Positions 1 through 39,029 of a DNA stretch of 39,029 bases are shown here, in pieces. Position 1 is the first letter of the stretch. The number at the start of each line of letters is the position of its first letter. Both the position numbers and the translations under genes were made by a program. The notes below the pieces were generated by a model. It saw only the letters and a program-made list of their open reading frames with translations. It was not told where the DNA came from and searched no databases. The stretch comes from Clostridiales bacterium (lineage in GTDB: Bacteria > Bacillota > Clostridia > Peptostreptococcales > Anaerovoracaceae), in assembly GCA_022775805.1 (NCBI GenBank), contig JALFKB010000075.1, forward strand, positions 1-39,029. The letters are read 5' to 3'.

Positions 1-1
1 T

Positions 2-124
2 ACAATATTATTCATATTTCTGCTGATACTTTCAACAGCCGGTCTTGCTGCATATGTTATGCAGAATGCATTCGGATATGATATTACTTTTGTGGAATTT
101 TTCCAGATGATAACGGACAATTAG
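2..124 (+). CDS. C-terminal end of a membrane protein (5' truncated by window)
   Basis: Reading from base 2 gives 40 codons ending in TAG at 122-124. The first 20 or so residues are strongly hydrophobic (…ILFIFLLILSTAGLAAYV…) and read as a transmembrane helix, followed by a short polar tail. A strong terminator starts 18 bases after the stop, which supports a real gene end. The protein family cannot be named from this fragment. Confidence 0.55.
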   Translation, partial: TILFIFLLILSTAGLAAYVMQNAFGYDITFVEFFQMITDN

Positions 125-142
125 AAATACTAAGCAATCAAG

Positions 143-178
143 AAAGGGCTGCTGCACTGATAGTGCAGCAGCCCTTTT
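143..178. terminator. Strong bidirectional intrinsic terminator
   Basis: A perfect 16-bp stem (143-158 with 162-177) closes a three-base loop, with A and T runs on the two sides. It lies between the end of the plus-strand membrane protein gene and the end of the minus-strand CofE-like gene, so it probably serves both convergent transcripts. Confidence 0.9.
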
Positions 179-207
179 ATTTCATTGCATTCCTGCCTTT
201 GCAGGTT

Positions 208-1392
208 CTAGTTGTCTGTGTAAACGTCGAAGTAGCCCTGAATGTAGATGAAAGGTGTTCCCTTGTCACCGGAGCCTGATGTCAGGTCGCAGAATGAACC
301 CAGAAGGTCTGTGAGCTGACGAGGAGTTGTTCCCATCTGGCCCTCGATTCCGGCTTCCTTTTCTCTGATTTTCTTCTCGATTGCAGCCTGGAGTTCAGCT
401 CCCTTAAGGTCAGCGAATTCGTTGTCTGCCAGATACTTCAGCTTCAGTTCGTGAGGCTGTCCCTCAAGACCTGCAGTGTATCCCGGTGATACTACAGGGT
501 CTGCAAGCTCCCAGATCTTTCCTACCGGATCCTTGAATGCACCATCACCGTAAATCATTACTTCAACAGTCTTTCCTGTCTTTTCCTTAAGATCTGCCTG
601 AACGCCTTCAACAAATTCCTGACAGTTTATCGGGAACAGCTTAACCATTCTGTCTGTTGATCTGTTGCATCCCAGAATTCCGTACTGAGGATTGTATCCT
701 GAACCGTCAATTGGCTCTGTCATGATATCGTCAAGACCGATAACTCTCTTTCCTCCTGCTGCCTTAACTGCTTTCTTTGTTCTGAAACGTGTATGAATGT
801 CTGCACAGATTACATTGTCTGTGTATTCCAGAATCCTTCTTGGGTTGTTGCAGAATATGATTTCCGCTTCAGCTCCCTCGTCGTTTATGAGCTGAGTGTA
901 GTATTCTGGATAGTTCATGTTGGTGAAAGGATGAGTTGCAGGACCGAAGTGCTTTTCGAACTCTTCCAGGGTGAGCAGATCTGCGAATGGATTCAGACCC
1001 GCCTCTTCAACCTTCTCAACGTCCACAAGGTGGTTTCCAACCTCATCGCTTGGATAGCTGAGCATTACAACAACTTTCTTGGCTGCCTGGGCAATAGCCT
1101 GCAGACAGATGGCGAATCTGTTTCTGGATGTGATAGGAAATACTACTCCGATTGTCTCATCGCCAACCTTGCTTCTGATGTCCTGAGCCATCTGGTCGAT
1201 TGTTACGAAATTCTTCTGAGCTCTGGCAAGAATTGATTCTGTGACAGCCAGAACGTCCCTGTCTCTGATTGTGAAATCTCCACCCTCATGGCATGCCATA
1301 ACAGTGTCCACAACGATCTTTCTGAGGTCGTCTCCCTCCTTGATAATAGGGGCTCTCAGACCTCTTGATACTGTACCTATTCGTCTTTCCAT
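208..1392 (-). CDS. CofE-like protein (coenzyme F420-0:L-glutamate ligase family), function unknown
   Basis: A 394-residue protein whose N-terminal part resembles the F420-0:gamma-glutamyl ligase family: a GLRAPIIKEGDDL segment, then DRDVLAVTESILARAQ, matching the family pattern of a long wait-state loop followed by 'DGDVLVVTSKIVSKAEG'. Known CofE adds glutamate to the cofactor F420 in archaea and actinobacteria and is about 250 residues, so this protein has a long extra region. No other F420 gene is in the window and F420 is not expected in Clostridia, so the substrate is probably different. The start was moved 10 codons inside the longest frame, to the ATG at 1392, because AGGAG lies 6 bases before it. 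A promoter is visible at 1451-1479 and the gene appears monocistronic. Confidence 0.65.
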   Translation of the reverse strand: MERRIGTVSRGLRAPIIKEGDDLRKIVVDTVMACHEGGDFTIRDRDVLAVTESILARAQKNFVTIDQMAQDIRSKVGDETIGVVFPITSRNRFAICLQAIAQAAKKVVVMLSYPSDEVGNHLVDVEKVEEAGLNPFADLLTLEEFEKHFGPATHPFTNMNYPEYYTQLINDEGAEAEIIFCNNPRRILEYTDNVICADIHTRFRTKKAVKAAGGKRVIGLDDIMTEPIDGSGYNPQYGILGCNRSTDRMVKLFPINCQEFVEGVQADLKEKTGKTVEVMIYGDGAFKDPVGKIWELADPVVSPGYTAGLEGQPHELKLKYLADNEFADLKGAELQAAIEKKIREKEAGIEGQMGTTPRQLTDLLGSFCDLTSGSGDKGTPFIYIQGYFDVYTDN

Positions 1393-1450
1393 AAGTTTCT
1401 CCTTTAATCTATTTAATGACACATCTTAACTGTTTTGACGGTATCCCACC

Positions 1451-1479
1451 AATATAATTATATATTTATTCCCTGACAA
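1451..1479 (-). promoter_or_regulatory. Sigma-A-type promoter of the CofE-like gene
   Basis: On the minus strand TTGTCA (1479-1474) and TATATT (1456-1451) are separated by 17 bp. Each box differs from consensus at one position. The predicted start lies about 50 bases before the ATG at 1392. Confidence 0.7.
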
Positions 1480-1500
1480 ATACAACTGTAACAGAATAAA

Positions 1501-1528
1501 CAAACCCGATTATCGCTAGATAATCGGG
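1501..1528 (-). terminator. Intrinsic terminator after the deoR-type gene
   Basis: A perfect 10-bp stem (1505-1514 with 1519-1528) with loop GCTA. On the minus strand it is followed by TTTG TTTA. It sits 95 bases after the stop codon of the DeoR-type regulator and would end the hom-SEC-C-trmL-deoR transcript. The T tail is imperfect. Confidence 0.6.
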
Positions 1529-1622
1529 CTGTTTGGTGTGTAAGTTTATATTATTAAATAAAATTGGAATCTGATTATATTATATATGAAATTCATACAA
1601 TGTCAATGGTTTTGTATAAACT

Positions 1623-2375
1623 TTATATAATATTTATTCCATTTTCTTTGAAATACTTTTTGTATTCTTTATCGTAGGCGCCGTCGGTGACAATTGTCCT
1701 GATGGAGTCAGGCTCCGCGTATCTGATGAGTGCCTTCCTGCCGATCTTGCTGCTGTCAATAAGCAGGTAGCTTTCGGTGGCACGCTCCAGGGCAAATCTC
1801 TTAATTTCACATTCCGTCGGTGAATCCTGGGCGATTCCGCCCTCAATGCTGTATCCCGTTGCCGCCATGAAGGCCTTGTCGATGTTGTATCCGCCAATCA
1901 GCTCGCAGGCGCTGGCGTTGTCAACGGACATTGTATCCTTGTTGAATTTGCCGCCGATAATGTAGAGATCCACATTCTCCGTTCCGGCAATTGAGTTGAT
2001 TGCCGCCAGGTTTGATGTGATTACCGTAACATGCTTGTCGCCAATATAATTGAAAATGCTGGCAACAGTGGTGCCCGAATCAATGTAAATAACATCCCCG
2101 TCATCAATCAGGCCTGCAGCCTTGGCTGCGATGGTGTTCTTCTCGGCCACATGAAGGCTTTCACGGTTTTTGAACTTGTGAAGATGGCCGCCGGTTTTGG
2201 TTATTGCCTTGGCTCCTCCGTACACCTTCTCAATAAGTCCCTGGCTCGCAAGCTCGCTGATGTCCTTGCGCACAGTGGGCATGGCAATCTGGAATTCATC
2301 ACGAATCTGCTCCATGGTCACGAAACCGTTGCTTGATACATATTCTTCAATTTTTTCAAGTCGTTCCTGTCTCAT
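1623..2375 (-). CDS. DeoR/GlpR-family transcriptional regulator
   Basis: A 250-residue protein with an N-terminal winged helix-turn-helix (about residues 1-58: MRQERLEKI, FVTMEQIRDEF, PTVRKDISELASQGLIEKVYGG) and a C-terminal sugar-phosphate-sensing domain of the DeoRC type containing IDSGTTVASI, TSNLAAIN, IIGGKFN and LLIDSSKIGR. Members usually repress sugar uptake and catabolic operons and are released by a phosphorylated sugar. No sugar gene is adjacent, so the target is unknown. It is the last gene of the trmL operon: the stop codon TAG of trmL is part of its ribosome site (TAGGAG), giving a 9-base gap and likely translational coupling. Confidence 0.88.
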   Translation of the reverse strand: MRQERLEKIEEYVSSNGFVTMEQIRDEFQIAMPTVRKDISELASQGLIEKVYGGAKAITKTGGHLHKFKNRESLHVAEKNTIAAKAAGLIDDGDVIYIDSGTTVASIFNYIGDKHVTVITSNLAAINSIAGTENVDLYIIGGKFNKDTMSVDNASACELIGGYNIDKAFMAATGYSIEGGIAQDSPTECEIKRFALERATESYLLIDSSKIGRKALIRYAEPDSIRTIVTDGAYDKEYKKYFKENGINII

Positions 2376-2384
2376 TATCTGCTC

Positions 2385-2867
2385 CTATTTGAGATTTGGA
2401 AAACCCATCTGCCTCAGCGCTTCAAACAGCACGATGGCAACTGAATTCGAAAGGTTAAGGGATCTCAGCCTTGTATCCTCGCTCATTGGAATTCTGATAG
2501 AGCATCCCGGATTGCTTTCCTCCTGCCTCCTGATAAAGTCCCGGGGCAGCCCGGCCGTCTCCCTGCCAAAGAGAATCATATCTCCATCCGCAAAGGCAAC
2601 GCTGCTGTATTCCCGGCTTCCCTTGGTGGTGGCAAGAAACATTCTTCGGCCTTCATACCTGTCCATGAACTCCTGAAGACTCTCGTGAACCTCCAGGGTC
2701 ACATAGGGCCAGTAATCAAGCCCCGCCCTCTTGAGGGATTTGTCGTCAATGGAAAACCCCAGGGGCTTCACCAGATGCAGCACCGTTCCTGTTGCGGCAC
2801 AGCTTCTGGCAATGTTTCCCGTATTTGGCGGGATTTCAGGTTCAACAAGTACAATGTGAAGACTCAT
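2385..2867 (-). CDS. trmL: tRNA (cytidine/uridine-34-2'-O)-methyltransferase, SPOUT class
   Basis: A 160-residue single-domain SPOUT methyltransferase, the normal length for TrmL, which 2'-O-methylates the wobble base of certain leucine tRNAs using S-adenosylmethionine. Diagnostic segments are the N-terminal VEPEIPPNTGNIARSC, the middle motif LFGRETAGLP, and the C-terminal knot segment IPM followed by RSLNLSNSVAIVLFEALRQ. It starts 3 bases after the SEC-C gene stop and leads into the deoR-type gene, so it is in the middle of a four-gene minus-strand operon that begins with hom. Confidence 0.92.
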   Translation of the reverse strand: MSLHIVLVEPEIPPNTGNIARSCAATGTVLHLVKPLGFSIDDKSLKRAGLDYWPYVTLEVHESLQEFMDRYEGRRMFLATTKGSREYSSVAFADGDMILFGRETAGLPRDFIRRQEESNPGCSIRIPMSEDTRLRSLNLSNSVAIVLFEALRQMGFPNLK

Positions 2868-2870
2868 AAG

Positions 2871-3374
2871 CTAGTTCCTGCCGCAGCAGTGCTTGTACTT
2901 CTTGCCTGAACCGCAAGGGCACGGGTCGTTTCTTCCGATTTTCGGTGCTGCTCTTCTTACTGTCTTTGATGCCTTGTACTCTTTAACTATTTCTCTGATC
3001 TTATCCTCTCCCAGAATGTCCATCCACTGTTCAAGTCCGTAGAGATAATCAGCATCTGCCTTAAGCATGTTGTAGAACAGGGTTTCAGGGACAATCTTTA
3101 ATTCGATTTCCGATTCCTCGTCAAAACCTTCCAGTTCCTGCTTTGTTTCAATGCTTTCGTTTATTCCGTCAAGGAAGCCCATGAAGATTACAGGGCGAAC
3201 TTCGTACTTTGCTGCCAGTTCTCCCAGCTTTCCAGTCATCTTCTCATCGGGATGATCCAGAATGTCGCTGTAGATTTTTGTCTCTGCGCCGCTGTATTCC
3301 TCCCAGAACTCATTGAAGGTTTCCTGTGTCTGGTTTTCGATAAGGTCCTGCCACTGTTCAAATAATGTTGCCAT
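2871..3374 (-). CDS. SEC-C zinc-binding motif protein of unknown function
   Basis: A 167-residue acidic, mainly helical protein ending in the zinc-binding SEC-C motif [18 protein letters not shown], which contains the C-x-C-x8-C-C ligand set also found at the end of SecA. The rest of the protein (about 140 residues) is not recognised. SEC-C tails often mediate contact with ribosomes, SecB or other partners, but no role can be read here. AGGAG lies 6 bases before the ATG. The gene follows hom by 17 bases and precedes trmL by 3 bases. Confidence 0.8.
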
Positions 3375-3391
3375 AGTATTCTCCTCTTCTG

Positions 3392-4360
3392 CTATATTGC
3401 CTTTGCAATTTCTGTTACATCACCAAGTACTGCGCTGCCTGTCGGAAGCGGGCCTGCTCCCGGACCGTAGAACATGAGCTTGCCCACAAGATTGCCCTTA
3501 ACGTAGACAGCATTGAATTCCTCAAGAACTCCTGCCAGCGGGTGGTAGTTCTTAATGAATGTAGGGCGCACCTCGTATTCAAGCTCCCCGTCTTCCCTGA
3601 GGGTTGCGTGGGCGATGAGCTTGATAACACAATCCTTGGCCCTGGCCTCTTCAATCTTTTCCTTCGTAACCCCCGTTATTCCCGTACGAGGAATCTCTGT
3701 CGGAGGAACGTATTTATCGAACATGAGTGCCATGAGAATAGAGAGCTTGTTTGCAGCATCGATACCCTCCACATCAGCCGTTGGGTCCGCTTCGGCGAAG
3801 CCCTTGATCTGGGCATCCTTGAGAGCATCCTCATAGCTCATGTTTTCTTCCGTCATCTTGTAAAGTATATAGTTAGTTGTGCCGTTCACAATACCCAGAA
3901 CCTCTGTGTACTGATTTACTGCCGCGCATCCGGAAAGAGGTGTGAGCACCGGAATTCCGCCGCCTACGCTGGCCTCGAATCTGAACTGCACACCTGTTTT
4001 AGCCGCTGCCGCGTGGAGTCTCTCCCAGCTTGCCGCCACAGCCGCCTTGTTGGCAGTAACAACATGCTTGCCTGCCAGAAGCGCCTTCTCGATAAACGTT
4101 GACGCCGGCTCAACTCCTCCCAGAAGCTCAATTACTATATCAATATCCGGATCCTCTGTTATTGCTTCGATACTGTCAACAAACTGCTCCCTTGATACAG
4201 TAATGTCTCTTTCTCGATCAATGTCCTTCTCGAGAATCCTGGTGATGCTTACCTTGCCCCCCACCAGCTTCTCAATCTTTTCTCTGTTCATTTCCAGAGC
4301 CTTGTATGTTCCTGTGCCGATATTGCCCAGTCCCAGAAGTCCGATTCTTATTTCCTTCAT
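3392..4360 (-). CDS. hom: Homoserine dehydrogenase, catalytic core only
   Basis: Reduces aspartate semialdehyde to homoserine, the branch step to threonine and methionine. The Rossmann motif [11 protein letters not shown] is at residues 8-18, NKAAVA near 105, the substrate region [30 protein letters not shown], and the catalytic [21 protein letters not shown]. At 322 residues it lacks the C-terminal ACT regulatory domain found in the roughly 430-residue Bacillus-type enzyme, so threonine feedback through that domain would be absent (inference). It is the first gene of the hom-SEC-C-trmL-deoR operon. Upstream, AAAGGA lies about 11 bases before the ATG, and a 7-codon mini-frame (4380-4357) overlaps the start. 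Confidence 0.92.
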
Positions 4361-4399
4361 TCCGATCCGTTTCCTTTCATATTTATATTAAACTATGAC

Positions 4400-4408
4400 A
4401 TTATATCA
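4400..4408 (-). promoter_or_regulatory. Extended -10 promoter of the hom operon
   Basis: On the minus strand the perfect extended -10 TGATATAAT occupies 4408-4400. No good -35 hexamer is visible, which is normal for extended -10 promoters. The predicted start is about 33 bases before the hom ATG. Confidence 0.55.
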
Positions 4409-4431
4409 CAAATTGCTGCTCTGTTGTCCCT

Positions 4432-5466
4432 TTACTGTTTGTTTATGGGTTTCCTTGGCTTTTTGACCTCGAGGTTCTCCGCCTTTCCCCCTGCCGCCAG
4501 GATTTTCCTGATGGTTCTGAAGTTAACATCCTTCGGATCCATGTCGAATTTGCTCTGATGTTTCAGCATCTCCTCGTGCCGCATTCTTTCTTCCTCGCTC
4601 TTCTTCAAGTGCCCCGGTGGATTCTTCTTGCTGAAGGGCTGACTGGTATCCGCAAATACCTTGTTGCACATTACTCCCAGAATTATTACCCAGGACAGCA
4701 GCAGGAACCAGATCATGATGGCCACCACCGATGACAGAGCGCCGTACATGATATCGTAGTTTGCCAAAGTGCCGGTATAGAAGGAATAAACCCAGCTTAC
4801 CAGCATCATTCCAACAGATGCAAACAGCGCTCCGGGTATTACCGTTCTGAAAGGTCTTCTCACAGTAGGCAGAATGTAGAAGTTGTATCCTATTATAAAG
4901 AAATACAGCACAAAGCCCAAAGGCCACCTGAGCCACATCCAGAAGCTGTCAAGTGCCGATGTATCCTCCACCTTGAACAATTCAAGCGCGCCAAGCAGAA
5001 TAACCTTGCCGTAGCAGAGAATGATCAGGGCTACGACCAGGGAAATCATGGTTAGAAACATTGTTATTATCGCCCTGGCCCTCTCTATGAAATAGTTTTT
5101 TCCTGTGCTCTCTCCCTCTGTAAGGGTATAGTTTGTTATTCTGGCAATGGCGAAGGATGCTCTGGAGCCCGCCCACAGGGCGATAACCAGAAACACCACA
5201 TTACCGAAGCCTATGTAGTTGAACTCAAAGAGACTGTTTATGAGACCTGACATGCGGTTGCCCGTATACTGTTCAATGATTCCCAGAGCCGTTTCGGTGC
5301 TTATGTCAAACAGACCCAGTATCTGCACCAGCAGCAGAAATATAGGCACTACAGACAGCATCAGATAAAAAGAAATCTGTGCCGCGAAGCCATGGTAATA
5401 CGGGTCCTGAATCTGCCTGAACCCCACTATGAACATTCTCTTTAACCGGTTAACCAATTTCGTCAA
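4432..5466 (-). CDS. YihY/BrkB family integral membrane protein
   Basis: A 344-residue polytopic protein of the YihY (formerly BrkB/RNase BN) family. About six transmembrane segments are visible: FAAQISFYLMLSVVPIFLLLVQ, NVVFLVIALWAG, the stretch after IITMFLTMISLVVALIIL, WPLGFVLYFFIIGYNFYILP, the VIPGALFASVGMMLVSWVYSFY segment, and VVAIMIWFLLLSWVIILGVM. The charged C-terminal tail of about 80 residues is cytoplasmic-like. Function in the family is unsettled. The start is a TTG at 5466 with GAGGAA 5 bases before it, overlapping the end of rdgB by 17 bases, which suggests coupled translation. An internal ATG at 5436 is the alternative. Confidence 0.85.
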   Translation of the reverse strand: MTKLVNRLKRMFIVGFRQIQDPYYHGFAAQISFYLMLSVVPIFLLLVQILGLFDISTETALGIIEQYTGNRMSGLINSLFEFNYIGFGNVVFLVIALWAGSRASFAIARITNYTLTEGESTGKNYFIERARAIITMFLTMISLVVALIILCYGKVILLGALELFKVEDTSALDSFWMWLRWPLGFVLYFFIIGYNFYILPTVRRPFRTVIPGALFASVGMMLVSWVYSFYTGTLANYDIMYGALSSVVAIMIWFLLLSWVIILGVMCNKVFADTSQPFSKKNPPGHLKKSEEERMRHEEMLKHQSKFDMDPKDVNFRTIRKILAAGGKAENLEVKKPRKPINKQ

Positions 5467-6085
5467 GTTTCTTCCTCAATGCCGCCAGAGCCTTTGCCCT
5501 GTGGCTGATTCTATTTTTAATCTCTCCGCTCAGCTCTCCGAAGGTTCTGTCATAGCCCTCGGGAACGAACATGGGGTCGTAGCCGAAACCGCAGCTTCCC
5601 CTCTCCTCCGTCAGAAGGTGTCCCTCCACCTCTCCTTCGGCAACTATTGAGCTGCCGTCGGGAAATACCATCGTAATCACAGAAACAAACCTTGCAGTTC
5701 TTTCTTCATAGGGAATATCCTCTATCAGCCGCTGAAGCTTACGGTTGTTCTCCCCGTCGTCACTGTCATCTCCCGGATCCCCCTCCTCCGGCCATATTCC
5801 CGGAAAGGCGGCGAAGCGGGCCGAGTACACCCCCGGCGCTCCCTGAAGGCAGTCAACAACCAGTCCCGAGTCGTCTGCTATCGTTATCTCCCCGCAGAGT
5901 TTCATTATTTGACTCGCCTTGAGGTAAGAGTTTTCCTCAAAGGTTGTTCCGTTTTCTTCAACTTCAAAATCCCCCGGCACCCCTGCCTCATCTCTTGTGA
6001 TGATGTGCATGCCGAAGTCCTTAAGGATTGCTTCTATTTCCACAATCTTGTGTTTGTTCTTTGTTGCTGCTACAATTGTTTTCAT
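5450..6085 (-). CDS. rdgB: XTP/dITP diphosphatase (Ham1/RdgB)
   Basis: Hydrolyses non-canonical purine nucleoside triphosphates (XTP, dITP, ITP) and keeps them out of nucleic acids. Family motifs are visible: MKTIVAATKNKHK at the N-terminus (the SxNxxK-type nucleotide-binding start), TIADDSGLVVDCLQGAPGVYSARFA, GYDPMFVPEGYDRTFGEL and a final SHRAKAL. The 211-residue length is right. The start was placed at 6085 rather than at the more distant in-frame starts because residue 1 then matches the family N-terminus and avoids overlap with the divergent gene. No clear Shine-Dalgarno lies before it. An acidic insertion (EEGDPGDDSDDGENN) is slightly longer than usual. Confidence 0.9.
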   Translation of the reverse strand: MKTIVAATKNKHKIVEIEAILKDFGMHIITRDEAGVPGDFEVEENGTTFEENSYLKASQIMKLCGEITIADDSGLVVDCLQGAPGVYSARFAAFPGIWPEEGDPGDDSDDGENNRKLQRLIEDIPYEERTARFVSVITMVFPDGSSIVAEGEVEGHLLTEERGSCGFGYDPMFVPEGYDRTFGELSGEIKNRISHRAKALAALRKKLDEIG

Positions 6086-6103
6086 GATATCATATTGTAT
6101 CAT
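6076..6103 (+). promoter_or_regulatory. Weak plus-strand promoter candidate between rdgB and the hydroxyacid dehydrogenase
   Basis: TTGTTT (6076-6081) and TATCAT (6098-6103) are 16 bp apart. The only 43-base intergenic space here must hold both divergent promoters, so this element overlaps the start of rdgB. A perfect palindrome ATGATATCAT at 6084-6093 lies inside it. Confidence 0.35.
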
Positions 6104-6128
6104 AAAAAGCGGTAATGGAGGAATATTT

Positions 6129-7046
6129 ATGGAAATTGTATTACTTGACGGATATACCATCAACCCGGGAGATCTGAGCTGGAAGCGACTGGAGCTTATG
6201 TCAGACAAATTCACTGTCTTTGACAAAACTCCACCTGAAAGGGTAGCCTCCAGAATCGGGCTCTGCGACGTGCTGATGACAAGCAAATGCCAGATAACCA
6301 GGGAAATAATGGCAAATGCGCCTAATCTCAAATACATAGGTCTCACCGCCACAGGCTACAACAACGTTGATGTAAAGGCTGCGGCGGATCTGGGAATAGC
6401 AGTTACCAACGTGCCTTCCTACGCCACCGACGCTGTGGCTCAGCACACCATGGCTCTTATCCTGGAAATCACCAACAACGTGGGACTTCACAACCGTTCC
6501 GTCCAGGAAGGGGAATGGACAAGCAGCAAATACTTCTGCTACTGGAAGAAACCTGTAACTCTTCTGGCAGGCAAAAGCATCGGCATCATAGGCTACGGTG
6601 AAATAGGTAAAAAAGTCGCCGAACTTGCAAAGGCCTTCGGCATGACTGTAAACATCTACAGCCGGGATCCCGAAGCTGCCATAAAATCCGATTACGTGTC
6701 ACTGCACTGTCCTCTCACCCCGGAAAACGAGAAGATGGTAAACACCCAGTTTCTTGTTAACATGAAGCCGGGGGCTGTTCTCATCAACACAGCCAGAGGC
6801 GGACTTGTTGACGAAAGGGCTCTGGCCGATGCCCTCAAGGCAGGCTTTATTGCAGGTGCCGCAACTGATGTTCTCACCACTGAACCTCCTGAAGAGGACT
6901 GCCCTCTCATAGGCCTGGACAACTGCATCCTGACACCTCACATGGCCTGGGCTCCTAAGGAGATGCGTCAGCTGGTCATCGATACCCTGGCGGACAATCT
7001 GACCGCATGGCTGGATGACAGAATCGTCAACAGGGTGGAGCGCTAA
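6129..7046 (+). CDS. D-2-hydroxyacid dehydrogenase (glycerate dehydrogenase-like), with a shortened NAD domain
   Basis: A 305-residue NAD-dependent dehydrogenase. The coenzyme site IGYGEIGKKV and the catalytic set are present: Arg in INTARGG, Glu in TTEPPEE and His in ILTPHMAW. It resembles the HprA/glycerate dehydrogenase group that reduces hydroxypyruvate, glyoxylate or similar acids, and the opening MEIVLLDGYTINPGDLSW fits that group well. Compared with my recollection of that group, the loop between the end of the second Rossmann strand (NIYSRDPE) and SDYVSLHCPLTPEN is about 13-15 residues shorter. GGAGG (6117-6121) is 7 bases before the ATG. It is divergent from rdgB and convergent with the PAP2 gene; I see no clear terminator after it. 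Confidence 0.85.
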   Translation: MEIVLLDGYTINPGDLSWKRLELMSDKFTVFDKTPPERVASRIGLCDVLMTSKCQITREIMANAPNLKYIGLTATGYNNVDVKAAADLGIAVTNVPSYATDAVAQHTMALILEITNNVGLHNRSVQEGEWTSSKYFCYWKKPVTLLAGKSIGIIGYGEIGKKVAELAKAFGMTVNIYSRDPEAAIKSDYVSLHCPLTPENEKMVNTQFLVNMKPGAVLINTARGGLVDERALADALKAGFIAGAATDVLTTEPPEEDCPLIGLDNCILTPHMAWAPKEMRQLVIDTLADNLTAWLDDRIVNRVER

Positions 7047-7098
7047 GACGGCCTGTTAATTCACGGGATGTGCTGCTCAACCGAGGCGTTGCGTCCCG

Positions 7099-7599
7099 CT
7101 AGAATGGTCTTCCCATGAGCATAGGCACGATAACCCAGTATCCGGCAGCTCCCAGCACAATGCCTGTTATTGCACCTGCCACAACATCCCGGGGGAAATG
7201 AACTCCTCCCAATACGCGGCAAACAGCAAGGAGCACCCCTGCCAGGGCGATTGCCATCCCCACAGGAGGCCAAAGCACAAAGGCAGTAACGGCGATAATA
7301 AAAATCGAAAATATGTGACGGCTCGGAAATGATTTTCCCGGGCTGTCTTTTTTTATTATCGGCACCGGTGCTCCGGGCATTTCGTAGGGCCTGGGTGCGT
7401 TGAAGCGGCTCCTGAAAATACTCACCATAATAAATGATATTCCCGGCACCGCAACATAGGGCAGAATTTCAATCCACCTGTACACCGGTGTGGACACTGC
7501 CAGATACACGATCATGGCCGGATAGAATATGTAAATTGCCGTGGTCAGAATTCTGTTCACGGCAACTATTGCTTTTGCGTATGCTTTATTTCTTGACAA
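7099..7599 (-). CDS. PAP2-superfamily phosphatase, integral membrane
   Basis: A 166-residue membrane protein of the type 2 phosphatidic acid phosphatase family. The three conserved motifs are present: the RP of NAPRPYE, the FPSRHIFS motif with catalytic His, and CRVLGGVHFPRDV with the final His-x3-Asp. Four to five hydrophobic segments surround them. Likely substrates are lipid phosphates such as undecaprenyl pyrophosphate or phosphatidate, but which one cannot be told. The start is a TTG at 7599 that overlaps the preceding PNPOx-like gene by 14 bases, with GGAAG upstream, suggesting coupling. No good ATG exists before residue 29. Confidence 0.82.
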   Translation of the reverse strand: MSRNKAYAKAIVAVNRILTTAIYIFYPAMIVYLAVSTPVYRWIEILPYVAVPGISFIMVSIFRSRFNAPRPYEMPGAPVPIIKKDSPGKSFPSRHIFSIFIIAVTAFVLWPPVGMAIALAGVLLAVCRVLGGVHFPRDVVAGAITGIVLGAAGYWVIVPMLMGRPF

Positions 7600-8080
7600 G
7601 TTCCTTCGCTTCCTTCCCTGTCATGTGCTCGATATCAATTGCGAATACCAGCATAGGCATTCCTTCCTTCTTCAGATCATCATCGATTCTTTCCTGGGTT
7701 GCTTCAGGCCAGTACTTCAGGGACAGCCTCCTGTGAGCCTCCATGAATTCCTCGCCGAAGTGTTCAAGCTCTCTCACTCTGCCGAAGGCAATGGCGCTTC
7801 GGAAATAAGTAGTGAATTCCTCCCCCACCACCTGGTCCTGGTCTATGACGCAGAAGCTGACCTTGTCGCATTTTCTCATGGCGTCCAGCTTGTGTCCCGC
7901 CTTTGCGCAGTGAAAGTATATCTTATCCTCCCAATACACGAAGCTCAAAGGCACTGCATACGGGTAGTCCCCGTCTCCCAGAACTGCCAGCACCCCCGAG
8001 GTGGCTCTGTCAAGAACTTCAATTGTTCTCTCTCTGGACATTTCCTGCTTGTTTCTTCTCATTTCTCTGAATTCTGCCAT
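7586..8080 (-). CDS. Pyridoxamine 5'-phosphate oxidase-like flavin protein (NimA-like)
   Basis: A 164-residue split-barrel protein of the PNPOx-like family. SGVLAVLGDGDYPYAVPLSFVYWEDKIYFHCAKAGHKLDAM is the typical flavin-binding start of the Nim/nitroimidazole-resistance group. Members bind FMN or haem and usually have an unknown reductase role; nothing here shows the true substrate. The chosen start at 8080 has a GGAGG 5 bases before it and is 7 codons inside the longest frame. The gene follows the PEPCK-like gene by 41 bases and overlaps the PAP2 gene, so the three may form one operon. A paralogue of similar length is at 31956-32438. Confidence 0.85.
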   Translation of the reverse strand: MAEFREMRRNKQEMSRERTIEVLDRATSGVLAVLGDGDYPYAVPLSFVYWEDKIYFHCAKAGHKLDAMRKCDKVSFCVIDQDQVVGEEFTTYFRSAIAFGRVRELEHFGEEFMEAHRRLSLKYWPEATQERIDDDLKKEGMPMLVFAIDIEHMTGKEAKELVKK

Positions 8081-8121
8081 ATTCTCCTCCTCAAATCTCA
8101 TTTGATACAGCTTCTTCGATT

Positions 8122-9813
8122 CTATTCTCTTTCAATGAACTCTATCAGTGCTTCAGCCGCCTTCATTATGTCCTCTCCCTCCGGGTTAAGCCCCAGGTGG
8201 GTGTAAACCTCTCCTATGTATGTACCCGTGTCGTTAAGACAGTCAAACATCTCCCTGATTACAGGCATGCATTTTTCCTGCATCTGCATCGGCCCGAAGG
8301 GGTTGGCAAAGAAGGTTTCCGAAAGGCCTGTTTCCTGGGTTGTTCCCTTGGCCATTCTTCGTCCTGAAATAAAGGTTGCCGCTGCATCCTCCATGTTATC
8401 GAACTGTCTCATACCTAAACCGTCATCGTAGTTGTTGGCATAAGCGAAGAGATCTATTCTGTGATTCTTGATGATTTCATCGTATCGGGCAGCAGGAGTG
8501 ATTACTCTTGAGTTTGCCTGATCCGGATTGAAGAAAATAGATCTGTTCATGTCCCTGTAAGGTGCTCCCGGATCAAGGTCATCCAGCCTTACGAAGGCTC
8601 CCGTTTCAGTTCCCTGGGCATATGGAATTCCATCCTCCATATGGAAGGTGCCCATATCATCAAATACGATTTCCATCTTCTTGATTCTGCCCTCTCCAAT
8701 CTTTTTGAGAGCTTCTATTGTTTCGGATTTGCCTGCCCCGGAATCTCCCATGAGGCAGATTCCCTTCTTCTGTCCCCCATTGAGGGTTATGTCAATAAAT
8801 GCTCCGTGAATAGGCAGCCAGCCCCTCTGAATCATTATTGCGTTGTGGATGGTGAGAACCATCTTCTTCATGTATCCGAAGTACTCAACCTTCCTGCTGC
8901 TGGAAACACTGCCTACCCAGAGGTCCTCATCCCTGTCATGATAGAATGTACAGCTGTTTTCCCCGTCAGGATTTCCGAAGATCACTATTCCGTCAGGCTT
9001 ACCCAGCGCCTCATCAGCCCCTGCAAGCTCGAAGAGGTTGGCGCAGGAAATGCCGTTGGCCATGAAATCTCTGTGGAAGCATATGAATATCATAAGTGTT
9101 CCAACCTTGGCCGGATAGCAGAAATACTCCTCAGGGCTGCCGCTGAAGGTGTATGCCGGATTCTTCTCTGTTTCAACGAACATTCCCTCTCTCTTGTTTG
9201 ACTTCGGGTGAAGAATCATCGGCGTTCTCAGCATTATGGAATCTATGAACATGATTCCGTTAAGGAAGCTGTAGCGCTCGCTAAGGTTTGTCTCCTCACG
9301 TCTGTAACAGGCTATTGCCCCGTTTGTTCCCGAAGGCTGCTGCCGGTACACTCTGTTCTTCGATCCCATGAGAGTCTGCTCCAGAGTTCGGAAGGTATCA
9401 CGAACAAGATGGTTAAACTCAGAGTCCTGATTTACAAAGGCGGTAGACTCCATATTTCCCAGCCTGTTTGTTGTTACCGAATATCTCTGGTGGTTTTTCC
9501 AGAAATCAAAGTATTTCTCCACGAAATCCAGGAAGCTTTCCCTGTCCTGAAGATATGGATTATCTATTTCCTCAATGTCCAGCACCAGTGCCGTTCTGCA
9601 GACCCTGCAGAGTTCCGTTACCGCCTCCCTGGGCTCCTTACCTGCAAGTGCCCAGCTGTAGAGCTCCGGATATCTGCCCTTAAGATAGTCCAGATATCTG
9701 AGAGTCAGTTCCCTGAACTCCTCTGTTTTCAGAAGCCCTGACTTGGTGGTTGGACATGCCATGTCGAAGTTGATTATTGCCAGATCATCTGTAAGATAAA
9801 AATGCTCTTTCAT
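8122..9813 (-). CDS. PEPCK/HPr-kinase-like P-loop protein of uncertain function
   Basis: A 563-residue protein with one clear nucleotide-binding core: a P-loop GDSGAGKSE at about residues 356-364, an upstream HGAFID (about 336), and the acidic pair in IVFDDMG (about 385) where the metal and phosphate are held. The combination of GDSGxGKSE with a following DD resembles both HPr kinase and ATP-dependent phosphoenolpyruvate carboxykinase. Database annotation would probably read 'phosphoenolpyruvate carboxykinase', but the roughly 340-residue N-terminal part is not the standard PEPCK N-domain as I know it. No signal peptide or membrane segment. The start at 9813 was chosen because AGGGG lies 6 bases before it. 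A minus-strand TATAAT is at 9874-9869. Confidence 0.6.
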   Translation of the reverse strand: MKEHFYLTDDLAIINFDMACPTTKSGLLKTEEFRELTLRYLDYLKGRYPELYSWALAGKEPREAVTELCRVCRTALVLDIEEIDNPYLQDRESFLDFVEKYFDFWKNHQRYSVTTNRLGNMESTAFVNQDSEFNHLVRDTFRTLEQTLMGSKNRVYRQQPSGTNGAIACYRREETNLSERYSFLNGIMFIDSIMLRTPMILHPKSNKREGMFVETEKNPAYTFSGSPEEYFCYPAKVGTLMIFICFHRDFMANGISCANLFELAGADEALGKPDGIVIFGNPDGENSCTFYHDRDEDLWVGSVSSSRKVEYFGYMKKMVLTIHNAIMIQRGWLPIHGAFIDITLNGGQKKGICLMGDSGAGKSETIEALKKIGEGRIKKMEIVFDDMGTFHMEDGIPYAQGTETGAFVRLDDLDPGAPYRDMNRSIFFNPDQANSRVITPAARYDEIIKNHRIDLFAYANNYDDGLGMRQFDNMEDAAATFISGRRMAKGTTQETGLSETFFANPFGPMQMQEKCMPVIREMFDCLNDTGTYIGEVYTHLGLNPEGEDIMKAAEALIEFIERE

Positions 9814-9868
9814 GTGTTTCCCCTTTCTGTTGTTTTCAGACCGCCTGAGGGCAGGTCCACTCCTTATC

Positions 9869-9897
9869 ATTATATAACACCCGGCCGTTTATTGAAA
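9869..9897 (-). promoter_or_regulatory. Promoter candidate of the PEPCK-like gene
   Basis: A perfect TATAAT (9874-9869, minus strand) lies 55 bases before the chosen start. The -35 region at 17 bp (TTTCAA, 9897-9892) matches consensus at only three positions, so only the -10 is well supported. Confidence 0.4.
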
Positions 9898-9931
9898 CGA
9901 AAATCCCTGCTCCCCACGGGCGAAAAAGGGG

Positions 9932-9960
9932 TTGACGAGTTAGACCGTGCTAACTATAAT
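9932..9960 (+). promoter_or_regulatory. Near-consensus promoter of the ZIP transporter gene
   Basis: TTGACG (9932-9937) and TATAAT (9955-9960) with a 17-bp spacer. Transcription would begin around 9967, only about 12 bases before the ATG, so the ribosome site AGGA (9969-9972) would lie at the very 5' end of the message. Confidence 0.85.
9938..9955. promoter_or_regulatory. Operator-like dyad filling the ZIP promoter spacer
   Basis: AGTTAG (9938-9943) and CTAACT (9950-9955) form a perfect 6+6 inverted repeat with a 6-bp centre, occupying the whole space between the -35 and -10 boxes. A protein bound here would block RNA polymerase. The TTAG…CTAA arrangement recalls DtxR/MntR-type metal boxes, which fits a metal transporter, but the regulator is not in the window. 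Confidence 0.6.
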
Positions 9961-9978
9961 TGACCGTGAGGAAATTTT

Positions 9979-10851
9979 ATGAGCAACATTCTTATTTGGG
10001 TAGTAATAATAACAGGAATAGCGGGAATCGGAGGAACCGGTCTCGGCGGATATGTGGGGGCGGTTCTTCGAAGAGACTCCGCCAAGGGCATAAGCCTTCT
10101 TCTTGCCTTTGCGGGAGGAGTGATGATGGCGGTTGTATGCTTCGACCTTATTCCCGAGGCCTTCAAGCCGGAGGGATCAAGTGAGAACATGCCCCTGTGG
10201 CTTGTGGTGGCCGGCGTGCTTCTCGGCTTTGTGGTGGTTTATCTTTTGAATCTGTGGATTGATAAATCTACGAACCACGAGGTTGAGCACATAGACGAAT
10301 CCCACCCCCAGACCCACGACGATCTGGACGAGCTGATTCATGCGGATCATTACAATAAGCACAGAAACGATAATATAACCGGCAACAAGGATCTCTTCAT
10401 TGCAGGCCTCGTAATGGCCTGTGCCATTGCCCTTCACAATATGCCTGAGGGCATGGTTATCGGTGCATCCTATGCAGGAGATTCCCTGGGCGCGGAAAAC
10501 ATAATAGGAAGCTCCGGCTTCATCATTGCAATAGTTATAGGACTCCATAACATCCCCGAAGGCATGGCCGTTTCGGTTCCGCTTATTTCCGGCGGCATGA
10601 GCAGGCTTAAAGCCATTCTGGCAACTGCCGCAACGGGAATACCGACTGTAATCGGTGCAGTAATCGGCTACTGTCTCGGTCTCATCAGCCCGATTTGGCT
10701 CTGCATATCGCTTTCATTTGCCAGCGGGGCCATGCTCTATGTGGTGTTCTGCGAACTCTTCCCCGAGAGCTTTCTCATGTGTAAAAGCAAGGCTCCCGGA
10801 GCAGTGGCCCTCATCGGCTGTCTCGTGGGGCTGATTCTTGTATACTGCTGA
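9979..10851 (+). CDS. ZIP-family divalent metal transporter
   Basis: A 290-residue integral membrane transporter of the ZIP (ZupT/GufA-like) family, which imports zinc and other divalent metals. Two metal-binding helices are obvious: ALHNMPEGMVIG and GLHNIPEGMAVS, about 40 residues apart, each with the HN(M/I)PEG motif. Between transmembrane helices 3 and 4 is a loop rich in His, Asp and Glu (HEVEHIDESHPQTHDDLDELIHADH), typical of metal-sensing loops. About eight hydrophobic segments are seen. The gene stands alone behind its own near-consensus promoter with an internal dyad, so expression is probably controlled by metal (inference). Confidence 0.88.
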   Translation: MSNILIWVVIITGIAGIGGTGLGGYVGAVLRRDSAKGISLLLAFAGGVMMAVVCFDLIPEAFKPEGSSENMPLWLVVAGVLLGFVVVYLLNLWIDKSTNHEVEHIDESHPQTHDDLDELIHADHYNKHRNDNITGNKDLFIAGLVMACAIALHNMPEGMVIGASYAGDSLGAENIIGSSGFIIAIVIGLHNIPEGMAVSVPLISGGMSRLKAILATAATGIPTVIGAVIGYCLGLISPIWLCISLSFASGAMLYVVFCELFPESFLMCKSKAPGAVALIGCLVGLILVYC

Positions 10852-10914
10852 GGAATCATCTGGAACAGATAAGATACAAGAACAAAACCTGTACAATAAC
10901 AAAATCGATATGAT

Positions 10915-10960
10915 AAAAAAAGACCATCCTGTCTTTGCCCGAGGGCTCAGTTGGATGGTC
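10915..10960. terminator. Bidirectional terminator between the ZIP gene and the fab operon
   Basis: GACCATCC (10922-10929) pairs perfectly with GGATGGTC (10953-10960), with an inner GCCC/GGGC hairpin. Seven A's precede it, so on the minus strand it ends in a T run right after the last gene of the fab operon. On the plus strand an AT-rich tail follows. Confidence 0.8.
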
Positions 10961-10970
10961 ATTTATTTAA

Positions 10971-12629
10971 TTATTCCTCTGTCTTCATGGCCAGCTTCAG
11001 CAGTCCCATTTCCATATCGGAAAGGGCCATCTCTCTTACCAGGTAATGCTGGAGCTTTCCTGTGGCCGTCATAGGAATTTCCTTAACAAATCTGTAGTAT
11101 CTCGGTCTCTTATACACTGACAGCAGATCCGACTCGATACAGAAATCCACCATTTCTGAAACAGTGAGGCTGTCATCCTCAGGCACGATGTATGCCACAA
11201 CAGCTTCGCCTCTCACCTTGTCAGGCACTCCCGTCACTGCCGACTGATGCACCTTAGGGTGCAGGTTCAGCGCCTCCTCCACTATTGCAGGATAGATGTT
11301 TTCGCCGCTGGAAATAATCATGTCATCCTTGCGGCCGGCAATTGTGACAAACTGCTGCCTGTCCCAGGTTGCCAGATCTCCGGTATACATCCAGCCGTTC
11401 TTGAACTTTCTGGCTTCCTCTTCAGGATTGTCATAATAGCAGTAGGATGATTTCGGAGTGCGTATTATTACCTCGCCCACCTCTGTTTCATCCATAGCCA
11501 CCATATCCTCCGGATCTGCGCTTCTGTCCTCGTACACCTTCACAACCCTCACATCATCGTCTGTGCAGGCGCGACCTGCCGTTCCTGCCATTTCAGGCAG
11601 CTCGTAAGGTCTGAGGAAGGTGTTCCAGAAGGTTTCCGTTGTTCCGTAACCGTTAAAGATATTCGGAGTGAGAACCTCCTGAACCTTTATGCAGTCAGCC
11701 CTCTCAAAAGGCGCACCCATTGTGACTATTCCCTTGAGGGACGAAAGGTCCGCTCCGTATCTTTCCTGCTGTCTAACAAGCATTTTCATTATTGACGGAG
11801 CACCGATCATGAAGGTAACACCGTACTTCTGAACATACTTCAGTGCCAGCAGAGGCTGGAAGCTCCTCATGATTACCACCTTGCCCCCGGCAAAGAATGT
11901 CGGTGCAGGACCACCTGAGTGGATACCTCCCCTGTGGAACCAGGAAGTAGTGTTCATGGATACATCGGTGGCGTTCATCGGGAAATGCATCATTACGTCG
12001 TGAGCCGAAAGCACCTCGTTGGCATTGTAGAGGGGAACTCCCTTAGGTTTTCCCGTTGTGCCGGAGGTATAAAGTCTCATTACCTCATCGTACATGTGAG
12101 GCACATAACCGGTTTCCGGCTCCGTAACAGGCTGATCCTTCACGAAATCCTCATACCTTATGTGGCCCTCAGGCGCAGCGCCCTCTCCCACCATGATTAC
12201 GATTTCAGGTTTTACCTGTGCAGTCTCCAGCGCTCTTAATGCGTTTTCCTTTACCTTCTCGTCGTAGATGTAAACCCTTGGTTTGCTTGAGTTAAGGCAC
12301 ACGACAGTCTCCCCCGGTGCGAATCCGGGATTGGCAGGGCTTGTTACCGCCCCGATTTTCTGAGGTGCCAGATATGAGAACACGAACTCAGGACAGTTGG
12401 GAAGCTGGAAAAATACAACATCGTCAATTCCCACTCCCTGTGCCACAAGGGCATTTGCCAGCCTGTTTGCATCCTCATTAAGCTCCCTGTAAGTCCAGGC
12501 TCTATCAAAGGCAGGATCCACCATGGCCTCCTTATCCGGAAGACGTCTTACGACCCTTCTGAAACCTTCGATATATGTGAAGTCGTGTTCAAAGACCTCC
12601 CTGAACATGTTGTTCTTGCTCATTTTCAT
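10971..12629 (-). CDS. AMP-forming acyl-CoA synthetase / acyl ligase, last gene of the fab operon
   Basis: A 552-residue adenylate-forming enzyme. The signature LYTSGTTGKPKGVPL is at about 187-200, NGYGTTETFW near 340, the TGDLATWD hinge region, GRKDDMIISSGENIYP, and the C-terminal catalytic lysine in MTATGKLQ. It should activate a carboxylic acid to an acyl-AMP and transfer it to CoA or another thiol. Being the last gene of a fatty acid synthesis operon suggests it activates exogenous or recycled fatty acid, perhaps for loading onto ACP (inference). Its ATG overlaps the TGA of the second fabF (ATGA), so translation is coupled; AAGG is 4 bases upstream. Confidence 0.85.
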   Translation of the reverse strand: MKMSKNNMFREVFEHDFTYIEGFRRVVRRLPDKEAMVDPAFDRAWTYRELNEDANRLANALVAQGVGIDDVVFFQLPNCPEFVFSYLAPQKIGAVTSPANPGFAPGETVVCLNSSKPRVYIYDEKVKENALRALETAQVKPEIVIMVGEGAAPEGHIRYEDFVKDQPVTEPETGYVPHMYDEVMRLYTSGTTGKPKGVPLYNANEVLSAHDVMMHFPMNATDVSMNTTSWFHRGGIHSGGPAPTFFAGGKVVIMRSFQPLLALKYVQKYGVTFMIGAPSIMKMLVRQQERYGADLSSLKGIVTMGAPFERADCIKVQEVLTPNIFNGYGTTETFWNTFLRPYELPEMAGTAGRACTDDDVRVVKVYEDRSADPEDMVAMDETEVGEVIIRTPKSSYCYYDNPEEEARKFKNGWMYTGDLATWDRQQFVTIAGRKDDMIISSGENIYPAIVEEALNLHPKVHQSAVTGVPDKVRGEAVVAYIVPEDDSLTVSEMVDFCIESDLLSVYKRPRYYRFVKEIPMTATGKLQHYLVREMALSDMEMGLLKLAMKTEE

Positions 12630-13849
12630 TCTGCCTTTCCTACAATTATGCTTGAATTCTGTCCTCCGAAGCCAAAGGCATTGGACATGGCATACTTAAG
12701 ATCTGCAGCTTCCGTATTCTCCGCAACATAATTAAGGTCGCACTCCGGATCCTTGTTATCCAGGTTCAGAGTTCCCGGCACGATGCCTTCATTCATGGCT
12801 TTGATGCAGGTGATTACCTCTGTAACGCCTCCTGCTCCCATCATGTGGCCCGTTGCGGCCTTTGTGGAGTTAACCAAAACATCAGTGTCTTCACCGAAGA
12901 CCTTCTTAACAGCTTCAGTCTCACATATGTCACCCTTGATTGTTGCTGTTCCGTGGGCATTGATGTATCCGATTTCCTCAGGCTTTATTCCTGCGATTTC
13001 GATTGCCTGCTGCATGCACAGAATCTCACCTTCTCCGTCAGGCCTAGGTGTTACAGGATGGTATGCGTCTGTATTGTTTCCCCAGCCGGCAAGGTACGCG
13101 TGCACCTTGGCACCTCTTGCCCTGGCATGCTCCTCTGTTTCGATTACGATGGCTCCGGCTCCCTCTCCGGAAACAAAGCCGTCTCTGTCCACATCAAAAG
13201 GTCTGCAGGCCTGCTTAGGGTTCTCGTTGTTCGGTGACAGGGCCTGGGCGGAGGCAAGTGACTGGAACAGCAGAGGCTTCAGAGCCGACTCTGCACCTAC
13301 TGCTACCATTACATCTGCCATTCCCGCCTGAATCAGGGTTGCTGCCAGAGTAATGGCATCGCCTCCTGACGCACAGGCTGTGTTCAGTGTCATGCTCGGT
13401 CCGTGAATATCATGGGCAATTGCCAGCTGTGACGCGCAAACATTGCCCAGAGCCTTCGGCAGAAATCTCGGGCCCACCTTTTTTATCTTCGCTTCAACAT
13501 AGGTCTTCTCGGTTTCCGTTATGGTTCCGAATCCATTCAGTGCTGTACCAACGGTAATGCCGGTTCTGTAGGGATCTCCCAGGCCGCCGCATTGGGATAT
13601 TGCTTCCCCTGCAGCCACATAGGCAAGCTGCATGAATCTGTCAAGCTGACCCGCCAGCTTTCCCGGCATGTAATCCTTGGGATTGAAGTTCTTCACCTGT
13701 CCCGCGAACCTGATGGGAACCTCCTCAAACTCCGAATCCTCGATAAGATCTATTCCTGTCTTGCCGGCAAGGAGGTTCTGCCAGTACTCCTCCACGCCGA
13801 TACCGATGGGAGTTACTGCTCCCATTCCGGTTATAACCAGTTTCTTCAT
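12626..13849 (-). CDS. fabF: 3-oxoacyl-ACP synthase II, second copy
   Basis: A 407-residue condensing enzyme of the KAS II type. The Cys-His-His active site is intact: C159 in LNTACASGG, H299 in INAHGTATIKGD and H335 in AATGHMMGAGG. It elongates acyl-ACP with malonyl-ACP. It differs clearly from the other FabF in the same operon (for example TACASGG against SACASGT), so it is not a recent duplicate. It follows fabZ by 4 bases with GGGGAG 7 bases before its ATG and overlaps the acyl ligase. A FabZ next to an extra FabF recalls the FabN/FabO pair that makes unsaturated fatty acids in Enterococcus, but sequence alone does not show that role. Confidence 0.92.
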   Translation of the reverse strand: MKKLVITGMGAVTPIGIGVEEYWQNLLAGKTGIDLIEDSEFEEVPIRFAGQVKNFNPKDYMPGKLAGQLDRFMQLAYVAAGEAISQCGGLGDPYRTGITVGTALNGFGTITETEKTYVEAKIKKVGPRFLPKALGNVCASQLAIAHDIHGPSMTLNTACASGGDAITLAATLIQAGMADVMVAVGAESALKPLLFQSLASAQALSPNNENPKQACRPFDVDRDGFVSGEGAGAIVIETEEHARARGAKVHAYLAGWGNNTDAYHPVTPRPDGEGEILCMQQAIEIAGIKPEEIGYINAHGTATIKGDICETEAVKKVFGEDTDVLVNSTKAATGHMMGAGGVTEVITCIKAMNEGIVPGTLNLDNKDPECDLNYVAENTEAADLKYAMSNAFGFGGQNSSIIVGKAE

Positions 13850-13853
13850 GATA

Positions 13854-14297
13854 TTACTCCCCGTCGTTCTTTATGAGCACAAAGGAAAACTCAGCTGATA
13901 CAGCCTTCTTTCCGTTTACGTAGCCTTCGCCCTTGGCGAAGCAGAATGCGCCCATCTTTCTTATTATCTGGCACTTTGATTCGAAGGTGTCCCCAGGCTT
14001 AACAGGAGTCTTGAATTTTACTTCCTTGAGTCCCGAGAACATTGTGCCTGTTCCCTCGCTGACATCATCTGCTAGAAGAACGCAGCATGACTGGGCCAGC
14101 ATCTCGCAGAGTATAACTCCCGGAACAACAGGATTGCCCGGGAAATGACCCTTCAGGAAAAACTCGTCCCCGGTAACATGATACTTGCCGTGGGAAACAT
14201 TGCATCCCTCTTTTTCATCGTATTCCACATATGCTTCGTCTACGAGAAGCATGTTATCCCTGTGGGGGAGTATTTTCATTATTTCGTTTCTGTCCAT
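13854..14297 (-). CDS. fabZ: (3R)-hydroxyacyl-ACP dehydratase
   Basis: A 147-residue hot-dog-fold dehydratase that removes water from beta-hydroxyacyl-ACP. ILPHRDNMLLVD is at residues 9-20, and the catalytic pair is H51 in GHFPGNPVVPGV and E65 in LCEMLAQS, with the usual 14-residue spacing. The start at 14297 was chosen over the frame's first Met because MDRNEIMKILPHR aligns with the family N-terminus and AGGA lies 8 bases upstream. It overlaps the end of the first fabF by 19 bases. An isomerising FabN-type function cannot be excluded. Confidence 0.93.
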   Translation of the reverse strand: MDRNEIMKILPHRDNMLLVDEAYVEYDEKEGCNVSHGKYHVTGDEFFLKGHFPGNPVVPGVILCEMLAQSCCVLLADDVSEGTGTMFSGLKEVKFKTPVKPGDTFESKCQIIRKMGAFCFAKGEGYVNGKKAVSAEFSFVLIKNDGE

Positions 14298-15520
14298 TTT
14301 CTGAATCCTATACATGCATTGTGTCCGCCAAATCCCAGTGATGTTGACAGAGCACAGGTGATATCTTTCTTAACTGCTTCGTTCGGTGTGTAGTTAAGGT
14401 CACATTCCGGATCCGGTACATCCAGACCGATTGTAGGCGGAATGATTCCCTCACAAATAGCCATTATTGAAGCCACCGCTTCAACAGCTCCCGTACCGCC
14501 AAGCATGTGTCCTGTCATGGACTTTGTGGAGCTGATTGCCAAATCGTATGCGCCGTCGCCAAACACCTTCTTCAGAGCCAGTGTTTCTGACTTGTCGTTT
14601 AACGGTGTTCCTGTTCCGTGGGCGTTTACATATACCTCTGACGGATCAGGGCTGCCGCTTTCAATCCAGGCATTTCTGATTGCTGCTGCTCCTGCCTTTG
14701 CTTCAGGGTCCGGTGCAGTCATGTGATATGCATCGCAGGTTGAACCGTAGCCTGAAAGCTCAGCGTAAATCTTGGCGCCTCTTGCCTTTGCATGTTCTTC
14801 ACTCTCCAGAACAAGGGCTCCTGCGCCTTCACCCATAACGAATCCGCCTCTGTTCAGATTGAACGGAAGGCTGGCTCTCATTGGGTCATCAGTCATGTTC
14901 AGAGCCTGCATCTTAACGAATCCGCCAAGGCTTGAACGTGTTACAGCTGCCTCAGTGCCGCCGCTTATCATTACGTCTGCATATCCGTGCCTGATCATTC
15001 TCAGAGCTTCTCCGATGGCATTTGTTCCCGATGCACATGCGGATACGGCAGGAAGTGCCGAGCTCTGCATTCCGTATCTGATTGCGATGGTACCTGCAGC
15101 CATATTTGGTATCATCATTGGAATAAAGTACGGAGAAAAGAATCTCGGTCCTTTTTCCAGGTATTTTTCAAAGTTGTTTTCGAAGGTTTCGATTCCGCCG
15201 ATTCCTGAACCGAAGTATACACCGGCTCTTTCAGGATCGAAGTTTCCTTCGATTCCGCTGTCATTAACAGCCTGTACTGCAGCGCCTACGGCCATCTGCA
15301 CATTGTGGTCGGACTTTCTGATTTCGCCCTTTTCCATGTAGTCAAGGGGATCGAAGCCCTGTACCTCTGCTCCGATTTTCACTGCGAAATCGCTGGTGTC
15401 AAATCTGGTAATATGTCCGATTCCGCAAACGCCTGATGTCAGATTGCTCCAGAATGTGTTCATGTCGCTTCCCACAGGGGACACCACACCCATTCCTGTT
15501 ACAACTACTTTTCTTTCCAT
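14279..15520 (-). CDS. fabF: 3-oxoacyl-ACP synthase II, first copy
   Basis: A 413-residue KAS II condensing enzyme with catalytic C162 (VSACASGTNAIG), H301 (VNAHGTGTPLND) and H338 (SMTGHMLGGTG). The HGTGTPLND sequence is the canonical FabF form, so this is probably the housekeeping elongation enzyme, with the downstream copy specialised. AAAGGA is 7 bases before the ATG. It follows fabG by 21 bases and overlaps fabZ. Confidence 0.94.
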   Translation of the reverse strand: MERKVVVTGMGVVSPVGSDMNTFWSNLTSGVCGIGHITRFDTSDFAVKIGAEVQGFDPLDYMEKGEIRKSDHNVQMAVGAAVQAVNDSGIEGNFDPERAGVYFGSGIGGIETFENNFEKYLEKGPRFFSPYFIPMMIPNMAAGTIAIRYGMQSSALPAVSACASGTNAIGEALRMIRHGYADVMISGGTEAAVTRSSLGGFVKMQALNMTDDPMRASLPFNLNRGGFVMGEGAGALVLESEEHAKARGAKIYAELSGYGSTCDAYHMTAPDPEAKAGAAAIRNAWIESGSPDPSEVYVNAHGTGTPLNDKSETLALKKVFGDGAYDLAISSTKSMTGHMLGGTGAVEAVASIMAICEGIIPPTIGLDVPDPECDLNYTPNEAVKKDITCALSTSLGFGGHNACIGFRKWTETK

Positions 15521-15541
15521 GAATTTTTCCTTTCTGCTAGG

Positions 15542-16267
15542 CTATATGTCCATGCCGCCGTCGATGTTGATAACCTGACCGGTGATATATGCTGAGCTGT
15601 CTGACGCAAGGAATGCGATGAGCTCTGCCACCTCTTCAGGTTTTCCCATTCTCTTCATCGGAATTGATGCTATTACCTCTTCGTTGTCTGCAAACTCTGC
15701 TGTCATTTCTGTGCCCACGAATCCCGGAGCAACAGCGTTACATCTTACTCCTCTTGAAACCAGCTCTCTGGCAACGGACTTGGTTATTCCGATTACACCG
15801 GCCTTTGATGCGCTGTAGTTAGTCTGTCCTGCATTACCCATTGTGCCTGCAACTGAGGCGATGTTGATAATGCTTCCGGACTTCTGCTTCATCATGATAG
15901 GTGCACAGTGTCTAACCATGTTGAAGGTGCCCTTCAGGTTAACATCGATAACCTGGTCAAAGGCCTCTTCCTTCATCATTGCCAGAAGACCGTCTTTTCT
16001 GATTCCTGCACAGTTTACAAGAATATCGATTGAGCCGAATTCCTTTTTGATTTCGGCTGCTGCCTTCTTAACAGCCTCGAAGTCTGTTACATCCAGGCTT
16101 ATTGCCTTTGCACCGTTTCCTGCCTTCTGAAGGTTCTCGATGAGCTCTTCAGCGCCATCAATGTTTCTGTCAACAACAACGATGTTCTCTGCCAGCTGAG
16201 CCAGTCTGATGGCAGTCTGCTTGCCGATTCCACTTGCTCCGCCTGTAATTACTGCTGTCTTAGCCAT
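15542..16267 (-). CDS. fabG: 3-oxoacyl-ACP reductase
   Basis: A 241-residue short-chain dehydrogenase that reduces 3-oxoacyl-ACP. The coenzyme motif TGGASGIGKQ is at residues 8-17 and the catalytic set is N110, S138 (NIASVAG), Y151 and K155 (YSASK). The second strand ends VVVDRN: an acidic residue at that place usually favours NADH over NADPH, which would be unusual for FabG (inference). NCAG replaces the common NNAG. It overlaps the end of fabD by 8 bases. Confidence 0.92.
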   Translation of the reverse strand: MAKTAVITGGASGIGKQTAIRLAQLAENIVVVDRNIDGAEELIENLQKAGNGAKAISLDVTDFEAVKKAAAEIKKEFGSIDILVNCAGIRKDGLLAMMKEEAFDQVIDVNLKGTFNMVRHCAPIMMKQKSGSIINIASVAGTMGNAGQTNYSASKAGVIGITKSVARELVSRGVRCNAVAPGFVGTEMTAEFADNEEVIASIPMKRMGKPEEVAELIAFLASDSSAYITGQVINIDGGMDI

Positions 16268-17189
16268 TGTTTTTAATCCTTTCCACTACCTGTTCCAGGG
16301 TTTCAACGTCGCATACATTCAGCATTGTAACGTTCTTTGATATTCTTGTTATCATCTTTGTGAGTGCCGTTCCCGGACCAACCTCAACAAAGGTGTCAAC
16401 TCCCTGTTCAATCATGTTCTCAATCAGAGTCTTCCATCTGATAGGGTTGGAGATCTGCTCCACCAGAAGGTTCTTGATTTCCTGCTCCTCTTCTGCATAA
16501 GGCTGAGATGTTCTGTTTGAGTATACAGGAATCTCAGGTGCCTTGAAGCTTTCGCCGGCAATTGTTTCTTCAAACTTATCGGCAGCCTCCTTCATGAACG
16601 GTGAGTGGAAGCCTCCGCTTACCTCGAGAATTCTCACCAGTCCGCCTGCCTCCTTTGCTTCAGGTGCAAAGGCAGCAAGCTCTTCCCTGTCTCCTGCTAC
16701 TGTTATCTGACCCTTGCAGTTAAAGTTAACCGGGAAAACGTTTTCGTATTTGCTGCAGAGCTCCTCAACTTTCTCGTCGGACAGCTTGAGAATTGCAGCC
16801 ATTCCCGTGTCGCACTTCTCGCTTGCCTCCTGCATGAGACGGCCTCTCTTCTGCACAATGTCAAGACCCTTGTCATATGAGAAGGATCCTGCATAAGCCA
16901 GAGCTGCAAGCTCTCCCAGGGAGTAACCTGCAACCATGTCGGCAGTAATGCCTTTTTCTTTAAGTGCCTCTGCTATGGCCAGATTAACGGTGTATATGCA
17001 AGGCTGTGTGTTTTCTGTGCGGGACAGAATCTCCTGCTCCGCTTCAAAGCACTGCTTTGATGTTCCTTCTCTGACCTGATCAGCCAGCTCAAAAACCTTT
17101 GCTGCGGCACTGCTGTATTCAGCAATGTCCTTGCCCATTCCCGGTTTCTGTGCACCCTGACCTGCAAATACAAAAGCTATTTTACCCAT
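16260..17189 (-). CDS. fabD: Malonyl-CoA:ACP transacylase
   Basis: A 309-residue enzyme that loads malonate on ACP. FVFAGQGAQKPGMGKD opens the protein; the nucleophile S90 sits in AGYSLGELAAL, where the family usually has GHSLG, and the partner His is H196 in SGGFHSPFM. The Tyr for His change next to the serine is seen and may be harmless because the catalytic His is H196. Arg116 (KRGRLMQ) for carboxylate binding is present. It overlaps fabK by 13 bases and fabG by 8. Confidence 0.93.
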   Translation of the reverse strand: MGKIAFVFAGQGAQKPGMGKDIAEYSSAAAKVFELADQVREGTSKQCFEAEQEILSRTENTQPCIYTVNLAIAEALKEKGITADMVAGYSLGELAALAYAGSFSYDKGLDIVQKRGRLMQEASEKCDTGMAAILKLSDEKVEELCSKYENVFPVNFNCKGQITVAGDREELAAFAPEAKEAGGLVRILEVSGGFHSPFMKEAADKFEETIAGESFKAPEIPVYSNRTSQPYAEEEQEIKNLLVEQISNPIRWKTLIENMIEQGVDTFVEVGPGTALTKMITRISKNVTMLNVCDVETLEQVVERIKNNG

Positions 17190-18121
17190 ATTTCCAATCC
17201 TCCGATTATTTCTTCAGCTCCCGAAATGAGGCTGCTGATAATCTCGCTGCAGGTTTCCTTCTTTGTTACCATTCCGGCAATCTGACCTGACAGGAAGCAG
17301 CCGTTCTTTTCGTCACCGTCCTGTACTGCCACTCTGAGCTTTCCTTCGGCGAGTTTTTCAAGCTCCTCATCGGAGATGTCAGTGTACTCTACCTTGGCGT
17401 ACTGTCTGGTGAACTGATTTCTTATGCTTCTAACGGGATGACCAAGTCTTCTGCCTGTTACTGCAGTTGCCGTATCTCCCGCCTTAATAATCTTATCCTT
17501 ATAGTTTTCATGGATGCCGCACTCCTCGGCAACAAGGAATCTCGTGCCGATCTGAACAGCCTTTGCACCCAATGCAAAAGCAGCAGCCACTCCTCTGCCG
17601 TCGGCAATTCCGCCTGCCGCAATTACAGGAATGTTTACTGCATCACAAACCTGGGGCACCAGAGCCATTGTGGTCAGTTCCCCTATGTGTCCTCCGCTTT
17701 CACCGCCCTCGGCGATTACTGCAGCTGCTCCGCATCTTTCTGCAAGCTTAGCCATGGCCACTGACGGAACTACAGGTATTACCTTGATTCCCGCCTCAAG
17801 CCAGAGCTTCATATACTTTGAAGGGTTGCCGGCGCCGGTGGTTACTACGCTAACCTTTTCTTCGGCTACCACCTGTGCCACATCATCGGCAAAGGGACTG
17901 AGAAGCATGATGTTTACGCCAAAAGGCTTGTCAGTCAGCTCCTTAGCCTTTCTTACCTGTTCCCTTACGTAATCTGCATCTGCATTGCCCGCAGCAATGA
18001 TTCCAAGGCCGCCGGCCTCGGAAACAGCTGCTGCAAGCTTAGCGTCGGCAATCCATGCCATACCGCCCTGAAATACCGGGTAGTCGATACCCAGCATTTC
18101 TGCAATTATTCCCTTATTCAT
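17177..18121 (-). CDS. fabK: Enoyl-ACP reductase II, flavin-dependent
   Basis: A 314-residue FMN-dependent TIM-barrel enzyme that does the last step of each elongation cycle and replaces triclosan-sensitive FabI. It follows the streptococcal FabK pattern closely: [65 protein letters not shown] with the catalytic His, and [20 protein letters not shown]. The start at 18121 (not the TTG seven codons earlier) matches the family N-terminus and overlaps the end of acpP by 8 bases. No fabI or fabV is seen. Confidence 0.95.
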
Positions 18122-18344
18122 TGTCACCCATCTTTTCTTCAACGAACTTTACCAGATCAGCGATTGTATCCAGGTCTCTGTCCAGATCCATCTGAAGCTC
18201 CAGGGCTTCTTCCAGTTCCATTACCAGTTCAACTGCATCCAGAGAGTCAATTCCCAGTGATTCGAAAGTTGACTCCATCTTTACTTCTTCAACATCACAA
18301 TCAAGGTGTTCTGCAACTGTTGCACGGATTTTTTCAAATAACAT
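18114..18344 (-). CDS. acpP: Acyl carrier protein
   Basis: A 76-residue, very acidic four-helix protein with the phosphopantetheine site S34 in [18 protein letters not shown]. It carries growing acyl chains for the downstream Fab enzymes. A strong ribosome site (AGGGAGG) precedes the ATG by 7 bases. It is the first gene of the fab operon, with its promoter at 18403-18431. Confidence 0.95.
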
Positions 18345-18402
18345 TTTCTTTCCTCCCTTATTAGCATTTCGCTTTCTAATAGTTAGTTTGTCTATCCATT
18401 GG

Positions 18403-18431
18403 AGTATAGCTTGACTTTAGCTGTCTGTCAA
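18403..18431 (-). promoter_or_regulatory. Consensus promoter of the fab operon
   Basis: On the minus strand a perfect TTGACA (18431-18426) and TATACT (18408-18403) are separated by 17 bp, about 59 bases before the acpP start. It is among the best promoters in the window. Confidence 0.88.
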
Positions 18432-18436
18432 GCTAT
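18406..18436. promoter_or_regulatory. Operator-like 10+10 bp dyad over the fab promoter
   Basis: ATAGCTTGAC (18406-18415) and GTCAAGCTAT (18427-18436) are perfect inverted repeats separated by 11 bp. Together they cover the -35 box, the spacer and half of the -10 box, which is a repressor position. It does not match the FapR or FabT sites I remember, although the CTTGAC/GTCAAG halves are distantly like the TTTGA/TCAAA halves of FabT. Confidence 0.65.
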
Positions 18437-18490
18437 TACCTCTCCTGCTCTCTTTGTCCCGCTTTCCTTTCAGACCGGGAATATTATATG

Positions 18491-19114
18491 TCAGACCTGA
18501 ACTTTTTCAAAATCAGATGCCGGGTGCTTGCACAGAGGACAGATGAAGTCTGCAGGAAGCTCCTCGCCTTCATACTCGTATCCGCAAATAATACATCTCC
18601 AAATAGTCTTGCCTGTTTCAGCCGTTTCGGCTGCCTGAGGCTTCGGCTTGATATTTTCCATGTAGTATTCATAAGTTGCCGAGCCTTCGTCGCTGAGCAC
18701 CTTCATGTCGGTGCATTCTCCGATAAACATGGTATGGGAGCCCAAATCCTCTGTCTTGGTAACCTTCACCGAGAAGTATGCGTTTGTGCCCTCAGTGATT
18801 ACTGCCAGTCCGTTTTCGCTTCTTTCCCATGCGCCGAAGTCTGCGAATTTATCAACTTCACTTCCTGTCTGGAAACCGAAGTGTTTAAACAGATCGAATG
18901 TGGCATTTTTGCTGATTACGGATACGTTGAATTCTCCTGTTTCCATAATCATGTCATGGGTGTAGTTTGCCTTATTCACACAGATGCTGAGCTGATTCGG
19001 TTCCGATGCAGCCTGTATCGTCGTATTGATGATGCAGCCGTTATCCTTTTCTCCGTCCTTTGCCGTAAGAACGAACAGCCCGTAACTCAATTTGTACATT
19101 GCTTTCTTATCCAC
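18491..19114 (-). CDS. hrb: Flavin reductase with C-terminal rubredoxin (Hrb-like)
   Basis: A 207-residue fusion. Residues 1 to about 160 are an FMN-binding flavin reductase domain (MDKKAMYKLSYGLFVLTAKDGEKDNGCIINT is the standard opening), and residues about 172-207 are a rubredoxin with its CIICGY and CPLCKHP iron ligands. The same architecture is known as high-molecular-weight rubredoxin in Moorella, where it passes electrons from NADH to an NO- or O2-reducing flavoprotein. That partner is not in the window. The start is GTG at 19114 with AGGAG 9 bases upstream. It begins 21 bases after pit, so it may be the third gene of that operon. Confidence 0.88.
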   Translation of the reverse strand: MDKKAMYKLSYGLFVLTAKDGEKDNGCIINTTIQAASEPNQLSICVNKANYTHDMIMETGEFNVSVISKNATFDLFKHFGFQTGSEVDKFADFGAWERSENGLAVITEGTNAYFSVKVTKTEDLGSHTMFIGECTDMKVLSDEGSATYEYYMENIKPKPQAAETAETGKTIWRCIICGYEYEGEELPADFICPLCKHPASDFEKVQV

Positions 19115-19135
19115 TGTTTTCTGCTCCTTTCAATG

Positions 19136-20128
19136 TCAAATTATGTAGCCTATTATCTTTTCCATTATGCCGCCAAGCACCATTGTTACCGGCAGCGTAA
19201 CTATCCAAGCTGTGAATATGTTTCCCGCTACTCCCCATTTTACTGCTGACTTCCTCCGGGCAGAACCAACTCCCATAATGGATGTTGTAATAACCTGTGT
19301 CGTACTTACAGGCGCTCCCAGAAATGTCATAAGTTCTATTACTATGGCAGATGATGTCTGTGCCACAAATCCCGATGCCGGGTTAATCTTCGTTACGCCG
19401 GCACCCATTGTCTTCATTACCTTCCAGCCGCCAACTGAGGTTCCCGCAGCCATTACAACGGCGCAGGAAATCTTTACCCAAAGCGGAACTCCCGCATCGG
19501 CTCCCACCAGTCCTCCCGTTACAAGGGCCAGTGTAATTATTCCCATGGTTTTCTGGGCATCGTTGTTTCCGTGGCTGAATGCTACAACTGCCGACGAAAT
19601 TACCTGCAGCTTGATAAACACCCTGTTCACATGACTCTGGGACCATTTCGCAAAAGCCTTATAGATGACTTTCATTCCCAGGAAGCCTATCAGCAGTCCC
19701 AGCAGAGGTGATGTGAACAGCGGTATGATTACCTTAGTTAATACGCCGGTCCATATTATGTGTTCCGTTGACATGGTGTAAACGATTACCGCTCCCACCA
19801 GACTTCCTATCAGTGCATGGGATGAGCTGCTTGGAATTCCCATCCACCAGGTGAACAGGTTCCATATTATCGCACCGATCAGAGCCGCCAGAATAACGTA
19901 CTGCTCCAGCTGAATGTCCACAAGCCCCTTGGAAATTGTTCCGGCAACCTTCTCGCTTGCCATGGCTCCTATGAGGTTCATGAATGCAGCCAGCGCTATG
20001 GCACGTCCCGGAGTCAGCGCCTTCGTGTAAACTGCTGTAGCTATTGCGTTTGCGGTGTCATGGAATCCATTGATGAATTCGAACACAAGTGCAAAGGCAA
20101 TAACCATTATAAGAATGGTGCTAAGCAT
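19136..20128 (-). CDS. pit: Low-affinity inorganic phosphate transporter, PiT family
   Basis: A 330-residue polytopic membrane protein of the PiT family, which imports phosphate (as metal-phosphate) with protons or sodium. The two duplicated signature segments are FINGFHDTANAIATAVYTKAL near the N-terminus and FSHGNNDAQKTMGIITLAL in the second half, and SSSHALIGSLVGA and APVSTTQVITTSIMGVG are present. Its ATG overlaps the stop of the DUF47 gene (8 bases), the usual partner arrangement. Confidence 0.93.
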   Translation of the reverse strand: MLSTILIMVIAFALVFEFINGFHDTANAIATAVYTKALTPGRAIALAAFMNLIGAMASEKVAGTISKGLVDIQLEQYVILAALIGAIIWNLFTWWMGIPSSSSHALIGSLVGAVIVYTMSTEHIIWTGVLTKVIIPLFTSPLLGLLIGFLGMKVIYKAFAKWSQSHVNRVFIKLQVISSAVVAFSHGNNDAQKTMGIITLALVTGGLVGADAGVPLWVKISCAVVMAAGTSVGGWKVMKTMGAGVTKINPASGFVAQTSSAIVIELMTFLGAPVSTTQVITTSIMGVGSARRKSAVKWGVAGNIFTAWIVTLPVTMVLGGIMEKIIGYII

Positions 20129-20744
20129 TTTTTACCACCACTCCTCTTACTGTATCAGCCAAATGCTCGCAGGCATCCAGCGTCTCTTCCATTGTTTCGT
20201 AGAGGTCCTTCCATTTAATTACTTCAATCGGATCCGTCACGTCTCTGAAGAGTTTTCCCAGAGCTCTTCTGAAAACGGCATCCCCCAGGTTTTCCAGCCT
20301 GTTTATTTCAATAATGGCTTTAACTGCATCATCAGTTTTCTTGTTGTCAGGAAGACTGTCAAAGAGTGCTTTTATCTGTGCTGTGGAGTCATCAATCAGA
20401 TTACCCATTTCCACCGCATCGTTGAGCATTTCATCAATGCCATAGATTTGGAACTTGCTTGCTGTATCCTCGATGTAATCCGCAAGGTCATCAAGCTGAT
20501 TGGCAATTGTGAAAATATCCTCTCTGTCAAATGGAGTAATGAATGATTCATTCAGTATTTCCAGTATCTTGTGGGACTTCACATCGCATTCCGTTTCAGT
20601 GATTTTCAAATCCGCAATTGCCCTCTCTACATTGCTGTAGTTGTTGATGATTCTGCCGAAATCAGTACCCATCTTGTCAAGGGTGCCTGCAAAATCCTTA
20701 AACATTGTGAAGAACACGTCTTCCTTTTTCCTTCTTAACGCCAT
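20121..20744 (-). CDS. DUF47/PhoU-like Pit accessory protein
   Basis: A 207-residue, all-helical protein of the DUF47 family (related to PhoU), almost always encoded directly before a Pit transporter and thought to regulate it. Acidic metal-binding clusters are seen in ANQLDDLADYIEDTASKF and IEINRLENLGDAVFRRALGKLF. The start at 20744 (MALRRKKEDVFF) was preferred to one 15 codons earlier; AAGGAG lies 11 bases upstream. Transcription starts from the promoter at 20810-20838. Confidence 0.88.
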   Translation of the reverse strand: MALRRKKEDVFFTMFKDFAGTLDKMGTDFGRIINNYSNVERAIADLKITETECDVKSHKILEILNESFITPFDREDIFTIANQLDDLADYIEDTASKFQIYGIDEMLNDAVEMGNLIDDSTAQIKALFDSLPDNKKTDDAVKAIIEINRLENLGDAVFRRALGKLFRDVTDPIEVIKWKDLYETMEETLDACEHLADTVRGVVVKNA

Positions 20745-20809
20745 TTTTTCTAAACTCTCCTTAAAAACTTTAATACGGGCCTCATCCAATACCTATTTCT
20801 TCGACTACT

Positions 20810-20838
20810 ATTTTAGATTATTAGCGGGTAATGGTCAA
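20810..20838 (-). promoter_or_regulatory. Promoter of the DUF47-pit operon
   Basis: Minus-strand TTGACC (20838-20833) and TAAAAT (20815-20810) with 17 bp between them. The -35 box lies inside the dyad at 20826-20848. Confidence 0.75.
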
Positions 20839-20848
20839 TACATTACCC
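20826..20848. promoter_or_regulatory. Operator-like dyad over the pit -35 box
   Basis: GGGTAATG (20826-20833) and CATTACCC (20841-20848) are perfect 8-bp inverted repeats with a 7-bp centre that holds most of the -35 hexamer. It does not look like a PhoP box (TTAACA direct repeats). Confidence 0.6.
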
Positions 20849-20858
20849 CGCGGCGCCA

Positions 20859-20949
20859 ATAATCACGAACTTTTTCCTAATTCTGAAACCCTTGGGGCAC
20901 AAGGCCTCACAATATGGCGTGGATATTATTTCCATTTGTTCGTGATTAT
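20859..20949. repeat. 91-bp unit bounded by 12-bp terminal inverted repeats
   Basis: ATAATCACGAAC (20859-20870) and GTTCGTGATTAT (20938-20949) are perfect inverted repeats. Inside is a smaller CCTTG/CAAGG hairpin and no coding frame. The form suits a miniature non-autonomous element or a structured RNA. No target-site duplication could be established. Confidence 0.45.
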
Positions 20950-21335
20950 CCCCAGTTCATAACTGCTCACAAGCAGTTCATATACAGGCAATATCATGCA
21001 CATGATGCTACAATGTTGAAGCAATTGCTATTTTCAATCAGTTGCTTCAACATCCATAGGACCTGACCCCAAAAACCTGCTCATTTCAAGGCTCGATTTG
21101 AAGCTTTTGAAGTTCCAAGAGATTTGCTTCAACAAAAATCAAAAACTGTTGAAGCAATTCTCCGCCTTCAGGAAATGCTGCAACAATTGGAAAAATTTAG
21201 GCGATAAAATGCCCCTTTTTCGAGGGCATGTTGAAGCAATTTAGACTTAGCTCTGATTTTTTCAACATCTGAGCTGGTGAACTATCGGCTCAAACATCTG
21301 ACCGGAGCCGGAATGATCTTTTTCAAACATAAGAT
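20950..21335. repeat. Cluster of TGTTGAAGCAA repeats in both orientations
   Basis: The 11-mer TGTTGAAGCAA occurs at 21014, 21147 and 21229, and its complement TTGCTTCAACA at 21042 and 21124, with a partial complement at 21261-21267. They form three hairpins centred near 21033, 21140 and 21248, about 107 bp apart, although the DNA between them is not similar. Other small dyads are AACTGCT/AGCAGTT (20961-20978) and ATCATG/CATGAT (20993-21006). GGACCTGACCCC at 21060-21071 resembles, from memory, sequences at the ends of REP-associated (Y1) transposase elements. Confidence 0.5.
21067..21207 (+). pseudogene. Short coding remnant with coiled-coil-like composition
   Basis: A 46-codon stretch without a start codon, from just after an in-frame TGA (21064) to TAA (21205). 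It reads as a charged amphipathic helix (FKARFEAFEVPRDLLQQ, then KTVEAILRLQEMLQQLEKF) and looks more protein-like than random. Related VEAI…LLQ words appear in other frames at 21015 and 21230, because they are encoded by the repeated TGTTGAAGCAA. It may be the end of a decayed gene, perhaps of a mobile element, but no family is recognised. Confidence 0.25.
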
Positions 21336-21382
21336 AAAAAATACCGGCTGACAGGCTTCCAAAGGAAAGCCCTCATCCGGTA
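21336..21382 (-). terminator. Terminator after the 33-residue membrane peptide gene
   Basis: TACCGG (21342-21347) pairs with CCGGTA (21377-21382), with an inner GGCTTCC/GGAAAGCC stem. On the minus strand a run of six T follows at 21341-21336, so the active direction is minus. Confidence 0.65.
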
Positions 21383-21482
21383 CTCTTATTGCATTATTCG
21401 ATATTGCAGTCATTCGAATTTGATCCTATTATGCGTATGCGTTTTAGGATTTCATCCCATACGGATGTACGCTGGGGGATTC

Positions 21483-21584
21483 TTAAAACCCAAGTGCCAG
21501 CTTCATAATGAATCCGGCTGCTGCTGATGCAGCAAGCATTAAAATTGAATATACCCCAATCATCATGCAATCCTTACCTGACAT
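21483..21584 (-). CDS. 33-residue single-span membrane peptide, unrecognised
   Basis: An ATG at 21584 opens a 33-codon frame ending TAA at 21483. The peptide starts with a polar MSGKDC, then one hydrophobic helix (MMIGVYSILMLAASAAAGFI) and a short tail MKLALGF. The ribosome site AGGTGG is 5 bases before the ATG, and a terminator with a T run follows about 100 bases after the stop. There is an inverted repeat GTCGA-N6-TCGAC just upstream (near 21607-21622). No family is recognised. It could be a regulatory membrane peptide or a toxin-like peptide, but nothing proves expression. Confidence 0.45.
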   Translation of the reverse strand: MSGKDCMMIGVYSILMLAASAAAGFIMKLALGF

Positions 21585-21677
21585 ATCTTCCACCTGTTTC
21601 CTTTCTGTCGAAATATATCGACTCTTCACGCCGGTATCTGCCGGCTACTTCCTCCGCAATTTGGGGTCCCTCTGTAT

Positions 21678-21708
21678 AAAAAAAGCCGCACAAAGCATAC
21701 TGTGCGGC
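21678..21708 (-). terminator. Intrinsic terminator, minus direction
   Basis: GCCGCACA (21685-21692) pairs with TGTGCGGC (21701-21708) around an 8-base loop. Seven A's at 21678-21684 give a T7 run on the minus strand. It probably ends transcripts that start at, or read through from, 22005-22033. Confidence 0.75.
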
Positions 21709-21942
21709 CTGTTATCATACATAACACTGTCTTTTGCGAGCTTGGAGCTAGTCCATTCTGGCGCCAGTCTTTATCAGAGTATTGCCCCCACTGTAAGTGC
21801 TAAGTCCAAAGTGAGTGCCCCCACCGTAATTGTTCACTCTGCCGCGGTTGCTTACTCTGCTGTGTTTGTTCAGACACATGGCTACGCGTCACCGGATTTC
21901 CCCGAGTTTGCCTTTTTACCAACTTTATTCTGTTTTTGTAAT
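21709..21942. other. Non-coding stretch with imperfect short repeats
   Basis: No convincing gene. On the plus strand, imperfect units of about 18-25 bp such as GAGTGCCCCCACCGTAATTG, ACTCTGCCGCGGTTGCTT and ACTCTGCTGTGTTTGTTC follow each other. A minus-strand frame of 43 codons (start near 21878) exists but lacks a ribosome site and is repeat-derived, so it is not called as a gene. Confidence 0.4.
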
Positions 21943-21988
21943 AAAAAAGAGTCTATAGCTATCGTCAATTGACGATGCTTCTGGCTCT
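21943..21988 (-). terminator. Long hairpin with T run, minus direction
   Basis: The 16-bp perfect palindrome ATCGTCAATTGACGAT (21961-21976) is extended by GC and AGAGTC/GGCTCT pairs to a stem covering 21948-21988, followed on the minus strand by six T. It could end the aro operon, whose last stop is about 200 bases upstream, or end a transcript of under 60 bases starting at the promoter 22005-22033. Confidence 0.7.
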
Positions 21989-22004
21989 TCTTCATTTCGA
22001 GGTC

Positions 22005-22033
22005 ATTGTACTAGATAACAATTCCCCCGTCAA
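22005..22033 (-). promoter_or_regulatory. Promoter placed directly before a terminator
   Basis: Minus-strand TTGACG (22033-22028) and TACAAT (22010-22005), 17 bp apart. The predicted start is about 21998, only ten bases before the hairpin at 21948-21988, so the product would be a very short RNA unless readthrough occurs. A 37-codon frame begins with an ATG at 21995 but has no ribosome site. Confidence 0.65.
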
Positions 22034-22040
22034 TATATTT

Positions 22041-22090
22041 TTCTATTCACGGCCTTCAGTGCATATTCTATTCACGGCCTTCAGTGCGTA
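22041..22090. repeat. Two tandem 25-bp repeats (24/25 identical)
   Basis: 22041-22065 and 22066-22090 share 24 of 25 bases (core TTCTATTCACGGCCTTCAGT; they differ only A/G at the third base from the end). The period is not a multiple of three and no frame crosses it. It lies directly upstream of the minus-strand promoter at 22005-22033. Confidence 0.8.
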
Positions 22091-22120
22091 GCCATGCCAG
22101 CTTTATCAACCCTTATACCG

Positions 22121-22170
22121 TATCAGTTCCATGCAATACCGACCATATCAGCTCCATGCAATGCCAGCCA
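22121..22170. repeat. Second pair of tandem 25-bp repeats
   Basis: 22121-22145 and 22146-22170 both begin TATCAG(T/C)TCCATGCAAT and differ at a few positions only. The period equals that of the unrelated repeats at 22041-22090. Confidence 0.75.
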
Positions 22171-22188
22171 CATCTGCCTCAGCAAGCC

Positions 22189-22617
22189 TCAGCAGTTCTC
22201 CTTCAGCCACAGGATTGCTTCTCCGTATCCTTCGAAGCCCTTGCCTGTTATTGTTGCGGCGGCAGCCAGTCTGATATATGAAATCTGCCTGAAGTCCTCC
22301 CTCTCGCTTACCTTGGACAGGTGCACCTCCACAGTGGGAATTCCCACTGCCTTCACCGCATCCAAAATCGCGATGCTGGTGTGTGTGTATGCAGCCGGGT
22401 TAATAACAATCCCGTCAAACACACCGTAGGCCTGCTGGATTTTATCAACAAGCTCCCCCTCCCGGTTTGTCTGAAACATCTCATACTCAATGTCGTTTTC
22501 CCGGCATACGTTGTCAACATATTCCTCCAGATCCCGGTAGGTCTGCCTGCCGTATATTTCCGGCTCCCGTATTCCCAGCATGTTCAAATTAGGTCCGTTC
22601 AAAACAAGTATTTTCAT
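22189..22617 (-). CDS. aroQ: 3-dehydroquinate dehydratase, type II
   Basis: A 142-residue type II enzyme (small, dodecameric family) that converts 3-dehydroquinate to 3-dehydroshikimate. The motifs are LNGPNLNMLGIREPEIYG, with the catalytic Tyr and the nearby Arg, and INPAAYTHTSIAILDAV and VEVHLSKVSERE. It is the last gene of the aromatic operon; its ATG overlaps the TGA of the preceding fusion gene (ATGA), which indicates translational coupling. Confidence 0.95.
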   Translation of the reverse strand: MKILVLNGPNLNMLGIREPEIYGRQTYRDLEEYVDNVCRENDIEYEMFQTNREGELVDKIQQAYGVFDGIVINPAAYTHTSIAILDAVKAVGIPTVEVHLSKVSEREDFRQISYIRLAAAATITGKGFEGYGEAILWLKENC

Positions 22618-24113
22618 AAGCTATCCCTTTCTGCGAAGCCCACCATGGCTGCTATCTTTTCCGCCGTTTCGGTGATTCCGGTATTATCCATCCGGATGTC
22701 GCTCCAGGCCTCGTATACAGGTCCCCGTTCTTCATACAGCGCTTCCACTCCCATGCGTTTTGAGAGAGGTCTGTCGCCGGTGGCAAGCTGCTCCAGCTCC
22801 CGCTTAACATAAACAACAATGCTGTTCGCTCTAATAATATCCCTGTTTTCTTCTCTGGTTACAACACCTCCGCCGCAGGCGAGAACAACACCGCCTGTCA
22901 GTGCCTTGTCCAGAATCCGGGTTTCAATTTCCCTGAAGGCGTTCTCTCCATCTGCCTCGATGATCACCGAAGGGGCTCTGCCGGTTTCCGCCTCGATCAT
23001 CTCATCAAGATCCAGGAAGCTCCTTCCCATCAGGGAGGCCAGTTCCCTGCCGATGGAGGTTTTGCCTGCGCCGGGCATTCCAATCAGAACTATGTTTCCC
23101 TGTTCCGCCTCTGTCTTACAGGTCAGTCGGTCAATCTCTGCATTGGAGGTTTCCTTTCCCGTAAACAGTGCGCAGCCCTTTGCAGCCTGTGCCACCAGCA
23201 TTTTCATTCCGCCGCAGGCAGGAATTCCAACGCGCTGGGCATCGAGAATAAATTTCGTACGCGGAGGATTGTAGATTAAGTCTATGGCGCCTTTGCACCG
23301 TGTGAATTCGGTGATGTCCACAGGGGATACTCCGGTGTTCGGATACATTCCCACAGGGGTTGCGTTAACAACAATATCAGCATCATGGTGTTTTCCAATG
23401 TTTTCGTAATTGTCCGAGCCGCTTCTGGAAATAATCGTAACCGAAGCCGCTCCCATATCCTCAAGGGCCTTTTTTACCGTGCCGGAAACTCCTCCCGAGC
23501 CCAGAACGATGCACTTGGCACCCTCAATGGGAAAGCCTTCACTCTCAACCATGTATCTGAATCCGAAGTAATCGGTGTTATCTCCATACAGACTTCCGTC
23601 GGGCCTTCTCACAATGGTGTTCACGCTGTTGGCAGCCTCTGCAACCCGGGATATTTCCCTGCAGTACTTCATAACATCCCGCTTGTAGGGAATGGTCACG
23701 CAAAGGCCGTCAAACTCGTCGCTTCCCATATATTCTTCAATCTCCTCCGGCTCCTTCTCGAACAGTCCGAAGTCATAGCCTCCAAGAGCCCTGTGAATCT
23801 GGGGAGAGTAGCTGTGACCAAGCTTGCGGCCAAGCAGGCCGTAACGGGGCACCGCCGCCTCGGCTCTCTCCTCCTCAAAGGTGCGGCACTGCTCCATTAT
23901 CTTCGCCATTATCCTTTCCATATATGGTCTCTTCTCGGGAGCGGTCAGCTCTCCCAGAGCCTCGATCTTAGCATTCTCCCTTACCGGATCATACATGGGC
24001 AGGTTGTGGGCTTCCTTGTACCTGCCTATGGCACCTGCAGCCTCCATTCGCTCATCAAGGAGCTTCAGAAGCTGCCTGTCGATTGCATCTATTTTATCTC
24101 TTAATTCCTTCAT
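22614..24113 (-). CDS. Three-domain chorismate mutase - shikimate dehydrogenase - shikimate kinase fusion
   Basis: A 499-residue protein joining three pathway enzymes. Residues 1 to about 84 are an AroQ-type chorismate mutase helix bundle (MKELRDKIDAIDRQLLKLLDER, then IGRYKEAHNLP, YDPVREN). About 90-335 is shikimate dehydrogenase: GHSYSPQIH for shikimate binding, catalytic Lys in IPYK (144), GDNTDYFGF with Asp181, and the coenzyme loop LGSGGVSGTV. About 340-499 is shikimate kinase: P-loop GMPGAGKTSIG (345-355), LDLDEMIE, FREIE, ACGGGVV and the lid Arg in GDRPLSKR. The start at 24113 has GGGAAGG 5 bases before it. It follows aroC by 22 bases. All active-site residues I looked for are present, so all three activities are plausible. 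Confidence 0.93.
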   Translation of the reverse strand: MKELRDKIDAIDRQLLKLLDERMEAAGAIGRYKEAHNLPMYDPVRENAKIEALGELTAPEKRPYMERIMAKIMEQCRTFEEERAEAAVPRYGLLGRKLGHSYSPQIHRALGGYDFGLFEKEPEEIEEYMGSDEFDGLCVTIPYKRDVMKYCREISRVAEAANSVNTIVRRPDGSLYGDNTDYFGFRYMVESEGFPIEGAKCIVLGSGGVSGTVKKALEDMGAASVTIISRSGSDNYENIGKHHDADIVVNATPVGMYPNTGVSPVDITEFTRCKGAIDLIYNPPRTKFILDAQRVGIPACGGMKMLVAQAAKGCALFTGKETSNAEIDRLTCKTEAEQGNIVLIGMPGAGKTSIGRELASLMGRSFLDLDEMIEAETGRAPSVIIEADGENAFREIETRILDKALTGGVVLACGGGVVTREENRDIIRANSIVVYVKRELEQLATGDRPLSKRMGVEALYEERGPVYEAWSDIRMDNTGITETAEKIAAMVGFAERDSL

Positions 24114-24135
24114 CTTTTCCTTCCCGATTATCTCT

Positions 24136-25197
24136 TCAGTCCCCCAGCAGCATGTCATAAACAGCAATTGCCGCAGCCGCTTCAATGCAAGGCACAGCCC
24201 TTGGCACTATGCATGGATCATGACGGCCTCTCACCGCCAGCAGTGCAGGCTCCATCCTCTCAAGATCCACACTTTCCTGCTCCCTTCCGATGGAAGGCGT
24301 CGGCTTGATTCTGACTCTGAAAACAAGAGGCATTCCCGAAGATATTCCCCCAAGTATTCCTCCGTGATTGTTGGTCACCGTCTCAACCCGGCCCTCTCTT
24401 ATGCAAAAGCTGTCATTGTTCTCAGAACCGAACATCTCAGTCCTGCCGAACTCAATTCCCTTGACGGCAGGCACTGCGAAAACCGCCTGGGATATTCTGC
24501 TTTCCATGCCGCCGAACAGGGCGTCACCCACACCTGCCGGCATTCCGGAAATCACGCATTCAATCTGTCCGCCAACGGAGTCGCCTTCGGCTCTGGCAGA
24601 GGCAATTTTCTCTTTCATGAGTTCTCCAGCCTCCTGGGACACGGCAGGGAAATCTGTTCCTGTCTGCCTCAGGCTGCCCATAAGTCCTCCCCGGCCATCA
24701 AGGAGCGCCTCGTCATGAACTCCGCCTATCTCGCAGACATGGGCGGCGATTTTAATTCCCTTCGCCTCCATGAACTGCATGCAGATTCCCCCGGCAATGC
24801 AAAGGGGAGCCGTCATTCTGCCGGACCACCGGCCTCCTCCGGTTTCTATCTTTCCCTGTTTCACCCAGGAAGTATAGTCGGCATGACCCGGACGGGGCAC
24901 TGTTATAACATTGCCGTAATCATCCGGCCTGATATTTGTGTTGTATATTACGGCTTCAAGGGTGCTGCCGTCAGTCACACCCTCCTTAAGACCCGAAATT
25001 ATTTCGGGAGCATCTGCCTCTTTTCTGGGGGTGGACCAGGCATTCCTTCCCGGAGCCCGCCTGTCCAGAAAGGCCTGGAGCTTTTTCATGTCAACGGGAC
25101 GCCCCGCCGGCAGACCGTCTATCTTAACTCCGATTCTGTCCGCATGGGATGCACCGTATATGTCCACTTTAATATTTCTTCCGAAAGCTACAGACAT
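24136..25197 (-). CDS. aroC: Chorismate synthase
   Basis: A 353-residue enzyme that makes chorismate from EPSP using reduced FMN. RPGHADYTSWVKQG, SGRMTAPLCIAGGI, NHGGILGGISSGMPLVFRVRIKPTPSI and GRHDPCIVPRAVPCIEA are typical. The N-terminal motif reads YGASHADRIG where most family members have GESHG, so the glycine after the conserved His is replaced by Ala. It overlaps aroA by 10 bases and has a full ribosome site, GGAGGTGA, before the ATG. Confidence 0.94.
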   Translation of the reverse strand: MSVAFGRNIKVDIYGASHADRIGVKIDGLPAGRPVDMKKLQAFLDRRAPGRNAWSTPRKEADAPEIISGLKEGVTDGSTLEAVIYNTNIRPDDYGNVITVPRPGHADYTSWVKQGKIETGGGRWSGRMTAPLCIAGGICMQFMEAKGIKIAAHVCEIGGVHDEALLDGRGGLMGSLRQTGTDFPAVSQEAGELMKEKIASARAEGDSVGGQIECVISGMPAGVGDALFGGMESRISQAVFAVPAVKGIEFGRTEMFGSENNDSFCIREGRVETVTNNHGGILGGISSGMPLVFRVRIKPTPSIGREQESVDLERMEPALLAVRGRHDPCIVPRAVPCIEAAAAIAVYDMLLGD

Positions 25198-26504
25198 GTA
25201 ACCTCACCTCCAAGACTGACATAATCCTCAAAAAACTTCGGGTATGATTTGTTCACCGCTTCACAGCCTGTTATAACCACATCCCCCAGGGATATGCAGG
25301 CCGCTGCAGCCGCCATCATAACTATTCTGTGATCGTTGTGACCCGGTACTGTTCCTCCCGAGAGAGTTTCCACTCCTTTTATTACCAGGGAGTCCTCCTT
25401 TTCGATAATATCTCCCCCAAGAGCCCTCATCACCTCTGTAACGGCTTTGAGTCTGTCACTCTCCTTGTATCTTAACCGGGCACCGTTAACTATGTTGGTA
25501 ACTGCCCCCTTCCTTCGGGCACTGGCCAGCACAGATAGAATCGGCACAAGATCCGGAATGTCACCTACATCTATATCCACGGTTTCATCATGCTCCAGAA
25601 TGCTGAGCCACCTTACTATTTCCTTGTCGCCCTGGGCAGAATCACTGTCCAGCCCCAGGCAGTCTATTCCGGCAAACTCTCTGCCCCCGGCACCGCCCTC
25701 AGAATTGTTACCGGCATTAGCTACGGCTCCTGCTCCCATACGGGAAACCGCGTCCATAACAATCCAGAAGGCTCCGTTCGACCAGTCTCCTTCAATTTCA
25801 TCTATGTATTTTGCAGGCAGGCTGTACTTCTGACTGCCCGGCACCCGGAACACCGTCTGAAGCCCGCAGGAGCCGGAAGCCCCCTCTCTCGTCTCTTCAC
25901 AAAAAGCAATTCCTGCCTTTGCAAGGGTGTCCAGAGTCATGTTTACATAGGGTCTCGACTGGAGGACTCCGTCAACGACTATCTCGCTGTCACCTTCCAG
26001 CAGTGGCAGAGCCATAAGCAGGCCGGTAACATACTGGGAGGAAACATCTCCCGGTATTTCATACACTCCTGCTTCCAGCTTTCCCTCAACTCTTATGGGA
26101 TTCTCTCCCGGGCCGCTCATGGTGCATCCGTGGGCCTCAAGCTGCAGCTTCAGTGGTTCCATGGGTCTTTCAGGAAGCCTCCCCTCTGCCGCAAACTCGC
26201 TGAAGCCTCCAATTGCCGCCGCCACAGGCACCATAAAACGGAGAGTCGATCCGCTCTCCCTGCAGTTCATTCTTCTAATTGTATCTCCTTCACCGGTTCC
26301 CCTTACATCTGCGTCTTCCCGATTTCTCAGCAGCACCTCAATGCAGTCCTTCGTGGCGGAAATGTCCTGGGAAAGGCCATCTGCCCTGCCCTCAAGGGAC
26401 AGACCCGAAAGACCCGCCGCAATCATCAGCCTGTGGGCCGCGGATTTGGAGGGAATCGCCTTAACTGTTCCGCCGGTTACCGGCCTTGTTATTCTGCAAT
26501 CCAT
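25188..26504 (-). CDS. aroA: 3-phosphoshikimate 1-carboxyvinyltransferase (EPSP synthase)
   Basis: A 438-residue two-domain enzyme adding enolpyruvate to shikimate-3-phosphate. Seen are IPSKSAAHRLMIAAGL (PEP/shikimate Lys and Ser), NCRESGSTLRFMVPVAAAIGG, RLPERPMEPL, VSSQYVTGLLMALP, IEGDWSNGAFW, DIPDLVPILSVLA, RYKESDRLKAV and GHNDHRIVMMAAAAAC. A Gly/Ser/Asn-rich insertion of about 25 residues after GAGAVANAG is unusual for the family. The gap to aroB is 3 bases and AGGA lies 7 bases before the ATG. Confidence 0.94.
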   Translation of the reverse strand: MDCRITRPVTGGTVKAIPSKSAAHRLMIAAGLSGLSLEGRADGLSQDISATKDCIEVLLRNREDADVRGTGEGDTIRRMNCRESGSTLRFMVPVAAAIGGFSEFAAEGRLPERPMEPLKLQLEAHGCTMSGPGENPIRVEGKLEAGVYEIPGDVSSQYVTGLLMALPLLEGDSEIVVDGVLQSRPYVNMTLDTLAKAGIAFCEETREGASGSCGLQTVFRVPGSQKYSLPAKYIDEIEGDWSNGAFWIVMDAVSRMGAGAVANAGNNSEGGAGGREFAGIDCLGLDSDSAQGDKEIVRWLSILEHDETVDIDVGDIPDLVPILSVLASARRKGAVTNIVNGARLRYKESDRLKAVTEVMRALGGDIIEKEDSLVIKGVETLSGGTVPGHNDHRIVMMAAAAACISLGDVVITGCEAVNKSYPKFFEDYVSLGGEVTCL

Positions 26505-26507
26505 AAT

Positions 26508-27548
26508 CTATTCCTGTATCTTAAGCATGGACTTCAGCTCCTGAAGCCCCGTCTTCACTATGGCAACCTCTCCCCTGCCAAGGGGCATGATGAGATTTAT
26601 CGAATCTCCGGCTGCCTTCTTGTCCATTCTAATTGCCTCAGCCACCGCCTCATGGGAATAATCCGCATGCAAAGGCAGACTGTACTTTTTCAGAGCAGCT
26701 TTGAGGGTTCCGGTGCAGTCTTCGCTGCACATGCCCCTATCCTCTGCTATCTCGCATATTTTAACCATGCCGCAGGAGATTGCCTCCCCGTGAAGCAGGC
26801 TGTAATCCGATAGCTTCTCGTAGGCGTGTCCTATGGAATGCCCGAAGTTCAGAATCTGGCGCCTGCCGGATTCAAACTCGTCCTCCTCCACTATTTCGGC
26901 CTTGATTTCCACACATCTTCTGATTATTTCCTCAATGTCCGCACCATCAAGCATAGCGAATATTTCATCGTCTGCAATCATGGCGTATTTAATAACCTCA
27001 GCGAAGCCGTTGTTGTAGTCCCGCTCAGGGAGAGTCTCGAAGGTGTCCGTATCGCAGATAACCAGCTCCGGCTGATGGAATGCTCCCGCCAGGTTCTTTC
27101 CCTCAGGAAGATCCACCGCGGTTTTTCCTCCCACCGAGGAATCCACCGCCGCCAGAACTGTTGTGGGCATCTGTACATACCTTATTCCCCTCATGTAAAC
27201 TGCCGCCGCGAAGCCGGTAATATCTCCTATAACTCCGCCTCCCAGAGCTACGGCAACATCATTTCTTGACAGGTGATTTGCCGCCATGAAGGACAGAATC
27301 TCCGAGAGAGTCCCCAGATTCTTGCTGTCCTCCCCAGCGGGGATAACATACTTGACAGCTTCATAGCCAGCCCGGCGGAGAGACTCAGTTACAGTCTCTG
27401 AGTGGTATCTATCCACATTGCTGTCGGTAATCACTATGGCCTTCTCGCCGCCTGCAGTCTCTCTAATAAGGCTTCCTGCCTTTGGGAGAAGCTCCCTTCC
27501 AATCAGTATATCGTATTTCTTCGATGCATTTACGGGTACAGTAATCAT
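26508..27548 (-). CDS. aroB: 3-dehydroquinate synthase
   Basis: A 346-residue NAD- and metal-dependent enzyme that cyclises DAHP. Family features are IPAGEDSKNLGTL, VALGGGVIGDITGFAAAVYMRGIRYVQMPTTVLAAVDSSVGGKTAVDLPEGKNLAGAFHQP (active-site core, split here), and the metal ligands Glu in NNGFAEVIKYAMI and His in NFGHSIGHAYE. It overlaps tyrA by ATGA and has no clear ribosome site of its own, so coupling is likely. Confidence 0.95.
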   Translation of the reverse strand: MITVPVNASKKYDILIGRELLPKAGSLIRETAGGEKAIVITDSNVDRYHSETVTESLRRAGYEAVKYVIPAGEDSKNLGTLSEILSFMAANHLSRNDVAVALGGGVIGDITGFAAAVYMRGIRYVQMPTTVLAAVDSSVGGKTAVDLPEGKNLAGAFHQPELVICDTDTFETLPERDYNNGFAEVIKYAMIADDEIFAMLDGADIEEIIRRCVEIKAEIVEEDEFESGRRQILNFGHSIGHAYEKLSDYSLLHGEAISCGMVKICEIAEDRGMCSEDCTGTLKAALKKYSLPLHADYSHEAVAEAIRMDKKAAGDSINLIMPLGRGEVAIVKTGLQELKSMLKIQE

Positions 27549-28384
27549 TTACCGTCAGTTTCTTCCTTTCTGATTCTTCCTTCCTTCAGCAGCTCTCTCA
27601 GGGTGTCAACATCCCCGGTCTTCAGCGCATCCCTGTATTCGCACAGGGAGTCTATTATGTGATCGAGCTCAAATATGAGGTTCTGCCTGTTGTCCATAAA
27701 CAGCTCCGACCACATGTCTTCGTTAAGCCAGGCAACCCTGGTGAGATCCTTGTAGCTTCCCGCCGAGAATCCCCTGTGGGAGCTGGCTGTGGGACTCTTC
27801 ATGTATGCGTTTGACACAACGTGGGCCAGCTGGGACGTGAAGGCAATCAGCCTGTCATGCTCGTCAGCCGTAGTCACGCTGATACTTCCGAAGCCTGCCG
27901 GAGCCAGAAGCTCCTTAACATGGCTCAGCAGCTCGATATTGTCAAAGCTCTCCGGAACGATAACCATGGGAGCTCCTCTGAAGAGCTTCTCCGTTGCATA
28001 TTTGTACCCTGAGAAATGCCGTCCGGCCATAGGGTGTCCCCCCAGATAGGTGAGCCCGTACTCCTTTGCTATTTCGAAGCATGGACCGCACACGCTCTCC
28101 TTGACGCCGCAGCAGTCCAGAATCACGGCATCCTTGGAAATGTGAGGCGCCATCCTTCTGAAATAATCTATTGCCGCCTCAGGATATATGCACAAAAGCA
28201 GGAGATCGCATTCTCCGATGTTCTCTTCTGTAAGCTCACCTTCCAGGTCCTCTGCCAGTATGGCCAGCTGGTTTATCCTGCTGTCCCTGTCATAGCCCAG
28301 AACGCGCCAGTCCTCTTTTTCGTTGTATGCTTTCACGAAGGATCCGCCTATAAGACCCAGCCCTGCTACTCCCAGTGTTTTCAT
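27545..28384 (-). CDS. tyrA: Prephenate dehydrogenase
   Basis: A 279-residue NAD(P)-dependent enzyme converting prephenate to 4-hydroxyphenylpyruvate, the tyrosine branch. The Rossmann motif GVAGLGLIGGSFVKAY is at residues 5-20; LDCCGVKESV, GGHPMAGRHFSGYKYA and FTSQLAHVVSNAYM provide the substrate site and catalytic His. No ACT domain is attached. It overlaps the stop of aroF by one base (TAATG) and aroB by four. Confidence 0.94.
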   Translation of the reverse strand: MKTLGVAGLGLIGGSFVKAYNEKEDWRVLGYDRDSRINQLAILAEDLEGELTEENIGECDLLLLCIYPEAAIDYFRRMAPHISKDAVILDCCGVKESVCGPCFEIAKEYGLTYLGGHPMAGRHFSGYKYATEKLFRGAPMVIVPESFDNIELLSHVKELLAPAGFGSISVTTADEHDRLIAFTSQLAHVVSNAYMKSPTASSHRGFSAGSYKDLTRVAWLNEDMWSELFMDNRQNLIFELDHIIDSLCEYRDALKTGDVDTLRELLKEGRIRKEETDGK

Positions 28385-29385
28385 TAGATCATCGCCTCTC
28401 TGATTCTTCTTACCTTCTCAGCAACTCTTGCAAACTGCTCCGGTGTCAGTGACTGCTTGCCGTCGCAGAGAGCGGCTGCAGGATTGTTATGCACTTCAAT
28501 CATGAGACCGTCTGCACCTGCTGCCGCTGCAGCCATTGCCATTGGCTCAACCATTCTGGCAATTCCCGTGGCGTGGGACGGGTCAATTACAACAGGAAGG
28601 TGAGTCAGTTCCTTCAGTGCAGGTACTGCTGAAAGGTCAAGAGTGTTTCTGGTGTAGGTTTCGAAGGTTCTTATTCCCCTCTCACAGAGAATAACGTTTT
28701 CGTTACCCTCGGCCATAATGTATTCCGCACTCATGAGGAGCTCCTTCAGGGTGTTTGCCAGGCCTCTCTTGAGGAGCACCGTTTTGTCGGTTTTGCCCAC
28801 TGCCTTCAGCAGCTCGAAATTCTGCATGTTTCTGGCTCCTATCTGAACAACATCGATGTTCTCAAAGAGGTGAAGGTGGTTGGCGTTCATGATTTCGCTT
28901 ACGAGAGGCATGCCAGTGTCAGCCTTTGCTTCCTCCAGAAGCTCGATGCCCTCTGCCTTCATTCCCTGGAAATCGTATGGGGAAGTTCTCGGCTTGAAGG
29001 CTCCGCCCCTGAGCATTGAAGCACCCCCGGCCTGGACTCCCCTGGCAACTTCAATAATCTGTTCCTTTGATTCAACTGAACAAGGTCCTGCGATAATGGC
29101 GAAATTGCCTCCGCCTATCTTCACACCGTTAACATCGATTACCGAATCATCAGGATGGAATTTCCTGTTTACCCTCTTGTATGGTTCGCTTATTCTCTTG
29201 ATTGTTTCCACTATTTCAAGGGATCCCACCAGTTCATCATCTATCTGAGTCGTGTCTCCCACAAGGCCAAGCACCGTCTGAAATTCACCTACGGACACGT
29301 TAACCTTCAGTCCCTGCTGCTCAAACCATTTGATGAGCTTATCCCTCTGTTCTGCTGTTGCTCCGTTTTTTAATACTGTAATCAT
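28384..29385 (-). CDS. aroF: DAHP synthase, class I-beta with N-terminal ferredoxin-like domain
   Basis: A 333-residue enzyme condensing PEP and erythrose-4-phosphate, the committed step of aromatic synthesis. Residues 1 to about 65 form the ferredoxin-like regulatory domain known from the Thermotoga enzyme, where it senses Tyr and Phe. The barrel follows with AIIAGPCSVESKEQI, LRGGAFKPRTSPYDFQG, QIGARNMQNFELLKAVG, LLKRGLANTLKE and VVIDPSHATG. AAAGG lies 9 bases before the ATG. The 60-base gap to pheA contains a minus-strand TATAAT (near 29442-29447) with no good -35, a possible weak internal promoter. Confidence 0.95.
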   Translation of the reverse strand: MITVLKNGATAEQRDKLIKWFEQQGLKVNVSVGEFQTVLGLVGDTTQIDDELVGSLEIVETIKRISEPYKRVNRKFHPDDSVIDVNGVKIGGGNFAIIAGPCSVESKEQIIEVARGVQAGGASMLRGGAFKPRTSPYDFQGMKAEGIELLEEAKADTGMPLVSEIMNANHLHLFENIDVVQIGARNMQNFELLKAVGKTDKTVLLKRGLANTLKELLMSAEYIMAEGNENVILCERGIRTFETYTRNTLDLSAVPALKELTHLPVVIDPSHATGIARMVEPMAMAAAAAGADGLMIEVHNNPAAALCDGKQSLTPEQFARVAEKVRRIREAMI

Positions 29386-29445
29386 TTATTTTCGCCTTTC
29401 TCTATCTTTACTCTTCCCTAATAATCTTTATTTTTCTCTATTATA

Positions 29446-30417
29446 CTATATTTTCTCAGTGTAGCTTCCCAGGAATGTCATGGAATCGCAAAGGTTGTCC
29501 AGTTCACACAGTGTGTTGACGAACTCTCCGTGATACATTGATGCTTCGTAATCAAAGTAGAACATGAATTCGAAATCCGTATCAGGAATCGGTCTTGATT
29601 CCAGCTTAATCAGGTTGTAACCCTTCTCCTCGAATTTTCCCAGAATTCTGTAAAGGCTTCCCGGTCTGTGTGGGATTGTTGCCATGATGCTTGTCTTGTC
29701 GGCTCCCGGATAAATCTGAGGCGTCTTGCTGATGCAGATGAATCTTGTGAAGTTGCTGTCGTGATCCTGAATTGACGGTCCGATGTTCTTCAGGTTGTAC
29801 AGCTGAGCACACCTGTTGGAGCATACAGCTGCCAGCGGCTCATCGGATTCCGCCACCCTTTTCGCAGCCTCGGCAGTGTTGCTGCAGGCAACAAGCTTGG
29901 CATTAGGATAGGTCTTCTTGAGATAATCCTCGCACTGGGCCAGAGCCTGTTCGTGGGAATAGATTTCCGTTATTCTTCCCGGATCCGTACCCGGTTTTAC
30001 CATGAGGTTGTGCTGGATATGAAGCCTTGTGCTTCTAACGATATAGAATTTGTGATCCACCATCAGGTCATATATCTTGTTCACAGAACCGGCGGTGCTG
30101 TTTTCGATAGGCAGAATTCCGTATTCGCAAAGGCCCGCTTCAATTGCCGAGAACACTGCTTCGAAGGACTTGAAATACATCATGTCCGGGTGCCTGAACA
30201 TTGTTTCGGCAGCCTCCTGGGAGTTTGAACCCTCAATTCCCTGACATGCCACAGATGCACATTCCGGCCAGTTCATAGGCCCATTGGCAAGTGCACTTTC
30301 AAGGAAAACTCTGAATTCTTTGTCCTCGTCTGCTATTTCCTCATTAAGTCTGATCTTTTCCTTGTAAAGCTGTGAGATCTGTTCATCAAGTTCCATCCTT
30401 CTGGCGTTAATATCCAT
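29446..30417 (-). CDS. pheA: Prephenate dehydratase with ACT domain and possible chorismate mutase remnant
   Basis: A 323-residue enzyme that converts prephenate to phenylpyruvate, first gene of the aromatic operon. The catalytic domain holds CEYGILPIENSTAGSVNKIYDLM and SNFTRFICIS (catalytic Thr-Arg-Phe); the C-terminal ACT domain has HRPGSLYRILGKFEEKGYNLIKLESRPI, the Phe-binding ESRP motif. The first 38 or so residues (MDINARRMELDEQISQLYKEKIRLNEE…) look like the first helix of an AroQ chorismate mutase cut short. AAGGAGG is 7 bases before the ATG. The gene lies behind an attenuator (30435-30468). Confidence 0.93.
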   Translation of the reverse strand: MDINARRMELDEQISQLYKEKIRLNEEIADEDKEFRVFLESALANGPMNWPECASVACQGIEGSNSQEAAETMFRHPDMMYFKSFEAVFSAIEAGLCEYGILPIENSTAGSVNKIYDLMVDHKFYIVRSTRLHIQHNLMVKPGTDPGRITEIYSHEQALAQCEDYLKKTYPNAKLVACSNTAEAAKRVAESDEPLAAVCSNRCAQLYNLKNIGPSIQDHDSNFTRFICISKTPQIYPGADKTSIMATIPHRPGSLYRILGKFEEKGYNLIKLESRPIPDTDFEFMFYFDYEASMYHGEFVNTLCELDNLCDSMTFLGSYTEKI

Positions 30418-30434
30418 TATTATTCCTCCTTAAT

Positions 30435-30468
30435 AAAAAAAACGGTACCTGCGCCCTGCAAATACCGT
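30435..30468 (-). terminator. Attenuator terminator in the pheA leader
   Basis: On the minus strand ACGGTA (30468-30463) pairs with TACCGT (30447-30442), and TGC with GCA inside, around the loop AGGGC; eight T follow at 30442-30435. It stands between the leader peptide gene and the pheA ribosome site, so it must be bypassed for the operon to be expressed. The left arm plus loop (30468-30453) can instead pair with GCCCTGACCGT at 30520-30510. Confidence 0.85.
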
Positions 30469-30509
30469 AATGCTTACTGTAGCTATCACCTGTCAGCACT
30501 CCACATATC

Positions 30510-30520
30510 ACGGTCAGGGC
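30510..30520 (-). promoter_or_regulatory. Antiterminator strand of the pheA attenuator
   Basis: GCCCTGACCGT (minus strand, 30520-30510) begins two bases after the leader peptide stop codon. GCCCTG is complementary to CAGGGC (30458-30453) and ACCGT to ACGGT (30468-30464), with only the bases between them bulged. This pairing would prevent the terminator stem. A ribosome sitting at the leader stop codon would cover this strand. Confidence 0.7.
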
Positions 30521-30521
30521 A

Positions 30522-30608
30522 TTAAAAATATCCAGCGCTAAAGTAAAAGCTCTGGCTAAAATAAAAGTAATATGCCTTTGTTCCGTTTAAATTAAGTCTT
30601 CCGTTCAT
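30522..30608 (-). CDS. Phe/Tyr-rich leader peptide of the aromatic operon
   Basis: A 28-codon frame from ATG (30608) to TAA (30522). Its second half contains YYFYF (residues 13-17), FYF (21-23) and a final YF (27-28): 5 Tyr and 5 Phe among the last 16 residues, out of none in the first 12. It lies about 50 bases after the predicted transcription start and ends right before the antiterminator strand. It should act as a sensor: ribosomes stalled at Phe/Tyr codons leave the antiterminator free. The ribosome site is weak (AAAAGG about 12 bases upstream). The role is inferred from architecture, as in enterobacterial pheL. Confidence 0.8.
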   Translation of the reverse strand: MNGRLNLNGTKAYYFYFSQSFYFSAGYF

Positions 30609-30664
30609 GATAGATTATTACCTTTTCTCGGCGGCAGTTTCTCTCCGCCGATTCCTACAATAAG

Positions 30665-30693
30665 AGTAAACCACCATTTCGGGGAAATGTCAA
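30665..30693 (-). promoter_or_regulatory. Promoter of the aromatic amino acid operon
   Basis: A perfect TTGACA (30693-30688, minus strand) and TTTACT (30670-30665) with a 17-bp spacer. The start would be near 30658. The early leader also holds a 7-bp hairpin TCGGCGG/CCGCCGA (about 30627-30650). Confidence 0.7.
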
Positions 30694-30703
30694 GGGTGTA
30701 TTG

Positions 30704-30718
30704 TTTCGATTCAATACT
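30704..30718. repeat. Left copy of a 15-bp inverted repeat
   Basis: TTTCGATTCAATACT at 30704-30718 is the exact reverse complement of 30832-30846. This copy is just upstream of the pheA -35 box and also overlaps a smaller GTATTG/CAATAC dyad. Confidence 0.6.
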
Positions 30719-30764
30719 TTTTTGAAATTTATTTGTGTATTCTCACAAAAGGCGATGTGAGCAT

Positions 30765-30794
30765 TTTACACCGGCTTTATATTTTGTTTATACT
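30765..30794 (+). promoter_or_regulatory. Promoter candidate of the bile salt hydrolase gene
   Basis: TTTACA (30765-30770) and TATACT (30789-30794) with an 18-bp spacer. A second -10-like TATAAT at 30813-30818 lies closer to the gene but has no good -35. Confidence 0.5.
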
Positions 30795-30831
30795 GTTCAC
30801 ATGATCTGAAGGTATAATGCTGTTTGAAGAT

Positions 30832-30846
30832 AGTATTGAATCGAAA
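30832..30846. repeat. Right copy of a 15-bp inverted repeat
   Basis: AGTATTGAATCGAAA at 30832-30846 matches the complement of 30704-30718 at all 15 positions. This copy ends in the ribosome site region of the bile salt hydrolase gene. Confidence 0.6.
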
Positions 30847-30859
30847 GGAAGTGATATAC

Positions 30860-31849
30860 ATGTGTACAGCTGTAACTTACAAGACAAGGGACTCCTACTT
30901 CGGAAGAAATCTGGACTATGAGTTTTCTTACGGGGAGGAGGTTGTGGTGATGCCAAGAAACTACCCCGTCGCATTCAGACATGCTCCGGGATTTGAAAGC
31001 CATTACGCCATTGTGGGAATGGCCTTTGTGGCGGAGGAGACGCCCCTGTTCTATGACGCCATGAACGAACAGGGGCTGGGAATGGCGGGGCTGAACTTCG
31101 TGGGAAACGCCAGATACAGCAAGCTCGATACCCGCAGCTCCGATTCCGGCAGCTCAGTGGACAACATTGCCCAGTTCGAGCTGCTGCCGTGGATTCTGGG
31201 ACAGTGCAGGACTGTTAAGGATGCGAAGAAGCTCCTTGAGAGAATCAACATTATAGATGAAGCCTTCAGCAGCAGTCTTCCCGTATCACAGCTTCACTGG
31301 CTGATTGCGGACAGAAACGAGTCCATCACACTGGAGCTTACCGAAAAGGGCATGAACATATATCCCAATCCCGTGGGAGTGCTGACAAACAACCCGCCCT
31401 TTGATTATCAGATGTTCGCTATGAACAATTATATGGCACTGTCGCCGAAGCAGCCGGAGAACAATCTGAGAGTTCCCCTTGATAAATACAGCAGAGGAAT
31501 GGGTGGTATGGGCCTTCCGGGAGATCTTTCCTCCCAGTCACGTTTCATCCGGGCAGCCTTCACCAAACTGAACTCCCGTTCAGAGGATACGGAGCTTGCA
31601 AGCGTGAGCCAGTTCTTTCACATTCTGGAATCGGTGAGCCAGCCCAGAGGCTGCTGCATGGTTTCTGAGGGAGAGTACGAGGTGACACTCTATTCCTCCT
31701 GCTGCAATCTCGACAAGGGAATCTACTATTATAATACCTATGATAACCATCGCATCTGTGCAGTGGATATGTACCGGGAGAATCTGGAGAGCAGCCGCCT
31801 TGCCAGATATCCCATCACCGGCAAGGAATCAATTCTGTTTCGTCATTAG
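30860..31849 (+). CDS. Choloylglycine (bile salt) hydrolase family enzyme
   Basis: A 329-residue Ntn-hydrolase. After loss of Met1 the nucleophile is Cys2 (MCTAVTYKTRD), and the family residues are R16 and D19 (FGRNLDYE), N79 (AGLNF), N177 (VLTNNPPF) and R228 (SSQSRFIRAAF). It should split glycine or taurine from conjugated bile acids; some relatives prefer penicillin V, and the sequence alone does not decide. The start at 30860 is forced because Cys must follow Met; GGAAGTGA lies just upstream, and the 12 codons before it are not used. No signal peptide, so cytoplasmic. It is monocistronic with a strong terminator. Confidence 0.92.
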   Translation: MCTAVTYKTRDSYFGRNLDYEFSYGEEVVVMPRNYPVAFRHAPGFESHYAIVGMAFVAEETPLFYDAMNEQGLGMAGLNFVGNARYSKLDTRSSDSGSSVDNIAQFELLPWILGQCRTVKDAKKLLERINIIDEAFSSSLPVSQLHWLIADRNESITLELTEKGMNIYPNPVGVLTNNPPFDYQMFAMNNYMALSPKQPENNLRVPLDKYSRGMGGMGLPGDLSSQSRFIRAAFTKLNSRSEDTELASVSQFFHILESVSQPRGCCMVSEGEYEVTLYSSCCNLDKGIYYYNTYDNHRICAVDMYRENLESSRLARYPITGKESILFRH

Positions 31850-31857
31850 AGCAGATA

Positions 31858-31907
31858 CCGAAGGGGGGAGGCATCCCGGTAACGGATGCCTCCCCCTTTC
31901 GGCTTTG
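31858..31907 (+). terminator. Strong terminator after the bile salt hydrolase gene
   Basis: A 19-bp stem (31858-31876 with 31884-31902) with one G-T wobble pair, starting 9 bases after the stop codon. The T tail (CTTTG) is short, but the stem is the strongest in the window. Confidence 0.8.
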
Positions 31908-31955
31908 TAGTAGTTTTTGTAGTATATGATGGTGCTTATACGTCGGGTACGAAGT

Positions 31956-32438
31956 TTACACGTCGAAGGATTCAGCCATGTTTTCCTTGCCCTTGAGTTC
32001 TTCAACATTTATGCAGAGAATGGCAGTCTTGCCTATTGCTCCGTTGACGAATTTCATCCCCCCTTCGATGAAGTCCGGTGTCATCTTGTAGATGAACTGT
32101 TCCAGAACGTGTCTTCTGATTTCTTCATCCTCCACGATTTCAATTGTTCCCGTGGCGATGACACTCTGGAATGCAGCTGTTACCTTGTTCTGCACAATCT
32201 TTGAATTCAGTATCGCCGTGAAGCAGGCCTTGTTGTTCTTCTGTATCGCATCGATTTTGTAGCCGTATTTAGCAGAGTGGATGTAGATCTTGCCATCTTC
32301 ATAGATGTAGTTTACAGGCACTGCGTAAGGGTAACCCTCGTCGCCGTTAACAGCCAGTATTCCGTGATTTCCCGCTGCGAAAGCTTCCTCTGCCTTTGCA
32401 TGGCTCATCTGCCTGTCTTCTTTATACATTTTTCTCAT
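31956..32438 (-). CDS. Pyridoxamine 5'-phosphate oxidase-like flavin protein (second copy)
   Basis: A 160-residue split-barrel PNPOx-like protein related to the one at 7586-8080 (NHGILAVNGDEGYPYAVPVNYIYEDGKIYIHSAKYGYKIDAI). Members of this Nim-like group are flavoproteins of uncertain reductase role. The start at 32438 has AAGGAGG 8 bases upstream; the first Met of the longer frame has none. It is divergent from the Crp/Fnr-type gene, and the 144-base space between them holds a dyad that may control both. Confidence 0.86.
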   Translation of the reverse strand: MRKMYKEDRQMSHAKAEEAFAAGNHGILAVNGDEGYPYAVPVNYIYEDGKIYIHSAKYGYKIDAIQKNNKACFTAILNSKIVQNKVTAAFQSVIATGTIEIVEDEEIRRHVLEQFIYKMTPDFIEGGMKFVNGAIGKTAILCINVEELKGKENMAESFDV

Positions 32439-32497
32439 GACTTTTCCTCCTTGTTTCATAAGCTACGACAACAATATGCCACCAGGCTTCTGTTGTA

Positions 32498-32513
32498 TGT
32501 TGCCATTGCAACA
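32498..32513. promoter_or_regulatory. Crp/Fnr-type dyad upstream of the Crp/Fnr gene
   Basis: TGTTGCCATTGCAACA: perfect 6-bp arms with a 4-bp centre, the layout of FNR boxes. It overlaps the -35 of the regulator gene's promoter, so autorepression is likely (inference). ACAACA (32468) and TGTTGT (32491) form a looser second pair next to it. Confidence 0.6.
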
Positions 32514-32534
32514 CTTTTTGTTTTTTTGTATTAT
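32506..32534 (+). promoter_or_regulatory. Promoter of the Crp/Fnr-type regulator
   Basis: TTGCAA (32506-32511) and TATTAT (32529-32534) with a 17-bp spacer. A mini-frame of 7 codons (32563-32586) ends in a TGA that overlaps the ATG of the regulator. Confidence 0.6.
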
Positions 32535-32582
32535 CTTTGTAGGATATTGCGCATTAAAGCTCATGGAAGCGGGGAGGCGGAC

Positions 32583-33236
32583 ATGAATCTGGAAAAACTA
32601 TCGGAATACGGACTTTTCAATAATATAAGCGTGGATGAGCTGTCAGTGATGTTCGGCTGCCTTAAGCACCGTCAGCGGCACTTCGAAGCCGGGGAAATAA
32701 TCGGCATCACCTCTCCGGACAGACAGATAGGAATAGTAACAGAGGGCCGGGTTAGCATGGTTTCCGAGGATGTCTGGGGCACCTCCACCCTGCTGGCTGT
32801 TCTTTCCGAGGGAGATGTCTTCGGGGAGAGCTTCATATGCGGTGACAACGAGAACGATCTCATCACCTTCGTTGCCCACAGCTCCTGCAGCGTTCTTATG
32901 ATCGACTATTCCCAGGTGTTTCATTCCTGTACGGTTTCCTGCATATTCCACCACAAGCTTATTGAGAACATGATAAGCCTGATTGCCGACAAGAACTGCA
33001 AGCTGATGGTTAAAACCTGCATCGTTTCCCAGCACTCCCTGCGGAGAAAGATTCAGATGTTCCTTTCCATGCAGGCCCGGACAAAGGGCTCCACTGCCTT
33101 TGAGATTCCATATAACCGCACCCAGCTTGCGGAGTATCTTGCCACAGACCGCACCGCTCTGGCTCGGGAGCTCCGGAAAATGAAGGAGGAAAATCTGATA
33201 GACTTCCACAAAAACACCTTCGAGATAATCATATAA
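32583..33236 (+). CDS. Crp/Fnr-family transcriptional regulator
   Basis: A 217-residue protein with an N-terminal cyclic-nucleotide-binding-type beta-roll (RHFEAGEIIGITSPD, GIVTEGRVSMVSED, LLAVLSEGDVFGESFICG) and a C-terminal Crp helix-turn-helix (YNRTQLAEYLATDRTALARELRKMKEENLIDF). The cAMP-binding Arg signature is not evident and there is no N-terminal Cys cluster, so the signal is neither clearly cAMP nor a 4Fe-4S cluster; haem or redox sensing, as in HcpR-like proteins, is possible. The neighbours (desulfoferrodoxin, flavoprotein, oxidoreductase) suggest redox or nitrosative stress. GGAGG is 5 bases before the ATG. Confidence 0.88.
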   Translation: MNLEKLSEYGLFNNISVDELSVMFGCLKHRQRHFEAGEIIGITSPDRQIGIVTEGRVSMVSEDVWGTSTLLAVLSEGDVFGESFICGDNENDLITFVAHSSCSVLMIDYSQVFHSCTVSCIFHHKLIENMISLIADKNCKLMVKTCIVSQHSLRRKIQMFLSMQARTKGSTAFEIPYNRTQLAEYLATDRTALARELRKMKEENLIDFHKNTFEIII

Positions 33237-33260
33237 AAAACCCCGGGGATTGCCCGGGGT
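33234..33260. terminator. Bidirectional terminator between crp-like gene and dfx
   Basis: ACCCCGGG (33240-33247) pairs with CCCGGGGT (33253-33260) around GATTG. Six A's precede it, giving a T run for the minus-strand dfx transcript; it lies at once after the Crp/Fnr stop. Confidence 0.85.
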
Positions 33261-33279
33261 CATCCATTGCTCTGTGAAA

Positions 33280-33651
33280 TTATTCAGCCTTCCAGAGTCC
33301 GTGGAGGTTACAGTATTCGTATACTGCAGTCACGGATTCGCCATCTGCCAGAACAAACTCTGCAGCAGGCTTTTCACCCGGCTTCAGAGCCTTTCTCTGA
33401 ACACCGTTGGCAGTTTCCACTGCAATCCATTCAATGTAGTGTTCCTCCAGCATAGGATGCTCAACTGATCCTACAGCAACTGATACCTTGTTTCCGTCAA
33501 CTGTAACAGCCGGAACGTGCTTCTCTGCTGCTCCGTCAGTTGTTCCCGGAACCAGCTCTGTCATAGGCTGTCCGCAGCACATTACAGGAACTCCTCTGTC
33601 CCTGATCTTTTCAACTATGTTTCCGCAATGTTCACAAATAAAAACCTTCAT
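33280..33651 (-). CDS. dfx: Desulfoferrodoxin (superoxide reductase)
   Basis: A 123-residue two-iron superoxide reductase that reduces superoxide to peroxide in anaerobes. The desulforedoxin centre is C6, C9 (CEHC) and C25-C26 (MCCGQPM). The catalytic Fe site ligands are H45 in EKHVPAV (with the conserved Glu-Lys before it), H65 (EHPM), H71 (EHYIEW), and C114 and H117 (YCNLHGLW). GGAGA is about 10 bases before the ATG. It is monocistronic, with a palindrome over the predicted start site. Confidence 0.95.
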   Translation of the reverse strand: MKVFICEHCGNIVEKIRDRGVPVMCCGQPMTELVPGTTDGAAEKHVPAVTVDGNKVSVAVGSVEHPMLEEHYIEWIAVETANGVQRKALKPGEKPAAEFVLADGESVTAVYEYCNLHGLWKAE

Positions 33652-33674
33652 TATATTAATGTCTCCTTTCTCCC

Positions 33675-33696
33675 GAAAAACCCTATAGGGCTTTTC
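33675..33696. promoter_or_regulatory. Near-perfect 22-bp palindrome at the dfx start site
   Basis: A 22-bp palindrome centred on CCCTATAGGG (33681-33690), with one mismatched pair and GAAAA/TTTTC ends. It overlaps the predicted transcription start of dfx and so resembles a repressor operator. It does not match the PerR box. Confidence 0.5.
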
Positions 33697-33698
33697 CC

Positions 33699-33726
33699 AT
33701 ATTATCTAATGCAAAGACTGCAACAA
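33699..33726 (-). promoter_or_regulatory. Promoter candidate of dfx
   Basis: Minus-strand TTGTTG (33726-33721) and TAATAT (33704-33699), 16 bp apart. Confidence 0.45.
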
Positions 33727-33863
33727 TCTGCTGTAGTAATTACACTTACATTTTAATGCATATCCCCCTGTTTGACAAGGCGCCATGTTATATTCGCCCC
33801 CTCGAAAACCTCTCAGTTATAAATATGCTAAATTGTTGCATATTATAAATAAAATAAAAAATC

Positions 33864-33881
33864 TTTGTTTTTATAAACAAA
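33864..33881. promoter_or_regulatory. Palindrome directly upstream of the por promoter
   Basis: TTTGTTT-TTAT-AAACAAA, a perfect 7+7 inverted repeat, ending 5 bases before the -35 box. Position fits an activator or an upstream operator. It resembles, but with a shorter centre, the clostridial Rex box. Confidence 0.5.
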
Positions 33882-33886
33882 AACCA

Positions 33887-33915
33887 TTGACTCTTTGCCG
33901 GTTTTGCTGTAATCT
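33887..33915 (+). promoter_or_regulatory. Promoter of the por operon
   Basis: TTGACT (33887-33892) and a weak TAATCT (33910-33915), 17 bp apart. A poor -10 with a palindrome just upstream suggests activation-dependent expression. Confidence 0.5.
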
Positions 33916-33949
33916 ATGGGAGTAATAAAACTTTTAGGAGAAAACTGAA

Positions 33950-34540
33950 ATGACAAAGAAAATTAACGAAGCAGTAGAAATAAGATGGCACGGCAGAGGC
34001 GGCCAGGGAGCGAAGACGGCATGCCTCCTTCTGGCGGATGTTGCCTTCAATTCAAACAAGCATGTTCAGGGTTTTCCGGAGTACGGTCCTGAACGAATGG
34101 GGGCCCCTATTACAGCATATAACAGAATTTCAGATGAACACTGCAAGGTTCATTCTAATATATATACGCCGGACTATGTTGTTGTTGTAGACGAGACTCT
34201 GCTGAACTCAGTGGACGTGACAAAGGGACTGAAGGAAACAGGCGCCCTTATCATCAACAGCAAGAAGGATCCTGAGGAGATTCGTCCTTTGCTTAAGGGA
34301 TACAAGGGCAGAGTATGCTCAGTTGATGCCGAGAGAATTTCTATGGAAACCCTGGGCAGGAATTTCCCTAACACTCCGATGCTGGCAGCAGTAGTTAAGG
34401 TAAGCAACATCCTTGAGCAGGAGAAGTTCATAAAAGACATGAGAGAATCCTTCAGACACAAGTTTCTCCACAAGGAGAGTCTGGTGGAGGGCAACATGAA
34501 GGCGCTGCTCCAGTCAATGGATGAAGTTAAGGTGGGCTAA
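33950..34540 (+). CDS. porG: 2-oxoacid:ferredoxin oxidoreductase, gamma subunit
   Basis: A 196-residue gamma subunit (EIRWHGRGGQGAKTACLLLADVA, then GFPEYGPERMGAPITAY) of a four-subunit enzyme that oxidises a 2-oxoacid to acyl-CoA, CO2 and reduced ferredoxin. The subunit sizes (196, 102, 404 and 309 residues) and order gamma-delta-alpha-beta match the Thermotoga pyruvate enzyme as I know it, so pyruvate is the best guess; branched-chain oxoacids are possible. AGGAG lies 9 bases before the ATG. Confidence 0.88.
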   Translation: MTKKINEAVEIRWHGRGGQGAKTACLLLADVAFNSNKHVQGFPEYGPERMGAPITAYNRISDEHCKVHSNIYTPDYVVVVDETLLNSVDVTKGLKETGALIINSKKDPEEIRPLLKGYKGRVCSVDAERISMETLGRNFPNTPMLAAVVKVSNILEQEKFIKDMRESFRHKFLHKESLVEGNMKALLQSMDEVKVG

Positions 34541-34577
34541 AGCCTGAAACACATTAGATCAGACGAGGAAAAACCCA

Positions 34578-34886
34578 ATGATGAAACGAAGAGCACAGGA
34601 CATAAACGAAAAAATAACTTGGCAGGAGGTTACCACCGGAGCGGAGATTTTCGAACCGGCAACCTCCCTTTTAGTTAATACAGGGGAATGGCGGGTTATG
34701 GTGCCTGTATTCAAGGCAGACAAGTGCAGGCACTGCATGCTCTGTGTACCATTCTGCCCCGACAGTTCAATACCGGTAGAGGGAAACAAGCGACTTGATT
34801 TTGATTTCGATCACTGCAAAGGCTGCGGAATCTGTGTCAAGGTCTGCCCATTTGATGCGATAGATTTTGTGAAGGAGGAAAAGTAG
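34578..34886 (+). CDS. porD: 2-oxoacid:ferredoxin oxidoreductase, delta (ferredoxin) subunit
   Basis: A 102-residue subunit with two 4Fe-4S binding motifs, CRHCMLCVPFCP and CKGCGICVKVCP, that carries electrons from the TPP site to free ferredoxin. GAGGA is in front of the start; an ATGATG leaves the exact Met open. It starts 37 bases after porG and ends one base before porA. Confidence 0.92.
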   Translation: MMKRRAQDINEKITWQEVTTGAEIFEPATSLLVNTGEWRVMVPVFKADKCRHCMLCVPFCPDSSIPVEGNKRLDFDFDHCKGCGICVKVCPFDAIDFVKEEK

Positions 34887-34887
34887 T

Positions 34888-36102
34888 ATGGCAAAACGAG
34901 ACAGAATGTCAGGAAACGAAGCTGTAGCAACAGCCATGCGTCAGATTAATCCCGACGTTATGGGAGCCTTTCCTATTACACCTTCCACGGAAATACCGCA
35001 GTACTATTCCCAGTACATAGCAGACGGACTTGTAGACACTGAGTTTGTGGCGGTGGAGTCCGAGCACAGCGCCATGTCGGTATGCATGGGTGCGGCAGCC
35101 GCCGGAGCCAGGGCCGTAACGGCAACCTCTTCGGCAGGTCTGGCCTACATGTGGGAACTCCTTTATGTTGCAGCATCCTCCAGACTTCCCATCACAATGG
35201 CTGTTGTAAACAGAGCCCTTACGGGACCTATAAACATCAACAACGACCACTCCGACTCAATGGGAGCCAGAGACTCCGGCTGGATTCAGATTTACGCCGA
35301 AACAAACCAGGAGGTTTACGACAACTACATCCAGGCAATGCCGATTTCCGAGGCAATACGTCTTCCGATCATGATTTGTCAGGACGGATTCGTTACAAGC
35401 CACGGAGTATCAAACATAGAACTGCTGGAGGACGACGAGGTTAAGGAATTCGTAGGAGAATACAAACCGGAGAACTACCTCCTGAAACACGAGAATCCAC
35501 TGGCTGTAGGACCTTACGGAACATCTCCGTACTACATGGAAGTGAAGAGAGCCCAGGCACAGGCCATGAAGGACTCAATGCCTATTATCCTTGATGTGGC
35601 CGAGAAATTCGAGAAGCTCAGCGGCAGGAAATACGGCTTCTTCGAGGAATACATGATGGACGATGCAGAGGTTGCTCTGGTAGTAATAGGCTCCAGCGCC
35701 GGAACCGGCAAGGAGGCTGTGGACAGACTGAGAGCCGAGGGCAAGAAGGTAGGACTCATCAAGCTGAGAGTGTTTAGACCGTTCCCGAGAGTACCCCTTG
35801 CAGATGCAATGTGCAAGGTTAAGGCCGTTGCCATTATGGACAAGGCAGAGAGTTTCTCAAACAGCGGCGGTCCCCTCTTTAATGAAGCCAGAAGCTCACT
35901 TTACGACCTGCCGGGAAGACCATATGCAATAAACTACATATACGGACTTGGCGGCCGTGACATTACAGTTGACGACTATTACGAAATATTCAACGACCTG
36001 TTTATCATCCACGAGACCGACGATCCGGGAGATGTATACAGATATGTCGGAGTAAGAGACTCAAGATACGAGGAAGGCGGCTTCGACCACAGAAAATACT
36101 GA
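34888..36102 (+). CDS. porA: 2-oxoacid:ferredoxin oxidoreductase, alpha subunit
   Basis: A 404-residue alpha subunit. The N-terminal half has the pyrimidine-binding region of TPP: GAFPITPSTEIPQYYSQY, EFVAVESEHSAMSVCMGAAAAGARAVTATSSAGLAYM, VNRALTGPINI and DHSD. The second half is a transketolase C-like domain (VVIGSSAGTGKEAVDRLR, GLIKLRVFRPFP). The full-length match to the four-subunit type is clear. AAGGAGG lies 9 bases before the ATG, inside the end of porD. Confidence 0.93.
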   Translation: MAKRDRMSGNEAVATAMRQINPDVMGAFPITPSTEIPQYYSQYIADGLVDTEFVAVESEHSAMSVCMGAAAAGARAVTATSSAGLAYMWELLYVAASSRLPITMAVVNRALTGPININNDHSDSMGARDSGWIQIYAETNQEVYDNYIQAMPISEAIRLPIMICQDGFVTSHGVSNIELLEDDEVKEFVGEYKPENYLLKHENPLAVGPYGTSPYYMEVKRAQAQAMKDSMPIILDVAEKFEKLSGRKYGFFEEYMMDDAEVALVVIGSSAGTGKEAVDRLRAEGKKVGLIKLRVFRPFPRVPLADAMCKVKAVAIMDKAESFSNSGGPLFNEARSSLYDLPGRPYAINYIYGLGGRDITVDDYYEIFNDLFIIHETDDPGDVYRYVGVRDSRYEEGGFDHRKY

Positions 36103-36159
36103 TTACCCGCTATTTACACAATAACCTGAACCAAGCAATAAACAATATTGGAGAACAAG

Positions 36160-37089
36160 ATGGCATACAGTTTAAAGAAAGAAGTGCAAAAGCCGGAAAG
36201 GCTGGCAGGAGGTCACAGATTATGTGCCGGCTGCGGTGCAGGCATTGCCGTAAGAGGCGTGCTCAGGGCACTGGAGCCTGAGGACAAGGCCGTAATCACC
36301 AACGCCACCAGCTGCCTTGAGGTTTCCACATTCATATACCCTCACACAGCATACTATGACAGCTACATTCATACTGCCTTCGCCAATGGTGCGGCAACTA
36401 TGTCCGGGGTTGAGGCAGCATACAAGGTCCTTAAGAAAAAGGGCAAGATAGATGACAATTTCAAATTCATCGCCTTCGGAGGAGACGGGGGAACCTACGA
36501 CATAGGAATCCAGTCCCTGTCGGGAGCCATGGAGCGCGGCCACGACATGGTCTATGTCTGCTACGACAACGAGGCATACATGAACACGGGAATCCAGCGT
36601 TCATCCTCCACACCGAAGTTTGCCGATGCCACCACATCCCCTGCAGGAGATGAGATACCGGGAAAGATTCAGAACAAGAAGAATCTGACTGCCATTGTGG
36701 CGGCTCACAACGTGCCTTATGCAGCCCAGACTACATTCCTTGGGGATTTCAGGGATCTTCACAACAAGGCTCACAAGGCTATCTACACCAAGGGTGCCTG
36801 CTTCCTGAACGTGCTGGCTCCATGTCCCAGAGGCTGGAGGTACGAGACCGAGGATCTGGCGGAAATCTGCCGGCTGGCAGTTGAAACCTGCGTGTGGCCT
36901 TTGTACGAAATCGAAGAGGGCGTCTGGAGGCTGACCTACGAGCCGAAGAAGAAGCTGCCTGTTGAGGAATTCCTGGCAAAGCAGGGCCGCTTCAAGCACA
37001 TGTTCGCCAAGGGAAGCGAATGGATGATCGAGGAAACTCAGGAATATGTTGACCGGCAGTGGGAAGAGCTGCTGAGCAAATGCAAATAG
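36160..37089 (+). CDS. porB: 2-oxoacid:ferredoxin oxidoreductase, beta subunit
   Basis: A 309-residue TPP-binding subunit. The GDG…N motif is GGDGGTYDIGIQSLSGAMERG…YDNEAYMNTG, and the 4Fe-4S ligands include LCAGCGAG and TSC. The start at 36160 has GGAG 6 bases upstream; a TTG four codons earlier is less likely. It starts 57 bases after porA and is followed by a terminator, so it ends the operon. Confidence 0.93.
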   Translation: MAYSLKKEVQKPERLAGGHRLCAGCGAGIAVRGVLRALEPEDKAVITNATSCLEVSTFIYPHTAYYDSYIHTAFANGAATMSGVEAAYKVLKKKGKIDDNFKFIAFGGDGGTYDIGIQSLSGAMERGHDMVYVCYDNEAYMNTGIQRSSSTPKFADATTSPAGDEIPGKIQNKKNLTAIVAAHNVPYAAQTTFLGDFRDLHNKAHKAIYTKGACFLNVLAPCPRGWRYETEDLAEICRLAVETCVWPLYEIEEGVWRLTYEPKKKLPVEEFLAKQGRFKHMFAKGSEWMIEETQEYVDRQWEELLSKCK

Positions 37090-37107
37090 AATAAAAAAAC
37101 ATAACAT

Positions 37108-37145
37108 GGAGCTGCCCACTATGAGCCGGTGAACAGCTCCTTTTC
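37108..37145 (+). terminator. Terminator after porB
   Basis: GGAGCTG (37108-37114) pairs with CAGCTCC (37134-37140), with TTTTCTT right after it. The inner stem is weak (CAC/GTG). Confidence 0.7.
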
Positions 37146-37928
37146 TTATGTCATAAAAAGCTCGCCCAGGGCCTTTGCGATTCCATCCTCATATATGGAG
37201 CCCGTCACCCGGTAGCGTTTCTTCAGCTCCTCCGGGGCGCTACCCATGACTATACCAAGACCCACAGCGTCAAGCATGGAAATGTCGTTGGCGCTGTCAC
37301 CGAAGGCTACGGCATCCTCCCTGGTGCAGCCCAGGGCATTCAGAATCTGCGCCACTCCGGTGCCCTTGGAGTATTCCTTATGGGTAATCTCAATGTATTC
37401 ATATTCATCGTGAACTATCACATCGAACCACTCTGACAGAGCTTCTCTGATTTCTCCGCACCGCGAGCGGTCCGAGGGATATCCCGTTATTTTCTGAATG
37501 AAATCCGGAAGCTCACTTACTGGTCTGTATTTCCCCGGATATCTGGCCATCATGGTATCAATCCTGGATGCAAGGCCCTCAGGGAGAAACTCCATGTCCA
37601 GGTAGTAATAGTCGGAGTTCTCAATAAAGAAGGGGCAGTCATATCTGTGGAGGATTTCCAGAATCCGCCTGCAGTCCTGCCCGGACACTCCCCCGTTTGT
37701 CAGCACCTTCCCGTCAAGGGACACGTAGCTTCCGCACTGGCAGATTCGTCCTCGAAGAGGAAGCTCCTCCACCTGGGCAGGCAGCATGCAGGCCGCCCGG
37801 CCTGTGCAGAGTATTGCCGAGTGACCTTTTACCTCGCATTCTTTCATTGCACTGATCGTGCTCTCCGGGATGCCGCAATCATGGCGGTAAAGAGTCCCGT
37901 CAACATCATAAAAAATTACTTTTCCCAT
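37146..37928 (-). CDS. Cof-type HAD-IIB phosphatase
   Basis: A 260-residue HAD-superfamily hydrolase. The nucleophile and acid are Asp8 and Asp10 in YDVDGTLY, the second motif is ILCTGR, and the metal-binding motif [16 protein letters not shown] is near the C-terminus, with the IIB cap domain between. Members dephosphorylate small sugar phosphates, FMN or similar; substrate unknown. It overlaps the MATE gene stop by 13 bases, so the two are probably cotranscribed. AAGG is 7 bases before the ATG. Confidence 0.86.
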
Positions 37929-39029
37929 TTTCTAACCTTCCATATCAGCGGGATTATCATAAACACCCAGGTGATAGGCTCCACCAGAATCACTCCCATG
38001 TAGCCCATAACCGGCACCAGGGTGTATGTCATTATTATCTTTCCAATCATCTCTATTCCGCTTGAAACAAGAGGTGTAATCCTGTCACCAACTCCCTGCA
38101 TGGAGAACCTTATGGTGAAAATTACAGCCACCAGCACATACAGAGCCGAATCCACCTTGAGATACAGCACCGCGGCATCAATCATCACCGTGTCTTCACT
38201 TCCCGTAATGAGGTATATCATGTCCGGTGCGAACAGCCATACTATTGCGGCAGCAGCCAGGCACCAGGAGCAGGTTATAATATATCCTGCCCGCATGCCC
38301 TGGTGAATTCTCTCCCATTTTCCGGCGCCAAGATTCTGACTGCAGTATGGAGCCATGGCATTCCCCACAGCAACAAATACAGTCATCAGAACATCGGTAA
38401 TCCTTCTGGCTGCACTCTGTGCCACAATATATGAAGGCCCCAGGAGATTTATGGCAGTCTGCAGAACCAGGGAGCCTATGGCTATCAGAGTTCCCATGAA
38501 GGCCATGGAGAGACCGCTTAGCATCATGTTCTTCATCATAGGCAGCTCCAGATTTCTGAAATCCCCTTTATGAACCCTGAAGAAAGGATACTTTCGCAGC
38601 AGATATATTCCGCATACCGCTAGAGTAATTGACTGGGCGCCTATGGTTGCTATGGCAACTCCCTCAACTCCGAAATCAAGGCAGACGATCAGCAGGATAT
38701 CCCCGGCAATGTTAAGCCCCACGGAGACAACCAGCGTCAGCAGCGGTGTCAAACTGTCCCCAATGGCTCTGGCAGAGGCAAGGAGAACATCGTATATCAT
38801 GGTAATGCAAAGGCCGGCTATCACGATTCGTATATACAGTCTCGAGTCACTCATAATCTCCTCAGGTACATTCAGAAACCTGAGAAATGGATTCATGGCA
38901 AGCTCAACCCCAATGGAAATGACTATTGTAAGTCCCAGACCCATAACCAGTGCAGCCACGAAGGTTTTGTGAACACCCTCCATGTCCTTTGCGCCGAAAT
39001 ACCTGGCTGTGGAAATGGCGAATCCGTTG
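37916..39029 (-). CDS. MATE-family efflux transporter, 5' truncated by window
   Basis: At least 370 residues of a polytopic MATE (multidrug and toxic compound extrusion) transporter that exchanges drugs or metabolites for Na+ or H+. The part before the first Met in the window reads [17 protein letters not shown], the typical loop of the first half, so the true start lies beyond 39029. Nine or so further helices follow, with the internal-repeat signature [10 protein letters not shown] and [11 protein letters not shown], both typical of this family. It ends just before the HAD gene. Confidence 0.9.

Follow-up and report, generated by a model that had tools for sequence, protein, structure and literature searches.

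Attenuators of the trpL and pheL type are known from enterobacteria, where a leader ORF rich in codons for the product amino acid is combined with 1:2, 2:3 and 3:4 alternative pairings of the leader RNA. T-boxes sense tRNA directly and do not need translation. His leader peptides of hisS and hisZ in bacilli are presented in the part of PMC2965389 at hand, and a Leu-rich ilv leader of S. aureus in that of PMC5794164. For aromatic genes, the available portion of PMC8632094 gives uORFC-13-1, a predicted Phe uORF before aroF with 24 representatives, in Acholeplasma and unassigned sequences only, and the legend of figure 6 in PMC6429828, a five-genome study, names two candidate Phe/Tyr uORFs at shikimate genes. 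In the window, which is the whole stretch of 39,029 nucleotides analysed here, a leader of this general layout stands on the minus strand ahead of pheA.

Leader, aromatic operon and proposed attenuation

The leader comprises the following elements, given in the direction of transcription:

30693-30688, minus strand: -35-like TTGACA (by-eye reading)
30670-30665, minus strand: -10-like TTTACT after a spacer of 17, preceded by TGG (by-eye reading)
30651-30627, minus strand: strong, GC-rich 5'-terminal hairpin of the leader RNA (fold)
30608-30522, minus strand: leader peptide ORF of 28 codons, MNGRLNLNGTKAYYFYFSQSFYFSAGYF and stop (read directly from the sequence)
30586-30572, minus strand: region 1 (ACGGAACAAAGGCAT), paired with region 2 in the free RNA (fold), with a CAGC/GCTG counterpart in relatives by eye
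30520-30507, minus strand: region 2, the antiterminator strand GCCCTGACCGTGAT (folds and strand-pairing computation)
30471-30453, minus strand: region 3, left arm and loop of the terminator, with region 2 or region 4 as partner
30468-30442, minus strand: intrinsic terminator stem-loop of 11 pairs, regions 3:4 (terminator scan; pair changes in relatives)
30442-30435, minus strand: T8 tract (read directly)

Direct reading confirmed the 28-codon frame reported in the first-pass annotation, the last 16 codons of which (YYFYFSQSFYFSAGYF) include 10 for Phe or Tyr (5 F, 5 Y) and none for Trp, a clustering of codons for end products of the operon, in which both pheA and tyrA are found. The own genome shows no enrichment of five consecutive aromatic codons (40 places, compared with 60 for the reversed pattern); the aromatic run alone is therefore not unusual, and the combination of ORF, terminator and gene is the telling feature. 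The leader rule used below demands at least 7 F/Y/W in 16 codons within an ORF of 10-60 aa, a terminator within 200 nt and then a gene. The consensus promoter scan called nothing at the leader (30300-30900 region), TTTACT being absent from its list because the scan accepts only second hexamers with A as their second base; TTGACA is also present, by eye, upstream of leaders L003, L007, L004 and L005. The Shine-Dalgarno sequence of the leader start codon is weak (AAAGG about 12 nt 5' of the ATG, by eye), and the 241-nt leader folds with z = -2.28, 3 of 200 shuffles being equally good. No NCBIfam or Pfam family was matched by the peptides of four leaders at E <= 10, a search of little power with peptides so short. 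Divergent from the aromatic operon, on the opposite strand, lies a choloylglycine (bile salt) hydrolase gene (30824-31849, NF038245 above cut-off).

Downstream of the leader, the operon is composed of eight closely spaced genes of the same strand:

30417-29446, minus strand: pheA, prephenate dehydratase (NF008865, PF00800; ACT domain match below the Pfam cut-off)
29385-28384, minus strand: aroF, DAHP synthase (TIGR01361)
28384-27545, minus strand: tyrA, prephenate dehydrogenase (PF02153/PF20463)
27548-26508, minus strand: aroB, 3-dehydroquinate synthase (TIGR01357)
26504-25188, minus strand: aroA, EPSP synthase (PF00275; TIGR01356 below its cut-off)
25197-24136, minus strand: aroC, chorismate synthase (TIGR00033)
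24185-22614, minus strand: fused chorismate mutase / shikimate dehydrogenase / shikimate kinase of 523 residues (PF01817, PF08501, PF01202, all above cut-off)
22617-22189, minus strand: aroQ, type II dehydroquinase (TIGR01088)

Phe and Tyr are both products of this operon, and none of the eight genes was identified as a trp gene. The sequence AAGGAGG stands immediately 5' of the pheA start at 30417. The product of pheA carries about 50 extra N-terminal residues that resemble, by eye, a reduced chorismate mutase, and a chorismate mutase domain is also present in the fusion gene. Relatives of this PheA, at 51-59% identity, come from MAGs whose labels are mostly Clostridia or Oscillospiraceae. 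Two contigs labelled Treponema (L087 and L102) hold a pheA that is near the clostridial genes (56% and 54% identical to the query), through either transfer or binning error.

The leader is, with a probability of about 0.92, a ribosome-mediated transcription attenuator that would sense charged tRNA-Phe and tRNA-Tyr. Anatomy, alternative pairings, conservation, pair changes and recurrence were computed; promoter use, translation, stalling, termination and the response to amino acids are what we infer. Transcription would start upstream of 30608 and the leader ORF would be translated close behind the RNA polymerase. With ample Phe and Tyr, the ribosome would arrive at the stop codon and cover region 2, which starts one base later, whereby regions 3 and 4 would pair and transcription would halt ahead of pheA. 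Under scarcity of Phe-tRNA or Tyr-tRNA, the ribosome would stall in cluster one (YYFYF) or cluster two (FYF) and mask region 1; region 2 could then pair with region 3, and the polymerase would read on into the eight-gene operon. The dual sensing of Phe and Tyr, already supposed in the first-pass annotation, fits the codon make-up of the leaders, as the best 16-residue windows of 56 leaders contain 239 F, 217 Y and 15 W.

Alternative pairings, conservation and the hairpin within the ORF

The antiterminator strand GCCCTGACCGT had been placed two bases past the ORF; it begins in fact one base past the TAA. Its reported complementarity to the left arm of a terminator (30468-30453) followed by T8 was found again, in two blocks (ACCGT:ACGGT and GCCCTG:CAGGGC), and the fold lengthens GCCCTGACCGT to GCCCTGACCGTGAT. 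The terminator begins 38 bases beyond the antiterminator strand and, together with its T8, is the sole terminator-like site on both strands of 30300-30900 (shuffle mean 0.3).

The RNA ahead of the ribosome was folded with the ribosome at successive codons, before and after synthesis of region 4; the front edge of the ribosome was taken to lie 15 nt from the first base of the P site. For stalls at residues 14, 17 and 22, the RNA preceding region 4 folds into a 14-pair antiterminator. Once the full RNA is considered, this fold is still the best one at residue 22, and the terminator is favoured at residues 14, 17, 27 and 28. With the ribosome at the stop codon, the antiterminator is impossible and the terminator forms. 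In the constrained comparison the terminator state is better by about 5 kcal/mol. Since the terminator is favoured in the full RNA, the order of synthesis matters, as in textbook attenuators. According to these folds, clusters one and two should sense, whereas the last cluster (YF-stop) is probably no sensor, since a stall there already hides part of the antiterminator strand. The earlier proposal that stalling at the aromatic codons frees the antiterminator strand and a ribosome at the stop codon covers it holds in the computed folds for both these clusters and for the stop, but probably not for YF-stop.

In 6 of the 9 other leaders, averaged pairing of the left arm is clearly lower with the ribosome at the stop than at the aromatic codons (L003 from 0.92 to 0.38, L007 from 0.77 to 0.32, L008 from 0.77 to 0.27, L225 from 0.76 to 0.08, L230 from 0.80 to 0.37 and L260 from 0.62 to 0.35). 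L004 passes from 0.76 to 0.54 and L268 shows no fall; L005 failed the terminator rule and is for that reason missing from the left-arm, own-versus-cross and strand-pairing sets. In the window this averaged measure goes the wrong way, rising from 0.56 under stalling to 0.86 at the stop, since the arm pairs locally, a pairing that the explicit folds show to be other than the antiterminator.

Comparison with related genomes, as recommended in the first-pass annotation, showed that the aromatic codons and the alternative pairings are kept, with changes on both sides of pairs; neither a loss of this conservation in relatives nor a T-box in the leader was found. Homologous leaders stand ahead of pheA in relatives, for example TRTAAYFGFTFQGYYFSAGSLCC (L003) and NTAVYFAFRFQNYYYYGSGNCAA (L007). 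A covariance model built from 5 sequences (R1) and searched against 49 genus genomes gave matches at E <= 1 in 14 of them, strong in 9 (the own genome and eight further). Genomes outside the model scored 111.7 (G182), 105.9 (G186), 83.7 (G033, known before the search and held out of model building) and 72.3 bits (G017). Among the weak genus matches, of which L173-L177 and L182 were inspected, L173 and L176 are other aromatic leaders, L175 is ambiguous and no aromatic leader was seen at L174, L177 and L182. In 119 family genomes, R1 gave 19 non-own matches at E <= 1, of which 7 are an aromatic leader before an aromatic-pathway gene (L143, L144, L146, L149, L152, L156 and L157) and 12 are not, the genes being recognised by eye; on 45 loci it gave 10 matches at E <= 1. 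Weak R1 matches were left out of the leader counts. In G017 a transposase-like ORF (by eye) lies between leader and pheA (L006:533-1500).

A joint change of the three strands can be followed by eye, the window having AGGCAT / ATGCCCTG / CAGGGC in regions 1, 2 and 3 where relatives have CAGC(AG) / (CT)GCTG / AGCA. On an alignment of five sequences (A2), 93.1% of cells pair, a value reached by 2 of 500 shuffles, which gave 89.3%; slid versions gave 25-53%. The structure counted is partly derived from A2 itself. Two-sided changes on A2 occur at four pairs of the terminator and at none of the inner hairpin among these five sequences. The 1:2 helix, present in the free-RNA fold, has 80% of its cells paired on A2 and no two-sided change.

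The leaders fall into two forms. Type B, the form of the window, has WG or QG, then a YYF-like run, then SAG; type A, found before aroF, reads FAAEYYYYYF...KVNFAA and is without SAG. A further hairpin lies within the ORF of the window:

30555-30532, minus strand: inner hairpin CCAG-A-GC ... GC-G-CTGG, with aromatic codons in the loop (comparison of leaders; pair changes over 23)

It was compared in a set of 24 leaders from ten families chosen by a SAG-like motif, from which L312 was omitted as near-identical to L311, and pairs were counted over 23 rows, L007 being left out for its longer loop. In this count, done without a shuffled control, with the L029 stem arm placed by hand and over rows of related genomes that are not independent, stem positions 1, 2, 4, 6 and 7 are paired in 23/23, the pair type varying at 4, 6 and 7. 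Position 5 is paired in 20/23, with A-U, G-C, G-U and U-A all occurring; position 3 is a purine mismatch in 22/23 (19 G-G, 3 A-G), and positions 8 and 9 are paired in 12 and 14 of 23. In the type B leaders with a terminator by rule (23 of 24), the left arm of the terminator finds some partner strand 3' of the S codon, at -7.4 to -24.1 kcal/mol (no shuffles).

The recurrence of a Ser-Ala motif in leaders of ten families, in rows picked by that very motif, could be taken for an arrest peptide, whose nascent chain with the conserved SAG would stall the ribosome on a ligand or on free Phe/Tyr instead of on hungry codons. This we judge improbable. The serine codon is AGC in 23/23 rows, as the RNA stem demands, and in L007 GSG replaces SAG, yet the full stem (CCAGAAC/GTTCTGG) is kept; both point to RNA without being proof. 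In addition, type A leaders have no SAG, and neither the length nor the order of the aromatic run is constant. Since AGC is invariant and the L007 stem is whole without SAG, the motif is best read as an RNA constraint, and a peptide constraint as its main cause was rejected on the same two observations. Sensing of Trp is argued against, since the Trp codon of many leaders lies inside the stem and only 15 of 471 aromatic residues (56 leaders) are W. Beyond the attenuator itself, the inner hairpin, with its AGC serine codon and mid-stem purine mismatch in ten families, might be recognised specifically by RNA polymerase, NusG or some other factor as a second signal beside tRNA charging, within a Phe/Tyr regulon of operon and symporter in which leader and Tyr T-box replace each other at an orthologous gene in one genus; we hold this composite proposal to be rather unlikely.

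T-boxes, exchange of sensors and recurrence of the leader

The first-pass annotation had found no T-box core sequence in the leader and had set the leader logic against T-boxes as the usual solution. The former is borne out, as Rfam 15 at gathering score (4227 models, presumably including the enterobacterial Phe leader model) gave no family matching the window, and at E <= 10 only two chance-level matches and no T-box within 30380-30830. The latter stands in part: an aromatic leader is probably used here, but T-boxes are not absent from the own genome, in which three matches below the family cut-off precede ileS-, leuA- and trpB-like genes (by eye). At E <= 0.001 at least one T-box match was obtained in all 61 genomes searched; with stricter filters there are 7-26 per genome in 24 other-family genomes, 1-6 in 36 genus relatives and 3 in the own genome. 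Aromatic leaders as a mere consequence of T-box loss were rejected, since leaders also occur in T-box-rich families.

Control of the operon by a T-box or other riboswitch, the ORF being a by-product, could draw on this presence of T-boxes in the own genome and in every genome searched; it is very improbable, however, in view of the Rfam results at the leader, of 20 pheA loci of relatives in which no T-box was found at gathering score, and of 20 aroF loci of other families with a single T-box above that score (L316:2360-2619), which lies 3' of aroF. At L316 itself, aroF thus has an aromatic leader before it and a T-box after it.

In the own genome, the search for five aromatic codons gave 40 places, and the leader rule was applied to 30 of them, the window's own being among the ten left out. 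A single leader by rule was found among the 30, MRNELSIANVKKYYYFYFYPSCQMG, before a sodium/solute-symporter-like gene (L392:1465-1653, G000 contig C82), with fold z = -7.06 and region 1:2 pairing GCATTGCAAA:TTTGCAATGC. The PutP- and SSS-family models match the symporter below their cut-offs, and no NCBIfam transporter model does so above cut-off; its predicted substrate is Tyr/Phe. At E <= 1e-60 it was detected in 41 of the 49 genus genomes, from which 30 listed loci were compared. The 12 closest of these have an aromatic leader in 11 cases and a T-box at E <= 0.01 in none; the twelfth (G025; L401, upstream of 1029) has kept the terminator with no leader peptide seen, possibly a natural loss of the sensor. 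Among the other 18 listed loci, an upstream T-box is found in 17 (9 above and 8 below gathering score), with a UAC (Tyr) specifier in 17/17 at a position inferred from the cmscan alignments; none was found at L429, the ORF of which reaches the locus edge. On the tree of the 30 symporters the label switches once (support 100/98, midpoint root, two rows unlabelled) and the leader rows form one group, in which GGATAA/TTATCC (G000, G184) and GGTTAA/TTAACC (the rest) co-vary, 9 of 11 by script and 2 by reading. As judged from these sequences, a Tyr T-box and a Phe/Tyr leader peptide are exchanged at one orthologous gene; which sensor appeared first depends on the tree root. The Tyr specifier of the symporter T-boxes would also be an independent pointer to Tyr sensing by the leader. 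With a T-box clade and a leader clade of orthologues in one genus, the symporter provides a natural experiment in which the exchange of a tRNA-charge sensor can be studied directly.

Recurrence of the leader was assessed at aroF. The family sample consisted of 100 aroF (TIGR01361) loci from 99 of the 111 genomes with an above-cut-off match; two of the 99 are genus members and the own genome was left out. A leader by rule was found at 48/100 loci on the sense strand and at 0/100 on the opposite strand, 42 of the 48 directly 5' of aroF and the other six before pheA (1), aroB (3), tyrA (1), all by eye, and a gene not recognised (L292). The 52 misses divide into 23 with aroF close behind another ORF, 2 without upstream sequence, 11 with an aromatic leader by eye that fails the strict rule and 16 with nothing clear. 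In other families of the order the rule found 14/30 aroF loci (0/30 opposite), distributed over 8 of the 11 other families sampled, to which the pheA leader of G047 (L029) adds a ninth; in two of the 11 no aromatic leader was found. In the genus it found 15/29 (0/29 opposite), 4 of which had been counted before as pheA leaders. Phe-rich leaders (MRFSFTAxFSFFTF-like) with a terminator-like element and then pheA were also seen in MAGs labelled Oscillospiraceae (L040, L046, L052, L054, L064, L088 and L090), roughly 370-530 nt 5' of the PheA match; they are apparently a separate family.

Over the 48 family leaders, region 2 pairs with its own terminator at a mean of -15.6 kcal/mol and with those of other genomes at -10.8 (cross-pair SD 3.2). 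Its own terminator ranks first in 13/48 (median rank 3.5), and the fit of regions 2 and 3 lies more than 2 SD from shuffles in 33/48 and within 2 SD in 15/48. For 8 genus leaders the values are -19.0 and -15.2, with the own partner best in 4/8 and 7/8 beyond 2 SD. In 11/14 of the other-family leaders, the end of region 2 lies 17-36 nt upstream of the stop codon; its masking by a ribosome at the stop, as proposed for the window, therefore cannot fully explain those leaders. That the locus is an intergenic terminator beside a chance aromatic ORF without regulation, which the lack of enrichment of aromatic runs might allow, is scarcely credible against the strand counts given above and the own-versus-cross complementarity of region 2. 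The recurrence suggests that several families of one order repeatedly rely on classical ribosome-mediated attenuation to control the synthesis of aromatic amino acids.

Comparison with known systems

The kind of mechanism is already known from trpL and pheL, and for the widely distributed leader family we found no account in the literature searched. The literature search, with supplementary files outside its scope, returned no account of this aromatic leader family, and the portions of PMC11109978, PMC7438776 and PMC2494555 at hand hold no description of it. Attenuation of aromatic genes is proposed where T-boxes are the expected solution and where no Rfam model matches the window.

With uORFC-13-1, compared by its description only, the window shares a short ORF with Phe codon(s) and a terminator before aroF; unlike the window, the part of PMC8632094 at hand describes at least one Phe residue and no Tyr run. 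The uORFs of PMC6429828, compared by the legend only, are likewise aromatic uORFs at shikimate-pathway genes and could be related to the leader family of the window. The leaders of PMC2965389 and PMC5794164, as far as the portions at hand go, are leader peptides of Firmicutes where T-boxes are usual, for other amino acids and genes.

The attenuators of the pheL/trpL type share with the window an ORF rich in product codons, a stop codon adjoining the antiterminator strand and the 1:2 / 2:3 / 3:4 pairing. Unlike them, the leader described here would respond to Phe and Tyr together and carries an extra hairpin in its ORF, and no sequence relation was detected with Rfam and NCBIfam. Finally, the T-box (RF00230, UAC) before the orthologous symporter has the same target gene, concerns Tyr and is expected to control termination as well, and differs from the leader peptide by its direct sensing of tRNA.
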